Shown: in pieces, positions 1 to 64,000 of the stretch
Numbering within the stretch: position 1 is the stretch's first letter
Layout: each line of letters starts with the position of its first letter
Assembly (NCBI GenBank): GCA_029834535.1
Contig: JAQMWT010000198.1
Span: 1-64,000 of the forward strand
From: Chrysophaeum taylorii
Lineage: Eukaryota > Sar > Pelagophyceae > Pelagomonadales > Pelagomonadaceae
Direction: 5' to 3'
Length of the DNA stretch: 64,000 nt
Program-made: the position numbers and the translations under genes
The notes under the pieces: generated by a model
Databases searched by the model: none
What the model saw: the letters and a program-made list of their open reading frames with translations, nothing else
What the model was told of the DNA's origin: nothing

Positions 1-830
1 CGGTGAGATATTGACATATCCACAAACTCTGTCTATTGTACTTAAGCAGCTGGCAAAGACTTAAGCCAGACGAGCCCGAATTCATATAAGAAAGGGTGGG
101 AGACTGAGCAGTAACGCTCCCGGACATCATCCCGGGATGCATCTTCCTTTTGACCAGGATAATACTCGGACGTACTATCCGGACCATCTTCACTAATCTG
201 TTGGACAGTTGCCATGGGCCCCTTTATTCCGGGCTTATGATTTTCGTACTCTTGGGCCTGCGTTTGATTCGTTCCGATCTTGTTATAGTGTCCGTAGTTC
301 ACGGCTTGGATTTAGGTTAACAGTGATACTTTACCCCACGCTATACCACGGTTCCTTCTCAATGAATACTCTTACCTCTTTCTCCTTTAACTTTTACTTT
401 TTCATGTTCGGGCTCCACTTTGCTTTAGAAACCGAGGCCCACCCTCTCCTGACTCTCGTTCTTCATTGCGCTTTCTTTTCTACTGTTCTCCTGTCAAACT
501 CCTCCTACCGCCTTTTCCCGTGGGCTCCTTCTTTTTTATGTCTACCCACGCGTATCCGGTTGTAGTCGATACCGATTTCCCTTCTTCCGGATTCTTGATT
601 AACCGTACGTTTTGATCATACGGTCGCTTTTTGTCCTGCCTTCTGCCCCTAGTCCCTCGTCTTATGATTACACAATATTGGAGATGGCTACGTTTTCTCC
701 AAGTATAGGATGTTACAAGGAAACGACATGTCCGATGGGAGGGGATTGTCGTGAGCATCATAATCTAGTAGCAGATCTTCCTGAAGGTTGGTGGGGATAG
801 AAGTGAGGATTTATAACGAATTGCCATTTC
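1..830 (-). other. 3' flank of copia relic, no gene recognised
   Basis: Sequence downstream (minus sense) of the RNase H remnant. Only short unrelated open frames occur, the longest about 93 codons (480-761, minus). A 3' LTR would be expected here, but by eye I found no copy of the 9330-10020 segment, so the element either runs past the window edge or has lost its LTR. Confidence 0.4.
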
Positions 831-1361
831 CGTTAGCAATTTGCGTAACCAAGCCACATCATCGGCACACATATTGAGGGCGATAAGTTCACTCTCATGC
901 GTAGAATTAGCTTTATAGGCTGTAGCTTAGACTTCCGCAAGTGATGAGAGAACCAAACAAAAAGAAGCGTAGCCGTTGTTGTAGATTTGCGGTCTTGTTC
1001 ACAAGAAGGTGCATTATCGGCATCAACGAATGCGACCAGTGGATCAAAATTACCTGAATTAATTGTTCTTTAGTGTAGTCCAACATGGTGGCCATGTCAG
1101 GCGATTACCGATAAGAAGTCGAAGATGGTCCATTAGAGCGGAAGAACCAGAGTAGTACCAGAGGCGAAGATTACGATTTTCGGGCTTACGCAAGTAGCGG
1201 AGCGTTCCTGTTAGTACTTGAACATGCAGAAATGCTGGATTATGCATTCCTCGAGAGCAACGACTAAGGCTTTGGGATAAATCAGGGCGGACAGGCCAAT
1301 TGAACAAAACGTGAACTTGCCGAGTAGGTATAGAGAAGGTATGAAGGATGAACTTGTCCAT
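831..1361 (-). pseudogene. copia RNase H remnant (end of RT plus RNase H)
   Basis: The frame from 1361 downward contains LTGTLRYLRKPENRNL, matching the copia segment between RT and RNase H (usually ..RILRYLKGT..). Further on, minus-strand frames give VDADNAP followed by DRKSTTT, the first catalytic Asp region and conserved DRKST box. After a frame change comes THESELIALN followed by DDVAWLRK, the copia STEAEY..WLR signature with its catalytic Glu. The two halves lie in different frames, so the domain is broken. Confidence 0.75.
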
Positions 1362-1389
1362 ATTCAGAAGATGGCTCTCCCGTTTTATA

Positions 1390-2256
1390 CGTGGTTGATG
1401 GTGACATCAGTGTAGAAGTGGAACGTAACTGCATTAAAATGGGGTGCTCTTCGAACAATGCGTAAGTTTAGCCTGACAGTCCGTGATATAGAGCCATCAG
1501 TTGTGCGCGTTATGCGCATGCTAGGAGAGTATGGACTTTCCTCGAAGGTCGTCGACTGAGTATTCCTTTTTCAGGGCTTGCTGGAACTCACGACGTAGAG
1601 TTTCCGAAGTACAAGTAATGACGACGTCGTCTATGAGAGCGTGAGCAAATTAGAAATGTGAAGCGTCAGCTTGGACTTTAGCGTAAATGCATGTGTGTCT
1701 GTTCGAAATCGTGTGTAGCCTAATGAATCAAAGAAGCCGTTTATGGTTTGATTCCAAAGGGCAGGGCTCTGACGCAATCCATAGAGAGATTTAAGTAGCT
1801 TTGGGAGACGGCGGCCTTGGTATTTGGTATCTTCGGGATCGAGAAGGTAAATGCCTTGTGGCAGTTTGACATAAACATGCAGAATCGATGGGAGCTGAAC
1901 AAAAGCGTTAGGGACGTCGACATGATAGACGGGAAGTCGCAGATGAGCTTCTAGCGCCAAAAACACAAAGGATGCCGGTAAGCTGTGCCATAGGCTGAAT
2001 GTGTTGAAGAAATCGGTGCCCAGAGAGGCTAAGAATCTCGTAGGACCAGGCGTGCTTTATGTTAATGTACTGACCAGCAGCGTTGGTTTTATACGTAGGA
2101 CGAGACGGGTGTCAATAGGCTTTGAGTTGACCATTGGCAGCGCTAGTTTAAAGCAGCCAAACTTAACAATGTCAAAAATCTCTTTGGAGAGATGGCAGCA
2201 ACATAAGCTTTGCGATCAGCGTCTGAGAGACCTTTGAGGCAGGTCAACCATATTCA
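1390..2256 (-). pseudogene. copia reverse transcriptase remnant
   Basis: Between about 2250 and 1631 the minus strand shows, in shifting frames, the RT entry region (KPIDTRLVLRIKP, then KARLVLR, typical KPIGTRWVFKIK..YKARLVAKG). Then in one frame (1966-1631) come VYHVDVPNAFVQ, LPQGIY, and KLLKSLYGLRQSPALW. These match the copia motif with the first catalytic Asp (QMDVKNAFL) and the LKKSLYGLKQAPR.W block. The YVDD block with the other catalytic Asp residues is not intact in an open frame. Confidence 0.85.
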
Positions 2257-3204
2257 TCAATTTTGATATCTCTTTGGCTTGAATCTTGTATCGTCGTCCG
2301 AACCAACCGTGCTGGGGTCATGAGTCGTCGTCAGATGAGTAATTGCGTAAGAAGCGACATTATCGGGCAGATGAGCGTGATCGGGATCTTCGATGAGTTG
2401 AACGACTAGTAGAGGAGCATCACCAAAGGTGGCCTCAATGTAATGCGATTGCACGGTGATATAGTCTTCGATGGCGGAGAGATGAGGCTCGGAAGCGCCA
2501 TAAGAAGCGTCATTATGATCCAAAATGGAGTGGGGCGTGAAACAAAGCATAAGCATATTGAGCGGAGGAACTTGAAAGGCGTGAGCATGTTCAGAAATTA
2601 AATGAACGAGAGCTTGAGGAAGGTGAAAATCGGCAAGGTTGACGTCGTCGTAGAAGTGGACATGGGGAGCATAAGGCGATGGGTGGCTATGGCTCCTATG
2701 GCACGTAACTGAAGAGGACAGTGAAATCGCTTGGTGCACATGGTGATGAACGGATGGTGTAAATTCCCCCTCTGGAGGTATAGCCGTCCAGTGGATGCCA
2801 TGAGCGATGTGAAGGGAGTGGAGGGTGGAGTCGCAGAATGTTATGTACTGCTTGGAGAGGTCATACTTGAAGTCGGCAAGCGCACCACCGGCTTGTTTAT
2901 AAGCGGCAACAGTAGGCGAAGCAATACGAGTAAGAACATCCTTGAGGTTGGCTTTGCGACGAGGCTGAGGGTGATGAGGGCCACGGGTGAGACGGAGGAC
3001 ATCCTGGGAATAGAGAGACCGATAAGATGGTAAAAGTGGCAAAGTGTTGGAAGACACGTCAGATGTAGGTGTGGTTGCGGAAGTAGCGGGTGCAGAAGCA
3101 GCTGGAGCACATGCGGAAGCGGGAGAGGGAGCATGGAGATGAGAAGAAGGAGTCCCCCTCTCATGGTCAGTGTCGGTAGGCATAGCATTCCCCCTCTGCG
3201 CCAC
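2257..3204 (-). pseudogene. copia linker between integrase and RT
   Basis: An open minus-strand frame of about 315 codons, rich in Pro, Ala, Ser and His in its first third and without recognisable motifs. Its position, between the integrase remnant and the RT remnant and ending just before the RT entry block, identifies it as the variable linker of copia Pol. Such linkers are poorly conserved, so identification is by location only. Confidence 0.6.
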
Positions 3205-3400
3205 ATCATTGGGGGTGCTGTGAACAGAGAAGGGAATGTCGAGTGAAGGTGCGGGAGGTGGATGCTGTTCATAATCTGAAGGAGATTTAGAAATAAGATG
3301 AGGAAAAGTCAGTTTAGAGGAAACACGGACTTGACCGTTTTCAGGATTAAATACAGCATCGGCTAAATGATTAACATGGGGTGTTATTAAAGGGCTGTAT

Positions 3401-4551
3401 TTAGTAAATTAGCACCGCACATAAGTAGATGTAGGGACGACATCGGGGTTCATATTTATGAAATTCTTTAGATTCCAAATGCAAACAACAAACAGAACCA
3501 AAAGGTTTGAGGTAGTCTTGTTGGGGAACATTACATTGGTCTAACAAAACTTGTTGGGGGCTTAGGACTTTATTGTAAATACGTTCGAGGGAAACGTTAG
3601 GTAGGAGATTATATGATATTATGTATGTATATATCAGATTATATATAGATTGGATAGCATGTGTAACAGCCCACGGGTAGTGTGGTGCCGGATCTGTTAG
3701 GGGGTGACCTTTATAGGATACATTAAGTATATCCCGGAGTCGTGTAGACGCGGCAGTGGCTATGTGACCAACAGCGGCTTCGACTTCATGATTAAAGACA
3801 TGTAAGTAAGGGGGGAACGCGGACATATTAATACCATGTTCCACACGGAAGGGGGTTGTAACATGCTGAGATAAATAGGGTTTAAAGGAATCACAATAGA
3901 TGATTTGTTTTAGTTGTACATGAACATAAGTAGAGCAAAAGCTGCGGACAAACTCAAGGGCGTTACAAAATTCGCTGGAGTTAGTGCTACGACAAAAGTA
4001 CACTAACAGAAATTTAGAAATGAGACACTTGAAGACAATGATATGTCGAAAGGATCCCCATTCCGAGAGCACAGAGACGTAACCACCGTCACATGCCCAA
4101 GCTTCACCAGGTTGAAAAATTTTTTCGAATGATGGTTGCTTGATAAGGTGGTGTGGATGAGGAAAGCGTTTTTATGAATCGTACAATCCACACAGAACTT
4201 ACGGTAGGGTACGTCAGATGGGTGGTGTCCAGGACTGGCAATAACCTGAACAGCTTTTATGGCTTGAGAATCACTGGAATGGTGAATGTTGTGAAAATTG
4301 GTAGCTCGCTGTTGCGCATCTCGAAATGCAAGGGCGCCCCTGGCATGGACTTTCTTATCGAAGGGCGCATGCTTCTCATGGAGCTGTCTTGGCGTTATGA
4401 GGGGTATTTGTTTTTCTTTAGTAGGAGATGATATATCTGCGGATAGGATGTTAGAGAGGAAAGCATGAGCTACTGAATCAGTATGAAAAGAAGTAAGTTC
4501 GTGGTTAGAAGTGATAGTATCACAACATAAGAGTTTTTTATTGGAAATGTA
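3401..4551 (-). pseudogene. copia GAG-pre-integrase and integrase core remnant
   Basis: From 4551 downward an open frame carries PRQLHEKHAPFDKKVHARG with several His residues followed by FCVDCT, the HHCC zinc-binding GAG-pre-integrase region. It then passes into the integrase core. The second catalytic block normally reading DNGGEF is TNSSEF here, losing the Asp. The third block keeps a Glu in HVFNHEVEAAVGHI. The C-terminal part LKPFGSVCCLHLESKEFHKYEPR matches copia L..FGC.AYVH....KLDPR, followed by PYIYL. The missing catalytic Asp and frame breaks show it is inactive. Confidence 0.75.
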
Positions 4552-4553
4552 GA

Positions 4554-4648
4554 ACTAACTAACTAACTAACTTCAGACCTCTCCCGAGCATGCGAGCCAG
4601 GCCGGACCGGCAGTACGGAATCACAGAGGAAAATCACGCAGCTGGGGC
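4554..4648 (-). repeat. Short retroposon (copy A) with CTAA/TTAG tail, inserted in copia
   Basis: A roughly 90-bp unit: four to five CTAA repeats followed by a core starting TTCAGACCTCTCCCGAGCAT and running through TACGGAATCACAGAGGAAAA. The same unit occurs at 16184-16297. On the minus strand it ends in (TTAG)n, like the 3' tail of a LINE or SINE. It interrupts the copia reading frame between codons reading MFYIA and FYIS. It is flanked by imperfect 11-bp direct repeats, GGAAATGTAGA at 4543-4553 and GGCAATGTAAA at about 4646-4656, which look like a target-site duplication. Confidence 0.75.
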
Positions 4649-6800
4649 AATGTAAAACATAGCAATGGAACTCTGGTGTAATGTTAAAGATGTATCTGTT
4701 GGGAATATATTTGTGAAGAAGGTTGACCTATATTTTTTGGTTAGAGGAGCGTGATCAGGGTCAAACGATGGTGATATCGTTAATATACGCAAGTCATAGA
4801 CAAGCTGACACAAATGTTTATAAATTGTATGATATGTTCCAGCTGGAATAGCATTTGCGATTATATCACAGCATAGGTCCGGGGACAAAGACAAAAGAAA
4901 ATTGATTTGGTACGCAGTGAAGTTATTGGCGCGTGCCAATTCGCGAGTTGAGTAGTGTCGGATGCGATCGAGTTGTGGATCGTACACGAGCATATTAGCA
5001 AAATCCACGAATGGTAGGTGTGGGAGTATATATAGAGTGAACTTTGGCACCCATCTTCCTATCGCTTGATGTTATAAAGCCCAAATATCTGCTTTGGGAC
5101 AAATGCATGTCACTTAAAGCAAATATTTTGTCGATAAACTCAAGACGATTTTCCTGAGGGTAGAAGACAAAAGAATCGTGAAATACAGGAGAGGCATATG
5201 AAACCAGTGCTTGTACTAGACGACGCATGTCTTGATTTTCATTATGACGGTATGCTTGGCAAAGCCAAAGAAAACCGGTAACAGGTTCGAGAGAAGCAGT
5301 CTTATCGATTCCGGCATCGTGTGTTAAAAGGGCGTAGGTTTCGCCAAAAGCATCTATGTGTGCCTGGTATTTAGAAGAAGAGTTAGAAACTGTTATGTCT
5401 CCGCCTGTATGTCTTCCACCAGTGATGTAAATGATGGATGAAGTAGAGGATTTATTTAAGAATAACCTGTGAGATGGTTGGTTAGATTCGATAGTTGTAA
5501 TACGAAAGGACACAGGTAATGTGATGGATTTAGGGAATAATCGTCCCATAATATTATAGAGGAGCACAAAAGCTTTGAGTTCAATAGGGGATCTCATGCA
5601 AGCAAGTGGTTTTCTTGAATTAGTCAAGAATCCCAGGCGAAAGTTAGAAATGCCCTCCATTTCATCTTGACTGGGATGTTCGACTGTTTTATGAGAGTGC
5701 AGACGAAGGAACAGCATAGTTAAGGTTTCAAGCTCAGTCACAGTTAAGCGCACGGATCCTGTACGACTGAAAATATTGTAGGTTTTAGGTGTGGACACGA
5801 ATGGTATGTCAGGAAAGACCTGCGTCCAAGGTTCGTCGACTATTAACTTGCGACTGATGGAGTTAGCGTGGTCTGCAATATCCAGAAAGGAAGTGACTCG
5901 TTTATTAGGCCATGAAAGCAGATCAAGAGGGCCGGTGTTATATTTGCGTGCGACGAGGATCCATCTTTCTCTGGCTTGATAATCTCCACATAAATAGCAT
6001 GGAAATCGGTCACATATTCCCACCGTATAGTGCATCGTTGAGAAGATGAGGTTGGCAACTCGTATATGATCTTCGTATGATGCGGAGTGTGGTGGAGTCA
6101 TTTCCATGAAGAGAACGAGCGGCTTTACAAGCTCAGTACACTTAGAGCACTTGGGAACAAAGAATCATCCATATCGCGCTCGAAGGTGGAAATGGATCTC
6201 CCATTGATTATGTTGCGATTTGTGCATGGTGATGTCAATTCCACCATGTCAGTGTAATATCGTGCACGTTCAACGTCCGATGCTCGATGGAGATATGTCA
6301 AAAACTTAGGTAAGGATGGGAAAACTTCGATGGAATTACCAAAACGTCTTCGTAGCATGTGCGTGATATTGTCGTCGCTCTCAACAAGAACTTTAACGTT
6401 GATGTTGATTTGCAAGTCATTAGAAGCGCAAGCCAAGAATGCAGGAGTGGACATCCCAGAGCAAAGTAAGTTACGGTAGGTATTCGTGGGCTAGGAGATG
6501 AAGTTGCTGTATGGAGCAAACGTGTTGTAACCTTGCGTCATACAGGAGGTGGGAAATGCTTGCGTATGTAAGGCAGCTGCGAATGCATTGACTCCAGGAT
6601 GGTTTTAAGCCATGGGACGTAAATTACTCGTTCCATGAGGGTGGAATATAGTTTGAGCATTTCGCGTTGTTCATTAAAAGCACATAGTCTGAACTGTAGT
6701 GAGCGAAGTTCCATCTACGCGCTTTTGCTTGTTGTAGCGAGTAAATTGGTAGAGTTGGCAACAGGTTGCTGAGTCTAAACAAAGTAATCTGACATTATCA
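4634..6800 (-). pseudogene. Unassigned copia Pol spacer with ORFs
   Basis: Between protease (ends about 6837) and the pre-integrase region lie minus-strand open frames at 6125-6454 (109 codons), 4995-6107 (370 codons) and 4634-5050 (138 codons, overlapping the previous one in another frame). I recognise no domain. The 370-codon frame contains a Cys pair (CYLCGDY) and otherwise looks like an ordinary globular protein. Typical copia elements have only a few hundred bases here, so this about 2.2-kb stretch is either element-specific coding sequence or an insertion. Confidence 0.5.
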
Positions 6801-6836
6801 TCAATTTTACTCTGGATAGATGATTGTCCTTTAAAT

Positions 6837-7825
6837 TCAACTCCATAAAGTGTATACCAAGTTTATCTTCTCCCATTGAGTCATACTGATGATGTGCAGA
6901 TCGGGATCGTTATGGTCGTTTTGCTTGGGTAGAAAAAGCGCAACGTCTAGCTTTACATATCCCACATTTGGATGCTTTGGGAGAGCGGGAATGACGGTCC
7001 TTATAATCATAGCATGTGTGATTCTCTGCGTATCCGTAGCAGTCTGGATAGCAGGTGATAAGGACTCGGGTAGCTTTACGATGTGGATAGGATCAGCATA
7101 ACGTTTAAAGTTAATTACATGTTGAGAAGCACATGTGTCAGCATATCCTGGCGTAGTCATTAGCGGCAAATTGTACTCGTTGTACAGTTTAAGCATTGTT
7201 GCATAACAGGCATGTGTTGAGCTTTGACCAAACACGTACTGTGTCATGAAACTTTGCGTTTGTTCGGAAGGCACAACGACGAGTGTAAAACCAGTATTTA
7301 ATTTTGGTAGCAACACAGGGGGATCTGTACCATCTTCATTATCTTCATTGGGTAGATTACTGGGGAGCTCAGAGTGCGAGGAAGTTTCCCGAGCTTGACG
7401 ACGAACGATAGCATTCTGAGCTTTAGCATTTATGTGCTGCAATAGCGGCTGAGGGATGTTATCGATTTCATCATCTTTAATGGACAGAAAAGTGTGGAAC
7501 ATTTTCTCTGTATCAGCAGTCCCCCTCTGCTCCGCATCACTGGGGGACGCTTCAGGAGCAGATGTTTCAGTTTGATACTTTTCTTCTGAAACAAGAGATT
7601 CCTTATCGGCTTCCAAGAGGTTCGATATGGTATTGGACATAGTATCAACTCGAGATAAGTAGAGATGAACTTGGGTGGCTTCATCAGGATCTAAGGACTG
7701 TGTCGAAGCTTGAGAAGCGGTTGTCCAGAGAGTACTCGACAAGCTTTTCATTTCCTCCTGTACCATTTTAGAGTCGGTGGAAGGATGGGGATTCGCTTCC
7801 TGCAATTTACCAAACAGGTGGCGAA
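6837..7825 (-). pseudogene. copia aspartic protease region
   Basis: The open minus-strand frame contains GYADTCASQHVINFKRY, matching the copia protease active site D-[ST]-G-A-[ST]-x-H but with Cys replacing Gly. The segment before it is hydrophilic and rich in Ser, Glu and Asp, consistent with the gag-protease junction. The ORF ends at 6837 with a stop. The Gly to Cys change at the active site could be functional in this lineage or reflect decay; the second relic upstream has DDACAAN at a possibly equivalent place. Confidence 0.6.
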
Positions 7826-7916
7826 GACGATCAACTTGATAAGTAGCCCATAAGAGACATATTATTATTAAGACGATCAACTTGATAAGTAGCCCGGTCC
7901 ATAAGAGATATATTAG
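7826..7916 (-). repeat. 46-bp tandem duplication splitting gag from pol
   Basis: Two near-identical copies of a segment beginning AGACGATCAACTTGATAAGT lie head to tail (about 7826-7870 and 7871-7916); one copy has four extra bases (GGTC). In protein terms TYQVDRL is encoded twice, once in the gag frame near its stop and once in the protease frame. The length differences put gag and protease in different frames. Confidence 0.75.
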
Positions 7917-9321
7917 AGCGTGCATTACGGTTAGAGGAAGATGAGTAGACAGGACGATTGAAGCTGGTACCTTTGACGTTATAATTTGAGGGTGAACGAT
8001 AGTACAACCTGTCACGAGGTGAGATTGTCGATGCTTTTTCTTTTGCATTACGAAGCTTACGAGCGTTGAAGCCAGACTGTCCAGCTACAGTGGCTAACAA
8101 CGAGTAAGCGTTGTTTAGAGAGTCGTGAGATTGATGAATAGTATCCATCAATAATACCTTAGGTGGCTTGGTAGCGGTAGTACCAGGGATGTAAGGGATC
8201 CAGGAAGCGGGCTTATCCAAGCGTCGGTTGGAAGAAAACTTTGTCTCATTATATATCATTAACAAGAACTCCAATAGTGGACGAACGTCGTTAGGATCAA
8301 CTAGCTTTAACAATTCGGGATCGTGACTCGAGTTGTTACTAGAGCGTGTCTCGTAGAGTTTACACCATTCCAATAAAGATTGAGAATAGCGCTCGTGATC
8401 CGAGGGATTAGCATATAGACGGTAGATTTCCTCGTGAGCTTTAAGAGTGATTATGGAGTTATTAAATTGGATTGATGCTTCATCACTATTTAATTGCTTT
8501 GCCTGAGATTGAAAGGCAAGGAGTTGTTCGACAAATACATGGGCATACCAATTAACATTTAGAGACATTCGATTAAACTGAGATTTAAGCTCAATTACAT
8601 CCGTACAAGACACTGTCTCATAGTAATGATAGGCTAAAAGCATTACAGCACGTAATTTATTGGGATGTGCAGTAATTGCATAAATTTTATTTAGTTGAGG
8701 CCACATAGCGAGAGCGGGCTTTTTCTGGGACTCGAGTTTAAAGAAGGTGCACAAGAAACCAGCATAAGTTTCGCGGTGTTTGATCCAGTCGGCATTAGAG
8801 AGACCTGTAAAGGACATGTTAGTTAAAGATGAATCATACACAATTGATTTAGGAAATCGGGTATCTAATAAAGTGATGACATGTTTGACATCCTCATTTA
8901 ATTCAGGACGGACAAGGTTGTACGACTCTTGGTAGTAAAGTCGTTCAAGACTATTACGGGCATCAACCGTTAGTTGATGGGAAGAGTCGACGTGCCAAGT
9001 CTTTAAATGTTCGGGCAGGGCATCTTCATCAGGTAAGTTTAAATCATTAATTTGCTCAGCTTTCCATTGAGCGAAGATGATATCAACTTCTTGTTCACGA
9101 AGTTGATTATATTCCGGAGCATTCCGGGTGTAAGCTTCATATGAATCGAAGCAGAATAACGCGTCCACATATGGACTTGTCATATGCCTGCGAAGCGCTT
9201 CAATTTGCAAGCTCACCTTGGTTGAATTATCTTGGAAACGCAATCCTGCGTTAATTTTATCAACGAGGATTTGTTCTTGTTCGTAGATATCCGTGGTAGA
9301 TACTGTTTTTTGTTTTGACAT
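7831..9321 (-). pseudogene. copia gag-like polyprotein (capsid region)
   Basis: A 496-codon frame starting ATG at 9321 (MSKQKTVSTTDIYEQE). It is helical and Leu/Gln/Asn rich, with blocks such as TFFKLESQKK and EQLLAFQSQAKQLN that fit a capsid-like gag. No CCHC zinc knuckle is seen. The C-terminus turns Ser/Asn/Arg rich before the duplication-induced stop. Assigned as gag because it lies immediately 5' of the protease motif in the same orientation and is the longest open frame of the relic. Identification rests on position rather than a diagnostic motif. Confidence 0.6.
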
Positions 9322-10025
9322 GATTGTGACCTATTAAGGGATATGTTAGAGGATTGATAGACAGATTCGACACATAAGAATGAAGGGTTTCTCAAGTGCG
9401 GGTTCTATGTACAGTACGCTATTTTAAACGTGGGCTTATTGACAAGACCAAACAAATCAACATGCTATTTAAAACAGGGTGACTTGAGATTGAAGAATGG
9501 ATTAGTTCTCGAGCAGTCACTCTTTTGTTGGGGAATGGAAGTAAAAAACCGTACAAGTTTCCGCGGCTTGTATAGGAAAAAATTTAATTTTATTGGTTAT
9601 GCGAGTGCATGTGACGAGTGACCGACCCAACTCGGTCACAAACCAATTTAACTGGTGGGCACATACCGTCACACAATAAATATGTACAGTAGACCACCGC
9701 CAATCACATTGTCGCATTGTACTCGTGATCAGGCGCAAATTGATCATTCGATTTAGACGTACAGCACAGTTGGGCTGACACACCTACGCATCTGGTCCCA
9801 TAATCTGGAGAGATTTGACCCTCTCCGGGTACATAGTAGAGACTGCGTGCAGTCTTAGGCGTGTACAGACCATTCCGCTTGTCACATGCTACTACACAAG
9901 GTAGGGATTTAGGCCCTAACTCCTTAAGGACATTAGGTCCCATAGAAGCGTTTACACTGACAACGGGGAACGAAGTCTCTGTTAATTAAACAGAAAACCC
10001 CGTACCCGACGGTACGCACCTGGAG
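9322..10025. other. Leader/LTR candidate of the copia relic
   Basis: No convincing coding sequence. It lies just upstream (minus sense) of gag, where the 5' LTR and leader should be. A short hairpin-forming sequence, GTGACCGACCCAACTCGGTCAC, sits at about 9619-9640. No repeat of this stretch was spotted near 1-830, so the LTR assignment is positional only. Confidence 0.3.
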
Positions 10026-10029
10026 GCCT

Positions 10030-10830
10030 ACTCCATGTTGGAAAAGAGCTTCAGACTGGGTTCTTCATAGTCATGAAATAAAAAGGGCGGAAGGGTAAGG
10101 AAGGAAAGAAAGAGGGAATGCCGTATTACGGAGAGAAAACCCTCGTGTAGAGATAGGTGTGAAAATGTTCCAGTGTCGCACACATAATAGTGTAGCTCTC
10201 TGGAATGACGAGAAGTTCGTACAGATACGGCTCGTGGGGCAGTGGCGGATCGGTGGCTTGTACATGCAGAGCTTTGAGCCGAGATGTCGCAATAACTTGG
10301 AGATCTTTCCTGAATTGCGGGACGACCATAAAGACGAGATATAAAGCGTAACCGGTTGTGTTCTTTTGTATCCTTTGAGGAGAGACCTGCAGCCTGCAAA
10401 TACAACGGTTCAACACTGATGAAGTGGGTGGTAAGGGTGCCTCGTCCCATATGAATGGTGTGTTCGGGAATCCGGCGTATGGACTCGGGAACAAAGTGTT
10501 GTATTGTGCACGTAAAGCAAAAAGATGCGCCACCGTCAAACAGCGAAGTTTAGTTTCAGTGCCGGGTCCATTGCAGGCGTGCAGCGAGTTAGTCTTCTTT
10601 GAGGTCTTTCCTGGAGTGTAAGTTGCACAAAGAAAATTTGCGACTCTGGGTGAGATGGTTGATGATGTCGGGAAATTCGTCATCTTGAGGTTTGGTGCCT
10701 GGTTGAGTAAGATGTTGTTGGCGGCACAGGCGTCGTCGACAACCATCAGCGAAAAAGCCGACTCTGGTGGAGAACACGCATATAGTCACTGTGACGTTGT
10801 GCGTAGTCTTCGGCGGGGTCGTCTTCATCA
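10030..10830 (-). pseudogene. Second retroelement relic, protein downstream of gag
   Basis: The minus-strand frame 10746-10126 (206 codons) lies directly 3' of the second gag-like region and overlaps another frame at 10450-10028. It starts MVVDDACAANNILLN, which could be a decayed retropepsin active site (compare DTCASQH in the neighbouring relic), but this is weak. No integrase or RT follows: the sequence runs into the leader region of the other relic at about 10025. Confidence 0.35.
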
Positions 10831-12979
10831 TTAATTTCGGGAATGGTGTCGTTCGTAGAGGTCTAGCTGACCGTTGTCGTCATAGAAACCGAGGTGTCCT
10901 TTTTCATCCTGTTCATCGGTTTCGGCTTCGCCCTCATCAGGTGGATCGTCCTGGGGATCGGACGTCAACATCTGGAGAAATTCTGCGGCATCGTTTTCGG
11001 CTTCGGAGAGAAGTATCTCGTCGGAGATGGTGGTGATGAGGTTGATTAGCTTGCTCATGCGCTCGGAGCTGGACGTATGTTGGCGACCGGCTTGGCTAAG
11101 ATTCCGCATGCTTTGGAGCTTGCGACGGACTTCACGAAGGGGGACCTTGAAGCGTTGGTCAGGAGTAGATGGTTTTGGTGGATGAGGTTGATTGGGAAAG
11201 GTGACCTTGCGAAGATGCGGGTGCTCGCGTTTGTCTGGGGTGACAGGAGTAGCATGGGGATGTTGCTTGTTCTTCGTTGGGGTGACAGGGGTGGCCTTGG
11301 GCTTAGGACTGTTATTGATGTCGTAGTAAGACGGGGAGCGAGGATTTGGAGGCTTCGGGGGCTTCTTGGGGTGCCGCGAAATTCGCTTTTTGCGGTAGGC
11401 GTGGACTTGGTGAATGAGGTCATTGTCTTCATCGTGTTCAAGGTTGGCCTCCGTGAGAAAAACAGCGACGGGGTCGGTGTCTTCATCGGGATCCGGTGGG
11501 GTGTCATCTTCAGAGGGAGAGGTGTCATCATCGTCTTCGGTGAGGTGGAGACCATGACGGCGGGAGCGAAAACGGGGGTTGTCTTTGTCCTTTGTTGGCA
11601 GACGACCAAAGTCAGTGACGAAGCGCAACGGTTTGAAGTTGAGAGTTGGGTGAGGCTTGAGGTGAGCCCAAAAGTTGCGCTCAAACGTGGAGATGACTGT
11701 GATGCGAGCGATGAGCTTGGGAAGGTGGTTGATGGTTTCCTTGTCTTCGTCGAGTAACAGCGAGTCGTTGGGAGTGCGCAGACAGTTAGCAAGACGCGCG
11801 AAGCCCTAGATGTGTGTTGGGGCGCGGGAGTCAAGCAAACTTGGAGGGTACTTAAAGCGAAGCAGTTGGTGGATTTCCTCGAGAATCTTGTCGTCGGGGA
11901 GTTGAAGAGAAGAGTAGCTAGTGATCTGGCGCAGTTGCTGCTGTACATGACGCACGTAGTCAATGTAGTGAGCAGGCTCATGTGGATCTCTGGGTTGAAC
12001 GGCGTGTCCAGGAAGGCATTATAGACGTAATGCGCGTGGTGGACGTGGTTCTGGCCCGTGTGCTTGTCGAGTGCTAGGCGAACTTGAAGCACAAATTCGA
12101 GTACTATCGGATGGGAAGATCCGAGTGCATCGATTTCGTCGTATGCTGGGTGCTTGACGGAGTCGCTTCCGGCATGTAGGAAACGTCGAAACAGGGGGTG
12201 CACGGTCTCGCGGAGGTATACGATGAAGTCGGCTTCTTTTCCTTGGAGATGAGGTTGGGTGATCGGATACAACTTGCCTTTTGTCATATCGGTCGGGTCC
12301 TTGTCTTTATCTTTAAGTTCTTGGGGCTTTGGCTCGTCGACGTTTTCCAGGAAGTGTTTGCCGAATTTGCGGTAGACACCCTTGTGGTAGACGTAACGGC
12401 CTTGGAAATCTTGCGTGTTCCCGGCGGTAGAGTGGTGGTCGGGGTCCTTGTCGTATTCGTCGATACAGTGGCTTAGGAGAGCGTCAGCGAGATCGTTAGA
12501 TATGCGCAAGACGGATTCCCACGTGTAGAAGCCCTGTAGGAAGTATTGAGTTAGCCTGTTTCAGGCACCAGATGTTCGACGAACAGCTGCATGACGCGAA
12601 ACGAAAGCATTTGGGGTGTGACTTGCGCGTTGTCCATTGACTTGAGGACGGCGCTAGGTGGGTCACTAAAGGTGTTAACTTTAGTCTAGGGATCTTGATG
12701 AGCCGGAGTGGGAGGCGGAGCCGCAGCAGCGACGGCGGGTGGTGGTGCTTGCGTTGCTTGCATTTGAGCGGCGAACGCAGTGAATTGGGCATTGAATTCT
12801 GCCCTCAAGCGATCTTCTTGGTCTTTCATGGCTTGAACATTTTCGGTTTTCTGAGTGGCCAACTCTTTTTGAAGTTCTTGATTGGTTGCCATTTTGCTTG
12901 AGTTCAGGAACGTCAGGGAGCGACGGGACTCTACTGGAAATCCTGGGGCTCTGCTGATACCGGGACTGGTGGTGCCCAA
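10831..12979 (-). pseudogene. Second gag-like relic, frameshifted
   Basis: Minus-strand frames at 12979-12686, 12509-11055 and 11628-10831 together look like one gag-type protein. An N-terminal coiled coil (MATNQELQKELATQKTENVQ, start near 12892) is followed by a Pro/Ala linker, a helical capsid-like part (VLEFVLQVRLALDKHTGQ) and an acidic/basic tail with many Pro, Asp and Lys. Around 11990 the sensible reading passes from one frame to another (YVRHVQQQLRQIT continues out of frame) and returns near 11628, so it is broken. No zinc knuckle seen. Assigned to a retroelement by architecture, orientation and neighbouring relic. Confidence 0.5.
12946..12960 (-). promoter_or_regulatory. Possible tRNA-iMet primer binding site
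   Basis: On the minus strand, just upstream of the second gag-like start, the sequence reads GGTATCAGCAGAGCCC. This resembles the plant-type copia primer binding site TGGTATCAGAGC with a two-base insertion. If real, the 5' LTR of this relic would lie immediately above about 12962. Confidence 0.3.
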
Positions 12980-14220
12980 TACCTAGAGAACAGTAATCAC
13001 AACAGTGTTACCCTTCAGCAGAGCGTGAGAACAGTGGTAGTCTGTCCTCGAATCTGTCTCCTAAACGAGGACAGCCGGTGTGAATAACACAGCGTTTTTT
13101 AAATCAAAAGGTGGCAAAGTTAAGGGAACTAACCCTAGAATAGGGGGTACTAACCCTAATTCAGATTTTCTATCTCTACTTCGGCGACCGTCGGGATGTT
13201 GCGGGTTGCCAAAACCCAAGCGCCACGAAGAGAACCAACACCGGAATACTACTCCCATCGCTCCATGTTTAAAAAACCCCGAAAGGGGCTTAAGATTTTG
13301 ACCACCCCCACGGACGAGGCGTCTGCTCCACAGGGAGCCAGCCACCTTTCGTACTATCATAACCACTGTGGATCCCGGCGTAGTCCGTGGCTGTTTTTCT
13401 CTAAGTTCGGACACGCCATATGCTCCTCGGACCTCGGAGATCACAGCGCTCGGACGCTCGCCACGCTGCTGGTTGGGTTCCTCGATTATCGCCGGGAGCG
13501 CCATTCGGCCCTCGTCTGGAGAATATCATGCGCGCGACGCCGAAATTCGAGAGAGACTCCAGAAACCGAAAGAGATGACGCAGCCATCGTCCCTAGGTGC
13601 AACCAAGGAGTTTCGATGGTCGACTGCTAATAAGAGGGGGGGGGGGGGTAATAAGTCGACCGCTACCGGAGGGGTGGCTCGGGCGTTCAGAAAGTCGACT
13701 GCTAAATTTACAAGAGTCTAACTATCTAATGACGAACTAACCAATAATCAATTACCACAGGCCGCATAGGCCATCCCATTGCATGGGGCGCAGGCTAGTT
13801 GCAATGCCGTAGCGCGCAGGACCAGAATCACGGGGCGTGCTGCGGACGAGGGGGGCTGAAAGGTACGGGGAAGAGTTATAGCCTGTCGCCGTGCGACGCG
13901 GAGACCGCGATTTGACTGGCAACCAGCTCGTCGTTATCTACTGTTTCTTTAGCGCCCCCTGGCCATACAACCCCGTCCCACTGCGAATGTTCCTTCTTCC
14001 AACCGGCCTGCCACGGAGGCGAAGAGGTGCCGATCTACGCCGGGAAGGCAGATGCAGTCCTGCAGGGGTCTAGGAGTAATATCAGGGGGCAGAGCGGGCG
14101 CTGATAAAAGCAGCTCAGATTGGCGGGGTCCGAGCGTCGAGCTGGGGCGAGTGGAAGGAAGGACGTTGACGCAAGCCGCTCGTCTAACCGTCGGCGCGGG
14201 TTAGTAGTTTTCGGTGTGTC
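12980..14220. other. Non-coding stretch, possible LTR remains
   Basis: No supported gene. It contains telomere-like CTAACCCT words on either side of a short palindrome (about 13120-13160), a run of G at 13637-13647 and GTCGACTGCTAA repeated twice nearby (13619 and 13694). Its lower half may contain the 5' LTR of the second gag-like relic. The upper part is the upstream region of the TspO gene at 14221. Confidence 0.35.
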
Positions 14221-15078
14221 ATGTTGAAGATGATGATGGCGTTGGTCGTCGCGTGTTGTGGGCCTTTCGCATCCGCCTTTTCGATTCCAGCGCCGCGTAT
14301 CGCGTCCCAGCGAGCGGCGACGACCGCCCCCACCGAGGGGATGGACGTGATTCCCAGCGAAAGCGTTGGCGGCGAGAAAAAAAATCGCGTCGCGTATGCG
14401 ACGCGGGAAACGGCCAAGTACGTTGGGGCGACCGCGACGCAGTACGGCATGATGGTCGGCGTCCTCGCCGCCATCGATCTGGTCCACCCGCCTGCCATCG
14501 CGGCGGCGCCGCTGTTTGCGTTCCTGTCGCTGCGTTCGCGAGTCTTTTCGTTGTTGGACAATAGTCGCCCCGATCGCGACGCGCAGGATGGCAAGGCAAC
14601 CCCTCCGGACGTCAAGCGCCCTGCCTGGACCCCGCCGGGAATCGCGTTTCCGTTCATTTGGCTCACAATCACGGCCCTCCGCGCGGCGTCGTCGGCCATC
14701 GTCTATGCCAAGACGGGTGCCCTCGCGACTCCGCCACTCCGCGCGATGGCGCTCCACCTCGCCATTGGCGACACGTGGAACACCATCACCAACTGCGAGC
14801 GTCGCCTCGGCGTCTCGGCGGTGGGATGCCTCGCCGTGTGGGGTAGCGTGCTGCGCGCGACGCTCGCCTACGCGGCCGTTTCGCCCGTCGCGGCCAAGGT
14901 ACTCGCGCCGTCGCTGGCGTGGATCTCGGTCGCGTGCGTCCTCACGACCAATATCTGGCTGCTGAACGACAAGCGACCACTCTACCCGTCCCCTGACGAC
15001 GGCACCTCCGCGCCTTTGCGCCTGGCAAACCTGCTCCAACTCCAGCCCAACTCCATCGGTGGCCGGCAGGGGGAATGA
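14221..15078 (+). CDS. Plastid-targeted TspO/MBR family membrane protein
   Basis: 285-aa protein. Residues 1-20 form a signal peptide ending in FASAF at about 16-20, the ASAF motif of heterokont bipartite plastid targeting. The mature part has about five hydrophobic segments. PAWTPP (134-139) matches the TspO P.W.PP signature, followed by an aromatic FPFIW segment. The segment WNTITNCERRLG corresponds to the family loop after TM3, and the end of TM5 (TNIWLLNDKRP) carries the conserved N..IW..N. TspO proteins bind porphyrins and related ligands; plastid TspO-like proteins are implicated in tetrapyrrole handling or stress. The N-terminal hydrophobic segment at 70-105 is longer than in bacterial TspO. 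ATG at 14221 is chosen because it precedes the signal peptide. Single exon; convergent with glutaredoxin 2. Confidence 0.75.
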   Translation: MLKMMMALVVACCGPFASAFSIPAPRIASQRAATTAPTEGMDVIPSESVGGEKKNRVAYATRETAKYVGATATQYGMMVGVLAAIDLVHPPAIAAAPLFAFLSLRSRVFSLLDNSRPDRDAQDGKATPPDVKRPAWTPPGIAFPFIWLTITALRAASSAIVYAKTGALATPPLRAMALHLAIGDTWNTITNCERRLGVSAVGCLAVWGSVLRATLAYAAVSPVAAKVLAPSLAWISVACVLTTNIWLLNDKRPLYPSPDDGTSAPLRLANLLQLQPNSIGGRQGE

Positions 15079-15333
15079 AAAATCCACCTCATTTTTTACC
15101 AATACAGAACAGCACAGTACGTCCACCGCGGTTATTGAGTTTTAAGAGCAAGTGAGTCCCCTTTGGAGCAGCATCTTCTCGAGAAGCTGGCTAGCTAGAA
15201 TCCCCGAGAAGCTCAACGCAGGGGTGGGAAGTCCACAAATCAAGTGCCTGATCATCATCCATCCACCAATTGTGCAATCATCATCATCATCATCAAGGGG
15301 AGGAGGAGGAGGACCTAGCAGTAGGCGCGGACC
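15079..15333. other. Convergent intergenic region
   Basis: Shared 3' region of the TspO gene (+) and the glutaredoxin gene (-). Contains a (TCA)n microsatellite at about 15280-15297 and a purine-rich stretch. No gene seen. Confidence 0.5.
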
Positions 15334-16152
15334 CTAGAGCGCGATTGCGTCGTAGAGGGGGACGTCGCCGGCCTTGCTGAAGTAGTCGAGGTATGCACGG
15401 ACGGTCGGGGGAAAGTCGATGCCCTTGACGAGCGTGAGGGAGCGGAGTCGGGCCCAGAGGTCGACGTCGTCGAGGGAGAGACCCCCCTCCGTGCAACAGG
15501 TCTCGCAGTGGATGAGGGGCTCGAGTTCTTTGAGCTTTTGGTTGACCTCCGCGACGAGCTGAGGTGTCTGGGCCATCATCGAGTCGTAGAGGGCCCAACG
15601 GGTTGTCATGGTGAACTTGGTGTCGTCCTTCCACTCGGCCTTTTCGTACGGAGGGAGTTGGTGATTTTTGACGAAAGCGTCTCGCGCGTCGCCAAACATG
15701 AACTCGGGCAGAACCGTCTTGACGTAGCGGGGTCGCTGCAACTTGCGGAGAGGCTCCTGAACCGACTTTTGCCAGGCCTTGAGGTCGGTGCGGCCCGACA
15801 TGGGTTTAAACGCGCCGGTTGGGCCAAAGCGAGGGTCGGAATCGATGAAGTTCACGATGTCGAGAGACTCGGCAAAGGGCGCAGTTCCCGCCATCTCGAA
15901 GATGGGCGCGATCTTCTTGCCGACCTTTGAGGACGGGAGCTCGACGTCGTCGTTGGCCATGAAACGAACATCGTGCTTGATGTTCTTGAGCCCAAAGGCG
16001 AGGCGTACGCGCACGCAAAAGGGACAATGGTCGTAGGCGTACACGGTGGGCAAGGGGTGAAACACGACTTGCGCGGGCTTGGTGTAGGCCGAGGGGGCGA
16101 CCGTCGCCGAGAGGCCTAGAGCGGCGTCGACCACCAAGGCAAGAATCATCAT
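15334..16152 (-). CDS. Glutaredoxin 2 (GrxB-type), secretory or plastid targeted
   Basis: 272 aa. After an N-terminal hydrophobic leader (MMILALVVDAALGLSA) the protein follows bacterial glutaredoxin 2 closely. YAYDHCPFCVRVRLAFGLKN holds the active-site CPFC (CPYC in E. coli). Then come ANDDVELP, VGKKIAPIFEM (cis-Pro region) and ESLDIVNFID. A C-terminal all-helical GST-like domain ends with LRSLTLVKGIDFPPTVRAYL, as in the Grx2 C-terminal family. Role: glutathione-dependent disulfide or mixed-disulfide reduction. The extra leader of about 40 residues relative to E. coli Grx2 suggests import into ER or plastid; no clear ASAF motif. Two adjacent ATGs (16152, 16149). Divergent from malic enzyme. 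Confidence 0.85.
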   Translation of the reverse strand: MMILALVVDAALGLSATVAPSAYTKPAQVVFHPLPTVYAYDHCPFCVRVRLAFGLKNIKHDVRFMANDDVELPSSKVGKKIAPIFEMAGTAPFAESLDIVNFIDSDPRFGPTGAFKPMSGRTDLKAWQKSVQEPLRKLQRPRYVKTVLPEFMFGDARDAFVKNHQLPPYEKAEWKDDTKFTMTTRWALYDSMMAQTPQLVAEVNQKLKELEPLIHCETCCTEGGLSLDDVDLWARLRSLTLVKGIDFPPTVRAYLDYFSKAGDVPLYDAIAL

Positions 16153-16183
16153 CAGACGTCAGAGAGAGGGTTTAGGAGGAGTA

Positions 16184-16297
16184 GCTAACTAACTAACTAA
16201 CTAACTAACTAACTTCAGACCTCTCCCGAGCATGGGAGCCATGCCGTAACGGGAGGAGCCGGTACGGAATCACAGAGGAAAATCAGGCAGTTCGGGC
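16184..16297 (-). repeat. Short retroposon copy B with CTAA repeats
   Basis: Eight CTAA repeats (16184-16213) followed by TTCAGACCTCTCCCGAGCAT, a core with hairpin CTCCCGAGCATGGGAG, and TACGGAATCACAGAGGAAAA, nearly identical to the unit at 4554-4648. Copy B has about 10 additional bases in the middle (GTAACGGGAGGA region). It lies in the intergenic region between the glutaredoxin and malic enzyme genes. No clear target duplication was seen around this copy. Confidence 0.75.
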
Positions 16298-16645
16298 AGA
16301 GGCGAGGGACGAGGACGGACTTGTTGATGGTGGACCGCCACTACGCCCGGTCTTGTGCGAGGTCTTGCAAAAGCGTCGCAGGCCGCGGACGCGTTGGTCC
16401 GCGAACAATCGACCTGTCCGTCGCGTTCTGCCCAAGCGAGCGAACCTCATCCCAGCGCGGACTTTTTTTCCGGGTGCTAACCGGCCAGCCCGGGAGGCGA
16501 GCAGGCACCGTCTCACTCCGGGACGGCCGGGGCCGCCGCAGGGAGCAAGCGTGTTGGGCGCCGTCCTCCATCGCAAGCAACGGATAGCGATCGCAGGGTT
16601 AGAGTGAAGAGGAAAGGAAAGGAAAGTCAGGGAACACTTCTTCTG

Positions 16646-18190
16646 ATGAGAAGGATGCGGCGCGGGTGGCAGCGGTTGCTGGCGACGAGGACGTACCCGA
16701 CGCCGGTGAAAACTGAGGTGAAGGGCACCGAGATCATGCACGATCCGCTGTGGAACAAGGGCATGGCCTTCGATTGGCCGGAGCGCGACAGGCTGAATCT
16801 TCGGGGCCTGATTCCTCCACGCGTCAAGTCGGAGAAAGAGCAGGTCGAGCGTGTGTTGCGGCTCGTGCGGTCGGAAGAGACCGACATCAGGAAGAACCTT
16901 ATCCTGCAGGACCTCCACGACCGCAACGAGACGCTCTTCCACAAAATCGTCCTAGAGCACATCGGCGAGATCGCGCCGCTGATATACACGCCGACTGTTG
17001 GGATTGTGTGCCAGATGTTCGGGGTGAACTATCGTCGGCCGCGCGGCATGTACTTCAGTCGCCACGACCGCGGGTTGTTCGGGACTATGCTCCACAACTG
17101 GCCGAGCGACGACGTCAAGGTTATCGTCGTCACCGACGGCTCGAGGATTCTCGGGTTGGGCGATCTGGGCGCCCACGGCATGGGTATCCCCGTGGGGAAG
17201 CTCGCGCTCTACTGCGCGGCGGGCGGGATCGCCCCGCACCACGTCTTGCCGGTTGTCCTCGACGTTGGCACGAACAACCCGGACCTCTTAGCCTCGGAGG
17301 ACTACATCGGCACTCCCGAGAAGCGCCTGTCTGGCGACGAGTACTACGAATTCGTCGACGAGTTCATGCAGGCCGTCGAGGCTCGATGGCCCAAATGTGT
17401 GGTGCAATTCGAGGACTTCGAGACCCCCCGCGCGGTGCCGTTGTTGGCCAAGTACAGGGACGATTACCGGTGCTTCAACGACGACATCCAGGGTACGGGC
17501 TGCGTCACGCTCGCGGGTTTACTCTCTGCCGCGAGGAACGCGGGGACCTCCATCACCGACATCAAGGTCCTCTGTGCGGGTGCCGGCTCGGCTGGCCTCG
17601 GGGTCTGTGCTCAAATCGTCGACGGCATGGTCGAGGCGGGGATGAGTCGCGAAGACGCGATGGCCCGCTTCGTTGTCTGCACGAGTCAGGGCGCGCTCGG
17701 CAAGCCCGACGGCTCGCACGGCGACCCCAACGCCACGCGGGGTCTTTCGGACGACCGCAAGCCCTGGGTTAACCCCCTTGTCTCCGACGGCGCCTCGATG
17801 CTCGAGGCGATAACTGCCTTCCGGCCGACCTGCCTCCTCGGCCTCGCCGCGCAGCCCGGCGGCCTCTTCACCGAGGAGATGATCAAGGCGATGACAACGT
17901 ACGCGCCGGCACCCATCATCATGCCCATGTCCAACCCCACCTCCAAGGCCGAGTGCACGCCCGAGCAGGCCTACGCCTGGTCCGAAGGCACCGCCGTCGT
18001 CGCCACCGGCAGCCCCTTCGCACCCGTCACCATCCACGGCAAGACCCACACTCCCTCACAGTGCAACAACATGTACGTCTTTCCCGGCATCGGCTTGGCT
18101 GCCGCCGTCGCCCCCTCCCTCATCCCGCGCGTCACCGACAAGATGCTCTACCGCGCCGCGGTGCGTCCTGGCGTTTCTGTTTTTTTTCGG

Positions 18191-18261
<71 letters not shown>

Positions 18262-18550
18262 TGTTTCTCACGATTTTTGTTTTTTGTCGTAGGTCGCGTG
18301 CGCAGACGCGATGACCGCCGAGGAACGGGCCGAGGGGCGAACCTTCCCGGACCTCAAGCGCATCCGGGACGTCTCCAAGGCCGTCGCGTGCGCCGTCATC
18401 GAAGAGGGCTTCCGCACCGCCAGCGCCCACGACCGGCTCCAGAGCATCATTCCCCAGGACCCCGCTGGTCTCGAGGCCTACGTCGAATTCCAAATGTGGA
18501 AGCCCGTATACCACCCCCTCGTCGATCCGACCCCACGGCACTTTGACTGA
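16646..18550 (+). CDS. NAD(P)-dependent malic enzyme, probably mitochondrial
   Basis: Two exons, 16646-18160 and 18293-18550, joined GCG|GTC to give about 590 aa, the usual length for the family. Oxidative decarboxylation of malate to pyruvate. Conserved blocks: LIYTPTVG with the catalytic Tyr, GAHGMGIPVGKLALY with the catalytic Lys, VQFEDF and FNDDIQGTG with metal-binding acidic residues, CAGAGSAGLG as the dinucleotide fold, and IIMPMSNPTSKAE near the end. The N-terminus MRRMRRGWQRLLATR is Arg rich and amphipathic, a mitochondrial-type presequence; the upstream in-frame GTG at 16604 is not a plausible eukaryotic start. NAD versus NADP preference cannot be read safely. Divergent from the glutaredoxin gene; copy B repeat lies between. 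Confidence 0.93.
18161..18292 (+). other. Malic enzyme intron carrying (TGA)24 microsatellite
   Basis: GTGCGT donor at 18161 and TCGTAG acceptor ending 18292, 132 nt. About 72 nt (18191-18262) is a perfect TGA/ATG/GAT trinucleotide run. Without it the intron would be 60 nt, the size of the other introns here. Confidence 0.85.
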
Positions 18551-18691
18551 GCATTGCACCGATCTCGGAACGCTCCGGAAACCAGCTGGCCTTTTGCAAG
18601 CAAAACTTTGTAATACTAAACGTCAAGACGAAAAATAACTGTCGTGGGCCGTCCGTCCGTCCGCCAGAACGACTACTGCAAGAAGAGCACG

Positions 18692-19729
18692 ATGTTATAT
18701 CTCCTCGTAGTTTTGGGCGCGAGCGGCTACACCCCGAAGACGACGAAGACCCCGTTACCCCCCGACGACCTCGTGGTCCCCACGGAACTCTCGAGGCTCA
18801 TCACGCAGCGCGCCGTGCAGTGCCAGCTGTACTACTGCGAACTGAACCGCGACAGCACCTCGCGCAAGTACCTCGCGACGCGGAGCGGGGTGGACCCGGA
18901 GTTCCACGGGACCGACGGCCTCGCGGCAAAATCGTCGCGAGATCTCGTGTGCGGTCTGTTCGCCGACGCCGACAGAGAGATCGTCGTGCGTCTCGGAGGC
19001 TGGCGTTCGAGACCCGTCGACAACCCTTACATCAAAGCCAAGCACACCGAGTACCGCGTCGCCCTCCGGCCCGGGGCGCTCGCCGAGCGGCTCCTCGAGA
19101 GCCGCGCGCAGATCGCGCTCGAATGCGCTGCCGATCTCGGTTTGTTCGAAGACGACGAGAGGGCGCTCGACCGTCGTCGCCGTCAGATTTTGTTCCGCGA
19201 TTCGAAGCGGGAGAAGGAGATGGATGCGGCCTGCCGCGAGGCCCTTCCTCCCTTCGACGAGACGCGCTTCGGGGATACCACGGGCCGATCGTCGCCACTG
19301 CGCGCCGGCACCTACGATTTGTTGAAGCAGCTCGCGACGCGAAAAGCGGTCGAGGGCGTCATCGAAGAGCGTCGGACGACACGATCCGAGGATGCCAAGG
19401 TGTTGGAAGCGCTCTGGGAGGCACGAAGCCACAAGTTTAAGGGAGGCCGGGCGTGGAAAAGAGCTGATCCCTCCTACCTGTCGCCCGCCGACGACCTCCT
19501 TATCGCGTTCCGCTCCAAGCCGCCGTCGATTATTGGCAACACGCTCTTGGACCCCCTGGCGCTTCTCGACGAAATCTTCGACCGCCGCCGCGCCATTGCT
19601 CAGTCCTGGGTAGAGGCGCTCGCCAATGTTCCAGAAGAAAACCTCCGCTGGCGCAAGTGGCACCTCGTGAGATCTCTAGCGACCGCACCCCCCCCCGACC
19701 TCGCCGCCCTTAGCCCCGACGAACACTGA
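18692..19729 (+). CDS. Secretory protein of unknown function
   Basis: 345 aa from ATG 18692 (an in-frame GTG at 18644 is not used as the start). It begins with a hydrophobic leader MLYLLVVLGASG, suggesting a signal peptide for the ER or plastid route. The rest is soluble, with charged helices (ERRTTRSEDAKVLEALWEAR, SKREKEMDAACREAL) and two Cys in QCQLYYCELN. No family recognised. It follows malic enzyme on the same strand after a 141-bp gap and appears intact and single-exon. Confidence 0.6.
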   Translation: MLYLLVVLGASGYTPKTTKTPLPPDDLVVPTELSRLITQRAVQCQLYYCELNRDSTSRKYLATRSGVDPEFHGTDGLAAKSSRDLVCGLFADADREIVVRLGGWRSRPVDNPYIKAKHTEYRVALRPGALAERLLESRAQIALECAADLGLFEDDERALDRRRRQILFRDSKREKEMDAACREALPPFDETRFGDTTGRSSPLRAGTYDLLKQLATRKAVEGVIEERRTTRSEDAKVLEALWEARSHKFKGGRAWKRADPSYLSPADDLLIAFRSKPPSIIGNTLLDPLALLDEIFDRRRAIAQSWVEALANVPEENLRWRKWHLVRSLATAPPPDLAALSPDEH

Positions 19730-21407
19730 CGCTTTTCGTTCTGTGCATGCGTGCATCTCCGCGATCCTCGCTTTCCTACTCAATCAAAATGCTCATATAC
19801 CAAACAAGTTTTTCGCGTACCAAAAAAAAGTGCTCGTACCCGAAACTAGACTGCTGCTCATATACCCAAACATGACTGCTGCTCATACACCCAAACAAGA
19901 CTGCTCATACACGCAGACAAGATGCCCATATTATTGTACGCAAACAAGGTGCCCGTAGATTATCTCCGCCCTTTTATGTCCTTCGCGCTCCTCCTCCCGG
20001 TTGTTCTCGAATTATTGTCTTTTCCCTCGGCACATTCTTTAATGTTGATTATACGACGACGATTTTTTTTGGGGGTGGCTTTCCCCGGCAGTTACTCTAC
20101 TTGGGCATAGGGGGGAGTGACGTCTTGGTTCTTCCACACGGCTCACGATGTTGGCTGCTGGAAAGTCTTCAAGTCCAGTCCATGCAAGAATATTGCCGAC
20201 CCGCCGCCGGCGGGAGCAGCCCGCCACAAAAGATATGGCGGCAAGTCACGTAGGAACGTTCTCGAGCACGGCTCCCCGCTCTACTGAGATCCAATCCAGC
20301 CTTATTAGGAGCTCCATAGGATCGATTTACTGCGCGGTCGTGGTGGCTCCAGGCTAGACGCGTTTTTGTTGGCCCAGCTTTTGTGGGTCCAGGAGCAGCA
20401 GCAGCCTTGGCGTTTGAGGAAGAGCAGGAACGCGAGGGTAAGGAGGCAGCAGATTTGCGCGAGAGCGGCCTCGATCGACCCTCGCTGTGACGCGTGTCCC
20501 CGTAGCCCGGCGTGGGGAAAGGATGCGGATCGAGGTGAAAAAAGTATTGTGGTGCCCCCGCATCCAAAGGAAAGAGTACAGCGCTTACTCGGGGTGTAGG
20601 AGACGGAGAACGGAGCGCCTTTAATCAGAGTGTGTCAGTGCGGGCGGACGAAGGGCAAAGTGCCACGAGAAGCCGGAGTGGTTAAGAACGCGTCCATCGA
20701 GCGGCAGATTAATCATCGCAACCAGAAGCCGGAACGCCAGCACGTCGTGATGTAGGACCTCAGGGGCAAAGAAAGCCCTTGTGGTGGTGGGGTTTTCGAG
20801 AGCGTGGTGATAAGGGGCCGCGGGCATGTGGAGATGGCAGAGGTGAAAAGACGGGCGAGGGCATGGGACCCTAACCGCGGCCACAGGCGTGTCCCGGCCC
20901 GGATGAGATGCCGCTTCGGAACCGACGACACTTGTCGCCCGCCGCCTTTGTAGAAAGGCCAGTTGCGGCACTTAATATTATCGCTGCGAGGATGCGAAAG
21001 AGCCGGTCTAGGCGAGGCCCGTGATGACGGTCGTAGTGGTCTCGTCTCGTCGTCGGCACAGGGTACGTGCTGGTGGTTCATGCATTCTACGTCGTGGGTC
21101 TCATCCTAGATCAACATAAGAACAAAAGAACATCTAACTTTCTAGGGCGTCACGTAGGTCCTCGCTCCAATTCCACACCGAGACACGATATCCTGGCATT
21201 GTCTCCAGACAGACCGCTCGCAAACTAGGTCGTTACTCAGTCAGTCAATCAGTCACTTAACAGTCCACTTACGCCGGCTCGGCATTTGCGGTTATCAGAG
21301 ACGACGCGCTGAGGGGAGAGGTCCAACTCGTGCAGGCAGTGGTGTCCCCAGTGTCGTCCGGCGGCGGGAGGAGGAGATGACGCCTGGATCGAGCGTGATT
21401 TCGGAGG
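19730..21407. other. Long intergenic region without recognised gene
   Basis: About 1.7 kb. The left end holds the degenerate tandem repeat described separately. Open frames at 20169-20567, 20621-20971 and 20713-21081 (all minus) show no recognisable protein features and overlap in different frames. A pyrimidine/purine-poor, mixed composition and duplicated CAGTCA words near 21240 are all that is seen. Confidence 0.45.
19788..19957 (+). repeat. Degenerate about 22-25 bp tandem repeat
   Basis: Seven or so copies of a unit like GCTCATACACCCAAACAAGACT, recognisable as GCTCATATACCAAACAAG, GCTCATATACCCAAACATG, GCTCATACACCCAAACAAG, CTCATACACGCAGACAAG and ATTGTACGCAAACAAG. Located just downstream of the gene ending at 19729. 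Confidence 0.75.
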
Positions 21408-23330
21408 TTACTTCTTGAAGCTGAGGCTGCGCGGTCGGCCGAACTCGTCCCACGGTGCCTCGGCACCCGAGTTGGAGAGCTGCTGGCGGACTTTGGCGAG
21501 CTTTTCGTTCAAGCTCGCGACGGCGGGGACGCGATGGGGGGCATTGACCTTGGTGCCAGATGCGCCTTGGATGGGGTTGAGGAGAGGATGACTCTTTTTT
21601 GGCTGGGCCTGGAAGATATCGGCGGAGTTTGGCTTGGCGGCTACGTCGTCATCGTCGTCGCCGCCACCGACGCTCTTGGAGGCCGCCGCAGCGGCAGATT
21701 CTTTGAAGTCGGCGGCGGGCTTGGCGCTGGCGTCGGCCTTGCTCTGCGCGGCCTCCTCGGGCGCGGGGTCGTCGTTGGGCGCTGGTCGCGAAATTTCGGG
21801 GGGATCGTCCTCGTCGTCGTCCTTGTCGGCGGCGGCGGTTTGGGCGTGGGCGGCAAGCTCGAGGTCGAGGGCGAGCTTTGTTTGCCATATGGTGACCTTG
21901 CGAAGCTCGGGCCAGCCATCGAGGCCCTCGGGGTAGGAAGCGATGAGGTAGCCGCGGCCTTTGCTAGATACGTCAGGAAACCTCGAGTCAAGGAGCGGGT
22001 GTTCTCCCTGGGTCTCGGAGAGGACGACGTAGACGGTCGCCTTGAAAAAGACCGCGACGACGACGATGCCCGAGGGGCAGTAGGTTTTGCTCGCGACGAG
22101 CTCGACGTTCTTGAAGTGGCGGTCGAGGAGCCTCGGCGGGAGGTCGAGCTGGAACTCGAAGAAGCTCTGCGAGCTGTCGCCTTCGAGCCAGGTCGAGACG
22201 CCGGCCCCGAAGTTGTTTCTGTCGAGGCGGTCGATGAGGTTGCGGAGGACCTCTTCTGCTGCCACGAGCTCCCGCTCGAGGTGAGGCGTTACGCCGGCGA
22301 CGTAGGCCATCGGTTTCGCGAACGGCGACGTCACGGGCACTTGCGAAACGTCGCAGAGATAATCGAGGCGGCTTTGTTGCATCCGAAGCGCGGGAATGAT
22401 GTGCGGGAGGTCGGCGAGGTCGAGTTCGGGCGTGAGCTGGACGCTCCCGCAGTAGCACCAGCTCCCGAAGCGGAACAAGACGTCGTGGTGCGGGTTGGTT
22501 CCGGTTGGACTCCCGGGCTCGGGGACCGCCTTGAGGATCGTGTACATCTGGACGTACGCGTCCGACGCGAGGTTGAGGATTTTTTTTTGGGGGGCTGTCT
22601 CCTGGTCCTCCTGCCGCTGGTCGTCGTCCTTGCGGGGGGTTTCTCCCGAAATCGCGTGCCAGAGCGTGAGTTTGGCCCAGGGGGCCTCCACGTAGTTGCA
22701 GATGTGGATGCCGCGGCCGGGCCTGCTGACGTCCGGGAACTTGACGTCGAGGAGGGGCTGATCGCCCTCGCCGTCCTGGACCACCACGTAAAAGACACCC
22801 TCGAAGTAGACGGTAACGAACACGAGTCCTTTCGCGTACGTCTTGCTCGCGGCCAGCGCGAGGTCCGACATGAACCGCGGGACCTCGGCCTGGAACTCAA
22901 AGTAGGTGTGCGGGACGTCCGTCTCGAGCCACTCGTAAACGTCGGCCCACTTGGCGAGCTCGCCGTGGACGCGCGGCGACGCGAGTTCGGACGCCGCGAA
23001 GTCGACCGCGTCGCTCACGAACTTCAACGGATCATAAAACGGCGACTCCAAAGGCACGCTCGTCGCGTTGCAATAGAAGTGCAACCGGTTCTGCTGCTTC
23101 TGGAGCGCGGGGATGGCGCGCGGCACGTCTCGCAGCGTGATGTCGCTCTTCTCGAGCGTCACGTTTCCCGTGTAGCACCAGTTCCCGCACCGGAACAACA
23201 CCCGTCGCTCCTGGTACTCCTCCTCCTTGCACTCCTCGCGCTTGTAGATGAGGTACGTCTGGTTGTACGTCCCGCGCACCAAGCTGATGCCGGGCGTGCT
23301 CCCTTCCTTGGGCTCATCATCATCATCCAT
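21408..23330 (-). CDS. Protein with two tandem copies of an unrecognised domain
   Basis: 640 aa, ATG at 23330. Residues about 20-235 and 258-480 are homologous to each other. VLFRCGNWCYTGNVTL matches VLFRFGSWCYCGSVQL, then VPRAIPALQKQQNRLHFYC matches LPHIIPALRMQQSRLDYLC, ASKTYAKGLVFVTVYF matches ASKTYCPSGIVVVAVFF, and LLDVKFPDVSRPGRG matches LLDSRFPDVSSKGRG. Each copy has a W-C-Y core with conserved Cys and a mixed alpha/beta look. The tail (about 490-640) is low complexity, rich in Asp, Ala, Pro and Lys, with a final basic helix. I know no family with this motif set. No signal peptide. Divergent from the gene at 23411 with 80 bp between start codons. Confidence 0.7.
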   Translation of the reverse strand: MDDDDEPKEGSTPGISLVRGTYNQTYLIYKREECKEEEYQERRVLFRCGNWCYTGNVTLEKSDITLRDVPRAIPALQKQQNRLHFYCNATSVPLESPFYDPLKFVSDAVDFAASELASPRVHGELAKWADVYEWLETDVPHTYFEFQAEVPRFMSDLALAASKTYAKGLVFVTVYFEGVFYVVVQDGEGDQPLLDVKFPDVSRPGRGIHICNYVEAPWAKLTLWHAISGETPRKDDDQRQEDQETAPQKKILNLASDAYVQMYTILKAVPEPGSPTGTNPHHDVLFRFGSWCYCGSVQLTPELDLADLPHIIPALRMQQSRLDYLCDVSQVPVTSPFAKPMAYVAGVTPHLERELVAAEEVLRNLIDRLDRNNFGAGVSTWLEGDSSQSFFEFQLDLPPRLLDRHFKNVELVASKTYCPSGIVVVAVFFKATVYVVLSETQGEHPLLDSRFPDVSSKGRGYLIASYPEGLDGWPELRKVTIWQTKLALDLELAAHAQTAAADKDDDEDDPPEISRPAPNDDPAPEEAAQSKADASAKPAADFKESAAAAASKSVGGGDDDDDVAAKPNSADIFQAQPKKSHPLLNPIQGASGTKVNAPHRVPAVASLNEKLAKVRQQLSNSGAEAPWDEFGRPRSLSFKK

Positions 23331-23410
23331 ACGGGCGTTGTTGCCGCTTGTGTTACTTACCCTCTTTTTAACGCATCATCCTCAATGTAAAACCCTCGTC
23401 GCCTGATATC

Positions 23411-24679
23411 ATGCCGACCTTCGTGCCAGTGCAGGACCCCGAAAAGGCGCGTTTCGAGCAGGACGAGGCTGAGCTCGCCAAGCATCGGCAATGGGACTCG
23501 TCCGTCATCGCGCGGGATACGACGGAAAGGCACGCGAATCGGGGCTGGGAGCAGGGGACCGTCGGGTGGGGGGTCTTGGGGACCTGGGGCTCGGCGACGC
23601 GCGACGACGGGGCGCAGGTGGTACGCCGGGATGCGCCGCGCACGATGGTTCAGAACGAAAAAGGCCTCTGGGTCAAGGCCCCCAAGCCTCACCGCTCGGA
23701 CGATAAGGAAGCCCGCCGTCGCGAGGAAAAGGAGGAAAAAGAAAAGCGAAGGCACGATCGTCGCGGCCGCCGCGACGACGAGCGTCGTCGCCGCCGCCGA
23801 GACGACGACGACGACGAGGACGACTACGAGCGACGCCGCCGCCGCCGCCGAGACGAGCCGCGTCACCGCCGCCGAGACGACGACGACGACGACGACGAGC
23901 GACGCCCCCGCGACGACAAACCGCGGCGGCGCCGCCGAGACGACGGCGACAACGAGGAGCGGCGCCGCCGCGACGACGTGCCGCGGCGCCGCCACCGAGA
24001 TGACGGCGAAACGCGGCTTCCCGAGCAACCTGCGAGGGCCGACGCCCGCCAGGAGGATAAGCGCGAGGAGGAACCGCCGACCGACACGGCGCCGCAGGAC
24101 TTCAAATTCACGTGCTCGCAGGTAGTCGACCGCGTGCTGGAGATCTTCAACAGCGACGCGCCGGCGGTCGAGCGACGCGCGGCCCTCGGCGAGTGCTTTG
24201 GCGAGGTGAAGGTCGCCCCGCTGCGGACCGGCGAGCGACCCACGACAATGGCGGGGGATCGAGCCGTCGAGGCGATCGCGACCGCGTCGGGACGCGTCGA
24301 CGTCGCCGAGCCGAAGATCAGAATTTTTATGGAACCGGGCGGGCCGGGCGACGACGAGCCGATTGCTACGTTTTGCCTCGACGTCTACGCGGCCAACGAG
24401 GCCCCCGGCCTCTCGGCCGTGGTCAAGGGAACGCCCGCCGACACCATGGTCCTCTGGCGATGCCAGGCAAACCGCATCACGCACGCGTATGTCGCGCCCG
24501 ACCGCGACGGCCTCGGCGCCGATTGGGAGGCCGTGACCGAGGACGCCCTCCTCGCGTCGCGCACCATGGCGGCGACGAACGAGCTCCTCGCGTCCGATCT
24601 CCCCCCTAATCGCGACTTCTGGGACTTTTATTTCCACAACTACACCACCGACATCCCTCTTGTTGGCGTGGTCCCTTAA
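23411..24679 (+). CDS. RD-repeat protein with NTF2/SnoaL-like C-terminal part
   Basis: 422 aa, ATG at 23411. Residues 1-95 form a conserved-looking region with Trp residues (GWEQGTVGWGVLGTW, NEKGLWVKAP). About 95-215 is a highly charged tract of Arg and Asp blocks (RRRRRRDDDDDEDDYERRRR style), like the RD/RS-type regions of RNA-processing proteins. About 230-422 is a globular domain starting VVDRVLEIFNSDAPAVE and containing ATFCLDVYAAN, reminiscent of NTF2/SnoaL-like folds, but that call is weak. No localisation signal. Shares an 80-bp divergent promoter region with the duplicated-domain protein. Confidence 0.6.
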   Translation: MPTFVPVQDPEKARFEQDEAELAKHRQWDSSVIARDTTERHANRGWEQGTVGWGVLGTWGSATRDDGAQVVRRDAPRTMVQNEKGLWVKAPKPHRSDDKEARRREEKEEKEKRRHDRRGRRDDERRRRRRDDDDDEDDYERRRRRRRDEPRHRRRDDDDDDDERRPRDDKPRRRRRDDGDNEERRRRDDVPRRRHRDDGETRLPEQPARADARQEDKREEEPPTDTAPQDFKFTCSQVVDRVLEIFNSDAPAVERRAALGECFGEVKVAPLRTGERPTTMAGDRAVEAIATASGRVDVAEPKIRIFMEPGGPGDDEPIATFCLDVYAANEAPGLSAVVKGTPADTMVLWRCQANRITHAYVAPDRDGLGADWEAVTEDALLASRTMAATNELLASDLPPNRDFWDFYFHNYTTDIPLVGVVP

Positions 24680-24792
24680 CCTCTCAACGGCTGGATACGC
24701 TTGTCGAACGGAAGGGATGTGGTGGTGGGTCCGCGAGCACCACGCGTGCCACCTCTAGCTAGCTAGCTAGTGTGGCCCTCGTTGCGGTCGCC

Positions 24793-25276
24793 ATGAGTAA
24801 GGCGCGCGGCCCCGCGCGGCAGCTCGCGAAGGATCCGGTGCGTTGTATTGCCGGACCGCGGGAATTTGTTTCGTTGTTAGGTGGTCCACGAAGCGTTCGA
24901 CATGCTAAAGATCGAGACCGAGCTGGGGCCGAGGCTTCACGTCCGCGACCTCGGCGAGCTCCTGTACCTCGTGACGCAGATTACTTTCACCAAGTCGCGC
25001 GTCGCGGCCCTCCTCAAGGTCGTGGATCCCGTCTACGAAGTTACGCACCTCGACGAGGCGCAGTGCCAGTACCTGGTCGAGCGCGTCAGAAACGTGCTGA
25101 GGGCCGAAGACCTCCAGCAGGCTACGCCGCACACCCTCGGGTTGCGCTCGAACCAATCAAACAGCAATTTCCACATGGCGGGTGAGCTCGAAACCCCTGA
25201 CTTTGAGTGTTGTAGCTGCGCCTTTGGGACGACCTCGTCCAAGAAGACGACAAAGCAGGATTGCTGCTCCTGCTGA
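24793..25276 (+). CDS. Small two-exon protein, function unknown
   Basis: Exon 1 24793-24837 (MSKARGPARQLAKDP), a 43-nt intron 24838-24880 with GTGCGT donor and TTGTTAG acceptor, exon 2 24881-25276. Total 146 aa. The joined frame reads KDPVVHEAFDMLKIETELG. The middle is helical and Leu rich, and the C-terminus contains a Cys-rich tail (ECCSCAFG then DCCSC), possibly metal binding or lipidated. No family recognised. Exon 1 was assigned because the first exon 2 codons lack a Met before FDM and the intron boundaries restore the frame exactly. Confidence 0.65.
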
Positions 25277-25735
25277 CATCTCCCTCTCTCTTTCTCTCTC
25301 GGTGGAACAGAACGCGACGCGATTTGCTGATGATTCGCGCGGGATGACGTCCGACGTTTTCTTCGTCGTTGTCGTACGACCGGCGTCATCCTCTAGACGT
25401 CCGCGGACGACGCACACAACGTCTCTGCGTGTTGTTATTAGGAGGTGGGGGAGGAGGAGGAGGATATCTAGTACGAAAACCGAGGAGGAAGGGCGGGTCC
25501 TTGCTTCAGACTCGCACATCTCGAGTGCTAGAAGCCACCGTCTGATTTCTAGTTCGAAGCGCTTCAGCGTAAGGGCGGATACCACCATCATCATCAGATA
25601 TCTAGTTCGAAGCCCCTCAAAGTAAGGACGGGTAGCGTAAGGGTGGGTCCTTCAGAGTCCAGAATGACGCGTGCTAGACGCTATCGTCGGACGGGCAGGA
25701 AGGAGCCTTCCTTCCTTCGCAGCGAACTACGCGCG
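25277..25735. repeat. Intergenic region with local imperfect duplications
   Basis: Two related pairs are visible: TTCTAGTTCGAAGCGCTTCA (25549) and ATCTAGTTCGAAGCCCCTCA (25599), and a block starting GGGCGGGTCCTTGCTTCAGA at about 25493 resembling GGGTGGGTCCTTCAGAGTCC at about 25642, each followed by GTGCTAGA. The overall pattern suggests an old 100-150 bp segmental duplication. No coding sequence supported. Confidence 0.55.
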
Positions 25736-27106
25736 CTAGACATCATCGTCGTCGTCAAGGCAGAGCTTGGCGTGGAAGACGAGGGCGGCCTGACCTTGGA
25801 TGATCGTGCGGCCGTTGGGCGTGGTCTCGACGCGGAGGACACCGCCGCGTTTGGATGTCTGATGCGCGAGGAGGGGGCCTTCTCTCTGGAGTTTAGTCTC
25901 CCAGTACTTGGCGAGGAGCGTGTGGGCCGAGCCCGTGACGGGGTCCTCGGGGATACCCATTCTGGGGGCGAAGAAGCGGGACTTGAAGTCGACGCCGTCG
26001 TCCCCCCGCGCCGTGACGATCACCCCGCGCACGACGTCCGGTTCCGCGGCGAGGGCGGCGACGTCGACGTCGAGCGCGGCGAAGACGCGCGGCGAGACCT
26101 CGACGAACCAATCGGGGACAGAATCGGGACCTCTTCCCACGAAGAGGAGGGCGTCGGCGTTGAGCGCCTTTTCGAGGCCGGCGGGTGGGTCGGCCTCCAC
26201 GAGGTCGGCCGTGGGGAAGTCCATCGCGAGCCACTCTCGTCCGTCGGCGACTCGGCGGTCGACGGTCAACGTCCCGACGTTCCGGGTTTCGAACGTCATA
26301 GGAAAGTCCGCCCGGCCCGTCGCGTGGAGCGCCTTGGCCGCCCCGAGGGTCGCGTGGCCGCACAAATCGACCTCCCCACCCGGCGTAAACCAGCGAATTC
26401 GAAAGGTATTACCGGTCGAGCGTTCCAAGTAAACCGTCTCGGACAGATTATTTTCGATCGCCAGTTTTGCCATCCAGTCGTCGTCCCGCATCGCGAAAAC
26501 CACCGCCGCGGGATTTCCCCCGAACACGCGGTCGGTAAAGGCGTCGACCTGGACCATGTCGAGGCGGCGCAGATCGTAGGCGCACTCGAACCAAGGGTCC
26601 GCGCCGTGGACGATCGGCGACAGACCCAGCACCTCGAAGCCGGCGCCGCGATACAGGGGAAGCAAAGCGGCCTTGGCAATCAGACGGATCGATCGCGCGC
26701 TGCTTCGCTGCATCTCCTCGACGTACAGCGCGAGCGCCTTGGTCGCGACACCTCGACGTCTTTTTTCGGGAGCGACGACTACGCTGTGGATCGCCAACAC
26801 GGGCGCTCCCGCCGCGTGAGTCGTCATGGCATCGGCCGTCATCGACACGCACCGCGTGCCACAGATGAACCCGCCGACGGCATCGTCGACGACCACCGTC
26901 CGGAAGTACTCGCCTGCTTCCCGCAGCCTGTAGTCGAGGGACGCCGCCGTCGCGGCTTCGTCCTCGGGGTAGCTCGCCCGTTCGAGATCCACGATATGCG
27001 ACAGCTCGCTGGGGGTCGTCGGTCGAAGTTCCACCCGCATCTGCGTCGTGGTCTTCACGGAAAGACTACTGCGACCGAGGACGCCAATCCACCACCACCA
27101 GCGCAT
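25736..27106 (-). CDS. GNAT acetyltransferase fused to PhzF-family isomerase
   Basis: 456 aa. Residues about 24-180 form a GNAT domain of the arylalkylamine N-acetyltransferase type: LRPTTPSELSHIVDLERASY, HSVVVAPEKRRRGVATKAL (acetyl-CoA-binding R..G.A) and YRGAGFEVLG. Residues about 183-450 form a full PhzF-like domain: VQVDAFTDRVFGGNPAAVV, NNLSETVYL with the catalytic Glu, GGEVDLCGHATLGAA, and GIPEDPVTGSAH with the second acidic residue. Substrates are unknown; PhzF relatives are isomerases or epimerases of small metabolites. Start: ATG 27106 gives a WWWW leader; a second Met at 27040 directly precedes the GNAT domain and may be the true start. The fusion in one uninterrupted exon is unusual. 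Confidence 0.88.
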   Translation of the reverse strand: MRWWWWIGVLGRSSLSVKTTTQMRVELRPTTPSELSHIVDLERASYPEDEAATAASLDYRLREAGEYFRTVVVDDAVGGFICGTRCVSMTADAMTTHAAGAPVLAIHSVVVAPEKRRRGVATKALALYVEEMQRSSARSIRLIAKAALLPLYRGAGFEVLGLSPIVHGADPWFECAYDLRRLDMVQVDAFTDRVFGGNPAAVVFAMRDDDWMAKLAIENNLSETVYLERSTGNTFRIRWFTPGGEVDLCGHATLGAAKALHATGRADFPMTFETRNVGTLTVDRRVADGREWLAMDFPTADLVEADPPAGLEKALNADALLFVGRGPDSVPDWFVEVSPRVFAALDVDVAALAAEPDVVRGVIVTARGDDGVDFKSRFFAPRMGIPEDPVTGSAHTLLAKYWETKLQREGPLLAHQTSKRGGVLRVETTPNGRTIIQGQAALVFHAKLCLDDDDDV

Positions 27107-27112
27107 CAAATG

Positions 27113-27164
27113 TACCTTTGTTCAAGTTTCATTTCATTTACCTTTGTTCAAGTTTCATTTCATT
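27113..27164. repeat. 26-bp direct tandem repeat
   Basis: TACCTTTGTTCAAGTTTCAT followed by TTCATT occurs twice in a row, ending inside the last codons of the gene at 27160. It separates two same-strand minus genes. Confidence 0.8.
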
Positions 27165-27741
27165 TCATTTTTACTTCCGCACGGTCCTCGAAGTGCGCCC
27201 GGAGCGCGGCGAGGCGCAGGCCGTCTGGATGGCGGTAGAGGCGGTGTTGCACCCAGAGCGCGAGCACGGGCCGGATGACGTTCACGGCGTGGCGCTCAGC
27301 GTCGTAGGCGGCGAGGATGTTGACGAGCGCGGGGCGGAGGCAGGCGTCGTCGCCGTGCTGGCCGACGAGGCGCCCTCCGGAATAACTGACGTAGCCCGCC
27401 GCCAGGTCGCAATCAGCACTATGGAATGAAAGCACGAAGTCGAGGTTTGGGTACTTGCGAGCGACCGCGCGTTGCCACTTGAGCGGAGGTGCGGCGATAG
27501 CGACGAAGGTGTAGTACCGCTGCTTGGCTTCGGCGTGGTACTCGACGCGCTGCACGTCCCAGGCCGCGCCCCAGTGCAAAAGGTTCCATCGGACGTCGTC
27601 GTCGCTGCCTTCGCCTTCGCGCGGCACGCCCTTGCCCAAGCTCAAGTGTTCGCCACCGTCGCAATTGTCGGCGTAGAACGTTGAGGCATCGCTTGCCTCG
27701 AGCGTCGCCGTCACGCACAACCCGCACTGGATGGCCCGCAT
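27160..27741 (-). CDS. YubB/DUF1281-like ferredoxin-fold domain protein
   Basis: 193 aa from ATG 27741. The central part reads WNLLHWGAAWD, then YYTFVAIAAPPLKW, then KYPNLDFVLSFHSADCDLAAGY. This resembles the bacterial and phage YubB/DUF1281 pattern of N..NWGTKWD, ..F.TAW.PP, and ..FP.L.F.L.Y.E.....AG. An N-terminal Cys pair (IQCGLCVTAT) and a C-terminal extra region follow. Function of that domain family is unknown; it is found on plasmids, phages and some large viruses. That makes transfer possible, although composition here is host-like. The match is by motif pattern only. Confidence 0.5.
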   Translation of the reverse strand: MRAIQCGLCVTATLEASDASTFYADNCDGGEHLSLGKGVPREGEGSDDDVRWNLLHWGAAWDVQRVEYHAEAKQRYYTFVAIAAPPLKWQRAVARKYPNLDFVLSFHSADCDLAAGYVSYSGGRLVGQHGDDACLRPALVNILAAYDAERHAVNVIRPVLALWVQHRLYRHPDGLRLAALRAHFEDRAEVKMK

Positions 27742-27947
27742 TGCTTGTGTGTGCAGAGGCAGCAAGAACTAACTTCTTGGTGAAGAAGGTCTTCTTGTTT
27801 TTGGAAAAGGAATCTTTTTGCGCAGCGAATTCTTGCCCTCTTGAAGAACGGAGGAGGAGGAGGAGGAACCATAGCATTATTATTATTTACATCTCAAACC
27901 CTAAAGTCGGTCGTCGTTTGGTTAACTGTCTGTCGCCTGGCTCCTTG

Positions 27948-28910
27948 ATGGAGAAGGCCGCCACAATGCCCGCATTGGACCTGACACCTTTCAGAAAGCG
28001 GGGCAGTGTGATCTTAGATGCATTTGTCGAGCAGGAGGCGACCCTCATCGATCTCAACAAGCGACTCGAGGTAAGACGTGTGATAAATGATTCAATAAAG
28101 CATCTCAAGACATAAGGGATATGGCCGCAGGAAGCGCGGATCGAAGGACTGCGGATCAAGTCCCAAGCCTTTGATACGTTGTGCGACATCAAATTACCGG
28201 CAATCATCGAGCCTCCCGAAGGCGAAGTTGAAGCGAGCCCCGCGAGCCACGAGTCAGAGATATCGTACCCCGACGACGACGGCGACGTCGCCGCCGTCGG
28301 GCAGTGGAAACCCAAACGCAAATGGGGCAAGCACAGCCCGCCGACCATCGCTGAGCTCCACGAACTCCTTGACTCAGCCAAGAAGGCAGAGACAAAGTAC
28401 CGTCGCTCGCGCTCTTGCGAACCGAGTCGACCCGACGACGACATCGTCGCGCAGCTCAGAACGCGCGACGAGGAGATCACCAGGCTCAAGCTCGAGATCG
28501 AACGTCTCCGTAAGCTGGCGCCCCCCGACCGCATAAGGACCATTGACTTTGAGATCGACGAGGACATCGCCGCTGGTGGTCCGAATCTCGAGCCTCAGCG
28601 CGATAGTTCCCCGATGATCTACCCTCGGACATCCTCCGCACCAAAGACGCCGCCGTCGCCCTTCCACGCCTTGAAACCATTGCCCGCGTTGGAAAAAGAG
28701 CCCAGCACTCAAACGGCCCTCGCAGACTTAAAGTTTTACGTCTGCGGAACGCCAACGCAGCCGCGCACTCCCGAACCCTCGAGCGTCGACTGCATCTGCG
28801 GGGACCCGCTCACCGGGCCGTGCGACGAGCCGACCGAGCAGCCCACGAGCGCGCTCAGTTGGCTCTTCTCCGACAAATTTTCTTCCTTCGCCCTCTTCCT
28901 CAACACCTGA
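27948..28910 (+). CDS. Coiled-coil protein of unknown function
   Basis: Exon 1 27948-28070, intron 28071-28130 (60 nt, GTAAGA donor, CCGCAG acceptor), exon 2 28131-28910, 300 aa. The joined frame NKRLEEARIEGLRIKSQAF makes a continuous helix. Residues about 125-160 (DEEITRLKLEIERLRKLA) are a clear coiled coil. The C-terminal third is Pro/Ser rich and ends with a Cys cluster (VDCICGDPLTGPCDEP) and a hydrophobic tail (SWLFSDKFSSFALFLNT). No family recognised; could be a cytoskeletal or membrane-associated adaptor. Confidence 0.65.
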
Positions 28911-29139
28911 TTTTTTAAACTAGGCAGGGAGCAGCCGACGCGTCCGGTTGCCCCGCCGGCTATTTTAATTCTGCGGCCGGAAATCTTCTTTCTTTCTTCC
29001 TTCCTTCCTTTCTTTATTTCTGATGGGGGGGAGCGCTCGCGCACGTGTGTGTGTGTCGACGCGCCGCCGCCGCAACGTTGGTATGTATAGGTCGCCACAC
29101 GCCTCGCTAGGTTGTTTATGTCTTGAGGGTTACAAGGGA
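28911..29139. other. Intergenic, low-complexity pyrimidine tracts
   Basis: 3' region of the coiled-coil gene with (TTCC)n-type runs at 28985-29015 and a short (GT)n run at 29045. No gene seen. Confidence 0.5.
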
Positions 29140-29226
29140 TCATGAAGCGTGCGCGTATTGACGGTAGACATTGCATAAGATGGCGGTTCCGGCTGCGAGC
29201 CCAAAAACGAGGATAGCCCCGATTTC
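29140..29226 (-). CDS. Possible last exon of a small membrane protein
   Basis: A minus-strand frame after a TAGTAG acceptor at 29227 encodes 28 residues ending at TGA 29140-29142: EIGAILVF, GLAAGTAILCNVY, RQYAHAS. It is one membrane segment with a GLAAG motif and a short basic tail, like small single-TM subunits of respiratory complexes (for instance COX5c-type proteins). Upstream, 29227-29330 in a compatible frame, reads RGIVPFEDYCR but is separated by only 16 nt, too short for a normal intron, so the gene model is unresolved and no start codon could be assigned. Confidence 0.3.
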   Translation of the reverse strand, partial: EIGAILVFGLAAGTAILCNVYRQYAHAS

Positions 29227-29564
29227 CTACTAGCCTGGATACCCGGCAGTAGTCTTCGAAGGGAACTATCCCTCGCGTACGGCGCGCTCGCGGCTCGAGT
29301 CCAGCCTTCTTCGCAACGATGATGACACTCTTGAAGGTAAGGACTTCGTGGATGGCCCTCCCAAAGTTACGGGTGCGGCTGCCTTTCTTGGCTGCAATTT
29401 ATTTACGACTCGACGGTCTGGCGGGCGGAGTTGGGCGTTCGAGCCCGTCTCCGTCGCGACGAACTCTTGCCCGCTGTTCGGTGTTCGCGTCGTCCGCGTC
29501 CGTCAGAAGCACGCCGCGATTGTCAAGACTGCGCTGTGTCTCTTGTTGGTCAAACAACGACGAA

Positions 29565-30496
29565 TCAACGCAGAATGGTATATCGGATAGTGGGGTCGCA
29601 AAGGACCTGGATCCGATGTCTCCGCATCCATGTCGCGAGGATGTGCTCCGGCGTGGTAGAGCCTCTGGTGCCCGAGTGACGGACGTAGAGGTCGGTGCCG
29701 TTGCAGTAGAGCGCCATCACTCGACTGGGACCATAGGCAATGTGGTCCTGCATCCTGCGTCTGGTGGTGAGAACAAGAGCACTCGCGATCGAACATACCA
29801 CTTCGGTTGTTCGGTTCCGTTGACATCGCACGGACGCGTACGAATCTGTGCTGGTGACAGACCCGAGGGGCCCCGGTCCATGCGCCTGGGTACGACAATG
29901 ATAGCTCCTCTGTGTCGTGCATCGAGAACGAATGGCCTCAGGATTTTGAGGTCGAATCGCAGCTTGACGACGAGCGCGAAGGAGCGGTTCGCTCGTCGCT
30001 CGTGCTCGACGACCATTTCGAACGCCTCGGCAACCATTCGGAACATCATCGATACGCGCAAGCGGTGTTGCTGGGTGTAAGTGCTGTTAGCTTTGAGCCG
30101 GATCGACGGGGGCAGCATTCGTTTGACGAAAATCTCGTCAACGACGCGCGCGTGTATCTGGTCCTCGGGAATGTTGAAATACTTATCCCGGACTCGCGCT
30201 GCCGTGACATCGGAAACGTTTCTCCCCATGCGCGTGTGGACCGACTTGTCGCCGCCGCGTTTCCTATCGCGGAGGCTGTAGGTCAGCGCAAACACCGAAA
30301 AATTCCACCACTCCTGGTTCGCAGCGATCAGATTCTCGCGCACGGACTTTGCGGTAAGATCGTCTGCAGGCAAATTAAGACGCATAGGGAAAAACGCACA
30401 CGTTCTGGCGTGGCCGGCGAGTATGACGGCACAATCTCTCTTGGGCTCAGCCCGCGCTTGGGGCCAGCCCGACGAGACCAACATGATCAGCAGCAT
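29565..30496 (-). CDS. Secretory glycosyltransferase-like protein
   Basis: Exon 1 30496-29783, proposed 35-nt intron 29782-29748 (GTGCTC donor, GCAG acceptor), exon 2 29747-29565, 298 aa. Without the intron the frame stops early. With it the protein gains DHIAYGPSRVMALY followed by PEHILATWMRR and a final RYTILR, the typical C-terminal layout of Golgi glycosyltransferase-like proteins in algae (D.FA.G....M..Y, SE..L..YL...GI.V). N-terminus MLLIMLVSSGWPQARAEP is a signal peptide. AVILAGHARTCAF and ALVVKLRFDLKIL resemble the blocks in the protein at 61439 (AAIVVGHIRTGRF, EWVLRLRSDVTY). NXS/T sites are present. Acceptor and donor sugars unknown. Confidence 0.65.
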
Positions 30497-30977
30497 CTGG
30501 AAAAGATCTAAATGGAGGGAGGGAGGGACCTTGCAGCCTTACCCCCTTCTTTTTCTTTATCACGGCCAGCGAGAGACGCCGGTCTTTTCCAACACAGTTT
30601 CCTTGGTGAGTTAGTTAGATACAAGTGCAGGCCAGTAAGTTCACCTAGTTCACCTAGTCCCAATCTCTAACCCCAGCAAATTCGGCGTAAACCCAATCTC
30701 TAACCCCAGCAAGTTCGGCGTAAACTCAAACCCTCTCTCCTTTGAGCTCGTCGGTCTCACCCCCGCCAATCTAAGCTGCTTTGATCCGCACACGCCGCCA
30801 ACCTTTTAGTTTACTCTAAAAGCCCCAGTAAGTTCACACTTGGTCTCAGTAAGCTCACCTGGTCACTAAGTTCACCTAGTCCCAATCTCTAACCCCAGTA
30901 AGTTCACCTGGTTCCAGTAAGCTCACCTGGTCCCAGTAAGTTAACCTATAGTGCGCATGTAGACGCCGGGAGGGGGC

Positions 30978-31538
30978 TTATCGGTATTGCGCAGCACGTG
31001 TGGGGTAGGGTGGAGTCGTCGACCCAGAAGAGGATATCCTCGGGGTTGCCGATCGACAGAGAGCCACGTAGAGCTGAACGTGGCAGAAGACGGGCTTCGC
31101 CAAGAGGACGCCGACCTCGCGGGACGTCTGGCCCTGGCTCTTGTTGATCGTTTGGCGTAGGCGGGCCTTAAGCGATACAGGTTGGAGGAGCCTCGGTGAC
31201 AACGACACGATCGATCACGTATCTGGTACCGTTGCTGTGGCCGTGCGACGGGTCGAGGTTGCGAAGACATCAAGCTCGCGATCGAAGTCAGCATGCCGTT
31301 GGTTGTCAGGGAGTTGAAAACTCTACAGTAAAGAGCGAGGCGTCGTCTTCCGACCCAGCCTAGTCAGCCGAAAAGAACTCCGACGCCTCGTCTCCGGGAA
31401 AATAAAGGCCGCGGTCATGCGCGCGTTGTCAGCATCGACAACATCGTTTCGACGGGGCGTGAGAATGGCGCGCTGAAAGAGCCGCCGCTGGTCGTGGAAA
31501 TAGTCTGCGAGGTCGCCGTAGACGGCTTGGTGGATCAC
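30978..31538 (-). pseudogene. Helitron/Pif1 helicase C-terminal fragment, left copy
   Basis: Minus-strand frame 31538-31323 reads VYGDLADYFHD, FQRAILTPRRNDVVDADNAR, matching the Helitron/Pif1 stretch VYPDL..., ..RAILTP.N..VD.IN. Frame 31208-30978 reads LRQTINKSQGQTSREVGVLL, AKPVFCHVQLYVALCR, the motif VI region (TINKSQGQT...PVF.HGQLYVALSR). The two blocks are separated by stops and a frame change, so the copy is dead. The N-terminal helicase motifs and Rep domain are absent. Confidence 0.85.
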
Positions 31539-31610
31539 TGTCTGGCTCTCGCGCCTACCTGATCCTTACTCTCGCGCCTATCTGATCCTTACCCTAAATC
31601 GAGGGACAAA

Positions 31611-31664
31611 CAAACAGACAGACAAACAGACAGACAGACAAACATCTGTCGATTAGTAGTTAGG
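31611..31664 (+). repeat. GACAAACA spacer repeat, inner copy
   Basis: GACAGACAAACAGACAGACA-type repeats followed by AACATCTGTCGATTAGTAGT. The same sequence recurs just outside the right arm at 32694-32752, in the same orientation. Confidence 0.8.
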
Positions 31665-31744
31665 ACTGCTTGTCTGTCCCTCGATTTAGGGTAAGGATCA
31701 GGTAGGCGCGAGAGTAAGGATCAGGTAGGCGCGAGAGCCAGACA

Positions 31745-32305
31745 GTGATCCTCCAAGCCGTCTACGGCGACCTCGCAGACTATTTCCACGACCCGCGGCG
31801 GCTCTTTCAGCGCGCCATTCTCACGCCCCGTCGAAACGATGTTGTCGATGCTGACAACGCGCGCATGACCGCGGCCTTTTTTTTCCCGGAGACGAGGCGT
31901 CGGAGTTCTTTTCGGCTGACTAGGCTGGGTCGGAAGACGACGCCTCGCTCTTTACTGTAGAGTTTTCAACTCCCTGACAACCAACGGCATGCTGACTTCG
32001 ATCGCGAGCTTGATGTCTTCGCAACCTCGACCCGTCGCACGGCCACAGCAACGGTACCAGATACGTGATCGATCGTGTCGTTGTCACCGAGGCTCCTCCA
32101 ACCTGTATCGCTTAAGGCCCGCCTACGCCAAACGATCAACAAGAGCCAGGGCCAGACGTCCCGCGAGGTCGGCGTCCTCTTGGCGAAGCCCGTCTTCTGC
32201 CACGTTCAGCTCTACGTGGCTCTCTGTCGATCGGCAACCCCGAGGATATCCTCTTCTGAGTCGACGACTCCACCCTACCCCACACGTGCTGCGCAATACC
32301 GATAA
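31745..32305 (+). pseudogene. Helitron/Pif1 helicase C-terminal fragment, right copy
   Basis: Mirror copy of the left fragment on the plus strand: 31745-31960 (VYGDLADYFHDPRRLFQRA..) and 32075-32305 (TINKSQGQT..). It shares the same internal stop and frame change, so the damage pre-dates the duplication. Only a few substitutions distinguish the copies (for example Gln to Pro in FHDQRR, Ile to Phe in FIFPE). Confidence 0.85.
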
Positions 32306-32337
32306 GCCCCCTCCCGGCGTGTACACGCGCACTGTAG

Positions 32338-32681
32338 TTGAACTTACTGGGACCAGGTGAACTTACTGGGGTTTGAGATTGGGACTAGGTGAACTTAGTG
32401 ACCAGGTGAACTTACTGGGACCAAGTGAACTTACTGGGGTTTTTAGAGTGGACGCAAAGGCTAGCGGCGTGTACGGATCAAAGCAGCTTGGATTGGCGGA
32501 GGTGAGAGCGACGAGCTCGAAGGAGAGTGGGGTGAGTGGATGTGAGCACGAGTGGGCTTACGCCGAACTTACTGGGGTTAGAGATTGGGACTAGGTGAAC
32601 TTACTGGGACCAGGTGAACTTACTGGGGTTAGAGATTGGGACCAGGTGAACTTACTGGCGAACTTACTGGCCTGCACTTGT
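32338..32681 (+). repeat. Minisatellite of AACTTACTGGG(G/A) units (outer right arm)
   Basis: Repeats of GTGAACTTACTGGGACCAG and GTGAACTTACTGGGGTTAGA with GATTGGGACTAG between them. The reverse complement forms the outer left arm (30634-30735 and 30825-30955). Between two blocks lies a segment (about 32445-32545) that is the inverted copy of 30721-30822 and related to 49441-49560. Confidence 0.8.
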
Positions 32682-32693
32682 CGACATTTAAAG

Positions 32694-32752
32694 ACAGACA
32701 AACAGACAGACAAACAGACAAACAGACAAACATCTGTCGATTAGTAGTTAAG
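32694..32752 (+). repeat. GACAAACA spacer repeat, outer copy
   Basis: Repeats the spacer at 31611-31664, including AACATCTGTCGATTAGTAGT, immediately outside the right arm. No equivalent copy was found outside the left arm. Confidence 0.8.
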
Positions 32753-33075
32753 AAGACAAACAACCACGTCATAATATTCTGTGTTTTGGATTTTCTTATT
32801 ATTTCACTTTGTCATATTATTATTTTCACCCCTGTTGCGAAAAACAATATTTTCCAAAGATACGTAAAAAAAAGAAGCACCCTTCAACTCAGCCTTTGCG
32901 ACGACTCCAGATGATCAATCATGCCTTCGCGGGGCACAAGCCGCTACCTCATATCATTTTTTTCGCCCACCCCCCCCACACGTTGTGCGGTTGGCTTCGC
33001 GCGGTGATGGCCGCTGCGGGCTACGGTTATATTCTTGGTCGTGCCCGGCACGCGCGTGCCATCGGCTCGCGCGTG
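32753..33075. other. AT-rich intergenic region
   Basis: AT-rich sequence (for example 32770-32850) followed by a GC-richer part. No supported gene. It is the 3' side of the gene ending at 33076. Confidence 0.5.
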
Positions 33076-33813
33076 TCATTGGCTCGCGGGTTTGGGCTTG
33101 GCGGTAGACTTGCCTTGAAAGTAGTCGAGGATCGCCTTGGTGACTTCGCCGCCGTTCTTAAAGACCTGCGCCAGAATGAGAAAAAAAATAATAAAAAGAC
33201 GCACGTAGGCAAGCGCAAGAAGGGCGACGCCGTGGTGCGCGCCGACCTTGTGTATGGAATCTTGGGCGAGCTCGATGACGGCGCAGACGAGGGCGCCCAA
33301 GCCCACGGCGAGTTTGGTGATGGTCGCGCCGGTGACGGTCGCAACGATGTTCGCGCGGACCCCTTGCGCCGCCAGCTCTGTTGTTTCCCGGAATTCGGCC
33401 AGCGCCAACAAGGCTGTGCCATGGTGTCCGCCCGGCTTGATATCTACGTAAACTTCGTAGAGCGATGCAAACAAGGCGGCGACGCAGAGCAGCTGGATCG
33501 CTCGGGAGCCGTAAAAAAGGCGGATCGCGCGCCTCCAGCGCGGTACGGGCTTGGGCCGCTCGCCGCGTATTTCCTCGGCGGTTTCGACAGCGCCGATCTC
33601 GATCAAGGAGAGGGCGTGCGCGACCTTTGAGACCGCGAGGAGGGCGAGGCCGTGGTGATGGCCCAGATCGTACAAGGACTCGCGGAGCTCGTAGCCGGCG
33701 CAAACCCCCGCGGCACAGCCCGTAGCAATCGTGGCCGCCTTGCGGATGGGTGACTGGAGCGCCGCGGCGCTCCCCGCGATCATCATCATCATCATCATCA
33801 GAAAGACGACCAT
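33076..33813 (-). CDS. Membrane protein with three HHG repeats, secretory signal
   Basis: 245 aa, ATG at 33813. The leader MVVFLMMMMMMIAGSAAALQ is a signal peptide whose hydrophobic core is encoded by an ATG microsatellite. Three internal repeats share the block H-H-G-x-A-L-L-A: LGHHHGLALLAVSKVAHAL, GGHHGTALLALAEFRE and GAHHGVALLALAYVR. Each is preceded by an amphipathic or membrane segment and a short acidic stretch (YELRESLYDL, LYEVYVDI, IELAQDSIHKV). Three to four transmembrane segments are likely. Repeated His pairs suggest metal or haem ligation, but this is inference. No family recognised. Its start codon overlaps the start of the divergent F-box/ankyrin gene. Confidence 0.7.
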   Translation of the reverse strand: MVVFLMMMMMMIAGSAAALQSPIRKAATIATGCAAGVCAGYELRESLYDLGHHHGLALLAVSKVAHALSLIEIGAVETAEEIRGERPKPVPRWRRAIRLFYGSRAIQLLCVAALFASLYEVYVDIKPGGHHGTALLALAEFRETTELAAQGVRANIVATVTGATITKLAVGLGALVCAVIELAQDSIHKVGAHHGVALLALAYVRLFIIFFLILAQVFKNGGEVTKAILDYFQGKSTAKPKPASQ

Positions 33814-33814
33814 G
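33811..33814. promoter_or_regulatory. Shared, overlapping divergent start codons (CATG)
   Basis: The palindrome CATG gives ATG on the plus strand (33812-33814) and ATG on the minus strand (33813-33811). If both first ATGs are used, each 5' UTR lies inside the coding region of the opposite gene. If the plus gene starts at 33887 instead, the gap between starts is 73 bp. Confidence 0.5.
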
Positions 33815-35503
33815 GCTTCAAGTGTCGTAACGGAAAGTTCAACGAAACTCTCCCAACATCGACCTAAAAAAAGGAAAAAAAAAAGTATGCTGGCAACGAC
33901 ACTTGCCGAGGCTCGGATGCAAGTGGAGGCCGCGACGACGAAGCGCGTCGTCGGGCGGAGCAGCTGCTCCCCGGAGGTAGACTGCGGGTTCGGGTGTCTG
34001 GACGCGCCTCTGTTGGGCGCCGTGCTGGACTACTTGACGGTGGAAGGTATATTGAGAACAACGTCGACTGCGCGCGTTTTTAAGTGCGCAGTGGCGCACG
34101 TGTCGCACTTTTTGACCTACGAGAGCGCGGGGGTCATCGCGCACCCGCGCGTCTGGACCGATTTCGCGGGCGCGAAGCGGGTTGTCGTGCGCGCGTGCGA
34201 CAGCCCCGACGCGTTCGAGCAGCTGCTGAAGCAGTTGTTTGGGAGAAGCGCGGAGAGCCCGACCCACCTCTGGAAGGAGTTGCACGTGGGGGTCCCGGGG
34301 GACGTCTTCGAGGAAGACGAGGAGACCGAAGTCGACCACCCGGCGGCAGCGGTCGACGACGAGGACGAGGACGAGGACGACGGGAACGGGGAGAGGCGCT
34401 CGGCGCCGAGCCGGCGCGTCCACCACCCGCCCGCCTGGAGGCCGGCCGCCGTCGCGCGCCTCGAACTCGTGCTCTACGCGCTGCGATGCGGCAAGCTGGC
34501 CGCGATCGAGGACCTCGACATCTACAGCACGGACACGCTCGCGTGGGACGAGGCGCCCGACGACCAGATCCTCGCGCCGTACGAGTACGCGACGGACGGC
34601 GTGAAGCGCGTCATGACCGACATCTTGCTCGCGCTCCCGCCGCGCGTCAGCCTTCGGTCGGGTCTTCACTGGGGAGCCCTCGATCTCTGCAAGGACGTGT
34701 TGGACGCGAACCCCGCGTTGGACGTAGACGAAACGACGCCTTACATGGATCCCGTCCTCGTCATGTGGGCCCACTCTCTCCAGTTCGGCAGCAGACCCCA
34801 GCACCTCAATCTCCTCGCCCAGATCCTGGCCCGCAAGCCCACCGTCAACGTTGACGGCCACGGACCCCTCACGCGCCAAACGGCTCTCTGCATTGCCGCC
34901 TATTACCTCGAGGTCGACTGCGTCGACGCTTTGTTGACTCGCGGCGCCGACCCGAACGCAGGCGACCAGCCTCCCCTCCTCGTGTGCGCCGGCCTCCACG
35001 CCCGCGACGTCCTCCAGCGCGTCTACCTCGGCGCCGCTGGACCCATCTTCGCCGGCGAGGACGACTACTGGGCCCGCCGCCGCGACGCCCGCGACGACGA
35101 CGCCAGAGCGAGGGACTACGACGCCGACATCAACCACAACCCAAAGGCCTACCGGCGGCTGTACATCCTCAAGCGCCTCATCGACCACGGCGTCGACCTC
35201 GCCGCAACCTACAAAGGCCTCAGCGCGATGCGCGTCCTCTTGAACGACCTCAAGTACTTCAACAAGCATCGCCTCGACCTCCTCACCCAGTCCCCTCCCC
35301 CCGAAGACCCCTTCCTCAAACAACTCTACCACGTCATCCTCGCCGAACTCTACAAGATGGCCGACGTCCTCTCCGACGCCCTCCTCGACCACTCGACACA
35401 TCATCATGCGACGACGCCCGCTCCGAGACCTCCCGGGGATGGCAGGCGTCGTCCCGCGCAAAATCGACGCGCGCTCGCCTCCTCGGGATCCCCACGTCAA
35501 TAA
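33812..35503 (+). CDS. F-box-like and ankyrin-repeat protein
   Basis: 563 aa from ATG 33812. After a basic N-terminus (HRPKKRKKK) residues about 60-105 (LDAPLLGAVLDYLTVEGILR, ARVFKCAVAH) resemble an F-box: pair of helices with L..LLG.VL.YL and a downstream VFK. An acidic insert (DDEDEDEDDGNGE) follows, then helical repeats. RQTALCIAAYYLEVDCVDAL, LTRGADPNAGDQPPLLVCAG is an ankyrin pair, with further weaker repeats (LKRLIDHGVDLAATYKGLSA). Likely substrate adaptor of an SCF ubiquitin ligase, if the F-box call holds. A later Met at 33887 is an alternative start. The C-terminal 40 residues are low complexity. Overlapping, divergent start with the HHG-repeat gene. Confidence 0.7.
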   Translation: MASSVVTESSTKLSQHRPKKRKKKSMLATTLAEARMQVEAATTKRVVGRSSCSPEVDCGFGCLDAPLLGAVLDYLTVEGILRTTSTARVFKCAVAHVSHFLTYESAGVIAHPRVWTDFAGAKRVVVRACDSPDAFEQLLKQLFGRSAESPTHLWKELHVGVPGDVFEEDEETEVDHPAAAVDDEDEDEDDGNGERRSAPSRRVHHPPAWRPAAVARLELVLYALRCGKLAAIEDLDIYSTDTLAWDEAPDDQILAPYEYATDGVKRVMTDILLALPPRVSLRSGLHWGALDLCKDVLDANPALDVDETTPYMDPVLVMWAHSLQFGSRPQHLNLLAQILARKPTVNVDGHGPLTRQTALCIAAYYLEVDCVDALLTRGADPNAGDQPPLLVCAGLHARDVLQRVYLGAAGPIFAGEDDYWARRRDARDDDARARDYDADINHNPKAYRRLYILKRLIDHGVDLAATYKGLSAMRVLLNDLKYFNKHRLDLLTQSPPPEDPFLKQLYHVILAELYKMADVLSDALLDHSTHHHATTPAPRPPGDGRRRPAQNRRALASSGSPRQ

Positions 35504-36726
35504 ACTAAACCTACTCCTCTCTTCTCTTCGTCTGTGCTGTGTTGTTCGCTCTTCCCTTCGCCTCGCACTCCTTCTACTTTTCGACTATTTTTTTCGAAGT
35601 GGTGTCATCGCGATGCCGGTCTTCTTCTACATTCCTCTCTTTCTTTTTCCCGTGGTGGCGCCGGACATACACTCCCTGCGATTTATGCCCTCGCCTCCGA
35701 CCACGACCTCTATTCGAGGCCCTCGCCGACGCGATGATGATAGTGACGGTGATGATATGGATAGATCCATCCCGCGATGATTATAACAAGCCAATTTTTT
35801 CAAACGTAGCCCAGCAGCACATCCAGGAAGGAAGGAAGGAAGGAAGGAAGAAAGCCAGGGAGATTGATTGATGGACTGATTTATGGTGACGGTGGCGATG
35901 GTGCAGCGTTGGGGCAGTTCTTCGTATTCTTGTTCGTCGCGAAAGAATCCCAAGGCAGGGATTTTTTTTTTTCGTGCGGCGACCAGCGATGAAAATTAGT
36001 CGTCGTCCACAGTCGATAATAAATAAAAATGCAAGATCCATCATCCTCTGAAACAAGAATAATAAAAAAATAAGACGGAGCCTGTGATGGATGGATGCCC
36101 CGCGCGCATTCATTCACACCTGGCCATAATGGATCATCCATTCATTCACACCTGGCCATAATGGATCATCGGCAAATTGCTGAATGAAATTTGACCTCTC
36201 AAAGAAAAAAGAAACAGATGGTGGTGTTTGTTCCTAGGCGGCGCCCTGAGACGAGCGAAAACTCTGAAGGGCCCAGCGGAGCACAAAGAAGAAAAGTACC
36301 TAGCACAGAAGACGACGCCCGAAAAATGCGCAAAGACCAGCGTTGTTTGGTTGGCGCAATCCAAGAGAGCGCTCGTCTCAAAGCTCTGCGAAGACCATCC
36401 TAACGTGGTCCTACACTTAAAACAAAAAAACTGTTCCTACCTAAAGCGAGACATATCAAAGAGACCGGGAAGGACTAACCTTTGGCCCCGCAACAATAAT
36501 ATCATCAGCGGTCCTGGGGACGCTAGAAGAAGACTAGGCGCGTGCTCGTCGGGCAATCAATCGCACCAACAACCAAAGCAGAAGAAACACCCCCAATCAG
36601 TTCGTTCGCTCGTTCGTTGGCAGTATTGTTGCTGCGACCAACAAGTCCAGTCGTGCGCGCAGCGCGAAAAATCCAAGCGTTTATTCGTCGAGACGACCAA
36701 ATCCCAAGCATCGTCTGTTCGTTCGT
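35504..36726. other. Convergent intergenic region with short repeats
   Basis: No supported gene. It contains (GGAA)n at about 35826-35850, poly-T tracts and the 32-bp direct repeat at 36107-36170. The open frame 36228-36959 (plus) starts at GTG and overlaps the true exons of the minus-strand RNA-binding protein, so it is rejected as a gene. Confidence 0.5.
36107..36170 (+). repeat. 32-bp perfect tandem duplication
   Basis: CATTCATTCACACCTGGCCA followed by TAATGGATCAT occurs twice back to back. Confidence 0.9.
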
Positions 36727-37534
36727 TTAGCGGCGGTCGTCGAGATCGACGCGAAGGTAGCTGCGGGGACATGAATGAAGAAGGGGCCTCGACGCACTCT
36801 CGTTCGAAGCGCATGCCGTCGGTGTCGCGCGCGGCGGCCTCGGCGTCGCGGACGTCTTCGAAACTGCGCGAGCGCTTGACGCGAGGAAGCGACTCTAGAC
36901 CTCACGAGACGACGGCTTCGACCCGTCCCGAGCGCGAGCCGCGACGAACTTCGATGTAGTCGATGCGGCCGTACTTGTAATAGAGGTCATCGATCTCTCG
37001 CTCGTTGATGTCTTCGGGGAGCCCCGAGACGAAGACGCGACCGGGCGGCGGGCGGCGCTGGCGGTCGTCGCGCCGATGGTCGCGCCGGTCGGCGTCGCGG
37101 CGATCGTAGTCGCGGCGCATCATGTTGGGGGGGGGTCGCGGGCGGGCGATGTTGACGCGAATGACGCGGCCGTCGAACTCGCGGTTGTTGAGTTCCTCGC
37201 ACGCTTCCTCCGCTTGGCGCGCCTCGGCAAACGTCACGAAGCAAAAGCCCCGCGGCTGGCGCCTGTCGTCTACCGGCAGAAAAATATCCTCGACCAGCCC
37301 GAACCGACCGAACTCCTCCTCGATGTACCGCTTCGTGGTCCGGAAATCGAGGTTTCCAACGTATATCTGCCGCCCGACGGTCTCGTTAACGGTCTTGCGA
37401 GGCCGCGAGCTCGCGGACCCATCGTCCTCCGAGTCGCGTCGCCGCTTGAGCCCGTTGCCCCCCTCGCCTTCCTGGTACACGTACGCCTCTTGCGGCTTTC
37501 CCGAGGGCTCCTCGGCTCGTTCGCTGTTCGCCAT
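36727..37534 (-). CDS. SR-type splicing factor-like protein with two RRMs
   Basis: Three exons: 37534-36906, 36863-36798 and 36760-36727, with introns of 42 nt (GTGAGG..GCAG) and 37 nt (GTGCGT..GCAG). 242 aa. RRM1: RQIYVGNLDFRTT (RNP2) and RQPRGFCFVTFAE (RNP1). RRM2: GRVFVSGLPEDINEREIDDL and VEAVVSFEDVRDAEAA, DGMRFERDYLRVDL. The last exon only makes sense with the 37-nt intron, which restores the final beta strand LRV. A linker rich in Arg and Asp (RRDYDRRDADRRDHRRDD) separates the RRMs. The pattern (YKYGRI..V) is like SRSF1/SF2. Nuclear role in splicing expected. Divergent from an ankyrin gene with 170 bp between starts. Confidence 0.88.
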
Positions 37535-37704
37535 TCTCCTCCCTCGATTATTATTATCCTAAGGCGGCGGTAAGGCTTGCGATGATGACTTTTCCGGTGT
37601 AACCGAATGTAAAGAAACACACCGAATGCTCCGCTACACCACCACCTATCCAAGTTCCCCAACATCCTCGTCAACCCCCTCGCCGCACCACTCGAAACCG
37701 AATA

Positions 37705-38772
37705 ATGCTCGACTTCGGGCGCTTTTTGGTCAACGCCGACGCTAGTGCGAAGGGGCGGCCAATGCCCAAGGCCGCGCGCGCGACGCAGCAGCTCTGGGTG
37801 ACGGTGCGAAAGAACCAAGTTGCGGCCGCAAGGGTCCTGCTCCGGCGCGGCGCCAACCCCAACACGCGCGACGAGGCAAGACGGACGCCCTCTTGGGTGG
37901 CCGCCTGGCACGATCTGCCCGACCTGGTCCTGCTCCTGCGAGACCACGGGGCCGACCTCAACCTTGCCGACGCCGACGGCGACGCGCCCCTTGCCGCCGC
38001 CGCGCGAAACGGTTCGTTCGATGCTGCGAGAGCCGCGATCGAGAGCGGCGCGCGACTCGACCGCCGCAACGACGATGCCCAAACGGCGCTCTGGCACGCA
38101 GCGCACAACGGCCACCTTCCCGTTGTCAAACTTCTTGGGGTCGCGGGCGCCGACCTCGGCGCGGCCGACGCCGCCGGCAGAAACCCTCTATGGATTTCCG
38201 CCGCGAACGGTCGCGGCGCCGTCGTCGCGGCGCTCCTAGAACTCGGCGCCGACCCGACGACGCCCGACGCCACCGGCGCGACCTGCCTCCACGCGGCGAC
38301 CCTCGCCGGCTTGCCCGACGTCGTCGGGCTGCTCCTCAGACAAAATCCCCCCCTCCTCGAGACCCCCGACCGCGACGGCCGCACTCCCCTCTGGCTCGCA
38401 GCGAGGGACAACAACGTTGACGTTGCCCGCGCCTTGCTCGACCACGGCGCCGACAAGCAAAAGGTGGCGCTCTCCGGCCGCACCGTGCTCGAAATCGCCC
38501 GCGCGCGACGACACCAACCCATCCTCGACCTCTTCGCGACGCACAAACCTCCAGACACAGTAACAAACCTCCGTCGAACCTCTGTACCACCTTTCCGTGC
38601 GGACCACCCCGCGCCATCTCCGACCACCATCAACTCGTCGGAGGCGCCCACTCATTCTTACCAGGCGCCATCCGGCACAACAACATCCTTGGGAGGAGAA
38701 GAGCCTCCAACGCGCCCCGTGATCAAGGCGCGAGCGGGCGTCCGCATCTTCGACGCCCTCCCTAAGATGTAA
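37705..38772 (+). CDS. Ankyrin-repeat protein
   Basis: 355 aa, ATG at 37705. Roughly seven ankyrin repeats fill residues 30-280, with the usual consensus: VAAARVLLRRGANPNTRDEA, PLAAAARNGSFDAARAAIES, TALWHAAHNGHLPVVKLLGV, PLWISAANGRGAVVAALLEL, CLHAATLAGLPDVVGLLLRQ, PLWLAARDNNVDVARALLDH. The C-terminal 75 residues are Pro/Ser/Thr rich and likely disordered. No catalytic domain or targeting signal. Ankyrin arrays bind proteins; the partner is unknown. Confidence 0.85.
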   Translation: MLDFGRFLVNADASAKGRPMPKAARATQQLWVTVRKNQVAAARVLLRRGANPNTRDEARRTPSWVAAWHDLPDLVLLLRDHGADLNLADADGDAPLAAAARNGSFDAARAAIESGARLDRRNDDAQTALWHAAHNGHLPVVKLLGVAGADLGAADAAGRNPLWISAANGRGAVVAALLELGADPTTPDATGATCLHAATLAGLPDVVGLLLRQNPPLLETPDRDGRTPLWLAARDNNVDVARALLDHGADKQKVALSGRTVLEIARARRHQPILDLFATHKPPDTVTNLRRTSVPPFRADHPAPSPTTINSSEAPTHSYQAPSGTTTSLGGEEPPTRPVIKARAGVRIFDALPKM

Positions 38773-40483
38773 CAGTGCCGTCTCTCCTCGCTGGGAGCCG
38801 CGCCGTCTTATGGTTGTGACTTGAGGGCCTCGTCTCCTCACCTCCCGCAGGTTTCTGAGCAAGCGAGCATCTTTTCTTCTTCGCGCGCTAGTGTTCTCGA
38901 ATAGTAATGGTGTTTCATCATTAGCCATGACGGTCGTCGAGTTCGAGTCTGCCCCCAGAGCAAGCCGAGCATAGTTTTTTTCGCCACTTCAAAGGCACGC
39001 GTTGTGCGTTGCCGAGGAAGGTGTGCCGCTTTACGTACCGGAGCTTGTTGGGCCGTGATGGTTGATATTGCACGGGGAACAGCAGAGACAAATCACTCGT
39101 CGTCTCTCAGAGTTTCATCCAGCCAGCCAGTACGATGATAGGTTGACGCCCCAACAAGAGGGATTGCCGCGCGGCTTCCAAGGGACTCGGCCAGCAGCGT
39201 TCGCAGCAGCATTTTGAAGTCGTGAGCAAAGTCGTCGGATATAACATAGGTCTGAAGTCCGAAACGCATCTGCTGGTAAACTGCTTCTTCAAGCCCTCAC
39301 GTCGCCACAGCGACCCAAAGCCGGCATCACTACAGGCAAGGGGCACGCACGAGCTCTGGGAGATTAAGGCACTTTTCGGCCCCGTCGCGAAAATAACAGG
39401 GAACACTCTTCGTCGTTGGCCGCAACTTGACGACTGCGTCGACATCATCAACGCTGCGCGACGACAAGCTAGAAAGTGGTTCAGTCGCTCGCAATTCTCC
39501 CTCCAATCTGCCGTGAAAACCCCACGCCATCGGGTGGGAGTTTGATCGGAAAAAGCGCCGCAGGACAAATGGCCGTTGCTGCGTTCTATGTTTCTGCCTA
39601 TGAGCATTTCATCCTCTTTTCTTAGCTGCTGCCTGCTTTTGGTTTTCCAATTTTTCAATGGTGCATCCGGCAGCTGTCGTGCAAAAAAACTCTCCAGGGC
39701 CTTCGCTTTGAGAAATTGGCAAATTCTCTGAAAGGAGTCGGGGACTTCCTTCTGCTCAAACTCAAGACTCTGCGAGATCTCGCAACCTGCTCGACGATGA
39801 CCTCGCAGTGCATTAAAAACCGCATATGCCGGCGGCCCGCGATGAGAGTCGTATGTTTGACGACGACCAACCAGCGGCCGACGGTGCAAAATGCTGCTAT
39901 CTAGCTCAGAGGGCGATGAACACAACATCTGTACATTTTTTGCGTGCTGGTACGCTCGTGTTTTTTACGTTGTAAGCAACCCCAATAATTCTTCACGATG
40001 GTGTTTGCGCTCTGCTAAAATCGCGCCTCGCGTTGTCTGTCGCCCTTCTCGGCGGCGGTCATGACGGTAACGTTTCGTATGCCCAAACGAAGTTCGGCGC
40101 GGGCAGAATGCGCTTCGAGTCGCGTGTGATCGATGTCTATGAAGAACTGAGTCATCACGCGAATTCGGATTGTCGCTTGAGAGTTAATTCTCATGAAATG
40201 TGCCTTCCAACGCGGTGCAAATTCTTTCCTAGTAGACCAGTTTCTACCACACTCTTTGGCATCCATCCATCCCACAAACGGCCGGCCAGCGACACGAATA
40301 GCGTGAAGTGACGGTCTTGGCGACACGTCGATGCTCGTCTCGAGATCTCGACCTTGACCTTTTGTGCACAAACCACACTTGATAAAATGAACAAAACACC
40401 AAAAAAGTTTTGGGCGAAATCTTCAACACGGGGAACGAAAGTGTTTAATAAAGCCGTTGGTCCCATCTCCGCCTGCGGCGACG
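38773..40483. other. Intergenic region with unresolved coding potential
   Basis: Composition is closer to 50% GC than in neighbouring genes. Besides the 273-codon minus frame listed separately, minus frames at 40371-40015 (118 codons) and 40466-40191 (91 codons) look protein-like in places, but I could not join them into one gene. Possibly a decayed gene or element. Confidence 0.4.
39107..39928 (-). CDS. Unresolved 273-codon ORF, function unknown
   Basis: ATG at 39928, stop at 39107, uninterrupted. In a region of about 50% GC, a frame this long is unlikely by chance, so either it or an antisense frame is or was coding. It has several Cys (SKCCCERCWPSP) and basic stretches but no recognised domain. 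The plus strand over the same stretch also has a 107-codon frame (39222-39545) with a natural-looking composition, so strand is uncertain. Confidence 0.35.
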   Translation of the reverse strand: MLCSSPSELDSSILHRRPLVGRRQTYDSHRGPPAYAVFNALRGHRRAGCEISQSLEFEQKEVPDSFQRICQFLKAKALESFFARQLPDAPLKNWKTKSRQQLRKEDEMLIGRNIERSNGHLSCGAFSDQTPTRWRGVFTADWRENCERLNHFLACRRAALMMSTQSSSCGQRRRVFPVIFATGPKSALISQSSCVPLACSDAGFGSLWRREGLKKQFTSRCVSDFRPMLYPTTLLTTSKCCCERCWPSPLEAARQSLLLGRQPIIVLAGWMKL

Positions 40484-42298
40484 ATGAGCAGCAGGTGTTT
40501 GAAGCCCCGAAAGGCCAAACGCGAGACGTTGTCGTACCTCGAGTCGAGTCTGGCGTCTAGTCCAGATCGAGAGGGCGTTGCGAACATCGTGCGCGAGCTT
40601 CGGTACGAGGCGGCGTCGGTCGCCACCGACAAGCAGGGGAGCGCGTTGGTCGAGGGGATTGCGCGGCTCGCGTCGCCGCGGTGTGTCGAGCGGTTGTGTC
40701 GATGGTGCAGTCCGTATGCGGGGTTCTTGGCCCGGCACCGCCACTCGTCGCACGTCCTGCAGACGTTGCTCGCGGTTCTGGCCAAGTCGTCGTCGGTCGA
40801 GTCGTCCGAGTCGTCGTCCGAGTCCGAAGACGAAGGGGAATCGAGCGTGTGGAGGAACCTTGCGGCATGCGGGCGCGGTGCGCGATGCGGTATCGCGTTG
40901 TGGCGGGCGTTGCGCGAGGAGGCGACGACGACAGAGTTATTTATGGACGGTAGCGCGTCGCACGTCGCGCGCGCGGCGACGTCGGCTCTCGCGGGCCTGC
41001 CGGTCGTGTCGGAGCGGCGGGGGCGGCGGAGCGAGCGGCACGCGCACTGCATCGACGACGCGGCGCACCTCGACCGCGAGGCCCTGCGCAAAATGTGCGC
41101 CGAGCGCAAGGACGAGGCCGGCGCGGCCGAGCTCGGGGCGATCGTTCGCTCGCTCTCGGCCGACGTCGACGGCCTCTCGCGATGCGCGCTCGACGCCTCC
41201 GGCGCCCCGAGCCTCGCGCTCTTGGTGCGCGTGCTGGGGATTGCGGGCGAGACCGAAATGATCCATGCCCTCGCCGCGACGCTCATGAGGCCCGCCGACG
41301 CCGTCGCGCGCCTCTCGAACGACAAGAAAGGATCGGTCGTCGTCGAGGCCCTCCTCGAGACGACGTCGCCGCCCGAGCCGCTGCTCGAGGCCATCGCGGC
41401 GCGGCTCCCAGAGTTTGTGGCGGGAGTGACCTCGAATTACGTCGTGCAGGCCGCGTTCCGCCACGGCCACGCGGGCGAGGCGTGGTTCCGCGCGTTACCC
41501 GCCGACCGCGTCCGCCGCGCCGACCGCCTCGGCGTTCTCTCGGCCGCGCTCGAGGCGGCCGCGCGAGACCGCATCCTCGTCGACAACCTCCTCCCGCAGA
41601 CTTGGGAGGTGCTATTCGACGCGAAAAACGACGCGATCAGGGAACACGGGGCGCGCGCGGCCGCTGCAGCCCTCGAACTCGCGAGAGACCGCGTCGTCCT
41701 CCCGCGCGACGCCCTCTACGTCGTCGTCAGAGATGCGAATCTTCCCTGGAATCGCGCGCTCCTCGACGCCCTCCTCGCTGACGGTGACGGGGCTAGCCTT
41801 TTGGCACGCGCCGTCGCGGCGGGGGACGTCCGCGCCCTCGTCGCGGACCGCGAGACGGCATTTCTGAGGCTCTTTCGCCGCGTTCGATCCAACGATCGAG
41901 CTGCCCTCCTCGAACCCCTCGAGCCCGCCCTCAAAGACCTCCAGAACCGAGCGCCCGCCCTGGTGACCGCGACGAGGCTCGACCTCTTCTGTTCTTCGAG
42001 GAAAAAATGGGCGTCGGCTTGCGACCGCGAGGCCGACGCGCACCGCAAAACCCGCCCGCTGCCGTCTCAAAAAAAAGCCGAGACCCTCGACGCGACCAGG
42101 GACCGCCTTCTCAAGCGCGTTTCCAAGGGCAAGACGGTTGCGGACCTCCTCCCCGCCATCGTCGACGAACAAGGGGGGGAGGGCAAATCCTTGAGGTCCC
42201 TCAAGGAGAAGAAAAGGAGGCGAGCCGACTTTCGTGACCCGAACGGCGGCGGCGAAAAGAAGAACAAGAAGAAGAAGAAGAAGACTAGTGGTGAATAA
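40484..42298 (+). CDS. NOP9-like Pumilio-repeat nucleolar protein
   Basis: 604 aa from ATG 40484. A Pumilio-type alpha-alpha superhelix: ETLSYLESS, VANIVRELRYEAASVATDKQ, GSALVEGIARLA, and HRHSSHVLQTLLAVLAK match the NOP9 start (a long helix then D..GS.V.E..L). Later PUF-like blocks are VARLSNDKKGSVVVEALLET, GVTSNYVVQAAFRHG and MHALAATLMRP-type helices. An acidic Ser/Glu insert at about 120-140 and a strongly basic Lys-rich tail (KKNKKKKKKTSGE) fit a nucleolar protein. Role in family: binding pre-18S rRNA during 40S maturation. Convergent with ADC synthase, with 74 bp between the stops. Confidence 0.75.
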   Translation: MSSRCLKPRKAKRETLSYLESSLASSPDREGVANIVRELRYEAASVATDKQGSALVEGIARLASPRCVERLCRWCSPYAGFLARHRHSSHVLQTLLAVLAKSSSVESSESSSESEDEGESSVWRNLAACGRGARCGIALWRALREEATTTELFMDGSASHVARAATSALAGLPVVSERRGRRSERHAHCIDDAAHLDREALRKMCAERKDEAGAAELGAIVRSLSADVDGLSRCALDASGAPSLALLVRVLGIAGETEMIHALAATLMRPADAVARLSNDKKGSVVVEALLETTSPPEPLLEAIAARLPEFVAGVTSNYVVQAAFRHGHAGEAWFRALPADRVRRADRLGVLSAALEAAARDRILVDNLLPQTWEVLFDAKNDAIREHGARAAAAALELARDRVVLPRDALYVVVRDANLPWNRALLDALLADGDGASLLARAVAAGDVRALVADRETAFLRLFRRVRSNDRAALLEPLEPALKDLQNRAPALVTATRLDLFCSSRKKWASACDREADAHRKTRPLPSQKKAETLDATRDRLLKRVSKGKTVADLLPAIVDEQGGEGKSLRSLKEKKRRRADFRDPNGGGEKKNKKKKKKTSGE

Positions 42299-42372
42299 TA
42301 ATACTACTCCTCTAATGAGGCGGCTCGTGGGTGAGCGGGCGGGGGGTTCAATACAAACAAGAGGCTGCAGCG

Positions 42373-42400
42373 TCACCTGCTGTGCAGCCACCGCGGAGCA

Positions 42401-42435
<35 letters not shown>

Positions 42436-44799
42436 AGCGCGAGACGTCGTCGCGGATAGCAGGGACGACGGCTGACCATCATCATCATCATCATCATCAT
42501 CGAGATCTTCGTCGTCGTCGTCGTCGTCGAAAAGAGGATCATCACGTGCGAAGGAGTCGGGCTTGAGGGTCGAACCGAAGGCCGCGAGGACGGCGTTTGC
42601 CTTGAGCTTGAGCTCGGCCCACTCGCTGGGGATATCCGAGAGCGCGGTGAGCGCGCCGCCGGCACCGACTCTGACGGTCCACGAGTCGTGATGATCTGAG
42701 GCGTGCGTGAAGACGGCGGTGCGGATGACGACGGCGAGGTCGGCGTCGCCGGTAAGCGACAGAAAACCGAGCGCCCCAGAGTAGCAACCGCGGGGGACTC
42801 GTGCCTCGAGGTCGTGGATGATTTCGCAGGTTCGTCGTTTTGGCGCGCCGGTCATGGATCCGGGGGGGAAGGTGGCGTCGATGGCGTCGAGGGCGTCGGC
42901 GCCTTGCCGGAGACGACCCCTGACGGTCGTGACGAGCTGGTGAACAGTCGCGAAGCTCTCGACGGCGGCGAGTTTGTGGACCCTCGCGTCGTCGCAGACT
43001 CTGAGGAGGTCGTTCGTGAGGAGGTCGGCGATCATGAGATTCTCTGCGCGCGTCTTGACCGAGCGCTCGAGTATCGAAGCCTCCATCTCGTCGCGGTCGG
43101 GGTCGGCGCTGCGGGGTGCCGTGCCCTTGATGGGTTTTGCCTCGACGTCGCGGCCCGAGACGCGGAGAAATCTTTCCGGCGAGGAGCTGGCGACGGAAAC
43201 GTCCGCGAGGTCGAGAAACGCCGCGTGCGGCGCTCGGTTCGCGCGACGGAGCCGTTCGTACCACTCGAGGGGCGCGCCCCCAACCGTCGCCTGGAACGAT
43301 GTCGTCAGGCAAACCTCGTAGGTGTCGCCGGCAGCGATGCGGTCGAGGGCCAGGCGCGCGCGCCGGCCGTACTCTGTTCTGTCGATCGCGCACTCGAACT
43401 CGACCGCGCTCGTCTTCTCTGGCGGTTTCCACAGCGTCCCGCCGCCGGAAATGCGCGGCTCGAAGCTTGGTACCTCGCCGTCCGCGACGAGCTCGAGCGC
43501 CCAGGCGCGCCGCAGCCGGTGGTGGAAGACGACCGCGCGATCGACGAACGCGAGCGCCGAGTCGGGCGTCGAGTCGGGCGTCGAGTCGTCGTCGTCGTCA
43601 CCACTACCGGGCGTGTAGTCGCGCGTCTCGCGACGGAGTTCGTAACCCAGGTAACCGACGAAGCCGAGCTGGAAGTCGAAGGGGAGCGGGAGTGGCCCGT
43701 TGGCGGGCCTGCGAGCCTCGAGCTCCCGCCGGAGGGCGTCGAGGAGCCGTCCCTCGACAACTTTTCTTTGGCCGTCGGGCCGCTCGAACGTCGAGAGGCC
43801 CCTCTTGTGGGTCACCGCGAAGCCGTGGGGGCCAGTGCCGCCCACGACGCTCACGGGCGCCGCCGTCGAGCCGTCGCCGTCGAGCCAAACGCTCCGCCGC
43901 GACTGGTTGTAGAAGATATCCCTGTACGCGGTCGCGGCGAGCTCCCGGCCGTCGACGTCAGGTGCCCAAGCGGCGACTTGGGTCGCGACGACGCGCCACG
44001 AGGTACGGGGCTTTGGCGCCGCCGCCGCCGCCGCCGCCGCCGCTGTGAGAACCACCGGCATCCCGACCGACCGGGCGCAGCAGTACCGCAGGAAATTCGT
44101 GGCGATGAGGTCGCCGTGGCGCGTCGCGACCGACTCTGGATGGAACTGGACGCCAAAACGAGGAAGACCAACGTGCTCGAGCGCGAGGACGTCGCCCGCC
44201 TTGGAGCGCGCCACGACGCGCAACGGCGAGGCCCAGAGTCGCCGGTCGTCGAGGACCGTGAGCGAGTGGTATCTAGTTGCCCCAAAGCCCTGCGGCAGGC
44301 CGCGAAAGAGCCGAGCTTCCGGGTCGAAGAACACGCCGTCGACGACGCCGTGCCGTGGGACGCCGAGGGGCGCAACGCACGCGCCCTCCGACCACGCGAG
44401 ACCCTGGTGCCCCAGGCACACCCCCAGCACCGGCAAGCTATGCGGCGCGTTCCGAAGGGCGAGCCCGGCTGCCGTCTCGGCAAAATCCAGCGCAGAGCCC
44501 GGATGTCCCGGCCCGGGAGACAGCACGAGCCCGTCCCACTCGCCGAGGAACTCCGAGCTTACCTCGGACCGCAGGGTTGCCGTCAGGGCCTCGTCGTCGT
44601 GACCGATTACCGTCGGCCAGTGGTCGCGCAGGCTATCCCTAGGCGACCCGTGCACGCGACGCGACGCGCTCGCGACCCACCGCGCCACATTCTGCGTGTA
44701 CGAGTCGTGGCAGTCGATCAACAGAATTCTGGGCCGAGGTGTCGCGGAGTAAAGGCTCAGTGCGGCCACGCGAGCCGCGTGGACCCACAGCGCAACCAT
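42373..44799 (-). CDS. Bifunctional aminodeoxychorismate synthase (PabA-PabB fusion)
   Basis: 808 aa, single exon. Residues about 25-245 are a class I glutamine amidotransferase: LLIDCHDSYTQNV, LVLSPGPGHP, GVCLGHQGLA with nucleophile Cys, and VQFHPESVATRHG with His/Glu. Residues about 275-740 are the chorismate-binding subunit: TYEVCLTTSF, FLDLADVSVASSSPERFLRV, PIKGTAPRSAD (Lys marks ADC synthase rather than anthranilate synthase), ENLMIADLLTNDL, VHQLVTTVRGRL, and PPGSMTGAPKRRTCEII. It makes 4-amino-4-deoxychorismate for p-aminobenzoate and folate. The tail from about 755 is poly-Asp then poly-Ser, from trinucleotide runs at 42478-42500 and 42403-42432. N-terminal 20 residues may be a transit peptide. 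Confidence 0.93.
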
Positions 44800-44877
44800 C
44801 CTCGCATCGCCACGCGAGATGTAGAAAATCGCCTCTTTGATTAATCATAGCCCTCTCTTAGCGCCGGCCGTCGCGCG
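44800..44877. promoter_or_regulatory. 78-bp divergent promoter region
   Basis: Separates the start codons of aminodeoxychorismate synthase (-) and the SMI1/KNR4 protein (+). It contains an AT-rich GATTAATCATAG centre that could act for both directions; no defined core motif identified. Confidence 0.5.
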
Positions 44878-45468
44878 ATGCCGCCACACGTGCATGTCGC
44901 CGAGGAGGGAAACAAACGAGCGGGGGCGATGACCCCAGCCGAAATGCGCCAGTGCGTCGTGGACATCGTCGGCTGGTTCGAGGCAAAGGCCCAGACCGAC
45001 ACCGTCGGCGCCTCCGAGGACGAGATCAAGGCCTTTAGTCGTCGACACGACATCACGCTCCCCCTCGCCCTTGAAGAGTTGTACTTGAAAACCCAGGGCG
45101 GCTTGCTGTGGTTCGAGGAGAAGAAAATGACCTCGCTCCAGGAAGCCGCCAAACTTAGGGACGAGATCAAAGACAACAACAAGAAGAAGGAGAACGACAA
45201 CAACAATAACAATAACGGCGACGACAAGGAGAACAACAAGTACTACCCATTCGCAAACGACGACGAGGAGGACCTCCTCGTTGTCGACTGCGACACCGAG
45301 GCCGTCTTCGAATACGATCTCTATTCCGGCCTCGGAACCAAGCTCTCCGAGTCCTTCACCGATTTCATCGAAACATACAGAAACCTCCTCCTCGCCGATC
45401 ACTTCGACTATTTCGACGACATCGGCCTCGTCGAAAAGGTCGGCATCCAGCCCAATTATGGGAAATAA
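44878..45468 (+). CDS. SMI1/KNR4 (SUKH) family protein
   Basis: 196 aa, ATG 44878. The pattern IVGWFEA, GASEDEIKAFSRRHDITLPL, ALEELYLKTQGGLLWF is the SMI1/KNR4 start (a W helix, then E..E...LP..L...Y...GG). After a low-complexity Lys/Asn/Asp insert, YYPFAND and DLLVVDCDTEAVFEYDL, SESFTDFIETYRNLL match the SUKH middle and final helix. SUKH domains act in yeast cell-wall signalling and as immunity proteins in bacteria; the role here is unknown. The Asn/Lys run comes from AAC/AAG repeats. Confidence 0.8.
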   Translation: MPPHVHVAEEGNKRAGAMTPAEMRQCVVDIVGWFEAKAQTDTVGASEDEIKAFSRRHDITLPLALEELYLKTQGGLLWFEEKKMTSLQEAAKLRDEIKDNNKKKENDNNNNNNGDDKENNKYYPFANDDEEDLLVVDCDTEAVFEYDLYSGLGTKLSESFTDFIETYRNLLLADHFDYFDDIGLVEKVGIQPNYGK

Positions 45469-45594
45469 GTATGTGTATGTTGGACCAAAAGCGAGATTTT
45501 CCCGGGCAAGCTCGGCGCTAATTCTTACCGCCCGCTCGCCGTGGTTATCGTAGGCGTGCGAGTGAGATCGTCGAGGAGTGCAGAGAATGAGACC

Positions 45595-48500
45595 TCAAGT
45601 TCGAAGAGACGCCGCTCGCCTGTGCGAAATGTACCACGTGCAATCATTGTAAACGGAGTGTTCGATCTTGCACTCACGCGAATCTCGGGCTGCCGCACTC
45701 GAAGGTGAGACACGGCGGCCGTTGCGCTGTTCGAAGCCTCGGGGGTTCTCGTAGAAAGCGGCGAGTTCCGGCACGCAGAGGAGGGTCATCGCCTCGCTCC
45801 ACGAGCGACGAGAGTCTTCGAGGCGAAGGGCACCAAGAAAGTCTCGGATGAACGCGTCGACAGGACCTTGCGACCGCCAGACTTCGCGCTTCAACCTTCC
45901 TGTCTTGGAAAGGGAGAATCGCAGGCTGATGCGCATGGCTGCGAAGGAAGTCCACGTTGTCGATGATGATGATTTTGTCCCACCCGTAGAGCGCACCGTC
46001 TCAGAACCAGCGACGAGCGTGAGCGACTCCGACCGCCCCGCCACCGTCGACGTGAGCGTGATGCGGAGCGATCCGTCGAGACCCGGAACCCGCAGAGTAT
46101 GTGTCCGCGTCTCCGAAAGTGGTGGCTCTCCTGCTTTCGCAAGCTCGGCCTCCTGCAGCTCGAGGTCGCGGAGAAATCGCGCTACGAATGGCCAACCCTT
46201 CCACTTGTCGGCGGTGGTCGTTTTCGTGTTATCCACGACTGGCCGCACATCGCGCTTATCATCAGAATATATGTTGGGCGCGAGAATGTCGAGGTCAACT
46301 GCAGTATTGATGACGTCGCGGAGTGCGTCGAGGTCCTTATGTTCGATTGCGTCCATGGCCGCAACCTCGAGGTCAGCGCGACGCTTGGCAAAGGTGAGAC
46401 TTCGCAACGCACTAACTTTCCACTCCTGCGACATCGAGATCGAGAGGCGAGTCGCATCAGCAAACGCCGCTTGGACACGACGTAGATCGACGTCCTCAGA
46501 TCTGGCGCACGACAAGCAAGCCTCGAGTTCGCGCTTGGCCCGGATAAGTTCATCGAGCTTCGGCGCTTCCTTGAAATGCTCACATTCCCAAGACTCCTCC
46601 TCCTCGAGAGGGCCGGCAGTCTCCTCCTCGACGACCAAGCAGCTATCATCGGATCTGCGAACATGCGTTGTATCTTTGCAGTGTCGAAGTCGGGCCAGCT
46701 CGGCCTCCATGGAAACATATTCGGCCGTTGTCTTGGGCACGCCAACTGACGTCGCGTACGACAGGCTCGCCGCAGCGCGTGCAATAGCATCTGGTACATG
46801 CAAATTTGAGGACCCTCCAGGAACCAGACGGAGCGACTCGCATTCAGATGTGAGCTGCAGTCGACAGGTCTTTATGTTGGAAGCGGCCTCGCACGCTTCT
46901 CGCGCGACGACCGCAAACACCGACGACATCGACGACGAAGACTGGCTTTCTCGAGATGGTTCGGCGCTCGAGAGTGTCCATGGCGCATGCTTCTCGCAAG
47001 TCGCGACCGCCTCGCCCAACACTTCTTGTTTGGGCCCGAGTTCCGCGTTCGCGACGGCTTCTGCCAAGAGAGATACCACCGCTTTGACAAAGTGTCTCAG
47101 ACTCAAGACATAGGCGTGGGCTGGTTCAGCGACAGCGGTCTGCTCGGCATCAAGTAAGTGTTCGAGCGCTTGCAACATGGGTTCGTAGTCTGTTACCCTC
47201 ACCTCGTGACCGCCTCGTACCCTAAACAAGATGGCCGCGATTATGGAACCGCCGATGCGCGTCGATTCTTCTGCGACGTCTTTCCATCGACTCAACCGTC
47301 TCGCAAGGTCCACAATGCTCTTGAGAGTGGTGGCTCGTGTGCGCCAAATGAGGATAATAGATCGAGCATCCTCAATTTTCTTGTGTTCCAAGAAATTCGT
47401 CGTCGCGTCCGCGAGAGCGGATTCGACCTCAAACGCGCGTTCCTGGAGGCTTTCGGACAGGTCGGAAACCGCGTTGTCCCAGCGATTGTCAGACTTCAGA
47501 TCAAAACAGTCCGGCCCTAGTCTGACGGCTTCGTCAATCACGCGTTTGGCGACGCGCCATTTTTTAAACTCGGGTACGTCGAGCACCTGTCGCCGCGCAA
47601 AATTGACAGCGGGCGACTCCTTCGTGTCTTTGATTCCCCCGAGCATCGCGACCAATTTTTCGACGTCGTCGTACGCGTGTTCATCAAACGAAACAACCAT
47701 ACCAGCTTGCGTCGATCCCAAGGCGTTCTTCGCATCGAAGGCTTGGCACGCCCTTAGTAACCGTAGCTCGAGCCTTGCCTTTTTCAGAAAAGGAGACTCG
47801 GCAAGGCCAATGCGATTGGCCTTGCGAATCGCCGTTTCAAGCGTATTCTCGTTTTCCGAAGCCGCCGCGTCGTCAAGCGCCAACAGGGCATCGTGCCGAT
47901 CGATAAGCTCGGCGGCGTCTTGTCCCGCATTTCTGGCCTCGCGGTACACGCCGGGAAGCACCTCGCGCAAGTTGGGCAAGGCAGTGACCGCTTCGGCCGA
48001 AGTCCGCAGACTCGCAGCGATTTCCTGCCACTGTGACCTCGCCGCCTCCCACAGCCGATGGTCACCGATTGTGCACGCTTCGTCATCGCCATCGAGTGCA
48101 CCTGGCGTGCTCTCCGCACGCGCCACGGCCTCGTCGAGATCCAGGACAGCGCGCGCGCGCTCCAGCGTCACGGGAAGCTGCTGATGGTCTATGGATGCAT
48201 TTGTGTGAAACTCTTTGTCGGCACTAGCAACGAGCTTGGCCAGAGATTTGCGCTTATGTTGCTTGAGTTTGAGCTCTACTTCCAGAGCAGCAAGTAGTTC
48301 GTTGAGCTTCGCCAGTAGGTTGTTTCGTTCGAGCGCTTTTGCTAATATGGGTTCAATTTCCTCATGCAATCCGAGTGCGTGAGCCCGAGCGATATTATCG
48401 GCAAGATGCATGTCTTCGTGTGCGAGATCGCCGACAACATCGGCCACCTCGCGGCACCATCTAGCCAGGGGCCAAGGCTGCGATATCGACGACGCGCGAT

Positions 48501-49377
48501 CGAGGAGCGCGCGGATCACGTCAGAGTCGACGGCGTGCTCGTCGGTGTTGGCAGGGCCCTGTAAGCACTCGAGAACGATGCATGCCGAACCAAACATGCC
48601 ACGTGGTGCCGTGTCGACTCCGAGCGAGGTAGCTAACGCGACTGCCGCCTCGAGCGAGGCGCGAGCAGCGCTTAGAGTCGCGTCAGAAGAGTCGTCGTGA
48701 CGTTGCTCGAGCGCCCCGCGCACGTCGTCGAGGGCGTGACTCTTTCGTGTAAGCTTATCATGCTGTGCCTTTCCCGCGTCGTCCATCGCCGGCGCAGCTG
48801 GCCCCGCGTCGTCCGTGGCGATGCGAAGCTCGTCGAGGACATGGGTTGCCGACTCGCCCGCCGCGAGCTGGTCTCGCGCGTTGGCGAGCAGGCGAGCCTC
48901 GACATCGAGGTAAGCGATCGCCGCGCGGGCTCTCATCACTTCGAGACGCAGTGATTTCGATCGCGGTGGCGCCCGTGTGTAGGGCTCGAGGGCGGCCTTG
49001 ATCGCCATGATCGAACCTAATGGCGCATACACTCTGAGTCGTCATTTTCGTCTTCTCCGCGAAAAAAGATCAAATTAAGTGGCGAACTCGAACACATGAA
49101 CACGGAGGGTCGAACGCGTATTAACGGCACAAGTCACTGCGCCGCAGGCTTGGACGTCGGCGCGCAGAGTCGTCACTTTGGTTTCGGCGGCCTCGAGGGC
49201 TGGGTGTTTGGGCGGCAAGGTTGCCTTGGCGCGCGGCATGAGTGCGTCGAGCTGGTCCGTGTCTTCGTTGGCGATCGCGATCCGCAAATCCTTGAGTAGA
49301 CTGCGCGTTGCTTGCCACTGCCATCGTCGCAACTTGGCGACGCAGAAGGACTGGATTGTGCGCTCGTGGGCCTGCAT
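45595..49377 (-). CDS. Large alpha-helical protein, N-terminal IQ-like motif
   Basis: The main exon is an uninterrupted 1145-codon frame 49032-45595 whose first residues come from GTG, not ATG, so an upstream exon is needed. The frame 49377-49075 supplies it: MQAHERTIQSFCVAKLRRWQ (IQ-motif-like) and SLLKDLRIAIANEDTDQLDA. The intron lies within about 49110-49018 but its ends are ambiguous (acceptors at CTCAG and CATTAG). Repeated helical units of the form ALE.A...A..LG (LEAAVALATSLGVDT, LDEAVARAESTPG, LETAIRKANRIGL, LEACLSCARSEDVDL) recur every 60-120 residues. The last 250 residues look globular. Possibly a calmodulin-binding scaffold or motor-associated protein; no family assigned. Confidence 0.65.
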
Positions 49378-50010
49378 AAGTTGGTTGCCACACGACCCCC
49401 AAGGAATGAAACTTTAACCCTTTATGTGTTTTCTTGTGTATACTCCCTAACCCCCGCTCTCCTTTCCGCTACCCCCGCCAATCTAAACTGCTTCAATCAG
49501 GCCACACGCTCCGCCCTTTAAATTAAGTTTAATAACCTTTTAGTTTACTCCTAAACTCTAGATGCCCGCGCAGACATTCGTCGTCTTGGGAGCCATCGAT
49601 CGTGCTATAGGTAGCTAGCTGGCCCTCAGTCACCCCGCTTTCCTTTGCTCTCGAATCTCAGACCGACCACTCTGAGCTGCCCCCCTTCCACACCCGCTCC
49701 GACTTTAAACGTATGTTTGAGTATACTCTTAAACCCTAGATGCCCGCAGCGTGCGTGCTCTGACGGCTCGGCTCGCCCTGGCGTCCTCTGCGAAGAACCC
49801 TCTGAAGGCTAGGCTTTTGTTTCTTGCGTCCTCTGCGAATTTCCTGCGTCTCCGTCGTCATGTCTTCCCCTCCTCCTCCTCGCGCGCCCCTTTCTCGTCA
49901 AATCAACCCAACCCTATTTTGAGTTTATTCCCTTACCCTAGAAGAGGAAGCCTCGCAGCCAACAACTCTGGCTTGGTCCTGGACACAAGAAGAAGAGGTT
50001 GCTTGTGCTG
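49378..50010. repeat. Intergenic region with dispersed about 100-bp repeat
   Basis: 49441-49560 includes CCCCGCCAATCTAAACTGCT and ACCTTTTAGTTTACTCCTAA. The same words in the same order occur at 30721-30822 and, inverted, at 32445-32545 in the Helitron palindrome. A second, related block with TAAACCCTAGATGCCCGC occurs at 49727 (compare CTAAACTCTAGATGCCCGCG at 49551). No gene seen; upstream region of the MYND gene. Confidence 0.65.
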
Positions 50011-51621
50011 ATGGAGGCTGGAGATGATGGTGAAGTGGAGGGAGCGAGGATAGACGACGACGAGGCGTTCGCGCGGCGGCTCGCGGCGGAGCTCGAGGCC
50101 GAGGGGAGTGCTGAGCGACGAAGACAGATGGCGGAGGACGAGGCGCTCGCACGCGCTTTGGTGGACGAGGAGAAGTCGTTGGAGGTCGCTCGAAGCTTGC
50201 AGCGACAAACAGACGCCACCTTGCCATCGCTCGAGACGGTTCCTAGCACAACCGGGTTCTTCAGCAAGAGCTCGGCCGACGAGTTGAGTCTCGACGAGAT
50301 GAAGTCGCTCGTCGCGCTCGCGGGGATGCGCCACAACGATTGCATCGAGCGCCGGGAGCTCGTGGAGCGGGCACGCGAGGCCTGGAGGGTCGTCGTGGAG
50401 CAGCAGGCACAGACGGCGATGATGATGGCGCGCGCGCAGCAGTCGGCGGCCTCGGCGCGTCGCGGGGTTTCTCGTCGGTGGGAGCCGCCAGTTCTCTCGA
50501 CGGTCGGGAGCGCGAGCGAGTTGCTGGAGGCGGCCGAGGCCGCGCAGCGCGGCCGGGTTCTCGAGTCGGGCCTCGCTTCGGAGCCGTTCCGGGCGACGGC
50601 GCCGCACCGCGTGGACGACGTCGAGCTCGAGGCGCTGCGGCCGCTCTACACGGAGCTGCTAACGACGTCGTACGAGCGGGTGATGGAGCTCATAGAGACG
50701 CAGCACCCCGAAGCCGCCTGGGTGCTTCTCGCGATCCTCGATTACCCGTTCTCGGTGTTCGCCGCGCGCAAGTTCCATCACGCCGACAAGGACGCGGCAC
50801 CCCAGTTGATGGAACGCGCGCACGGCGGCTTTTTCGTGCTGAGCGTCGTCGTCAACCGAGTCGCCAAGGACAAGAGGTTGATACGGTGGTGTCGCGAGGC
50901 GCTCGGCGGGCGTCGCCACGACCGCGTCGTCGAGTACTGCCTGCGTCATCTCGTCTCGGCGACCTCGGGGGCCCACAAGCCCACCAAGACCGTGCGCAGG
51001 CACGTCCTCGGGAGACCCGCCGAGTCGGATGATTTCGAGGGCGACGTCGATCCGATGCGTGCGTTGGTCGCCGACCTCGCCGCCGTCTTCCGCGAGAGGC
51101 GGCTCTCCAGCAACGTCGAGCTCCTCGCGCTACAGCTCCCCGTCGCCTGCGTCGCCGCGCTCGACGCCGACCGCGTTGGCCGCTTTAACTTTTTTTTTCA
51201 GACCGCGCCCGACGTCGCGCCGGCCTTCCTCGACGCCCTCGACCGCGTCAAACCCACGGTCGAGTCGGGCTACTACGACCTACTCTCCGCCAGCCTCTTC
51301 GCGTCCTCGGGCGACGACGACGCGGCCAACGACGACCACAAGGCCGCCGACCGCGCGGACGATGCCTGGAATCCCGCGAACCGCGACCCCGCCCGCCGCT
51401 GCGACCGCCAAGGCTGCAACGAGATTGGCTGGAAGAAGTGCGCGCGATGTCGACTCACGAGCTACTGCTCCAAAGAGTGCGCTCCTCGTTCATCTTCTCG
51501 CTGACGCCAGCCTCCTCGCAGGTGCCAGACGGCCGACTGGAAAGAGCGCCACAAGCTCGTTTGTCGCAAACCGTGCTGCAAGAATAAGAAAAAAAACACT
51601 GCCGAGTCCGTATCTGCTTAG
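50011..51621 (+). CDS. MYND zinc-finger protein
   Basis: Exon 1 50011-51476, intron 51477-51521 (45 nt, GTGCGC..CGCAG), exon 2 51522-51621; 521 aa. The C-terminal MYND finger spans the intron: RRCDRQGCNEIGWKKCARCR, LTSYCSKE then CQTADWKERHKLVC, with all eight metal ligands. N-terminal residues about 15-60 contain two acidic UIM-like helices (DDDEAFARRLAAELEAEG, AEDEALARALVDEEK). Residues about 90-130 (LSLDEMKSLVALAGMRHNDC, ERRELVERAREAW) look like a SAP/CUE-size helical hairpin. The middle is helical, suggestive of an adaptor. MYND fingers mediate protein binding; UIM-like helices suggest a ubiquitin link, which is inference. ATG 50011 is the first in-frame ATG. Confidence 0.82.
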
Positions 51622-51798
51622 TAGTAGGAGTAGTAGTATCAATAAACGGCGGCCGGCGCGGATAGGTAGTCGTCGTCGCCCACGTACCGCGGAATACAAT
51701 ATTCCAGTTATCCATCCCACTGCGGAAACAAATCACCACCAATCGCTGGCCGCTCTCCGTGACATTAATTACAAAAAGGCGAAGGGGTGATCACGAGG

Positions 51799-53343
51799 CT
51801 ATAACCGACGATGGCGAGAGTCTCCAGGACGACCCTCGGCGGCGGCGGCGGCGGCGGCGGGTTGAATAAAGCTGTTGTTCAAGGGCCCACCATCTGGGTA
51901 TTGGGGGAACCAGTGCGCAAATTCGCGGCGGAGAACGTGGAATGAGCTGTGGATGGCCCCCTCGGGGTTGCTCCTGAAGTCGCACGACGGGACGACGCAA
52001 CGAGCGAGCGAGAAGCCGGACTTGCAGCCTTCTTGAGGACGGGCCGACGTGCCAAGCCACTGCTCGTAATAATGGCGATCGAAGGTTTTTTGATGACTCC
52101 GGATCTCCTGTGGAAGGAGCGGCTCTCGGTGGCACGCGATCGAGTTCGGCCGCGCCCACCTGCGACGAGCGAGGTCGCAATACGAAAAAATCTCGTGATC
52201 TCACCAAAAATTGTACCAGCCGACGCCCGAAGAGGACGGCGTGAGACTGAGATGCTGCGCTTGCGCGGCCGCGTCGTCAAAGAGGGCGATAACGTGGCGC
52301 CAGGATCCTACGATCTGGCGGTAGATGTTGAGCTCGTAGTTGGTTCGAAACCCATAGCCCTCGAAGAGGCTGTCGTCGTGGACGCCGCGTTTGACGCCCT
52401 CGTCCGTGGACCGCGTGACCCCTTTGTTGTGAGAGTAGAGGAGGAGCGTATCGTCGACGACTGGTGGCGTCGCCGTCGAGCAGTTTGGTTCGGGGACGAG
52501 CGACCTCGCGTACGACCAAAGCGCGTGGAGAGCCGGATGTTCGTATTCGTTGTGGTCCTGGAAGTGGACCGTCGATGTGTTTCCGGTCAGCGACGCAGCG
52601 AGTCGTTTGATCTCGTCGACGGCCTGCGCCCCCGATCTTCGACCTTCGACGGGTTGCCGTCGCCCGCGAGCGACGTGCGTGACGAAAATGCGAAGCTTGG
52701 CGCAGTCGGGGAGCGGGCAGATGAGTTCCGCGAGCGCCATCGATAGCAGCTGGGACCTCGCGATCTCGAACCCCCGCTCAACGGGTTCCCCGAGGAGGGT
52801 CATGCCGTAGAACGCGACGACGCGCCGACGCTCCGCCTTCGACGCCATCTCGAGGCCGCGCGTTTTCGTGCACCTCGCTGCGTACGACGGAGAGGAGCGC
52901 GCAGGAACGATGACGTCCGCTGCACGGAGTCGCGCGTACGCCTTGTCGTCGTCGAGGACTGGCGCGAGGGTTGCCGTTACCGCCGAGACCTCCGCCGCCT
53001 CGGGAACGACGTCGAGACCCTCCGCCCAACTCGGGTTAAAGGCGTCGTCGCCCTGTGGGGGGCGCGTGCCGTTGCCATCGCACAAGCACTTTTTACGCGT
53101 CATGTAGGCCGGATCGCGGCCAAAGGCATCGTTGCCGCACCGAATAGACTGCCTTACGCTCGCCGTTATGCTACTACTACTACTACTACCTTGGTCGCCG
53201 CCGGTGATGGCTGTGTACGTCACGTTGCCCACGCACCAGCACGTTTGGCCCTCGAGAGCGCACTCGAACACGAGGGACCGCGTCCCGACGCCCAGGAACA
53301 ACAGCATTGACGACGACAAGTAGTTGGAGTACTGTGGCATCAT
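51799..53343 (-). CDS. Type II membrane glycosyltransferase-like protein
   Basis: Exon 1 53343-52205, intron 52204-52160 (45 nt, GTGAGA..CGCAG), exon 2 52159-51799; 499 aa. An N-terminal signal anchor (SSSMLLFLGVGTR) is followed by a Cys-rich lumenal stem (CALEGQTCWCVGN, KKCLCDGNG). The catalytic-looking part has VVAFYGMTLLG, RIFVTHV, LLLYSHNKGVTRS, RHVIALFDDA and, across the intron, VGWYNFWWARPNSIA, HYYEQWLG. This matches an algal secretory family with YSH.KG and GNFWWA blocks that I cannot assign to a numbered GT family. NXS/T sites occur. An in-frame TTG at 53370 was ignored. An exon 2 poly-Ala tail comes from a GCC run. Confidence 0.7.
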
Positions 53344-53468
53344 CGTCGTCGATTGATTTTTTTTTTCCAAAACAACGCACGATTACCAGAGCCTAACCCG
53401 TTGAGTTTGCTCCTAAATAAACCCTCTCAACCGCTGCCGGAACATTCTTCACTACTACGAAGAGAAAG

Positions 53469-53618
53469 ATGTCGCCAGCCAAGGTCGTGGTGAGTCCATG
53501 GGTGTACCTCGGCGTCGGCGCGCTCGTCCTTGTCCACCTCGCTGCCTTTGGGTATTGGGTGTTGAAAGCCATCGAGAAGCCCAAGGCGGGGTGGATGGAC
53601 AGCAAGAAGATCCACTAA
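53469..53618 (+). CDS. 49-aa single-pass membrane protein
   Basis: ATG 53469 to TAA 53616-53618. Residues 11-33 (WVYLGVGALVLVHLAAFGYW) form one transmembrane helix. The N-terminus is short and uncharged apart from one Lys; the C-terminus is basic (LKAIEKPKAGWMDSKKIH). It lies between two transcribed genes, 21 bp before the PhyH-JmjC gene, and uses GC-rich host-like codons. The shape suits a small organellar inner-membrane subunit; no family identified. Confidence 0.6.
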   Translation: MSPAKVVVSPWVYLGVGALVLVHLAAFGYWVLKAIEKPKAGWMDSKKIH

Positions 53619-53639
53619 TATAAGGATAATCTAAAAGAA

Positions 53640-55424
53640 ATGTGGCGGGTGAAGCGCGGGGTGCTGTCGGAGTCGACAATCGACGCTCTGCGGGCGGAGG
53701 CCGAGGCGCTCGCGGCGCTCGAGGCCCCGTCGTTCGAGAACGGGTGTGTCCTCGAGCCGGTGCGGGACGACGTGCGCGGCGAGGCGTGGCGCGCCGACGA
53801 GGTCGCGTACGGTTTAGCGCGCAAGGTCGCGCCGTCGGCTGCGGTGCGCGAGGCGCTGTTCGAGACGCTCGCGCGGGTCGCGAGCGAGTTCTTTGGCGAG
53901 GCGGTGGTCCTCTTTAACGAGCATTACGTCGTCAAGCCGGCGAACTCCGAGGTGGAGTTCGGTTGGCATCGCGACGGCGACCTGCAGCTCGCGAGCACTT
54001 ACTGTCGGGACGAGTACGTCTCGTGTTGGTGCGCACTCGACCCGGCAACTCCCGAGAACGGGTGCCTCGTAGTTCGCGACGGAGCGCTACCGTGCGCCGC
54101 GGGCGACGTCGTGGTGCTCTCGTCGCGATGCGAGCACCGGTCGGGCCCGAACGAGACGCCCGGTCCGCGACGAGCGTTCTACGCGCAGTACGCGTCGCGA
54201 CCGATCGCGACGCCGAGCGGCGTGCTGCGCCTTGCCATTCCGTGTCGAGGCGGTTTGACCTTGGCCGACGCCGCGGTCTGCGACCTAGAACGCGTCGACC
54301 CCGCCTTGGCGACGTTCGCGAGACTCGCGAGAGATCTCGAGACCGACCGCGACGCGTGGCGAGCCGTGCTCGATGGCTGCTGGGCCGCGCTCCACGACCC
54401 CGATCGCCACTGGACCGCGGCGCCGCGCGAGTTTCGCCGCGCCTATGCGGTCGCCTCGATCTATTACGCCGAGACCCTCGACGACTCGGAGGAAGCTCGG
54501 ATCCGCTCGCTCGATCTCGGCCTGATGATGGACGACGGTTCGACCCGAGCCGCGCTCCTCGAGCGCGTCGCAGAGCTGGAACGACAAAGACCACCCCCGC
54601 CACCGCGCCCCCTCTTTGCTGCGGCGGATAAAGGATCGTCTCCGAGGCCGCTAACGGGAACCGTCGACCTCCCGACCGTCGAGAAACCGTCGGTCGAAAC
54701 CTTCCGGGTCTCCCATTTCGAGCCTCGGAAACCCTGCCGCATCCTCGAGGCCATGCCGTGGCCCGCGCTCCGCAAGTGGCGCGATCTCGACTACCTTCGT
54801 CGCGTGGCCGGCCACCGCGTCGTCCCGATCGAGATCGGCGACCATTACCTCGCCGACGACTGGACGGAGAAAGTGATGACGCTCTCTGAGTTTGTGGAGA
54901 CTCGCATTCTCGGCCAGGAGAAGATCGGCTACCTCGCGCAGCACGCGCTCTTCGATCAAGTCCCCGCGCTCCGAGCCGACGTAGCGCTCCCGGACTACTG
55001 CGCCCTCGGAGACGGGGTCGAGCCCAGGCTCAACGCGTGGTTCGGCCCGCCCGGCACCGTCTCCCCGCTCCATCACGATCGCTACCACAACCTTCTCTGC
55101 CAGGTCCTCGGCGTCAAGTACGTCCGCCTCTACGCCCCCCGCCTCGACCAACACCTTTACCCCCGCGACCCCGCGAGCCTCCACGCCGTCTCCAGCCAGA
55201 TCGTCGACATTGACCGCGTCGACCAAGTCAAGTTCCCGCGCTTCAAAGACGCGCCCTACTCCGATTGCCGCCTCGCGCCCGGCGAGATCCTTTACATACC
55301 CCCGCACACCTGGCACTACATCGAGGCTTCCGAAACCAGCTTTTCGGTCGGTCGGTCACTCATTCATTCCCTCTCTCTCTTTTTATGTCCTGTCTCCTCG
55401 CAGGTCTCGATCTGGTGGTTGTAG
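53640..55424 (+). CDS. PhyH-JmjC double 2-oxoglutarate dioxygenase fusion
   Basis: Exon 1 53640-55346, intron 55347-55403 (57 nt, GTCGGT..CGCAG), exon 2 55404-55424; 575 aa. The N-terminal half is phytanoyl-CoA dioxygenase-like: FNEHYVVKPANSE, FGWHRDGD with iron ligands H110/D112, CALDPATPENGCLVV, and SSRCEHRSG with distal His about 166. The C-terminal half is JmjC of the KDM8/JMJD5 type: VVPIEIGDHYLADDW, GTVSPLHHDRYHNLLCQVLG with H478/D480, PPHTWHYIEA with H559. The intron gives the ending SFSVSIWWL, like the KDM8 C-terminus SFSVSFWW. Both active sites look intact. Role: probably protein hydroxylation or demethylation plus a second oxidation; substrates unknown. Confidence 0.88.
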   Translation: MWRVKRGVLSESTIDALRAEAEALAALEAPSFENGCVLEPVRDDVRGEAWRADEVAYGLARKVAPSAAVREALFETLARVASEFFGEAVVLFNEHYVVKPANSEVEFGWHRDGDLQLASTYCRDEYVSCWCALDPATPENGCLVVRDGALPCAAGDVVVLSSRCEHRSGPNETPGPRRAFYAQYASRPIATPSGVLRLAIPCRGGLTLADAAVCDLERVDPALATFARLARDLETDRDAWRAVLDGCWAALHDPDRHWTAAPREFRRAYAVASIYYAETLDDSEEARIRSLDLGLMMDDGSTRAALLERVAELERQRPPPPPRPLFAAADKGSSPRPLTGTVDLPTVEKPSVETFRVSHFEPRKPCRILEAMPWPALRKWRDLDYLRRVAGHRVVPIEIGDHYLADDWTEKVMTLSEFVETRILGQEKIGYLAQHALFDQVPALRADVALPDYCALGDGVEPRLNAWFGPPGTVSPLHHDRYHNLLCQVLGVKYVRLYAPRLDQHLYPRDPASLHAVSSQIVDIDRVDQVKFPRFKDAPYSDCRLAPGEILYIPPHTWHYIEASETSFSVGRSLIHSLSLFLCPVSSQVSIWWL

Positions 55425-55712
55425 AATATATATGCATGTGGTGTGATGCGATCTTTTTTCAAGATGTACGATGTGCGATGCGCGATGCACGATGCACCCC
55501 CCTTCTGCACCTTGTACTTACCCTTCGAGTCTACTCTTTAAAAAACCCTTCGTGCGTCTCCTCCCTCACCCCCCCACCAATCAACAACCGTCAATCTTTA
55601 CAAACCCTTCGTGTCTACTTTCCAAGCGGCCGATGGTGTCGTTCTTTCCAAATGAAACGTCAATCCGAATAAATAAATAAATAAATAATGCGACGTGACG
55701 GAGCGTGAACGC
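55425..55712. other. Intergenic region, AATA run before start codon
   Basis: Contains GATGCGC/GATGCAC 7-mer repeats (about 55463-55495), two AAACCCTTCGTG copies (55546 and 55599), and (AATA)n directly upstream of the next gene. A seven-codon upstream ORF starts at ATG 55688 and overlaps the main start region. Confidence 0.55.
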
Positions 55713-58700
55713 ATGAGTGCGAGCGTGGTGCCGCCGCCACCGCCGCCGCCGAAAATCGGCCCGCCGCCGGCTCGTCCGCCGCCTGGCCGGCCACCGCCTA
55801 GTATGTCGTCGCCCTTTGAAGGTGCGAACGACGTTTTTGCTAAAAACACAGGCGCATACCCTCGTGCGATCGGAGCCCCCCCTCCAGGTTGAGTTGGAGT
55901 CTTTCGTTCGCGCAGCGTCTCAGCAGGCCCTCCGCCGCCTCGCTCCGCGCAGCGCATCACGTCGGGCGCTTTCACGCTCAACGGCCCGGGCACCCCTCCT
56001 CCAGGTTGACGTCGCATCTGTCTGCTGCACAATTATCATATTCAACACAGGACCACCGCCTGGACCACCTCCTGCGCCACGAGGCCCGCGGCCGCCGCCG
56101 CCGAGTACGTTGCGTACCGCGCGCCTTTTTGATGCGCGCCGTATCGCAGCCCATCGTCCGCCATCGTCGCGAGGTTGGCACGGTCGGTCGCTGCGCGTCT
56201 CAAAGATCGCGCAGGCTCATCCCCAGCATTCGGAGGCCCGCCGCCTCGACATTTTTCAGGGCCCGTTCCACCGCCGCCACCCCCGCCATCCATCGGAATC
56301 CCGCCACCGCGACGGGCTCCGGGAGCAGCAGGTGAGCGTCCTCTCTCTCTCCCTCCCTCCCTCCCTCGCGCGAAGCATCAAACCAGAACCACAGGCACTT
56401 TCGCGCCCATACCAGACCTGAGTTCGACGGCCGTCGGTAGCCCGCGAGCTTTAGGATATGGTGCGACTCGCGTGCCGCCGCCGCCATCGTTGCCACAACC
56501 ACCACCACCTCTCGGGACTCCGCCGCCTCGACGAGCACTAGGATCGGACGGAACTGACTTTTCAACGGGGCGGCCGCTAACTACTTCGCCTCCACCGGCT
56601 TTCGGAGACCAGCCTCCGCGACAAGTGCCCGGAGGTCAGAGGAAGTCGAGTATATCTCGCGAGGAACGCGCCATTTAAGCAGGCGTACTCGTGCTACCGC
56701 CGCCAACAAATCTACCTCCACCTCCGACCGGAAGCCAGTCAGGATCGGACAATGCTAGCATGCCGCCACCTCCGTCGACACCGCCGCCTGCCTTGGAAAA
56801 CCCGCACCTTGAACATAGACAAGGAGGTCCGTCAGCCGCCGTCGAGTGTCTATTCTCTCACGCGCTGCGAACGCAGGCGCGCCACCGCCGCCACCTCTCT
56901 CAGCTTTTGGAAGGCCGCGAGGGTCGGAAAGAGATTCTGGCGCGCCTCCGCCGACACCGCAACTGGCCATTGGAAGCCCGCCCCTTCGAGGAATAACTGG
57001 AGGTCAGCGAGCCGTGGAGTCCCAAGCATATCATCAGGCACTGCGCGCGGGCGCGCCACCACCGCCACCTCTCTTAGCTTTTGGAAGTCCGCAAGGGTCG
57101 GATGATTCAGGCGCGCCTCCTCCGACACTGAAACTGGCCGTTGAAAGCCCGCCCCTTGAACAAATACCTCGAGATCAACAGGCCGTCGAGTCCCGAGCGC
57201 GTCGTCGTCGTCGTCAAGCACTGCGCGCGGGCGCGCCGCCGCCACCACCTGCACTGGCTGTTGGAAGTCCGCAAGGTTCGGACGATTCTGGCGTGCCACC
57301 GCCTCCGTCGACGCCGCCACCGGCCGTTAGAAGCCTTTCCCTTGGAAAACCACCTGGAGGTCCGCGCGCCGTCCACTGTCACGCGAACGCGCGAACGCAG
57401 GCATGCCTCCGCCGCCGCCACCTCCGTCGGCTGGCGAAGGCCCACCTCACGAAACGCTCGAGGAAGGTCAGTGGTGGCCAACTGTTGTTGTTGTTGTTGT
57501 CGTTGTTGTGCCACACTGAATAAACACAGGCGTGCCACCGCTGCCAAGCACTCAACCTCCACCTTCTGCTGAAAGAAGCCCGCCTCTCCGTGGCTTGGCG
57601 ACGCAACCGCCGCAGCAGTCTAGCCCGCCTCCTCGGCACCAACAACAAATAAGTGCGCTGTCAAGTGTCCCCGATAAAGTAACGAGCCACAACAACACGC
57701 AGGCGTTCCTCCGCGTCCGCTGCCACCCTCACAGGCTGTCGAAGACCCGCCTCCTCGGCTCGCACTCGAAGGACCACCTACCCGTTTGACGGCTGGCATC
57801 GCGGACGACCCGCGCAGCAGCAGCGGCTTCAGCACCAGCACCCCTAGTTCCCCGTCCGCAGAAAGATTGGCGCTCGGCGGGAACAAGAACGAGGTCGTGG
57901 CGACGGCCATCCTGGAGAATGACGACGACGACGACGACGACTACGAGGAGTACGGAGGACCTTTTTTAGAAGCCGCGAGAGAAGGTCGCGGCGAGAAAAA
58001 CAACAAGGCGTTGCGGAGCGAGGAGCTGACGTTGGACGACGAGACGCATGTGGTGACTACTCCGTCGTCGCGGCGGGTGAGCACATTATCCGACGCGGAA
58101 GAGCCGTCGAGCAGCGCGTTGGCGGATTCGGGAACGAGCGCGCTGGACGAGGCACACGAGGCGCGAGTGCGATGCGTCGCCGAGACGGTACGGATGCGGC
58201 TGGCCGAAGTCGAGCAGCGCACGGTCGAATCGGCGGCGCGGTCGGCGAGCCTGGGGGCCATCCTCCGGGCGTGCTTGTTCGCGCACGGGCGGCAAATCGT
58301 GGGGGACGGTAAGGGCACGCTCGCGAGCGACTGGGCTCGCGACGAGGTGATGGGTCGCGCATTCCGGCAGTACGCCGACGACGGCGGGCGCATCGGACTC
58401 GCCGAGTGGCTGGATTTCGTGGGCGACGCGCGGTGCTGCGGCGGGGACGTGGCGACGAAGGTATTCCGCGTCGTCGCGCTCGAGCGCGCGGCCGGGGCGT
58501 GCGACGACGGGTCGGTGTGCGAGGACGACGCGCGGCGCGAGGCGACGGAGGCCCTTGTCGCGTCGGGCGTGCACGACGTCCAGCTGGACTTCTCGGGATT
58601 CTACGGATTGCTGCGCGAGCTGGTGGAGCGTCGCCGCGACACGTTCGAGGCGTTCGCGCACGCGTACGTCGTGCCCGTCGTCGCGTGCGGGCGGGGCGCG

Positions 58701-59630
58701 GCGCGCGCGAGCCCAAGCCGGCTCGTGAACGCAAGCGACGCTCCGCGCGTCGCCCGTCTCGCGCGCGACTTCCTGCCAAACCTGTGGCGGCTCTTCACGC
58801 TGTACGCGCAGGACGAGCGCGGCCACACGGCGCCCGCGTGCCGCGGTGATTTTCCCCACCTCGCGCAGGCTGCCGAGCACGCGATCGCGGGGACAGAACT
58901 CGCCGATTTCGAGCCGCTCTCGGCCGACTTTGCGTCGATGGCCGCGCGCATCCAGGCGCGATATCCCGACAAGCGCCTCGCGCTCTCGGTCTCCGAGGAC
59001 CGCTTCGCGCGCGTTTGCGAGCACCTCGCGCTCGCCCCCGACGTCGCGCCGCTCGCGCGCGTGCGTCTCGCGTTCCGCGTCGCGCGCCGCCCGAGGGTCG
59101 AGGCCGCGCGACCCAAGGCGCCGACGCCCAAGCGAGCGCCGCGCGTCTCTCGCGCGACGCGACCGACCGTCGCCCACAAGCGGCGCGTCCTCGCGGTTGC
59201 CGCGCACACCTCGCTCCTCCACTCGTCGCCAACTCGTTTCTCGCCCAAGCGCTCCTCGCCCGTCCGACTCTCCTCTCCCAACGACGACGACGCCGCCTCC
59301 TCCTCCTCGTGCTGCCCCGGGCTCTCGTTCTGCGAGTTCGTCGAGGTAGGGGCTTCGCAGCATGGCGCGATGATTGCTTTTTGTTTCGCGCAGGCCCTCG
59401 CCGACGTCGCGGACGCGGGACTCTCGGAGCGCAAGGTCCTCGCCAAGAAGTATCCGACGACCTACGCGCGCGTGGCCGCGCTTCTGGTAATAATAAGAGA
59501 GAAGACAAGAAGAACGCAATCATCATCGTCTTTTTCGCAGGCCGTATGGGGCGCTGCCGACGCTCGTAAACTGGACGACCTCGCCGCGTGCATTGCGTCC
59601 CACCTCTCGGAGCGGCGGCGGCGGCGGTGA
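55713..59630 (+). CDS. Proline-rich 14-exon protein with mini-exon array
   Basis: Exons: 55713-55800, 55852-55887, 55927-56004, 56051-56104, 56150-56173, 56215-56331, 56395-56634, 56683-56826, 56877-57359, 57401-57466, 57530-57652, 57703-59345, 59394-59486, 59541-59630; 1092 aa. The first 11 introns (39-63 nt) are all phase 1 and mostly split a Gly or Ser codon after PPP (CCA G|gt..cag|GC). The N-terminal half (about 1-490) is polyproline of formin/WASP style (VVPPPPPPPKIG, GGPPPRHFSGPVPPPPPPPS). The C-terminal half has a helical domain with an EF-hand-like segment (DEVMGRAFRQYADDGGRIGL) and Ser/Arg-rich linkers. No FH2 or WH2 motif seen. Probable profilin/SH3-binding cytoskeletal scaffold. 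The small exons 4-5 are the least certain. Confidence 0.72.
57003..57230 (+). other. Two exonised former introns inside exon 9
   Basis: 57003-57050 (48 nt) begins GTCAGCGAGC like a donor but ends GCGCGCGG instead of CGCAG. 57174-57230 (57 nt) begins ATCAAC, with the donor GT lost, and ends GCGCGCGG. Both sit exactly where introns sit in sister repeats, are multiples of three and remain open, adding QRAVESQAYHQALRA and QQAVESRARRRRRQALRA to the protein. Confidence 0.6.
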
Positions 59631-59787
59631 GGAGTGAGTCGGACGCATTGCGAGACCCATTGCGAGACCCGCACCCTCCCCCACCCCCTCTCCTAAAAAA
59701 GAAAGAAAAGAAAGATCGGACGGGGCCCTTCGTCGGTCGTTCGTGGCGCGCGACTTGTGTCATCATCATAATATTACTCACAGACGG

Positions 59788-61044
59788 ATGGCTCGCGCGT
59801 GGTCGTTGTTGTTGGTGTCGGGGCTCGTAGTGGTGGATGTCGCGGTGGGGCTGACGACACACCTGGGCCGGTCATCGCTCGTCCGGGCACAGCAGACTAC
59901 GCGGTGGTCCGCAGCCGTCGTCGGCGAGGTGGACGAAGCAGTTGTCGAGGGGGGGGAGACCGGTCCGACGCCCGCCGAGGAGGAGGCCGCATTGATGAAG
60001 AAAATCCCCGGGAAGCCGAAAATGGGCGTCTACGGGTTCTTCGGCGAGGCATCGCGCACTGACCAGTTTGTCCTCGACGTGCTCCACGCCCAAAAATGCT
60101 GGGGCGAGATCGTCGCTTTCGCGCCCGACGTCGCAGCCACCAAGAAGAAGCTCATGTCGCGGTCGGCGCGGTACTCGGGGCTCCTGGACGTCCTCAAGTT
60201 CGAGGAGACGTCGTCGGGCGACTTTGGGGCGATGCTCGCGTCGAGCGGCGTCGACGCTTGCCTCGCGTTTGGCGTCGAACCCTCGCAGGTTCGAGCATTC
60301 CTCGAGGCCGCCGAGGCCGCGCCCGCGTGCGACCGCATCGTCGTCGCCGCGAACGGACCCGTCTCCGACTCGGCGGTCCTCTCCGACGCCTCCAAGCTCG
60401 AGTGGACGGTCGTCGCCCTAGACGTCGACGCTCTCGTCGACGATCTCCCGGAGGGCGGACCTATCGCCGTCGACTCCGACAAAGCGGACGATGCGACTAT
60501 CGCCCGCGCCGATGCCTACCGCATCGTGGGGGAAGCGTTTTTGATGGAACCCCTCACCAACAAAAAGATTGCGTTGACGGCGGGCGGCGACTCGGCCGTC
60601 GCTTACCTCCGATTGCTTCGGGAGCGCGGATACACTCGCCGCGGCGAGCTCGCCAAGCTTTTGTCTGGGGGGCTCAAACAGTTCGAGGCCGACAAGCTTG
60701 CCGAAGAGGAAAAGACCAAGAAGGAGGCCGAAGCTAAGGAGGACACCGAGGAGGACGTGGAAGCCCGCGAGGCGGAGATGCGGGCCCTCTTCGAGGAAGC
60801 CCGCCGCGAGGAGCAGGAGAAACGCGATAAGGAGATTGCCGCCGCTGCGCGCGACTACCTGGCGCGCCAGTGGAACGAAAAAAAGTACGCCACGGCCCGC
60901 GGTCTCTCCAAGGAAGAGTTCATCCAGATCGAGTGGGACGTCGGCGTCAAAGAAGCAGCCGCTATTCTCGGCTACACGGCCAAGGACGAGAGACTCAAGC
61001 GAACCCCTGGCGAAGACGAAGAAGATGACGATTCCGAAGACTAG
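59788..61044 (+). CDS. Plastid/secretory-targeted protein, function unknown
   Basis: 418 aa from ATG 59788. Signal peptide MARAWSLLLVSGLVVVDVAV, then a Ser/Thr/Arg-rich stretch (GRSSLVRAQQTTRWSA) like a transit peptide, although no clear ASAF motif. Residues about 75-290 form an alpha/beta domain: KMGVYGFFGEASRTDQFVLD, GEIVAFAPDVAATKKKLMSR, DRIVVAANGPVSDSAVLSD and ALTAGGDSAVAYLRLLRERG. It resembles a Rossmann/NAD(P)-binding NmrA-type fold in outline, without a clean GxxGxxG. The C-terminus is a long charged coiled coil (EEEKTKKEAEAKEDTEED) and a short final helical domain. In-frame GTG 59743 was ignored. Confidence 0.6.
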   Translation: MARAWSLLLVSGLVVVDVAVGLTTHLGRSSLVRAQQTTRWSAAVVGEVDEAVVEGGETGPTPAEEEAALMKKIPGKPKMGVYGFFGEASRTDQFVLDVLHAQKCWGEIVAFAPDVAATKKKLMSRSARYSGLLDVLKFEETSSGDFGAMLASSGVDACLAFGVEPSQVRAFLEAAEAAPACDRIVVAANGPVSDSAVLSDASKLEWTVVALDVDALVDDLPEGGPIAVDSDKADDATIARADAYRIVGEAFLMEPLTNKKIALTAGGDSAVAYLRLLRERGYTRRGELAKLLSGGLKQFEADKLAEEEKTKKEAEAKEDTEEDVEAREAEMRALFEEARREEQEKRDKEIAAAARDYLARQWNEKKYATARGLSKEEFIQIEWDVGVKEAAAILGYTAKDERLKRTPGEDEEDDDSED

Positions 61045-61438
61045 TTATAACTACTACGACATGCTGTTGCTCTTGAACTCATTTGCTTATTACGTACCCC
61101 CCCCACGTGCTGTGCCCGCTGCAGCTGCCCATATCTCCAGTTCTAACGGCCGCCGCCGCCGCCGCCGCTACCCTCCTGCTTTCTTCGCTGAACATCATGC
61201 CTATCTTCTTCTTCCTCCTCCGCCTCCTCTAGAGGGATTATTAGTATTACCATTACCACCGCTCGCGTGCGAAATAAAAAATAATTATAAAAATAACGGC
61301 GACAATATTGACAGATGCGTCTCTCATCATCAAAAACACACAATAAGAGCAAGTAGTGGTGGCGTACCACGCATCCCAGGCCTTTCGTTGTTGTTGTTGT
61401 TGCGTCGACGACGCTCCTTCCTTCCTTCCTTCCCTCCC
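61045..61438. other. Convergent intergenic region with microsatellites
   Basis: (GCC)n at 61150-61170, (CTTC/CTCC)n at about 61207-61231, (TTG)n at 61388-61401, and TTCC repeats next to the stop of the gene at 61439. No gene seen. Confidence 0.55.
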
Positions 61439-62707
61439 CTAGAGTCGGAGTTTTACAAAGTCGAGGGCCTCGATTTGCGTTTTGACCGCGTGTCGGAGGC
61501 CGTGGACGGGCAAGGAGTGGTTGATGATGTTCTTCGCGAACTCGAGGTTGGGGTGCCCCTGAAAGGGGGCATCACAGCGAGGATCGTGCTGCCTCACGAG
61601 CCGGAGCTTTCCCTCGACGGTGGTGGAGTTGACGGCGCCTTCCCTCGGATAATTTGGCGATCCACACACGACGATCGCGCTCCGAATATACATCGCGACG
61701 ACGGGCGCCTTCCGCCAGGCCGAGAGGAGCGTGTCGCCGGCAGAGGAGTTAAGTCGGCCGTCCATCGCGAGGACCGAACCCAAAACAGGGTCGGGGTTCC
61801 ACCAGGGCACCAAGCCGAGGGGCTTGGCATCGCTTCGGAAGTAGTCGCTGCACGGGGGACACCCCCACTCGGCGAGGCACTCGCCAGTTTCCAGGTACGC
61901 TGCCGCAAAATTAGCAAAGTACGAGGCCGCGTAGTCGCGATGGACCATCGCAAAGACGTCGCGCACGCTCCTGCACTCGCTCGCAGCGACGGCGGGTCGA
62001 AAGAGTCCGGTAATAGCGTCGCCGTCGCGCGGATACCATATGTAATCGACGTACACGGCCCGTCGCTCGTAAGTCCACCACGGGGCCTCGGGCAGCGCAA
62101 AGCTGTAGGTGACATCGCTCCGGAGCCGCAGCACCCACTCGTACCGCTGGGTAAGGCTCGTGTCGAGGACGCTCGGAGTCGCTCGCTCGACCTCGACCAG
62201 CATTCGCATCGCCGCCGCCAGCTTGAAGTGCTGCGGTTGGTAAGGCCAGCACGGCCGATTCTCTCCGGTAATTCCGCACCCCGCGGCCGGCGGCACGCTC
62301 TTCGCATCGCGGAGGTGCCACTGCCGCACGCGCGTCCACGACGCGACCACGCTACCGAGCGTCGCGTTCGTCGCCTCGCCCTCTTCGCAGACGACGAACA
62401 GGTCCGCGCGCCGCAACGGCCCAAGTACGGCGACGTCGATGTTCTGACTCACCACAGAAAACCGCCCGGTCCGAATGTGCCCGACCACAATGGCCGCAAA
62501 CCGCGGCATCTCACCCCCGCGCTGCGACCATCCTTTCGCTCTGTACTCGGAGAACACCGGCCTCCCAATCTCGCCATCGCCCGCCGAGGCGGCAAACCGC
62601 ACGAGTTCCGGAGACTCTTCGCCGCCGTTCCACCTCTCGTGCACGAAGACCTCCGCCCCGCACGCCACCGCTACCACCACCCCAAAACAACCACATCCTC
62701 TGCACAT
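61439..62707 (-). CDS. Secretory glycosyltransferase-like protein
   Basis: 422 aa, ATG 62707, single exon. Signal peptide MCRGCGCFGVVVAVACGAEV. Core blocks: FAAIVVGHIRTGRFSVVSQN, ADLFVVCEEGEAT, RYEWVLRLRSDVTYSFAL (R.R.D, possible nucleotide-sugar or metal region) and VYVDYIWYPRDGDAITGLF. The lower part is Cys rich (CGSPNYPREG, DPRCDAPFQG) with NXS/T sites. Same general design as the protein at 29565 (GH.RT..F near the start, LR.R.D in the middle), so they are probably distant paralogues. Golgi type glycosyltransferase is likely; specificity unknown. Confidence 0.65.
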   Translation of the reverse strand: MCRGCGCFGVVVAVACGAEVFVHERWNGGEESPELVRFAASAGDGEIGRPVFSEYRAKGWSQRGGEMPRFAAIVVGHIRTGRFSVVSQNIDVAVLGPLRRADLFVVCEEGEATNATLGSVVASWTRVRQWHLRDAKSVPPAAGCGITGENRPCWPYQPQHFKLAAAMRMLVEVERATPSVLDTSLTQRYEWVLRLRSDVTYSFALPEAPWWTYERRAVYVDYIWYPRDGDAITGLFRPAVAASECRSVRDVFAMVHRDYAASYFANFAAAYLETGECLAEWGCPPCSDYFRSDAKPLGLVPWWNPDPVLGSVLAMDGRLNSSAGDTLLSAWRKAPVVAMYIRSAIVVCGSPNYPREGAVNSTTVEGKLRLVRQHDPRCDAPFQGHPNLEFAKNIINHSLPVHGLRHAVKTQIEALDFVKLRL

Positions 62708-62889
62708 TTATTTGCCACACCTCGAGATGTTATTAATGTCTGTCTCCTTCGAAATGAAAAAAACCCTCCACAACGGACAGACACCACATCGAGAGCATCA
62801 GAGTGCAATGTTCTTCGCACAAAGTTGAAGAAGAAGAAGAAGATGAAGAAGAAGAAGAAGGCCGATTCTTTCTTCTTCTTCTTCTTCTT
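62708..62889. other. Short intergenic region with AAG microsatellite
   Basis: Purine-rich (GAAGAA)n at 62825-62860 and pyrimidine-rich CTT repeats at 62868-62892 form near-complementary tracts that could fold back on each other just outside the stop codon of the downstream gene. Confidence 0.5.
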
Positions 62890-64000
62890 CTAGGCAGCAG
62901 TGCCGAAGGCCCGGAAGAGGGAGCGACGGCGAAAGCCGTGATGTCGCGGTGTGACGGCGGGTGGCGCGGGCGGCTCAGGAACCTCAGGGGTATTGCTTTT
63001 GGAAGGTGGTGGTGGTGGTGGTGGTGGTGGCGGCTCGAGGATGGTGAAGAGGTGGTTCGGCGTGTGGTCAGGAAATCCTTCGGGCGGAAGTTTGTCTTGG
63101 CACTGCACACAGACGAGGGGGAGGCCGGCGCAGTGGATGCAGTTAAGGGCGAGGCCGGTGATTTCGTTGAAACAGACAACGCATTTTTCGTAGGCGAAGT
63201 GTTCGCCGTCGAGGGTGATGGGATGGCGAGCAGCGTTGGCGCGGGTCGGCGTCTGGCGATCAAAGGGCTGGACGTTGAGGTGTCCCGTCGCGGCGACGTA
63301 GGGCTCGGCCTCGGACCACCTAAATTTCTGACCGCAGCCATGCTGCTGGTTTCCTCCGTGATAGTCGGTGCCGCAGAGCATGAGGTCGCAGCCGCCCATG
63401 TGCTGGACGACGCGGCGGCAGTGGGGACATAATTTCGCGTTGGAGGCCTTGTACTTTTCGTCGGCCTGAAAGGCGTCGAAGGCGTCTTTCTGCTCTTGGA
63501 GGTTCTTGCGGTGGTCGGCCTCCTGGCGGCGGAAGTCCTCGAGAGCTTCCCGAAACTTCTCGTCCTCGGCGGCGAGCTCTCGCAAGTAGGTCTCGCGGCC
63601 GCGCTGCTGCCACTCGATGAAGCTGCGCTCGACCTTGGCGATGTCGGCGCACTGGACGCCGTAGTGATAGGGCCGGCGGCAGCCCGAGCAAAAGGGAGTG
63701 TTTGCGTGGGCGCACGCGGCGTTGCCGCAAAGCACGCGAAACGGCGGCGGGGTGCCGTCCTCGGGCGGGAAGACCCAGACTTCGCAGCTGGGACAGCGGA
63801 TGCCGCCGTTGGCCCGGACAAGCGCGTCTTGGTACACGAGTTCGGCGCGTACCGAGACGAAGCCCGCTTCCCCGAGAATGGTGCGGTCGCGTCTCTCGAG
63901 ACGGAGCTCCCGGATCTGGTCCCCGGTCGGCTCGCCCGGCGCGGCGTAGTCGCGCATGTACTTGGCGACGATGAGCTCGACGTCGCGCTGGTCGAGGATG
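62890..64000 (-). CDS. RBR-type (IBR/RING2) ubiquitin ligase-like protein, 5' partial
   Basis: The frame continues through the right edge of the window (43 nt upstream of ATG 63957 stay open), so the N-terminus is missing. Visible: an IBR-like zinc domain GGIRCPSCEVWVFPPEDG, CGNAACAHANTPFCSGCRRP, YHYGVQC; a charged coiled coil (ERSFIEWQQRGRETYLREL, FRRQEADHRKNLQEQKDAF); and a RING2-like part KLCPHCRRVVQHMGGCDLML, with HGCGQKFRW. This ends in a further C..C finger CVVCFNEITGLALNCIHCAG, LPLVCVQCQDKLP. The C-terminus is a poly-Pro/Pro-Glu tail. RBR ligases transfer ubiquitin through a RING2 Cys; that Cys would be in MGGCDLM. RING1 would lie beyond the window. Confidence 0.75.
   Translation of the reverse strand, partial: ILDQRDVELIVAKYMRDYAAPGEPTGDQIRELRLERRDRTILGEAGFVSVRAELVYQDALVRANGGIRCPSCEVWVFPPEDGTPPPFRVLCGNAACAHANTPFCSGCRRPYHYGVQCADIAKVERSFIEWQQRGRETYLRELAAEDEKFREALEDFRRQEADHRKNLQEQKDAFDAFQADEKYKASNAKLCPHCRRVVQHMGGCDLMLCGTDYHGGNQQHGCGQKFRWSEAEPYVAATGHLNVQPFDRQTPTRANAARHPITLDGEHFAYEKCVVCFNEITGLALNCIHCAGLPLVCVQCQDKLPPEGFPDHTPNHLFTILEPPPPPPPPPPSKSNTPEVPEPPAPPAVTPRHHGFRRRSLFRAFGTAA

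Follow-up and report, generated by a model that had tools for sequence, protein, structure and literature searches.

Eleven very short introns, all in phase 1, interrupt the polyproline-coding part of a single gene on the forward strand of the window, i.e., the whole stretch of DNA that was analysed (64,000 nt, positions 1-64000 of the 100,514-nt contig C198, in an assembly of 70.8 Mb and 697 contigs). The structure is unusual but intelligible, mostly in terms of codon context and local duplication: it probably belongs to a single gene of a fucoxanthin-type alga in which the introns mostly owe their phase to the codons around them, units have been duplicated and two introns have been lost in frame. 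The alga is photosynthetic, its genome yielding 84 matches to the light-harvesting family; in a comparison with proteins of known structure, one of these light-harvesting proteins was nearest to fucoxanthin chlorophyll a/c proteins.

According to the proposed mechanism, the N-terminal half of the protein would have been built, at least partly, by tandem duplication of coding-plus-intron units, and the eleven introns would be spliced out, probably by intron definition. With one phase throughout, the internal exons become symmetric and the array would tolerate the duplication and loss of units. It would also tolerate the loss of splice sites wherever an intron stretch is open and in frame, and the two intron relics described below would be two such losses.

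Gene Model and Exon–Intron Structure

The array was rebuilt by hand from the ATG at 55713 to its last acceptor at 57702. The initial annotation had placed eleven phase-1 introns of 39-63 nt between 55713 and 57702, and at the sequence level the same introns were recovered with the same coordinates. They are GT-CAG introns joining 12 exons in a stop-free proline frame. An upstream open reading frame of six codons (MRRDGA and a stop, 55688..55708, + strand) ends 4 nt before the start codon. The whole predicted gene (55713..59630, + strand) comprises the 12-exon polyproline N-terminal part, a C-terminal part and two predicted 3' introns, with the stop codon at 59628-59630. All features described hereafter are on the + strand.

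Introns 1 (55801..55851, 51 nt), 4 (56105..56149, 45 nt) and 6 (56332..56394, 63 nt) are stop-free multiples of three, so that the frame would be kept on retention. Stops occur in introns 2 (55888..55926, 39 nt, with a further frame-keeping CAG 3 nt upstream), 3 (56005..56050, 46 nt), 7 (56635..56682, 48 nt) and 10 (57467..57529, 63 nt, containing a GTT-repeat tract), and unspliced read-through would give a peptide of 59 residues. Intron 5 (56174..56214, 41 nt) lies directly 3' of the 24-nt exon, introns 8 (56827..56876, 50 nt) and 9 (57360..57400, 41 nt, T-poor) are the intact homologues on either side of the relics, and intron 11 (57653..57702, 50 nt) carries the last acceptor of the array. 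The C-terminal coding exon (57822..59345) is followed by predicted introns 12 (59346..59393, 48 nt) and 13 (59487..59540, 54 nt), both in phase 0. These two were predicted from their splice sites and by the gene finder, the frame being open through both (stop-free, multiples of 3).

The internal exons measure 36, 78, 54, 24, 117, 240, 144, 483, 66 and 123 nt. The description of exons as short as 24-36 nt applies to two of these ten, five others being 117-483 nt long. All ten are multiples of three, in agreement with the earlier view of the exons as frame-neutral, and they are symmetric because all introns share one phase. The proline fraction ranges from 0.24 to 0.71 across exons 1-11. The border pattern that had been proposed, PPP-G|gt..cag|GC, proved to be overstated: cag is present at 11/11 junctions, GC follows at 9/11 and G precedes gt at 8/11, but PPP stands before the junction in 4/11 and the complete PPP-G in 2/11.

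Intron Array against Chance

Only the proline frame escapes stops across the 12 exons, and it runs on into a 1,643-nt open exon after the array. Exons 2-6 and 10, taken singly, have no stop in any of the three frames. In the gaps between proline codons, every GT-AG pair spanning 30-90 nt that restores the frame and encloses no stop was listed. The 11 gaps contained 21 frame-restoring pairs, every one of them in phase 1. Dinucleotide shuffles gave an expectation of 2.5 gaps holding a stop-free intron that restores the frame and ends in CAG, versus 11/11 observed (P ~6e-9), and of 5.2 gaps when any AG was accepted (P ~4e-5 for 11/11), both P values being optimistic since the gap limits were taken from the gene model under test. 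The T content is 0.233 in the introns versus 0.148 in the exons, and 9 of the 11 introns lie above their own flanks, introns 9 and 11 being the exceptions.

Since the interior of exon 9 alone contains 20 frame-keeping GT-AG pairs of 30-140 nt (13 in phase 1, 5 in phase 2 and 2 in phase 0), such pairs are not rare as such. Their existence would fit a reading of the region as decaying or non-coding low-complexity DNA, with the introns an artefact of following the proline frame. Two further observations point the same way. The first comes from the 180-bp tandem repeat in exon 9. Its copies differ about equally often at codon positions 1, 2 and 3 (6, 6, 5; 10, 8, 11; and 11, 8, 9), so that no purifying selection was seen on the repeat. 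The second is the choice of another frame by the self-trained gene finder, which predicted 2/11 introns exactly (56005-56050 and 57360-57400) when the array was left out of training and its splice-site models were still seeded with array introns. The starting version, seeded with array introns, predicted 6/11 exactly, also in another frame. The version trained without the array was used for gene outlines only.

The gene finder prefers the Ala/Arg-rich frames of its training genes, though stops occur in these frames in several exons. It is proposed that its coding statistics, obtained from Ala/Arg-rich genes, lead it to take CCG runs as GCC or CGC. Non-coding decay would also have to accommodate a proline frame with no stop in 12 exons or in the 1,643-nt open exon that follows, together with frame-restoring sites in 11/11 gaps, and on balance it is considered unlikely. 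The eleven-intron array is well supported as a real feature of the DNA, and its introns would be removed by splicing.

Intron Phase and Codon Context

Phase 1 was found in 11/11 array introns versus 13/37 other predicted introns (Fisher 2e-4). For this comparison, every Viterbi intron that the window has beyond the array gene was taken (37 introns, unfiltered and surely with false ones among them), with 13, 13 and 11 in phases 0, 1 and 2. Separately, 69 gene-finder introns at posterior ≥0.9 were available from the sampled sequence (10, 23 and 36 in phases 0, 1 and 2). This background was set aside because a single repeat family, located at the starts of contigs, accounts by hand count for 38 of the 65 such introns shorter than 150 nt.

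The common phase can be related to the codons of the array. An A-ending codon followed by a glycine codon (NNA-GGN) would make an AG|G proto-splice site, and a cut after the first base of the glycine codon would give phase 1. Eight of the 11 array junctions read AG|G, all of them in phase 1. Non-junction AG|G sites in the spliced array are in phase 1 in 15/20 cases, and those in the gene's C-terminal exon are in phase 0 in 19/22 and in phase 1 in 2/22, counts that take in repeated units and are therefore not independent. The two introns predicted beside the C-terminal exon are in phase 0, like most AG|G sites there. If the chance of phase 1 is taken as 0.75, the probability of eight phase-1 AG|G junctions in a row is 0.10.

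Since AG|G falls mostly in phase 1 in a Pro/Gly codon context, the shared phase needs no selection for cassettes; if introns sit at AG|G, it is largely a by-product of Pro/Gly codon usage. The earlier interpretation of the shared phase as a sign of cassette design is therefore not supported, the proto-splice sites being already in phase 1 in 15 of the 20 non-junction cases. Introns 1, 4 and 11 are in phase 1 yet lack AG|G, and the codon-context account leaves their phase to duplication or chance. What this provides is a mechanical account of same-phase intron runs in Pro/Gly-rich genes, in which AG|G falls in one codon phase.

Tandem Repeat and Intron Relics

The initial annotation had stated that exons could be duplicated without breaking the frame. 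Such duplication of units is shown for a 180-bp tandem repeat of 2.4 copies (56872..57303) and for this repeat only; its copies, with 79% matches, lie in exon 9 and the stretches there that derive from introns. When the copies are aligned with MAFFT, the exon parts show gaps of 3 and 6 nt, but another aligner also introduces 1-nt gaps in pairs.

Successive units carry, at the same place, the intact intron 8, two intron-homologous stretches (relics 1 and 2) and the intact intron 9. Relic 1 (57003..57050, 48 nt) keeps its donor (G|gtcagc), its acceptor AG being changed to GG (gcgcgg), and is open and in frame. Relic 2 (57174..57230, 57 nt), also open and in frame, has lost both sites, with GT changed to AT at the donor and AG to GG at the acceptor. 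Homology was supported by z scores of 4.8 for intron 8 with relic 1, 4.2 for intron 8 with relic 2, 6.7 between the relics and 6.9 between introns 8 and 9, and was weaker for the relics against intron 9 (3.0 for relic 1 and 1.8 for relic 2). The T content of the relics (0.152) is exon-like. For random sequence with the composition of the introns, the chance of being open is 58% at 48 nt and 52% at 57 nt, before the one-in-three chance for the length is counted.

Both relics have an intact intron as homologue in the corresponding position, have lost splice sites and are open and in frame, the features looked for in de-intronization, and are probably de-intronised introns lying beside intact copies. 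The simplest order of change, by parsimony, would be a shared loss of the acceptor with a later loss of the donor in relic 2, where the outgroup for the direction is provided by the sister units of the same gene only, with introns 8 and 9 intact. Both stretches would then be retained in the mRNA. The donor of relic 1 may still be used: paired with an internal CAG it gives a 35-nt, frame-breaking intron, and with the acceptor tgattcag|GCG it gives a possible optional intron in phase 1 (57003..57110, 108 nt) that preserves the frame. The latter is one of the 20 frame-keeping pairs in exon 9 and was picked for its array-like borders.

Conversion of introns to exons appears to be rare in the literature consulted. 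It was found in none of 28,256 Cryptococcus introns (PMC2740785). For fission yeast, PMC3629103 reports one conversion with transcript support, for which the branch site was responsible, and states that transcripts disproved most conversion candidates. This warning would apply to relics 1 and 2 as well.

Origin of the Introns

The exons had been regarded as repeated modules, a view that the exon–exon comparison does not bear out: outside the 180-bp repeat, 5/66 exon pairs reached p ≤ 0.05 versus 3.3 expected, with exon 9 represented by its first unit only. Introns 1-6 have in common with each other and with the rest just words of 7-9 nt. Together with AG|G at 8/11 junctions, this chance-level similarity of the exons and the scarcity of common intron words would agree with introns gained singly at AG|G proto-splice sites in the Pro/Gly stretch, for instance by small tandem duplications, and not copied along with exons. 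A precedent is found in the fission-yeast data of PMC3629103, which describe two introns gained inside tandem repeats with AGGC proto-splice sites; these two introns are in phase 0. For units 8-9, copying together with the intron is simpler. One-by-one gain is accordingly a serious candidate for the array, though it falls short of being probable.

Intron density in the array gene is 7.6 per kb of coding sequence versus 1.1 per kb in the 24 other predicted genes of the window. This ~7-fold excess over the surroundings could suggest a burst of introners, i.e., intron-generating transposons, which have been reported in Aureococcus, Florenciella and others (PMC9860276). No intron sequence is shared beyond units 8-9, however, and a search of 345 kb with the array introns matched nothing beyond simple repeats and a single 14-nt word (E 0.03). 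A whole-genome DNA search with the array, skipping simple repeats, returned the array alone, and of the 3 occurrences of the pattern PPPG|gt..cag|G in the 70.8 Mb, two belong to the array itself, versus 12 occurrences in the reversed control. A burst of this kind is very improbable.

An introner origin was accordingly disfavoured, no intron family across genes having been found in the array search of 70.8 Mb or in the local intron search covering 345 kb. Further genes of this kind were also sought in the genome. The pattern PPG|gt..cag|GC..PP gave 13 matches (two pairs of which overlap, and one of which is in the array) versus 27 in the reversed control and so showed no enrichment, and its strictest version gave 0 matches versus 1 in the control. 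Within the sensitivity of the searches used, the 70.8-Mb assembly yielded no second copy of the gene.

The wider genome was sampled through protein-kinase domains, of which 127 of 349 candidates were scored. In 112 of the 127, by hand count, at least 240 of 263 positions lay in one frame, with an internal stop in 1 of these 112; of the others, 5 fell into two pieces within a single open frame and 10 were shorter. Split domains score lower, so that the unscored candidates would include more of them. As far as this kinase sample shows, the conserved genes of this alga are intron-poor.

Variable Splicing

The symmetry of the exons could also serve regulation. Mini-exons would be skipped or included, or introns retained, giving polyproline tails of varied length and binding capacity. 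All ten internal exons are symmetric, introns 1, 4 and 6 (3/11) are retainable without a frame break, and the donor at 57003 with its in-frame alternative acceptor at 57110 makes 36 residues optional. Alternative frame-preserving sites are also present in gaps 1, 2, 4, 5, 6, 7 and 11. Micro-exons of Schistosoma can be omitted without a change of frame when symmetric (PMC4015677). PMC6142364 ties exon skipping to short exons and short introns in a few species, including a brown alga; the same paper gives intron retention as the form believed prevalent in non-animals, which counts against skipping as the mechanism.

About 2 frame-neutral introns are expected by chance (11 × 1/3 × ~0.55, calculated by hand), close to the 3/11 observed. 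Given the shared phase, itself largely a matter of codon context, the exons are bound to be symmetric, and no ligand motif is clearly enriched. The combinatorial-ligand reading is thus possible but unsupported, and regulated use of the array is judged improbable. An array of this kind does not by itself demonstrate switchable exons.

A related proposal concerns the length of the polyproline tail over evolution. An array in a single phase might keep this length adjustable: units would be duplicated or deleted between strains, introns would be made exon in frame, relics 1 and 2 representing successive stages (acceptor, then donor), and variable splicing (57003-57110; retention of introns 1, 4 and 6) would add isoforms. 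This is rather speculative and held with little confidence; if true, it would be a visible case of protein-length evolution driven by an intron phase that codon context has fixed. Codon context with local duplication remains the preferred explanation of the array.

Encoded Protein

The N-terminus, MSASVVPPPPPPP, runs straight into polyproline, and no signal peptide was evident by eye. The Pro/Gly-rich N-terminal half is presumably disordered. In the C-terminal part, an acidic stretch is followed by a region that is mostly helical in a low-confidence model; AlphaFold, run on the single C-terminal sequence, gave a mean pLDDT of 38 and the result was unusable. The C-terminal stretch of 404 residues had no Pfam match even at E 10, and for this part no PDB match at E 1 and no paralogue in its own genome were found. 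A search in viral contigs gave 8 pattern matches, none of them confirmed.

The region had been described as a polyproline ligand array. The motif counts do not favour this description, with PxxP, SH3 class I and II, PPxY and EVH1 motifs at or below the shuffled expectation: observed/shuffled values were 46/59.8 for PxxP, 1/4.8 and 1/3.9 for SH3 classes I and II, 0/0.6 for PPxY and 1/2.1 for EVH1. The values for PPLP and [ST]P were 1/0.6 and 14/11.3 (s.d. 2.8), and SPPP, counted as a check for repeats of the extensin/pherophorin type, occurred 2 times versus 4.2 in shuffled sequences. The shuffle is crude, keeping proline runs as units that may merge, which inflates the expected counts of proline runs. 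Among the cognate domains of such ligands, WW gave 101 matches in the genome, 98 of them over the cut-off. The most economical reading is that the protein probably serves as a linker or binding tail that is flexible and under weak constraint.

Comparison with Known Systems

The initial annotation knew of no equivalent in an alga, and none was found in a narrow search of the open-licence literature. Tropoelastin, a vertebrate extracellular elastomer with a signal peptide and cross-link exons, is a repetitive Pro/Gly-rich protein encoded by short symmetric exons with one common splice phase. The algal gene resembles it in its Pro/Gly-rich repeats and short symmetric exons of one phase, and differs from it in its introns of 39-63 nt and in having no signal peptide evident by eye.

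The micro-exon genes of Schistosoma number at least 45, mostly with a signal peptide, and micro-exons make up to 75% of their coding sequence, according to PMC4015677. The likeness lies in short symmetric exons that can be removed without a frame break. In contrast, the algal gene is single, its largest internal exons are of 240 and 483 nt, and 2/10 internal exons are of 36 nt or less, so that the large share of coding sequence in very short exons is not found here. With introners, the array shares the gathering of many introns in one gene of an algal genome; it differs from them in that only units 8-9 have intron sequence in common and the searches found no further copies.

The closest comparison for relics 1 and 2 is de-intronization, with which they share the loss of splice sites and an in-frame read-through. 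The published cases consulted, in Cryptococcus and fission yeast, are between species, whereas here intact and relic copies, known from DNA alone, adjoin in one gene. The gene offers a natural series of neighbouring copies that would run from intact introns through a half-lost one to one lost completely.

Neighborhood of the Polyproline Gene

Sequence reading revealed a six-codon upstream ORF (MRRDGA, stop) at 55688–55708 on the plus strand, ending 4 nt before the ATG of the polyproline gene, the translation of which could be damped or regulated by it. The polyproline gene lies 288 nt downstream of, and on the same strand as, a gene at 53640–55424 (+). Pfam matches place a PhyH-like domain (E 9e-19) and a Cupin_8/KDM8-like domain (E 5e-36) within the single protein encoded there, a predicted double 2-oxoglutarate oxygenase.

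Contig Starts and Other Loci

At the contig start (1–12000), G+C was 0.42–0.52 versus about 0.6, and ORFs were observed on the minus strand; none of the four of these that were tested had a Pfam match at E 0.01. A common set of short motifs was found again across the contig-start samples L004 (2586–9619, spaced 0.8–1.5 kb), L006, L011, L012, L020 and L023. This set is a repeat family, which also misleads gene finding.

Elsewhere in the genome assembly (G000), five light-harvesting matches cluster at C88:35406–41267 and another five at C539:24843–30127. Equal or nearly equal scores within each cluster and a spacing of mostly about 1.2 kb between neighbors point to putative tandem gene arrays.

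Finally, the single-ORF gene at 42376–44799 (−) has Pfam matches to glutamine amidotransferase, Anth_synt_I_N and chorismate-binding domains, a predicted combination resembling that of fused aminodeoxychorismate or anthranilate synthases.
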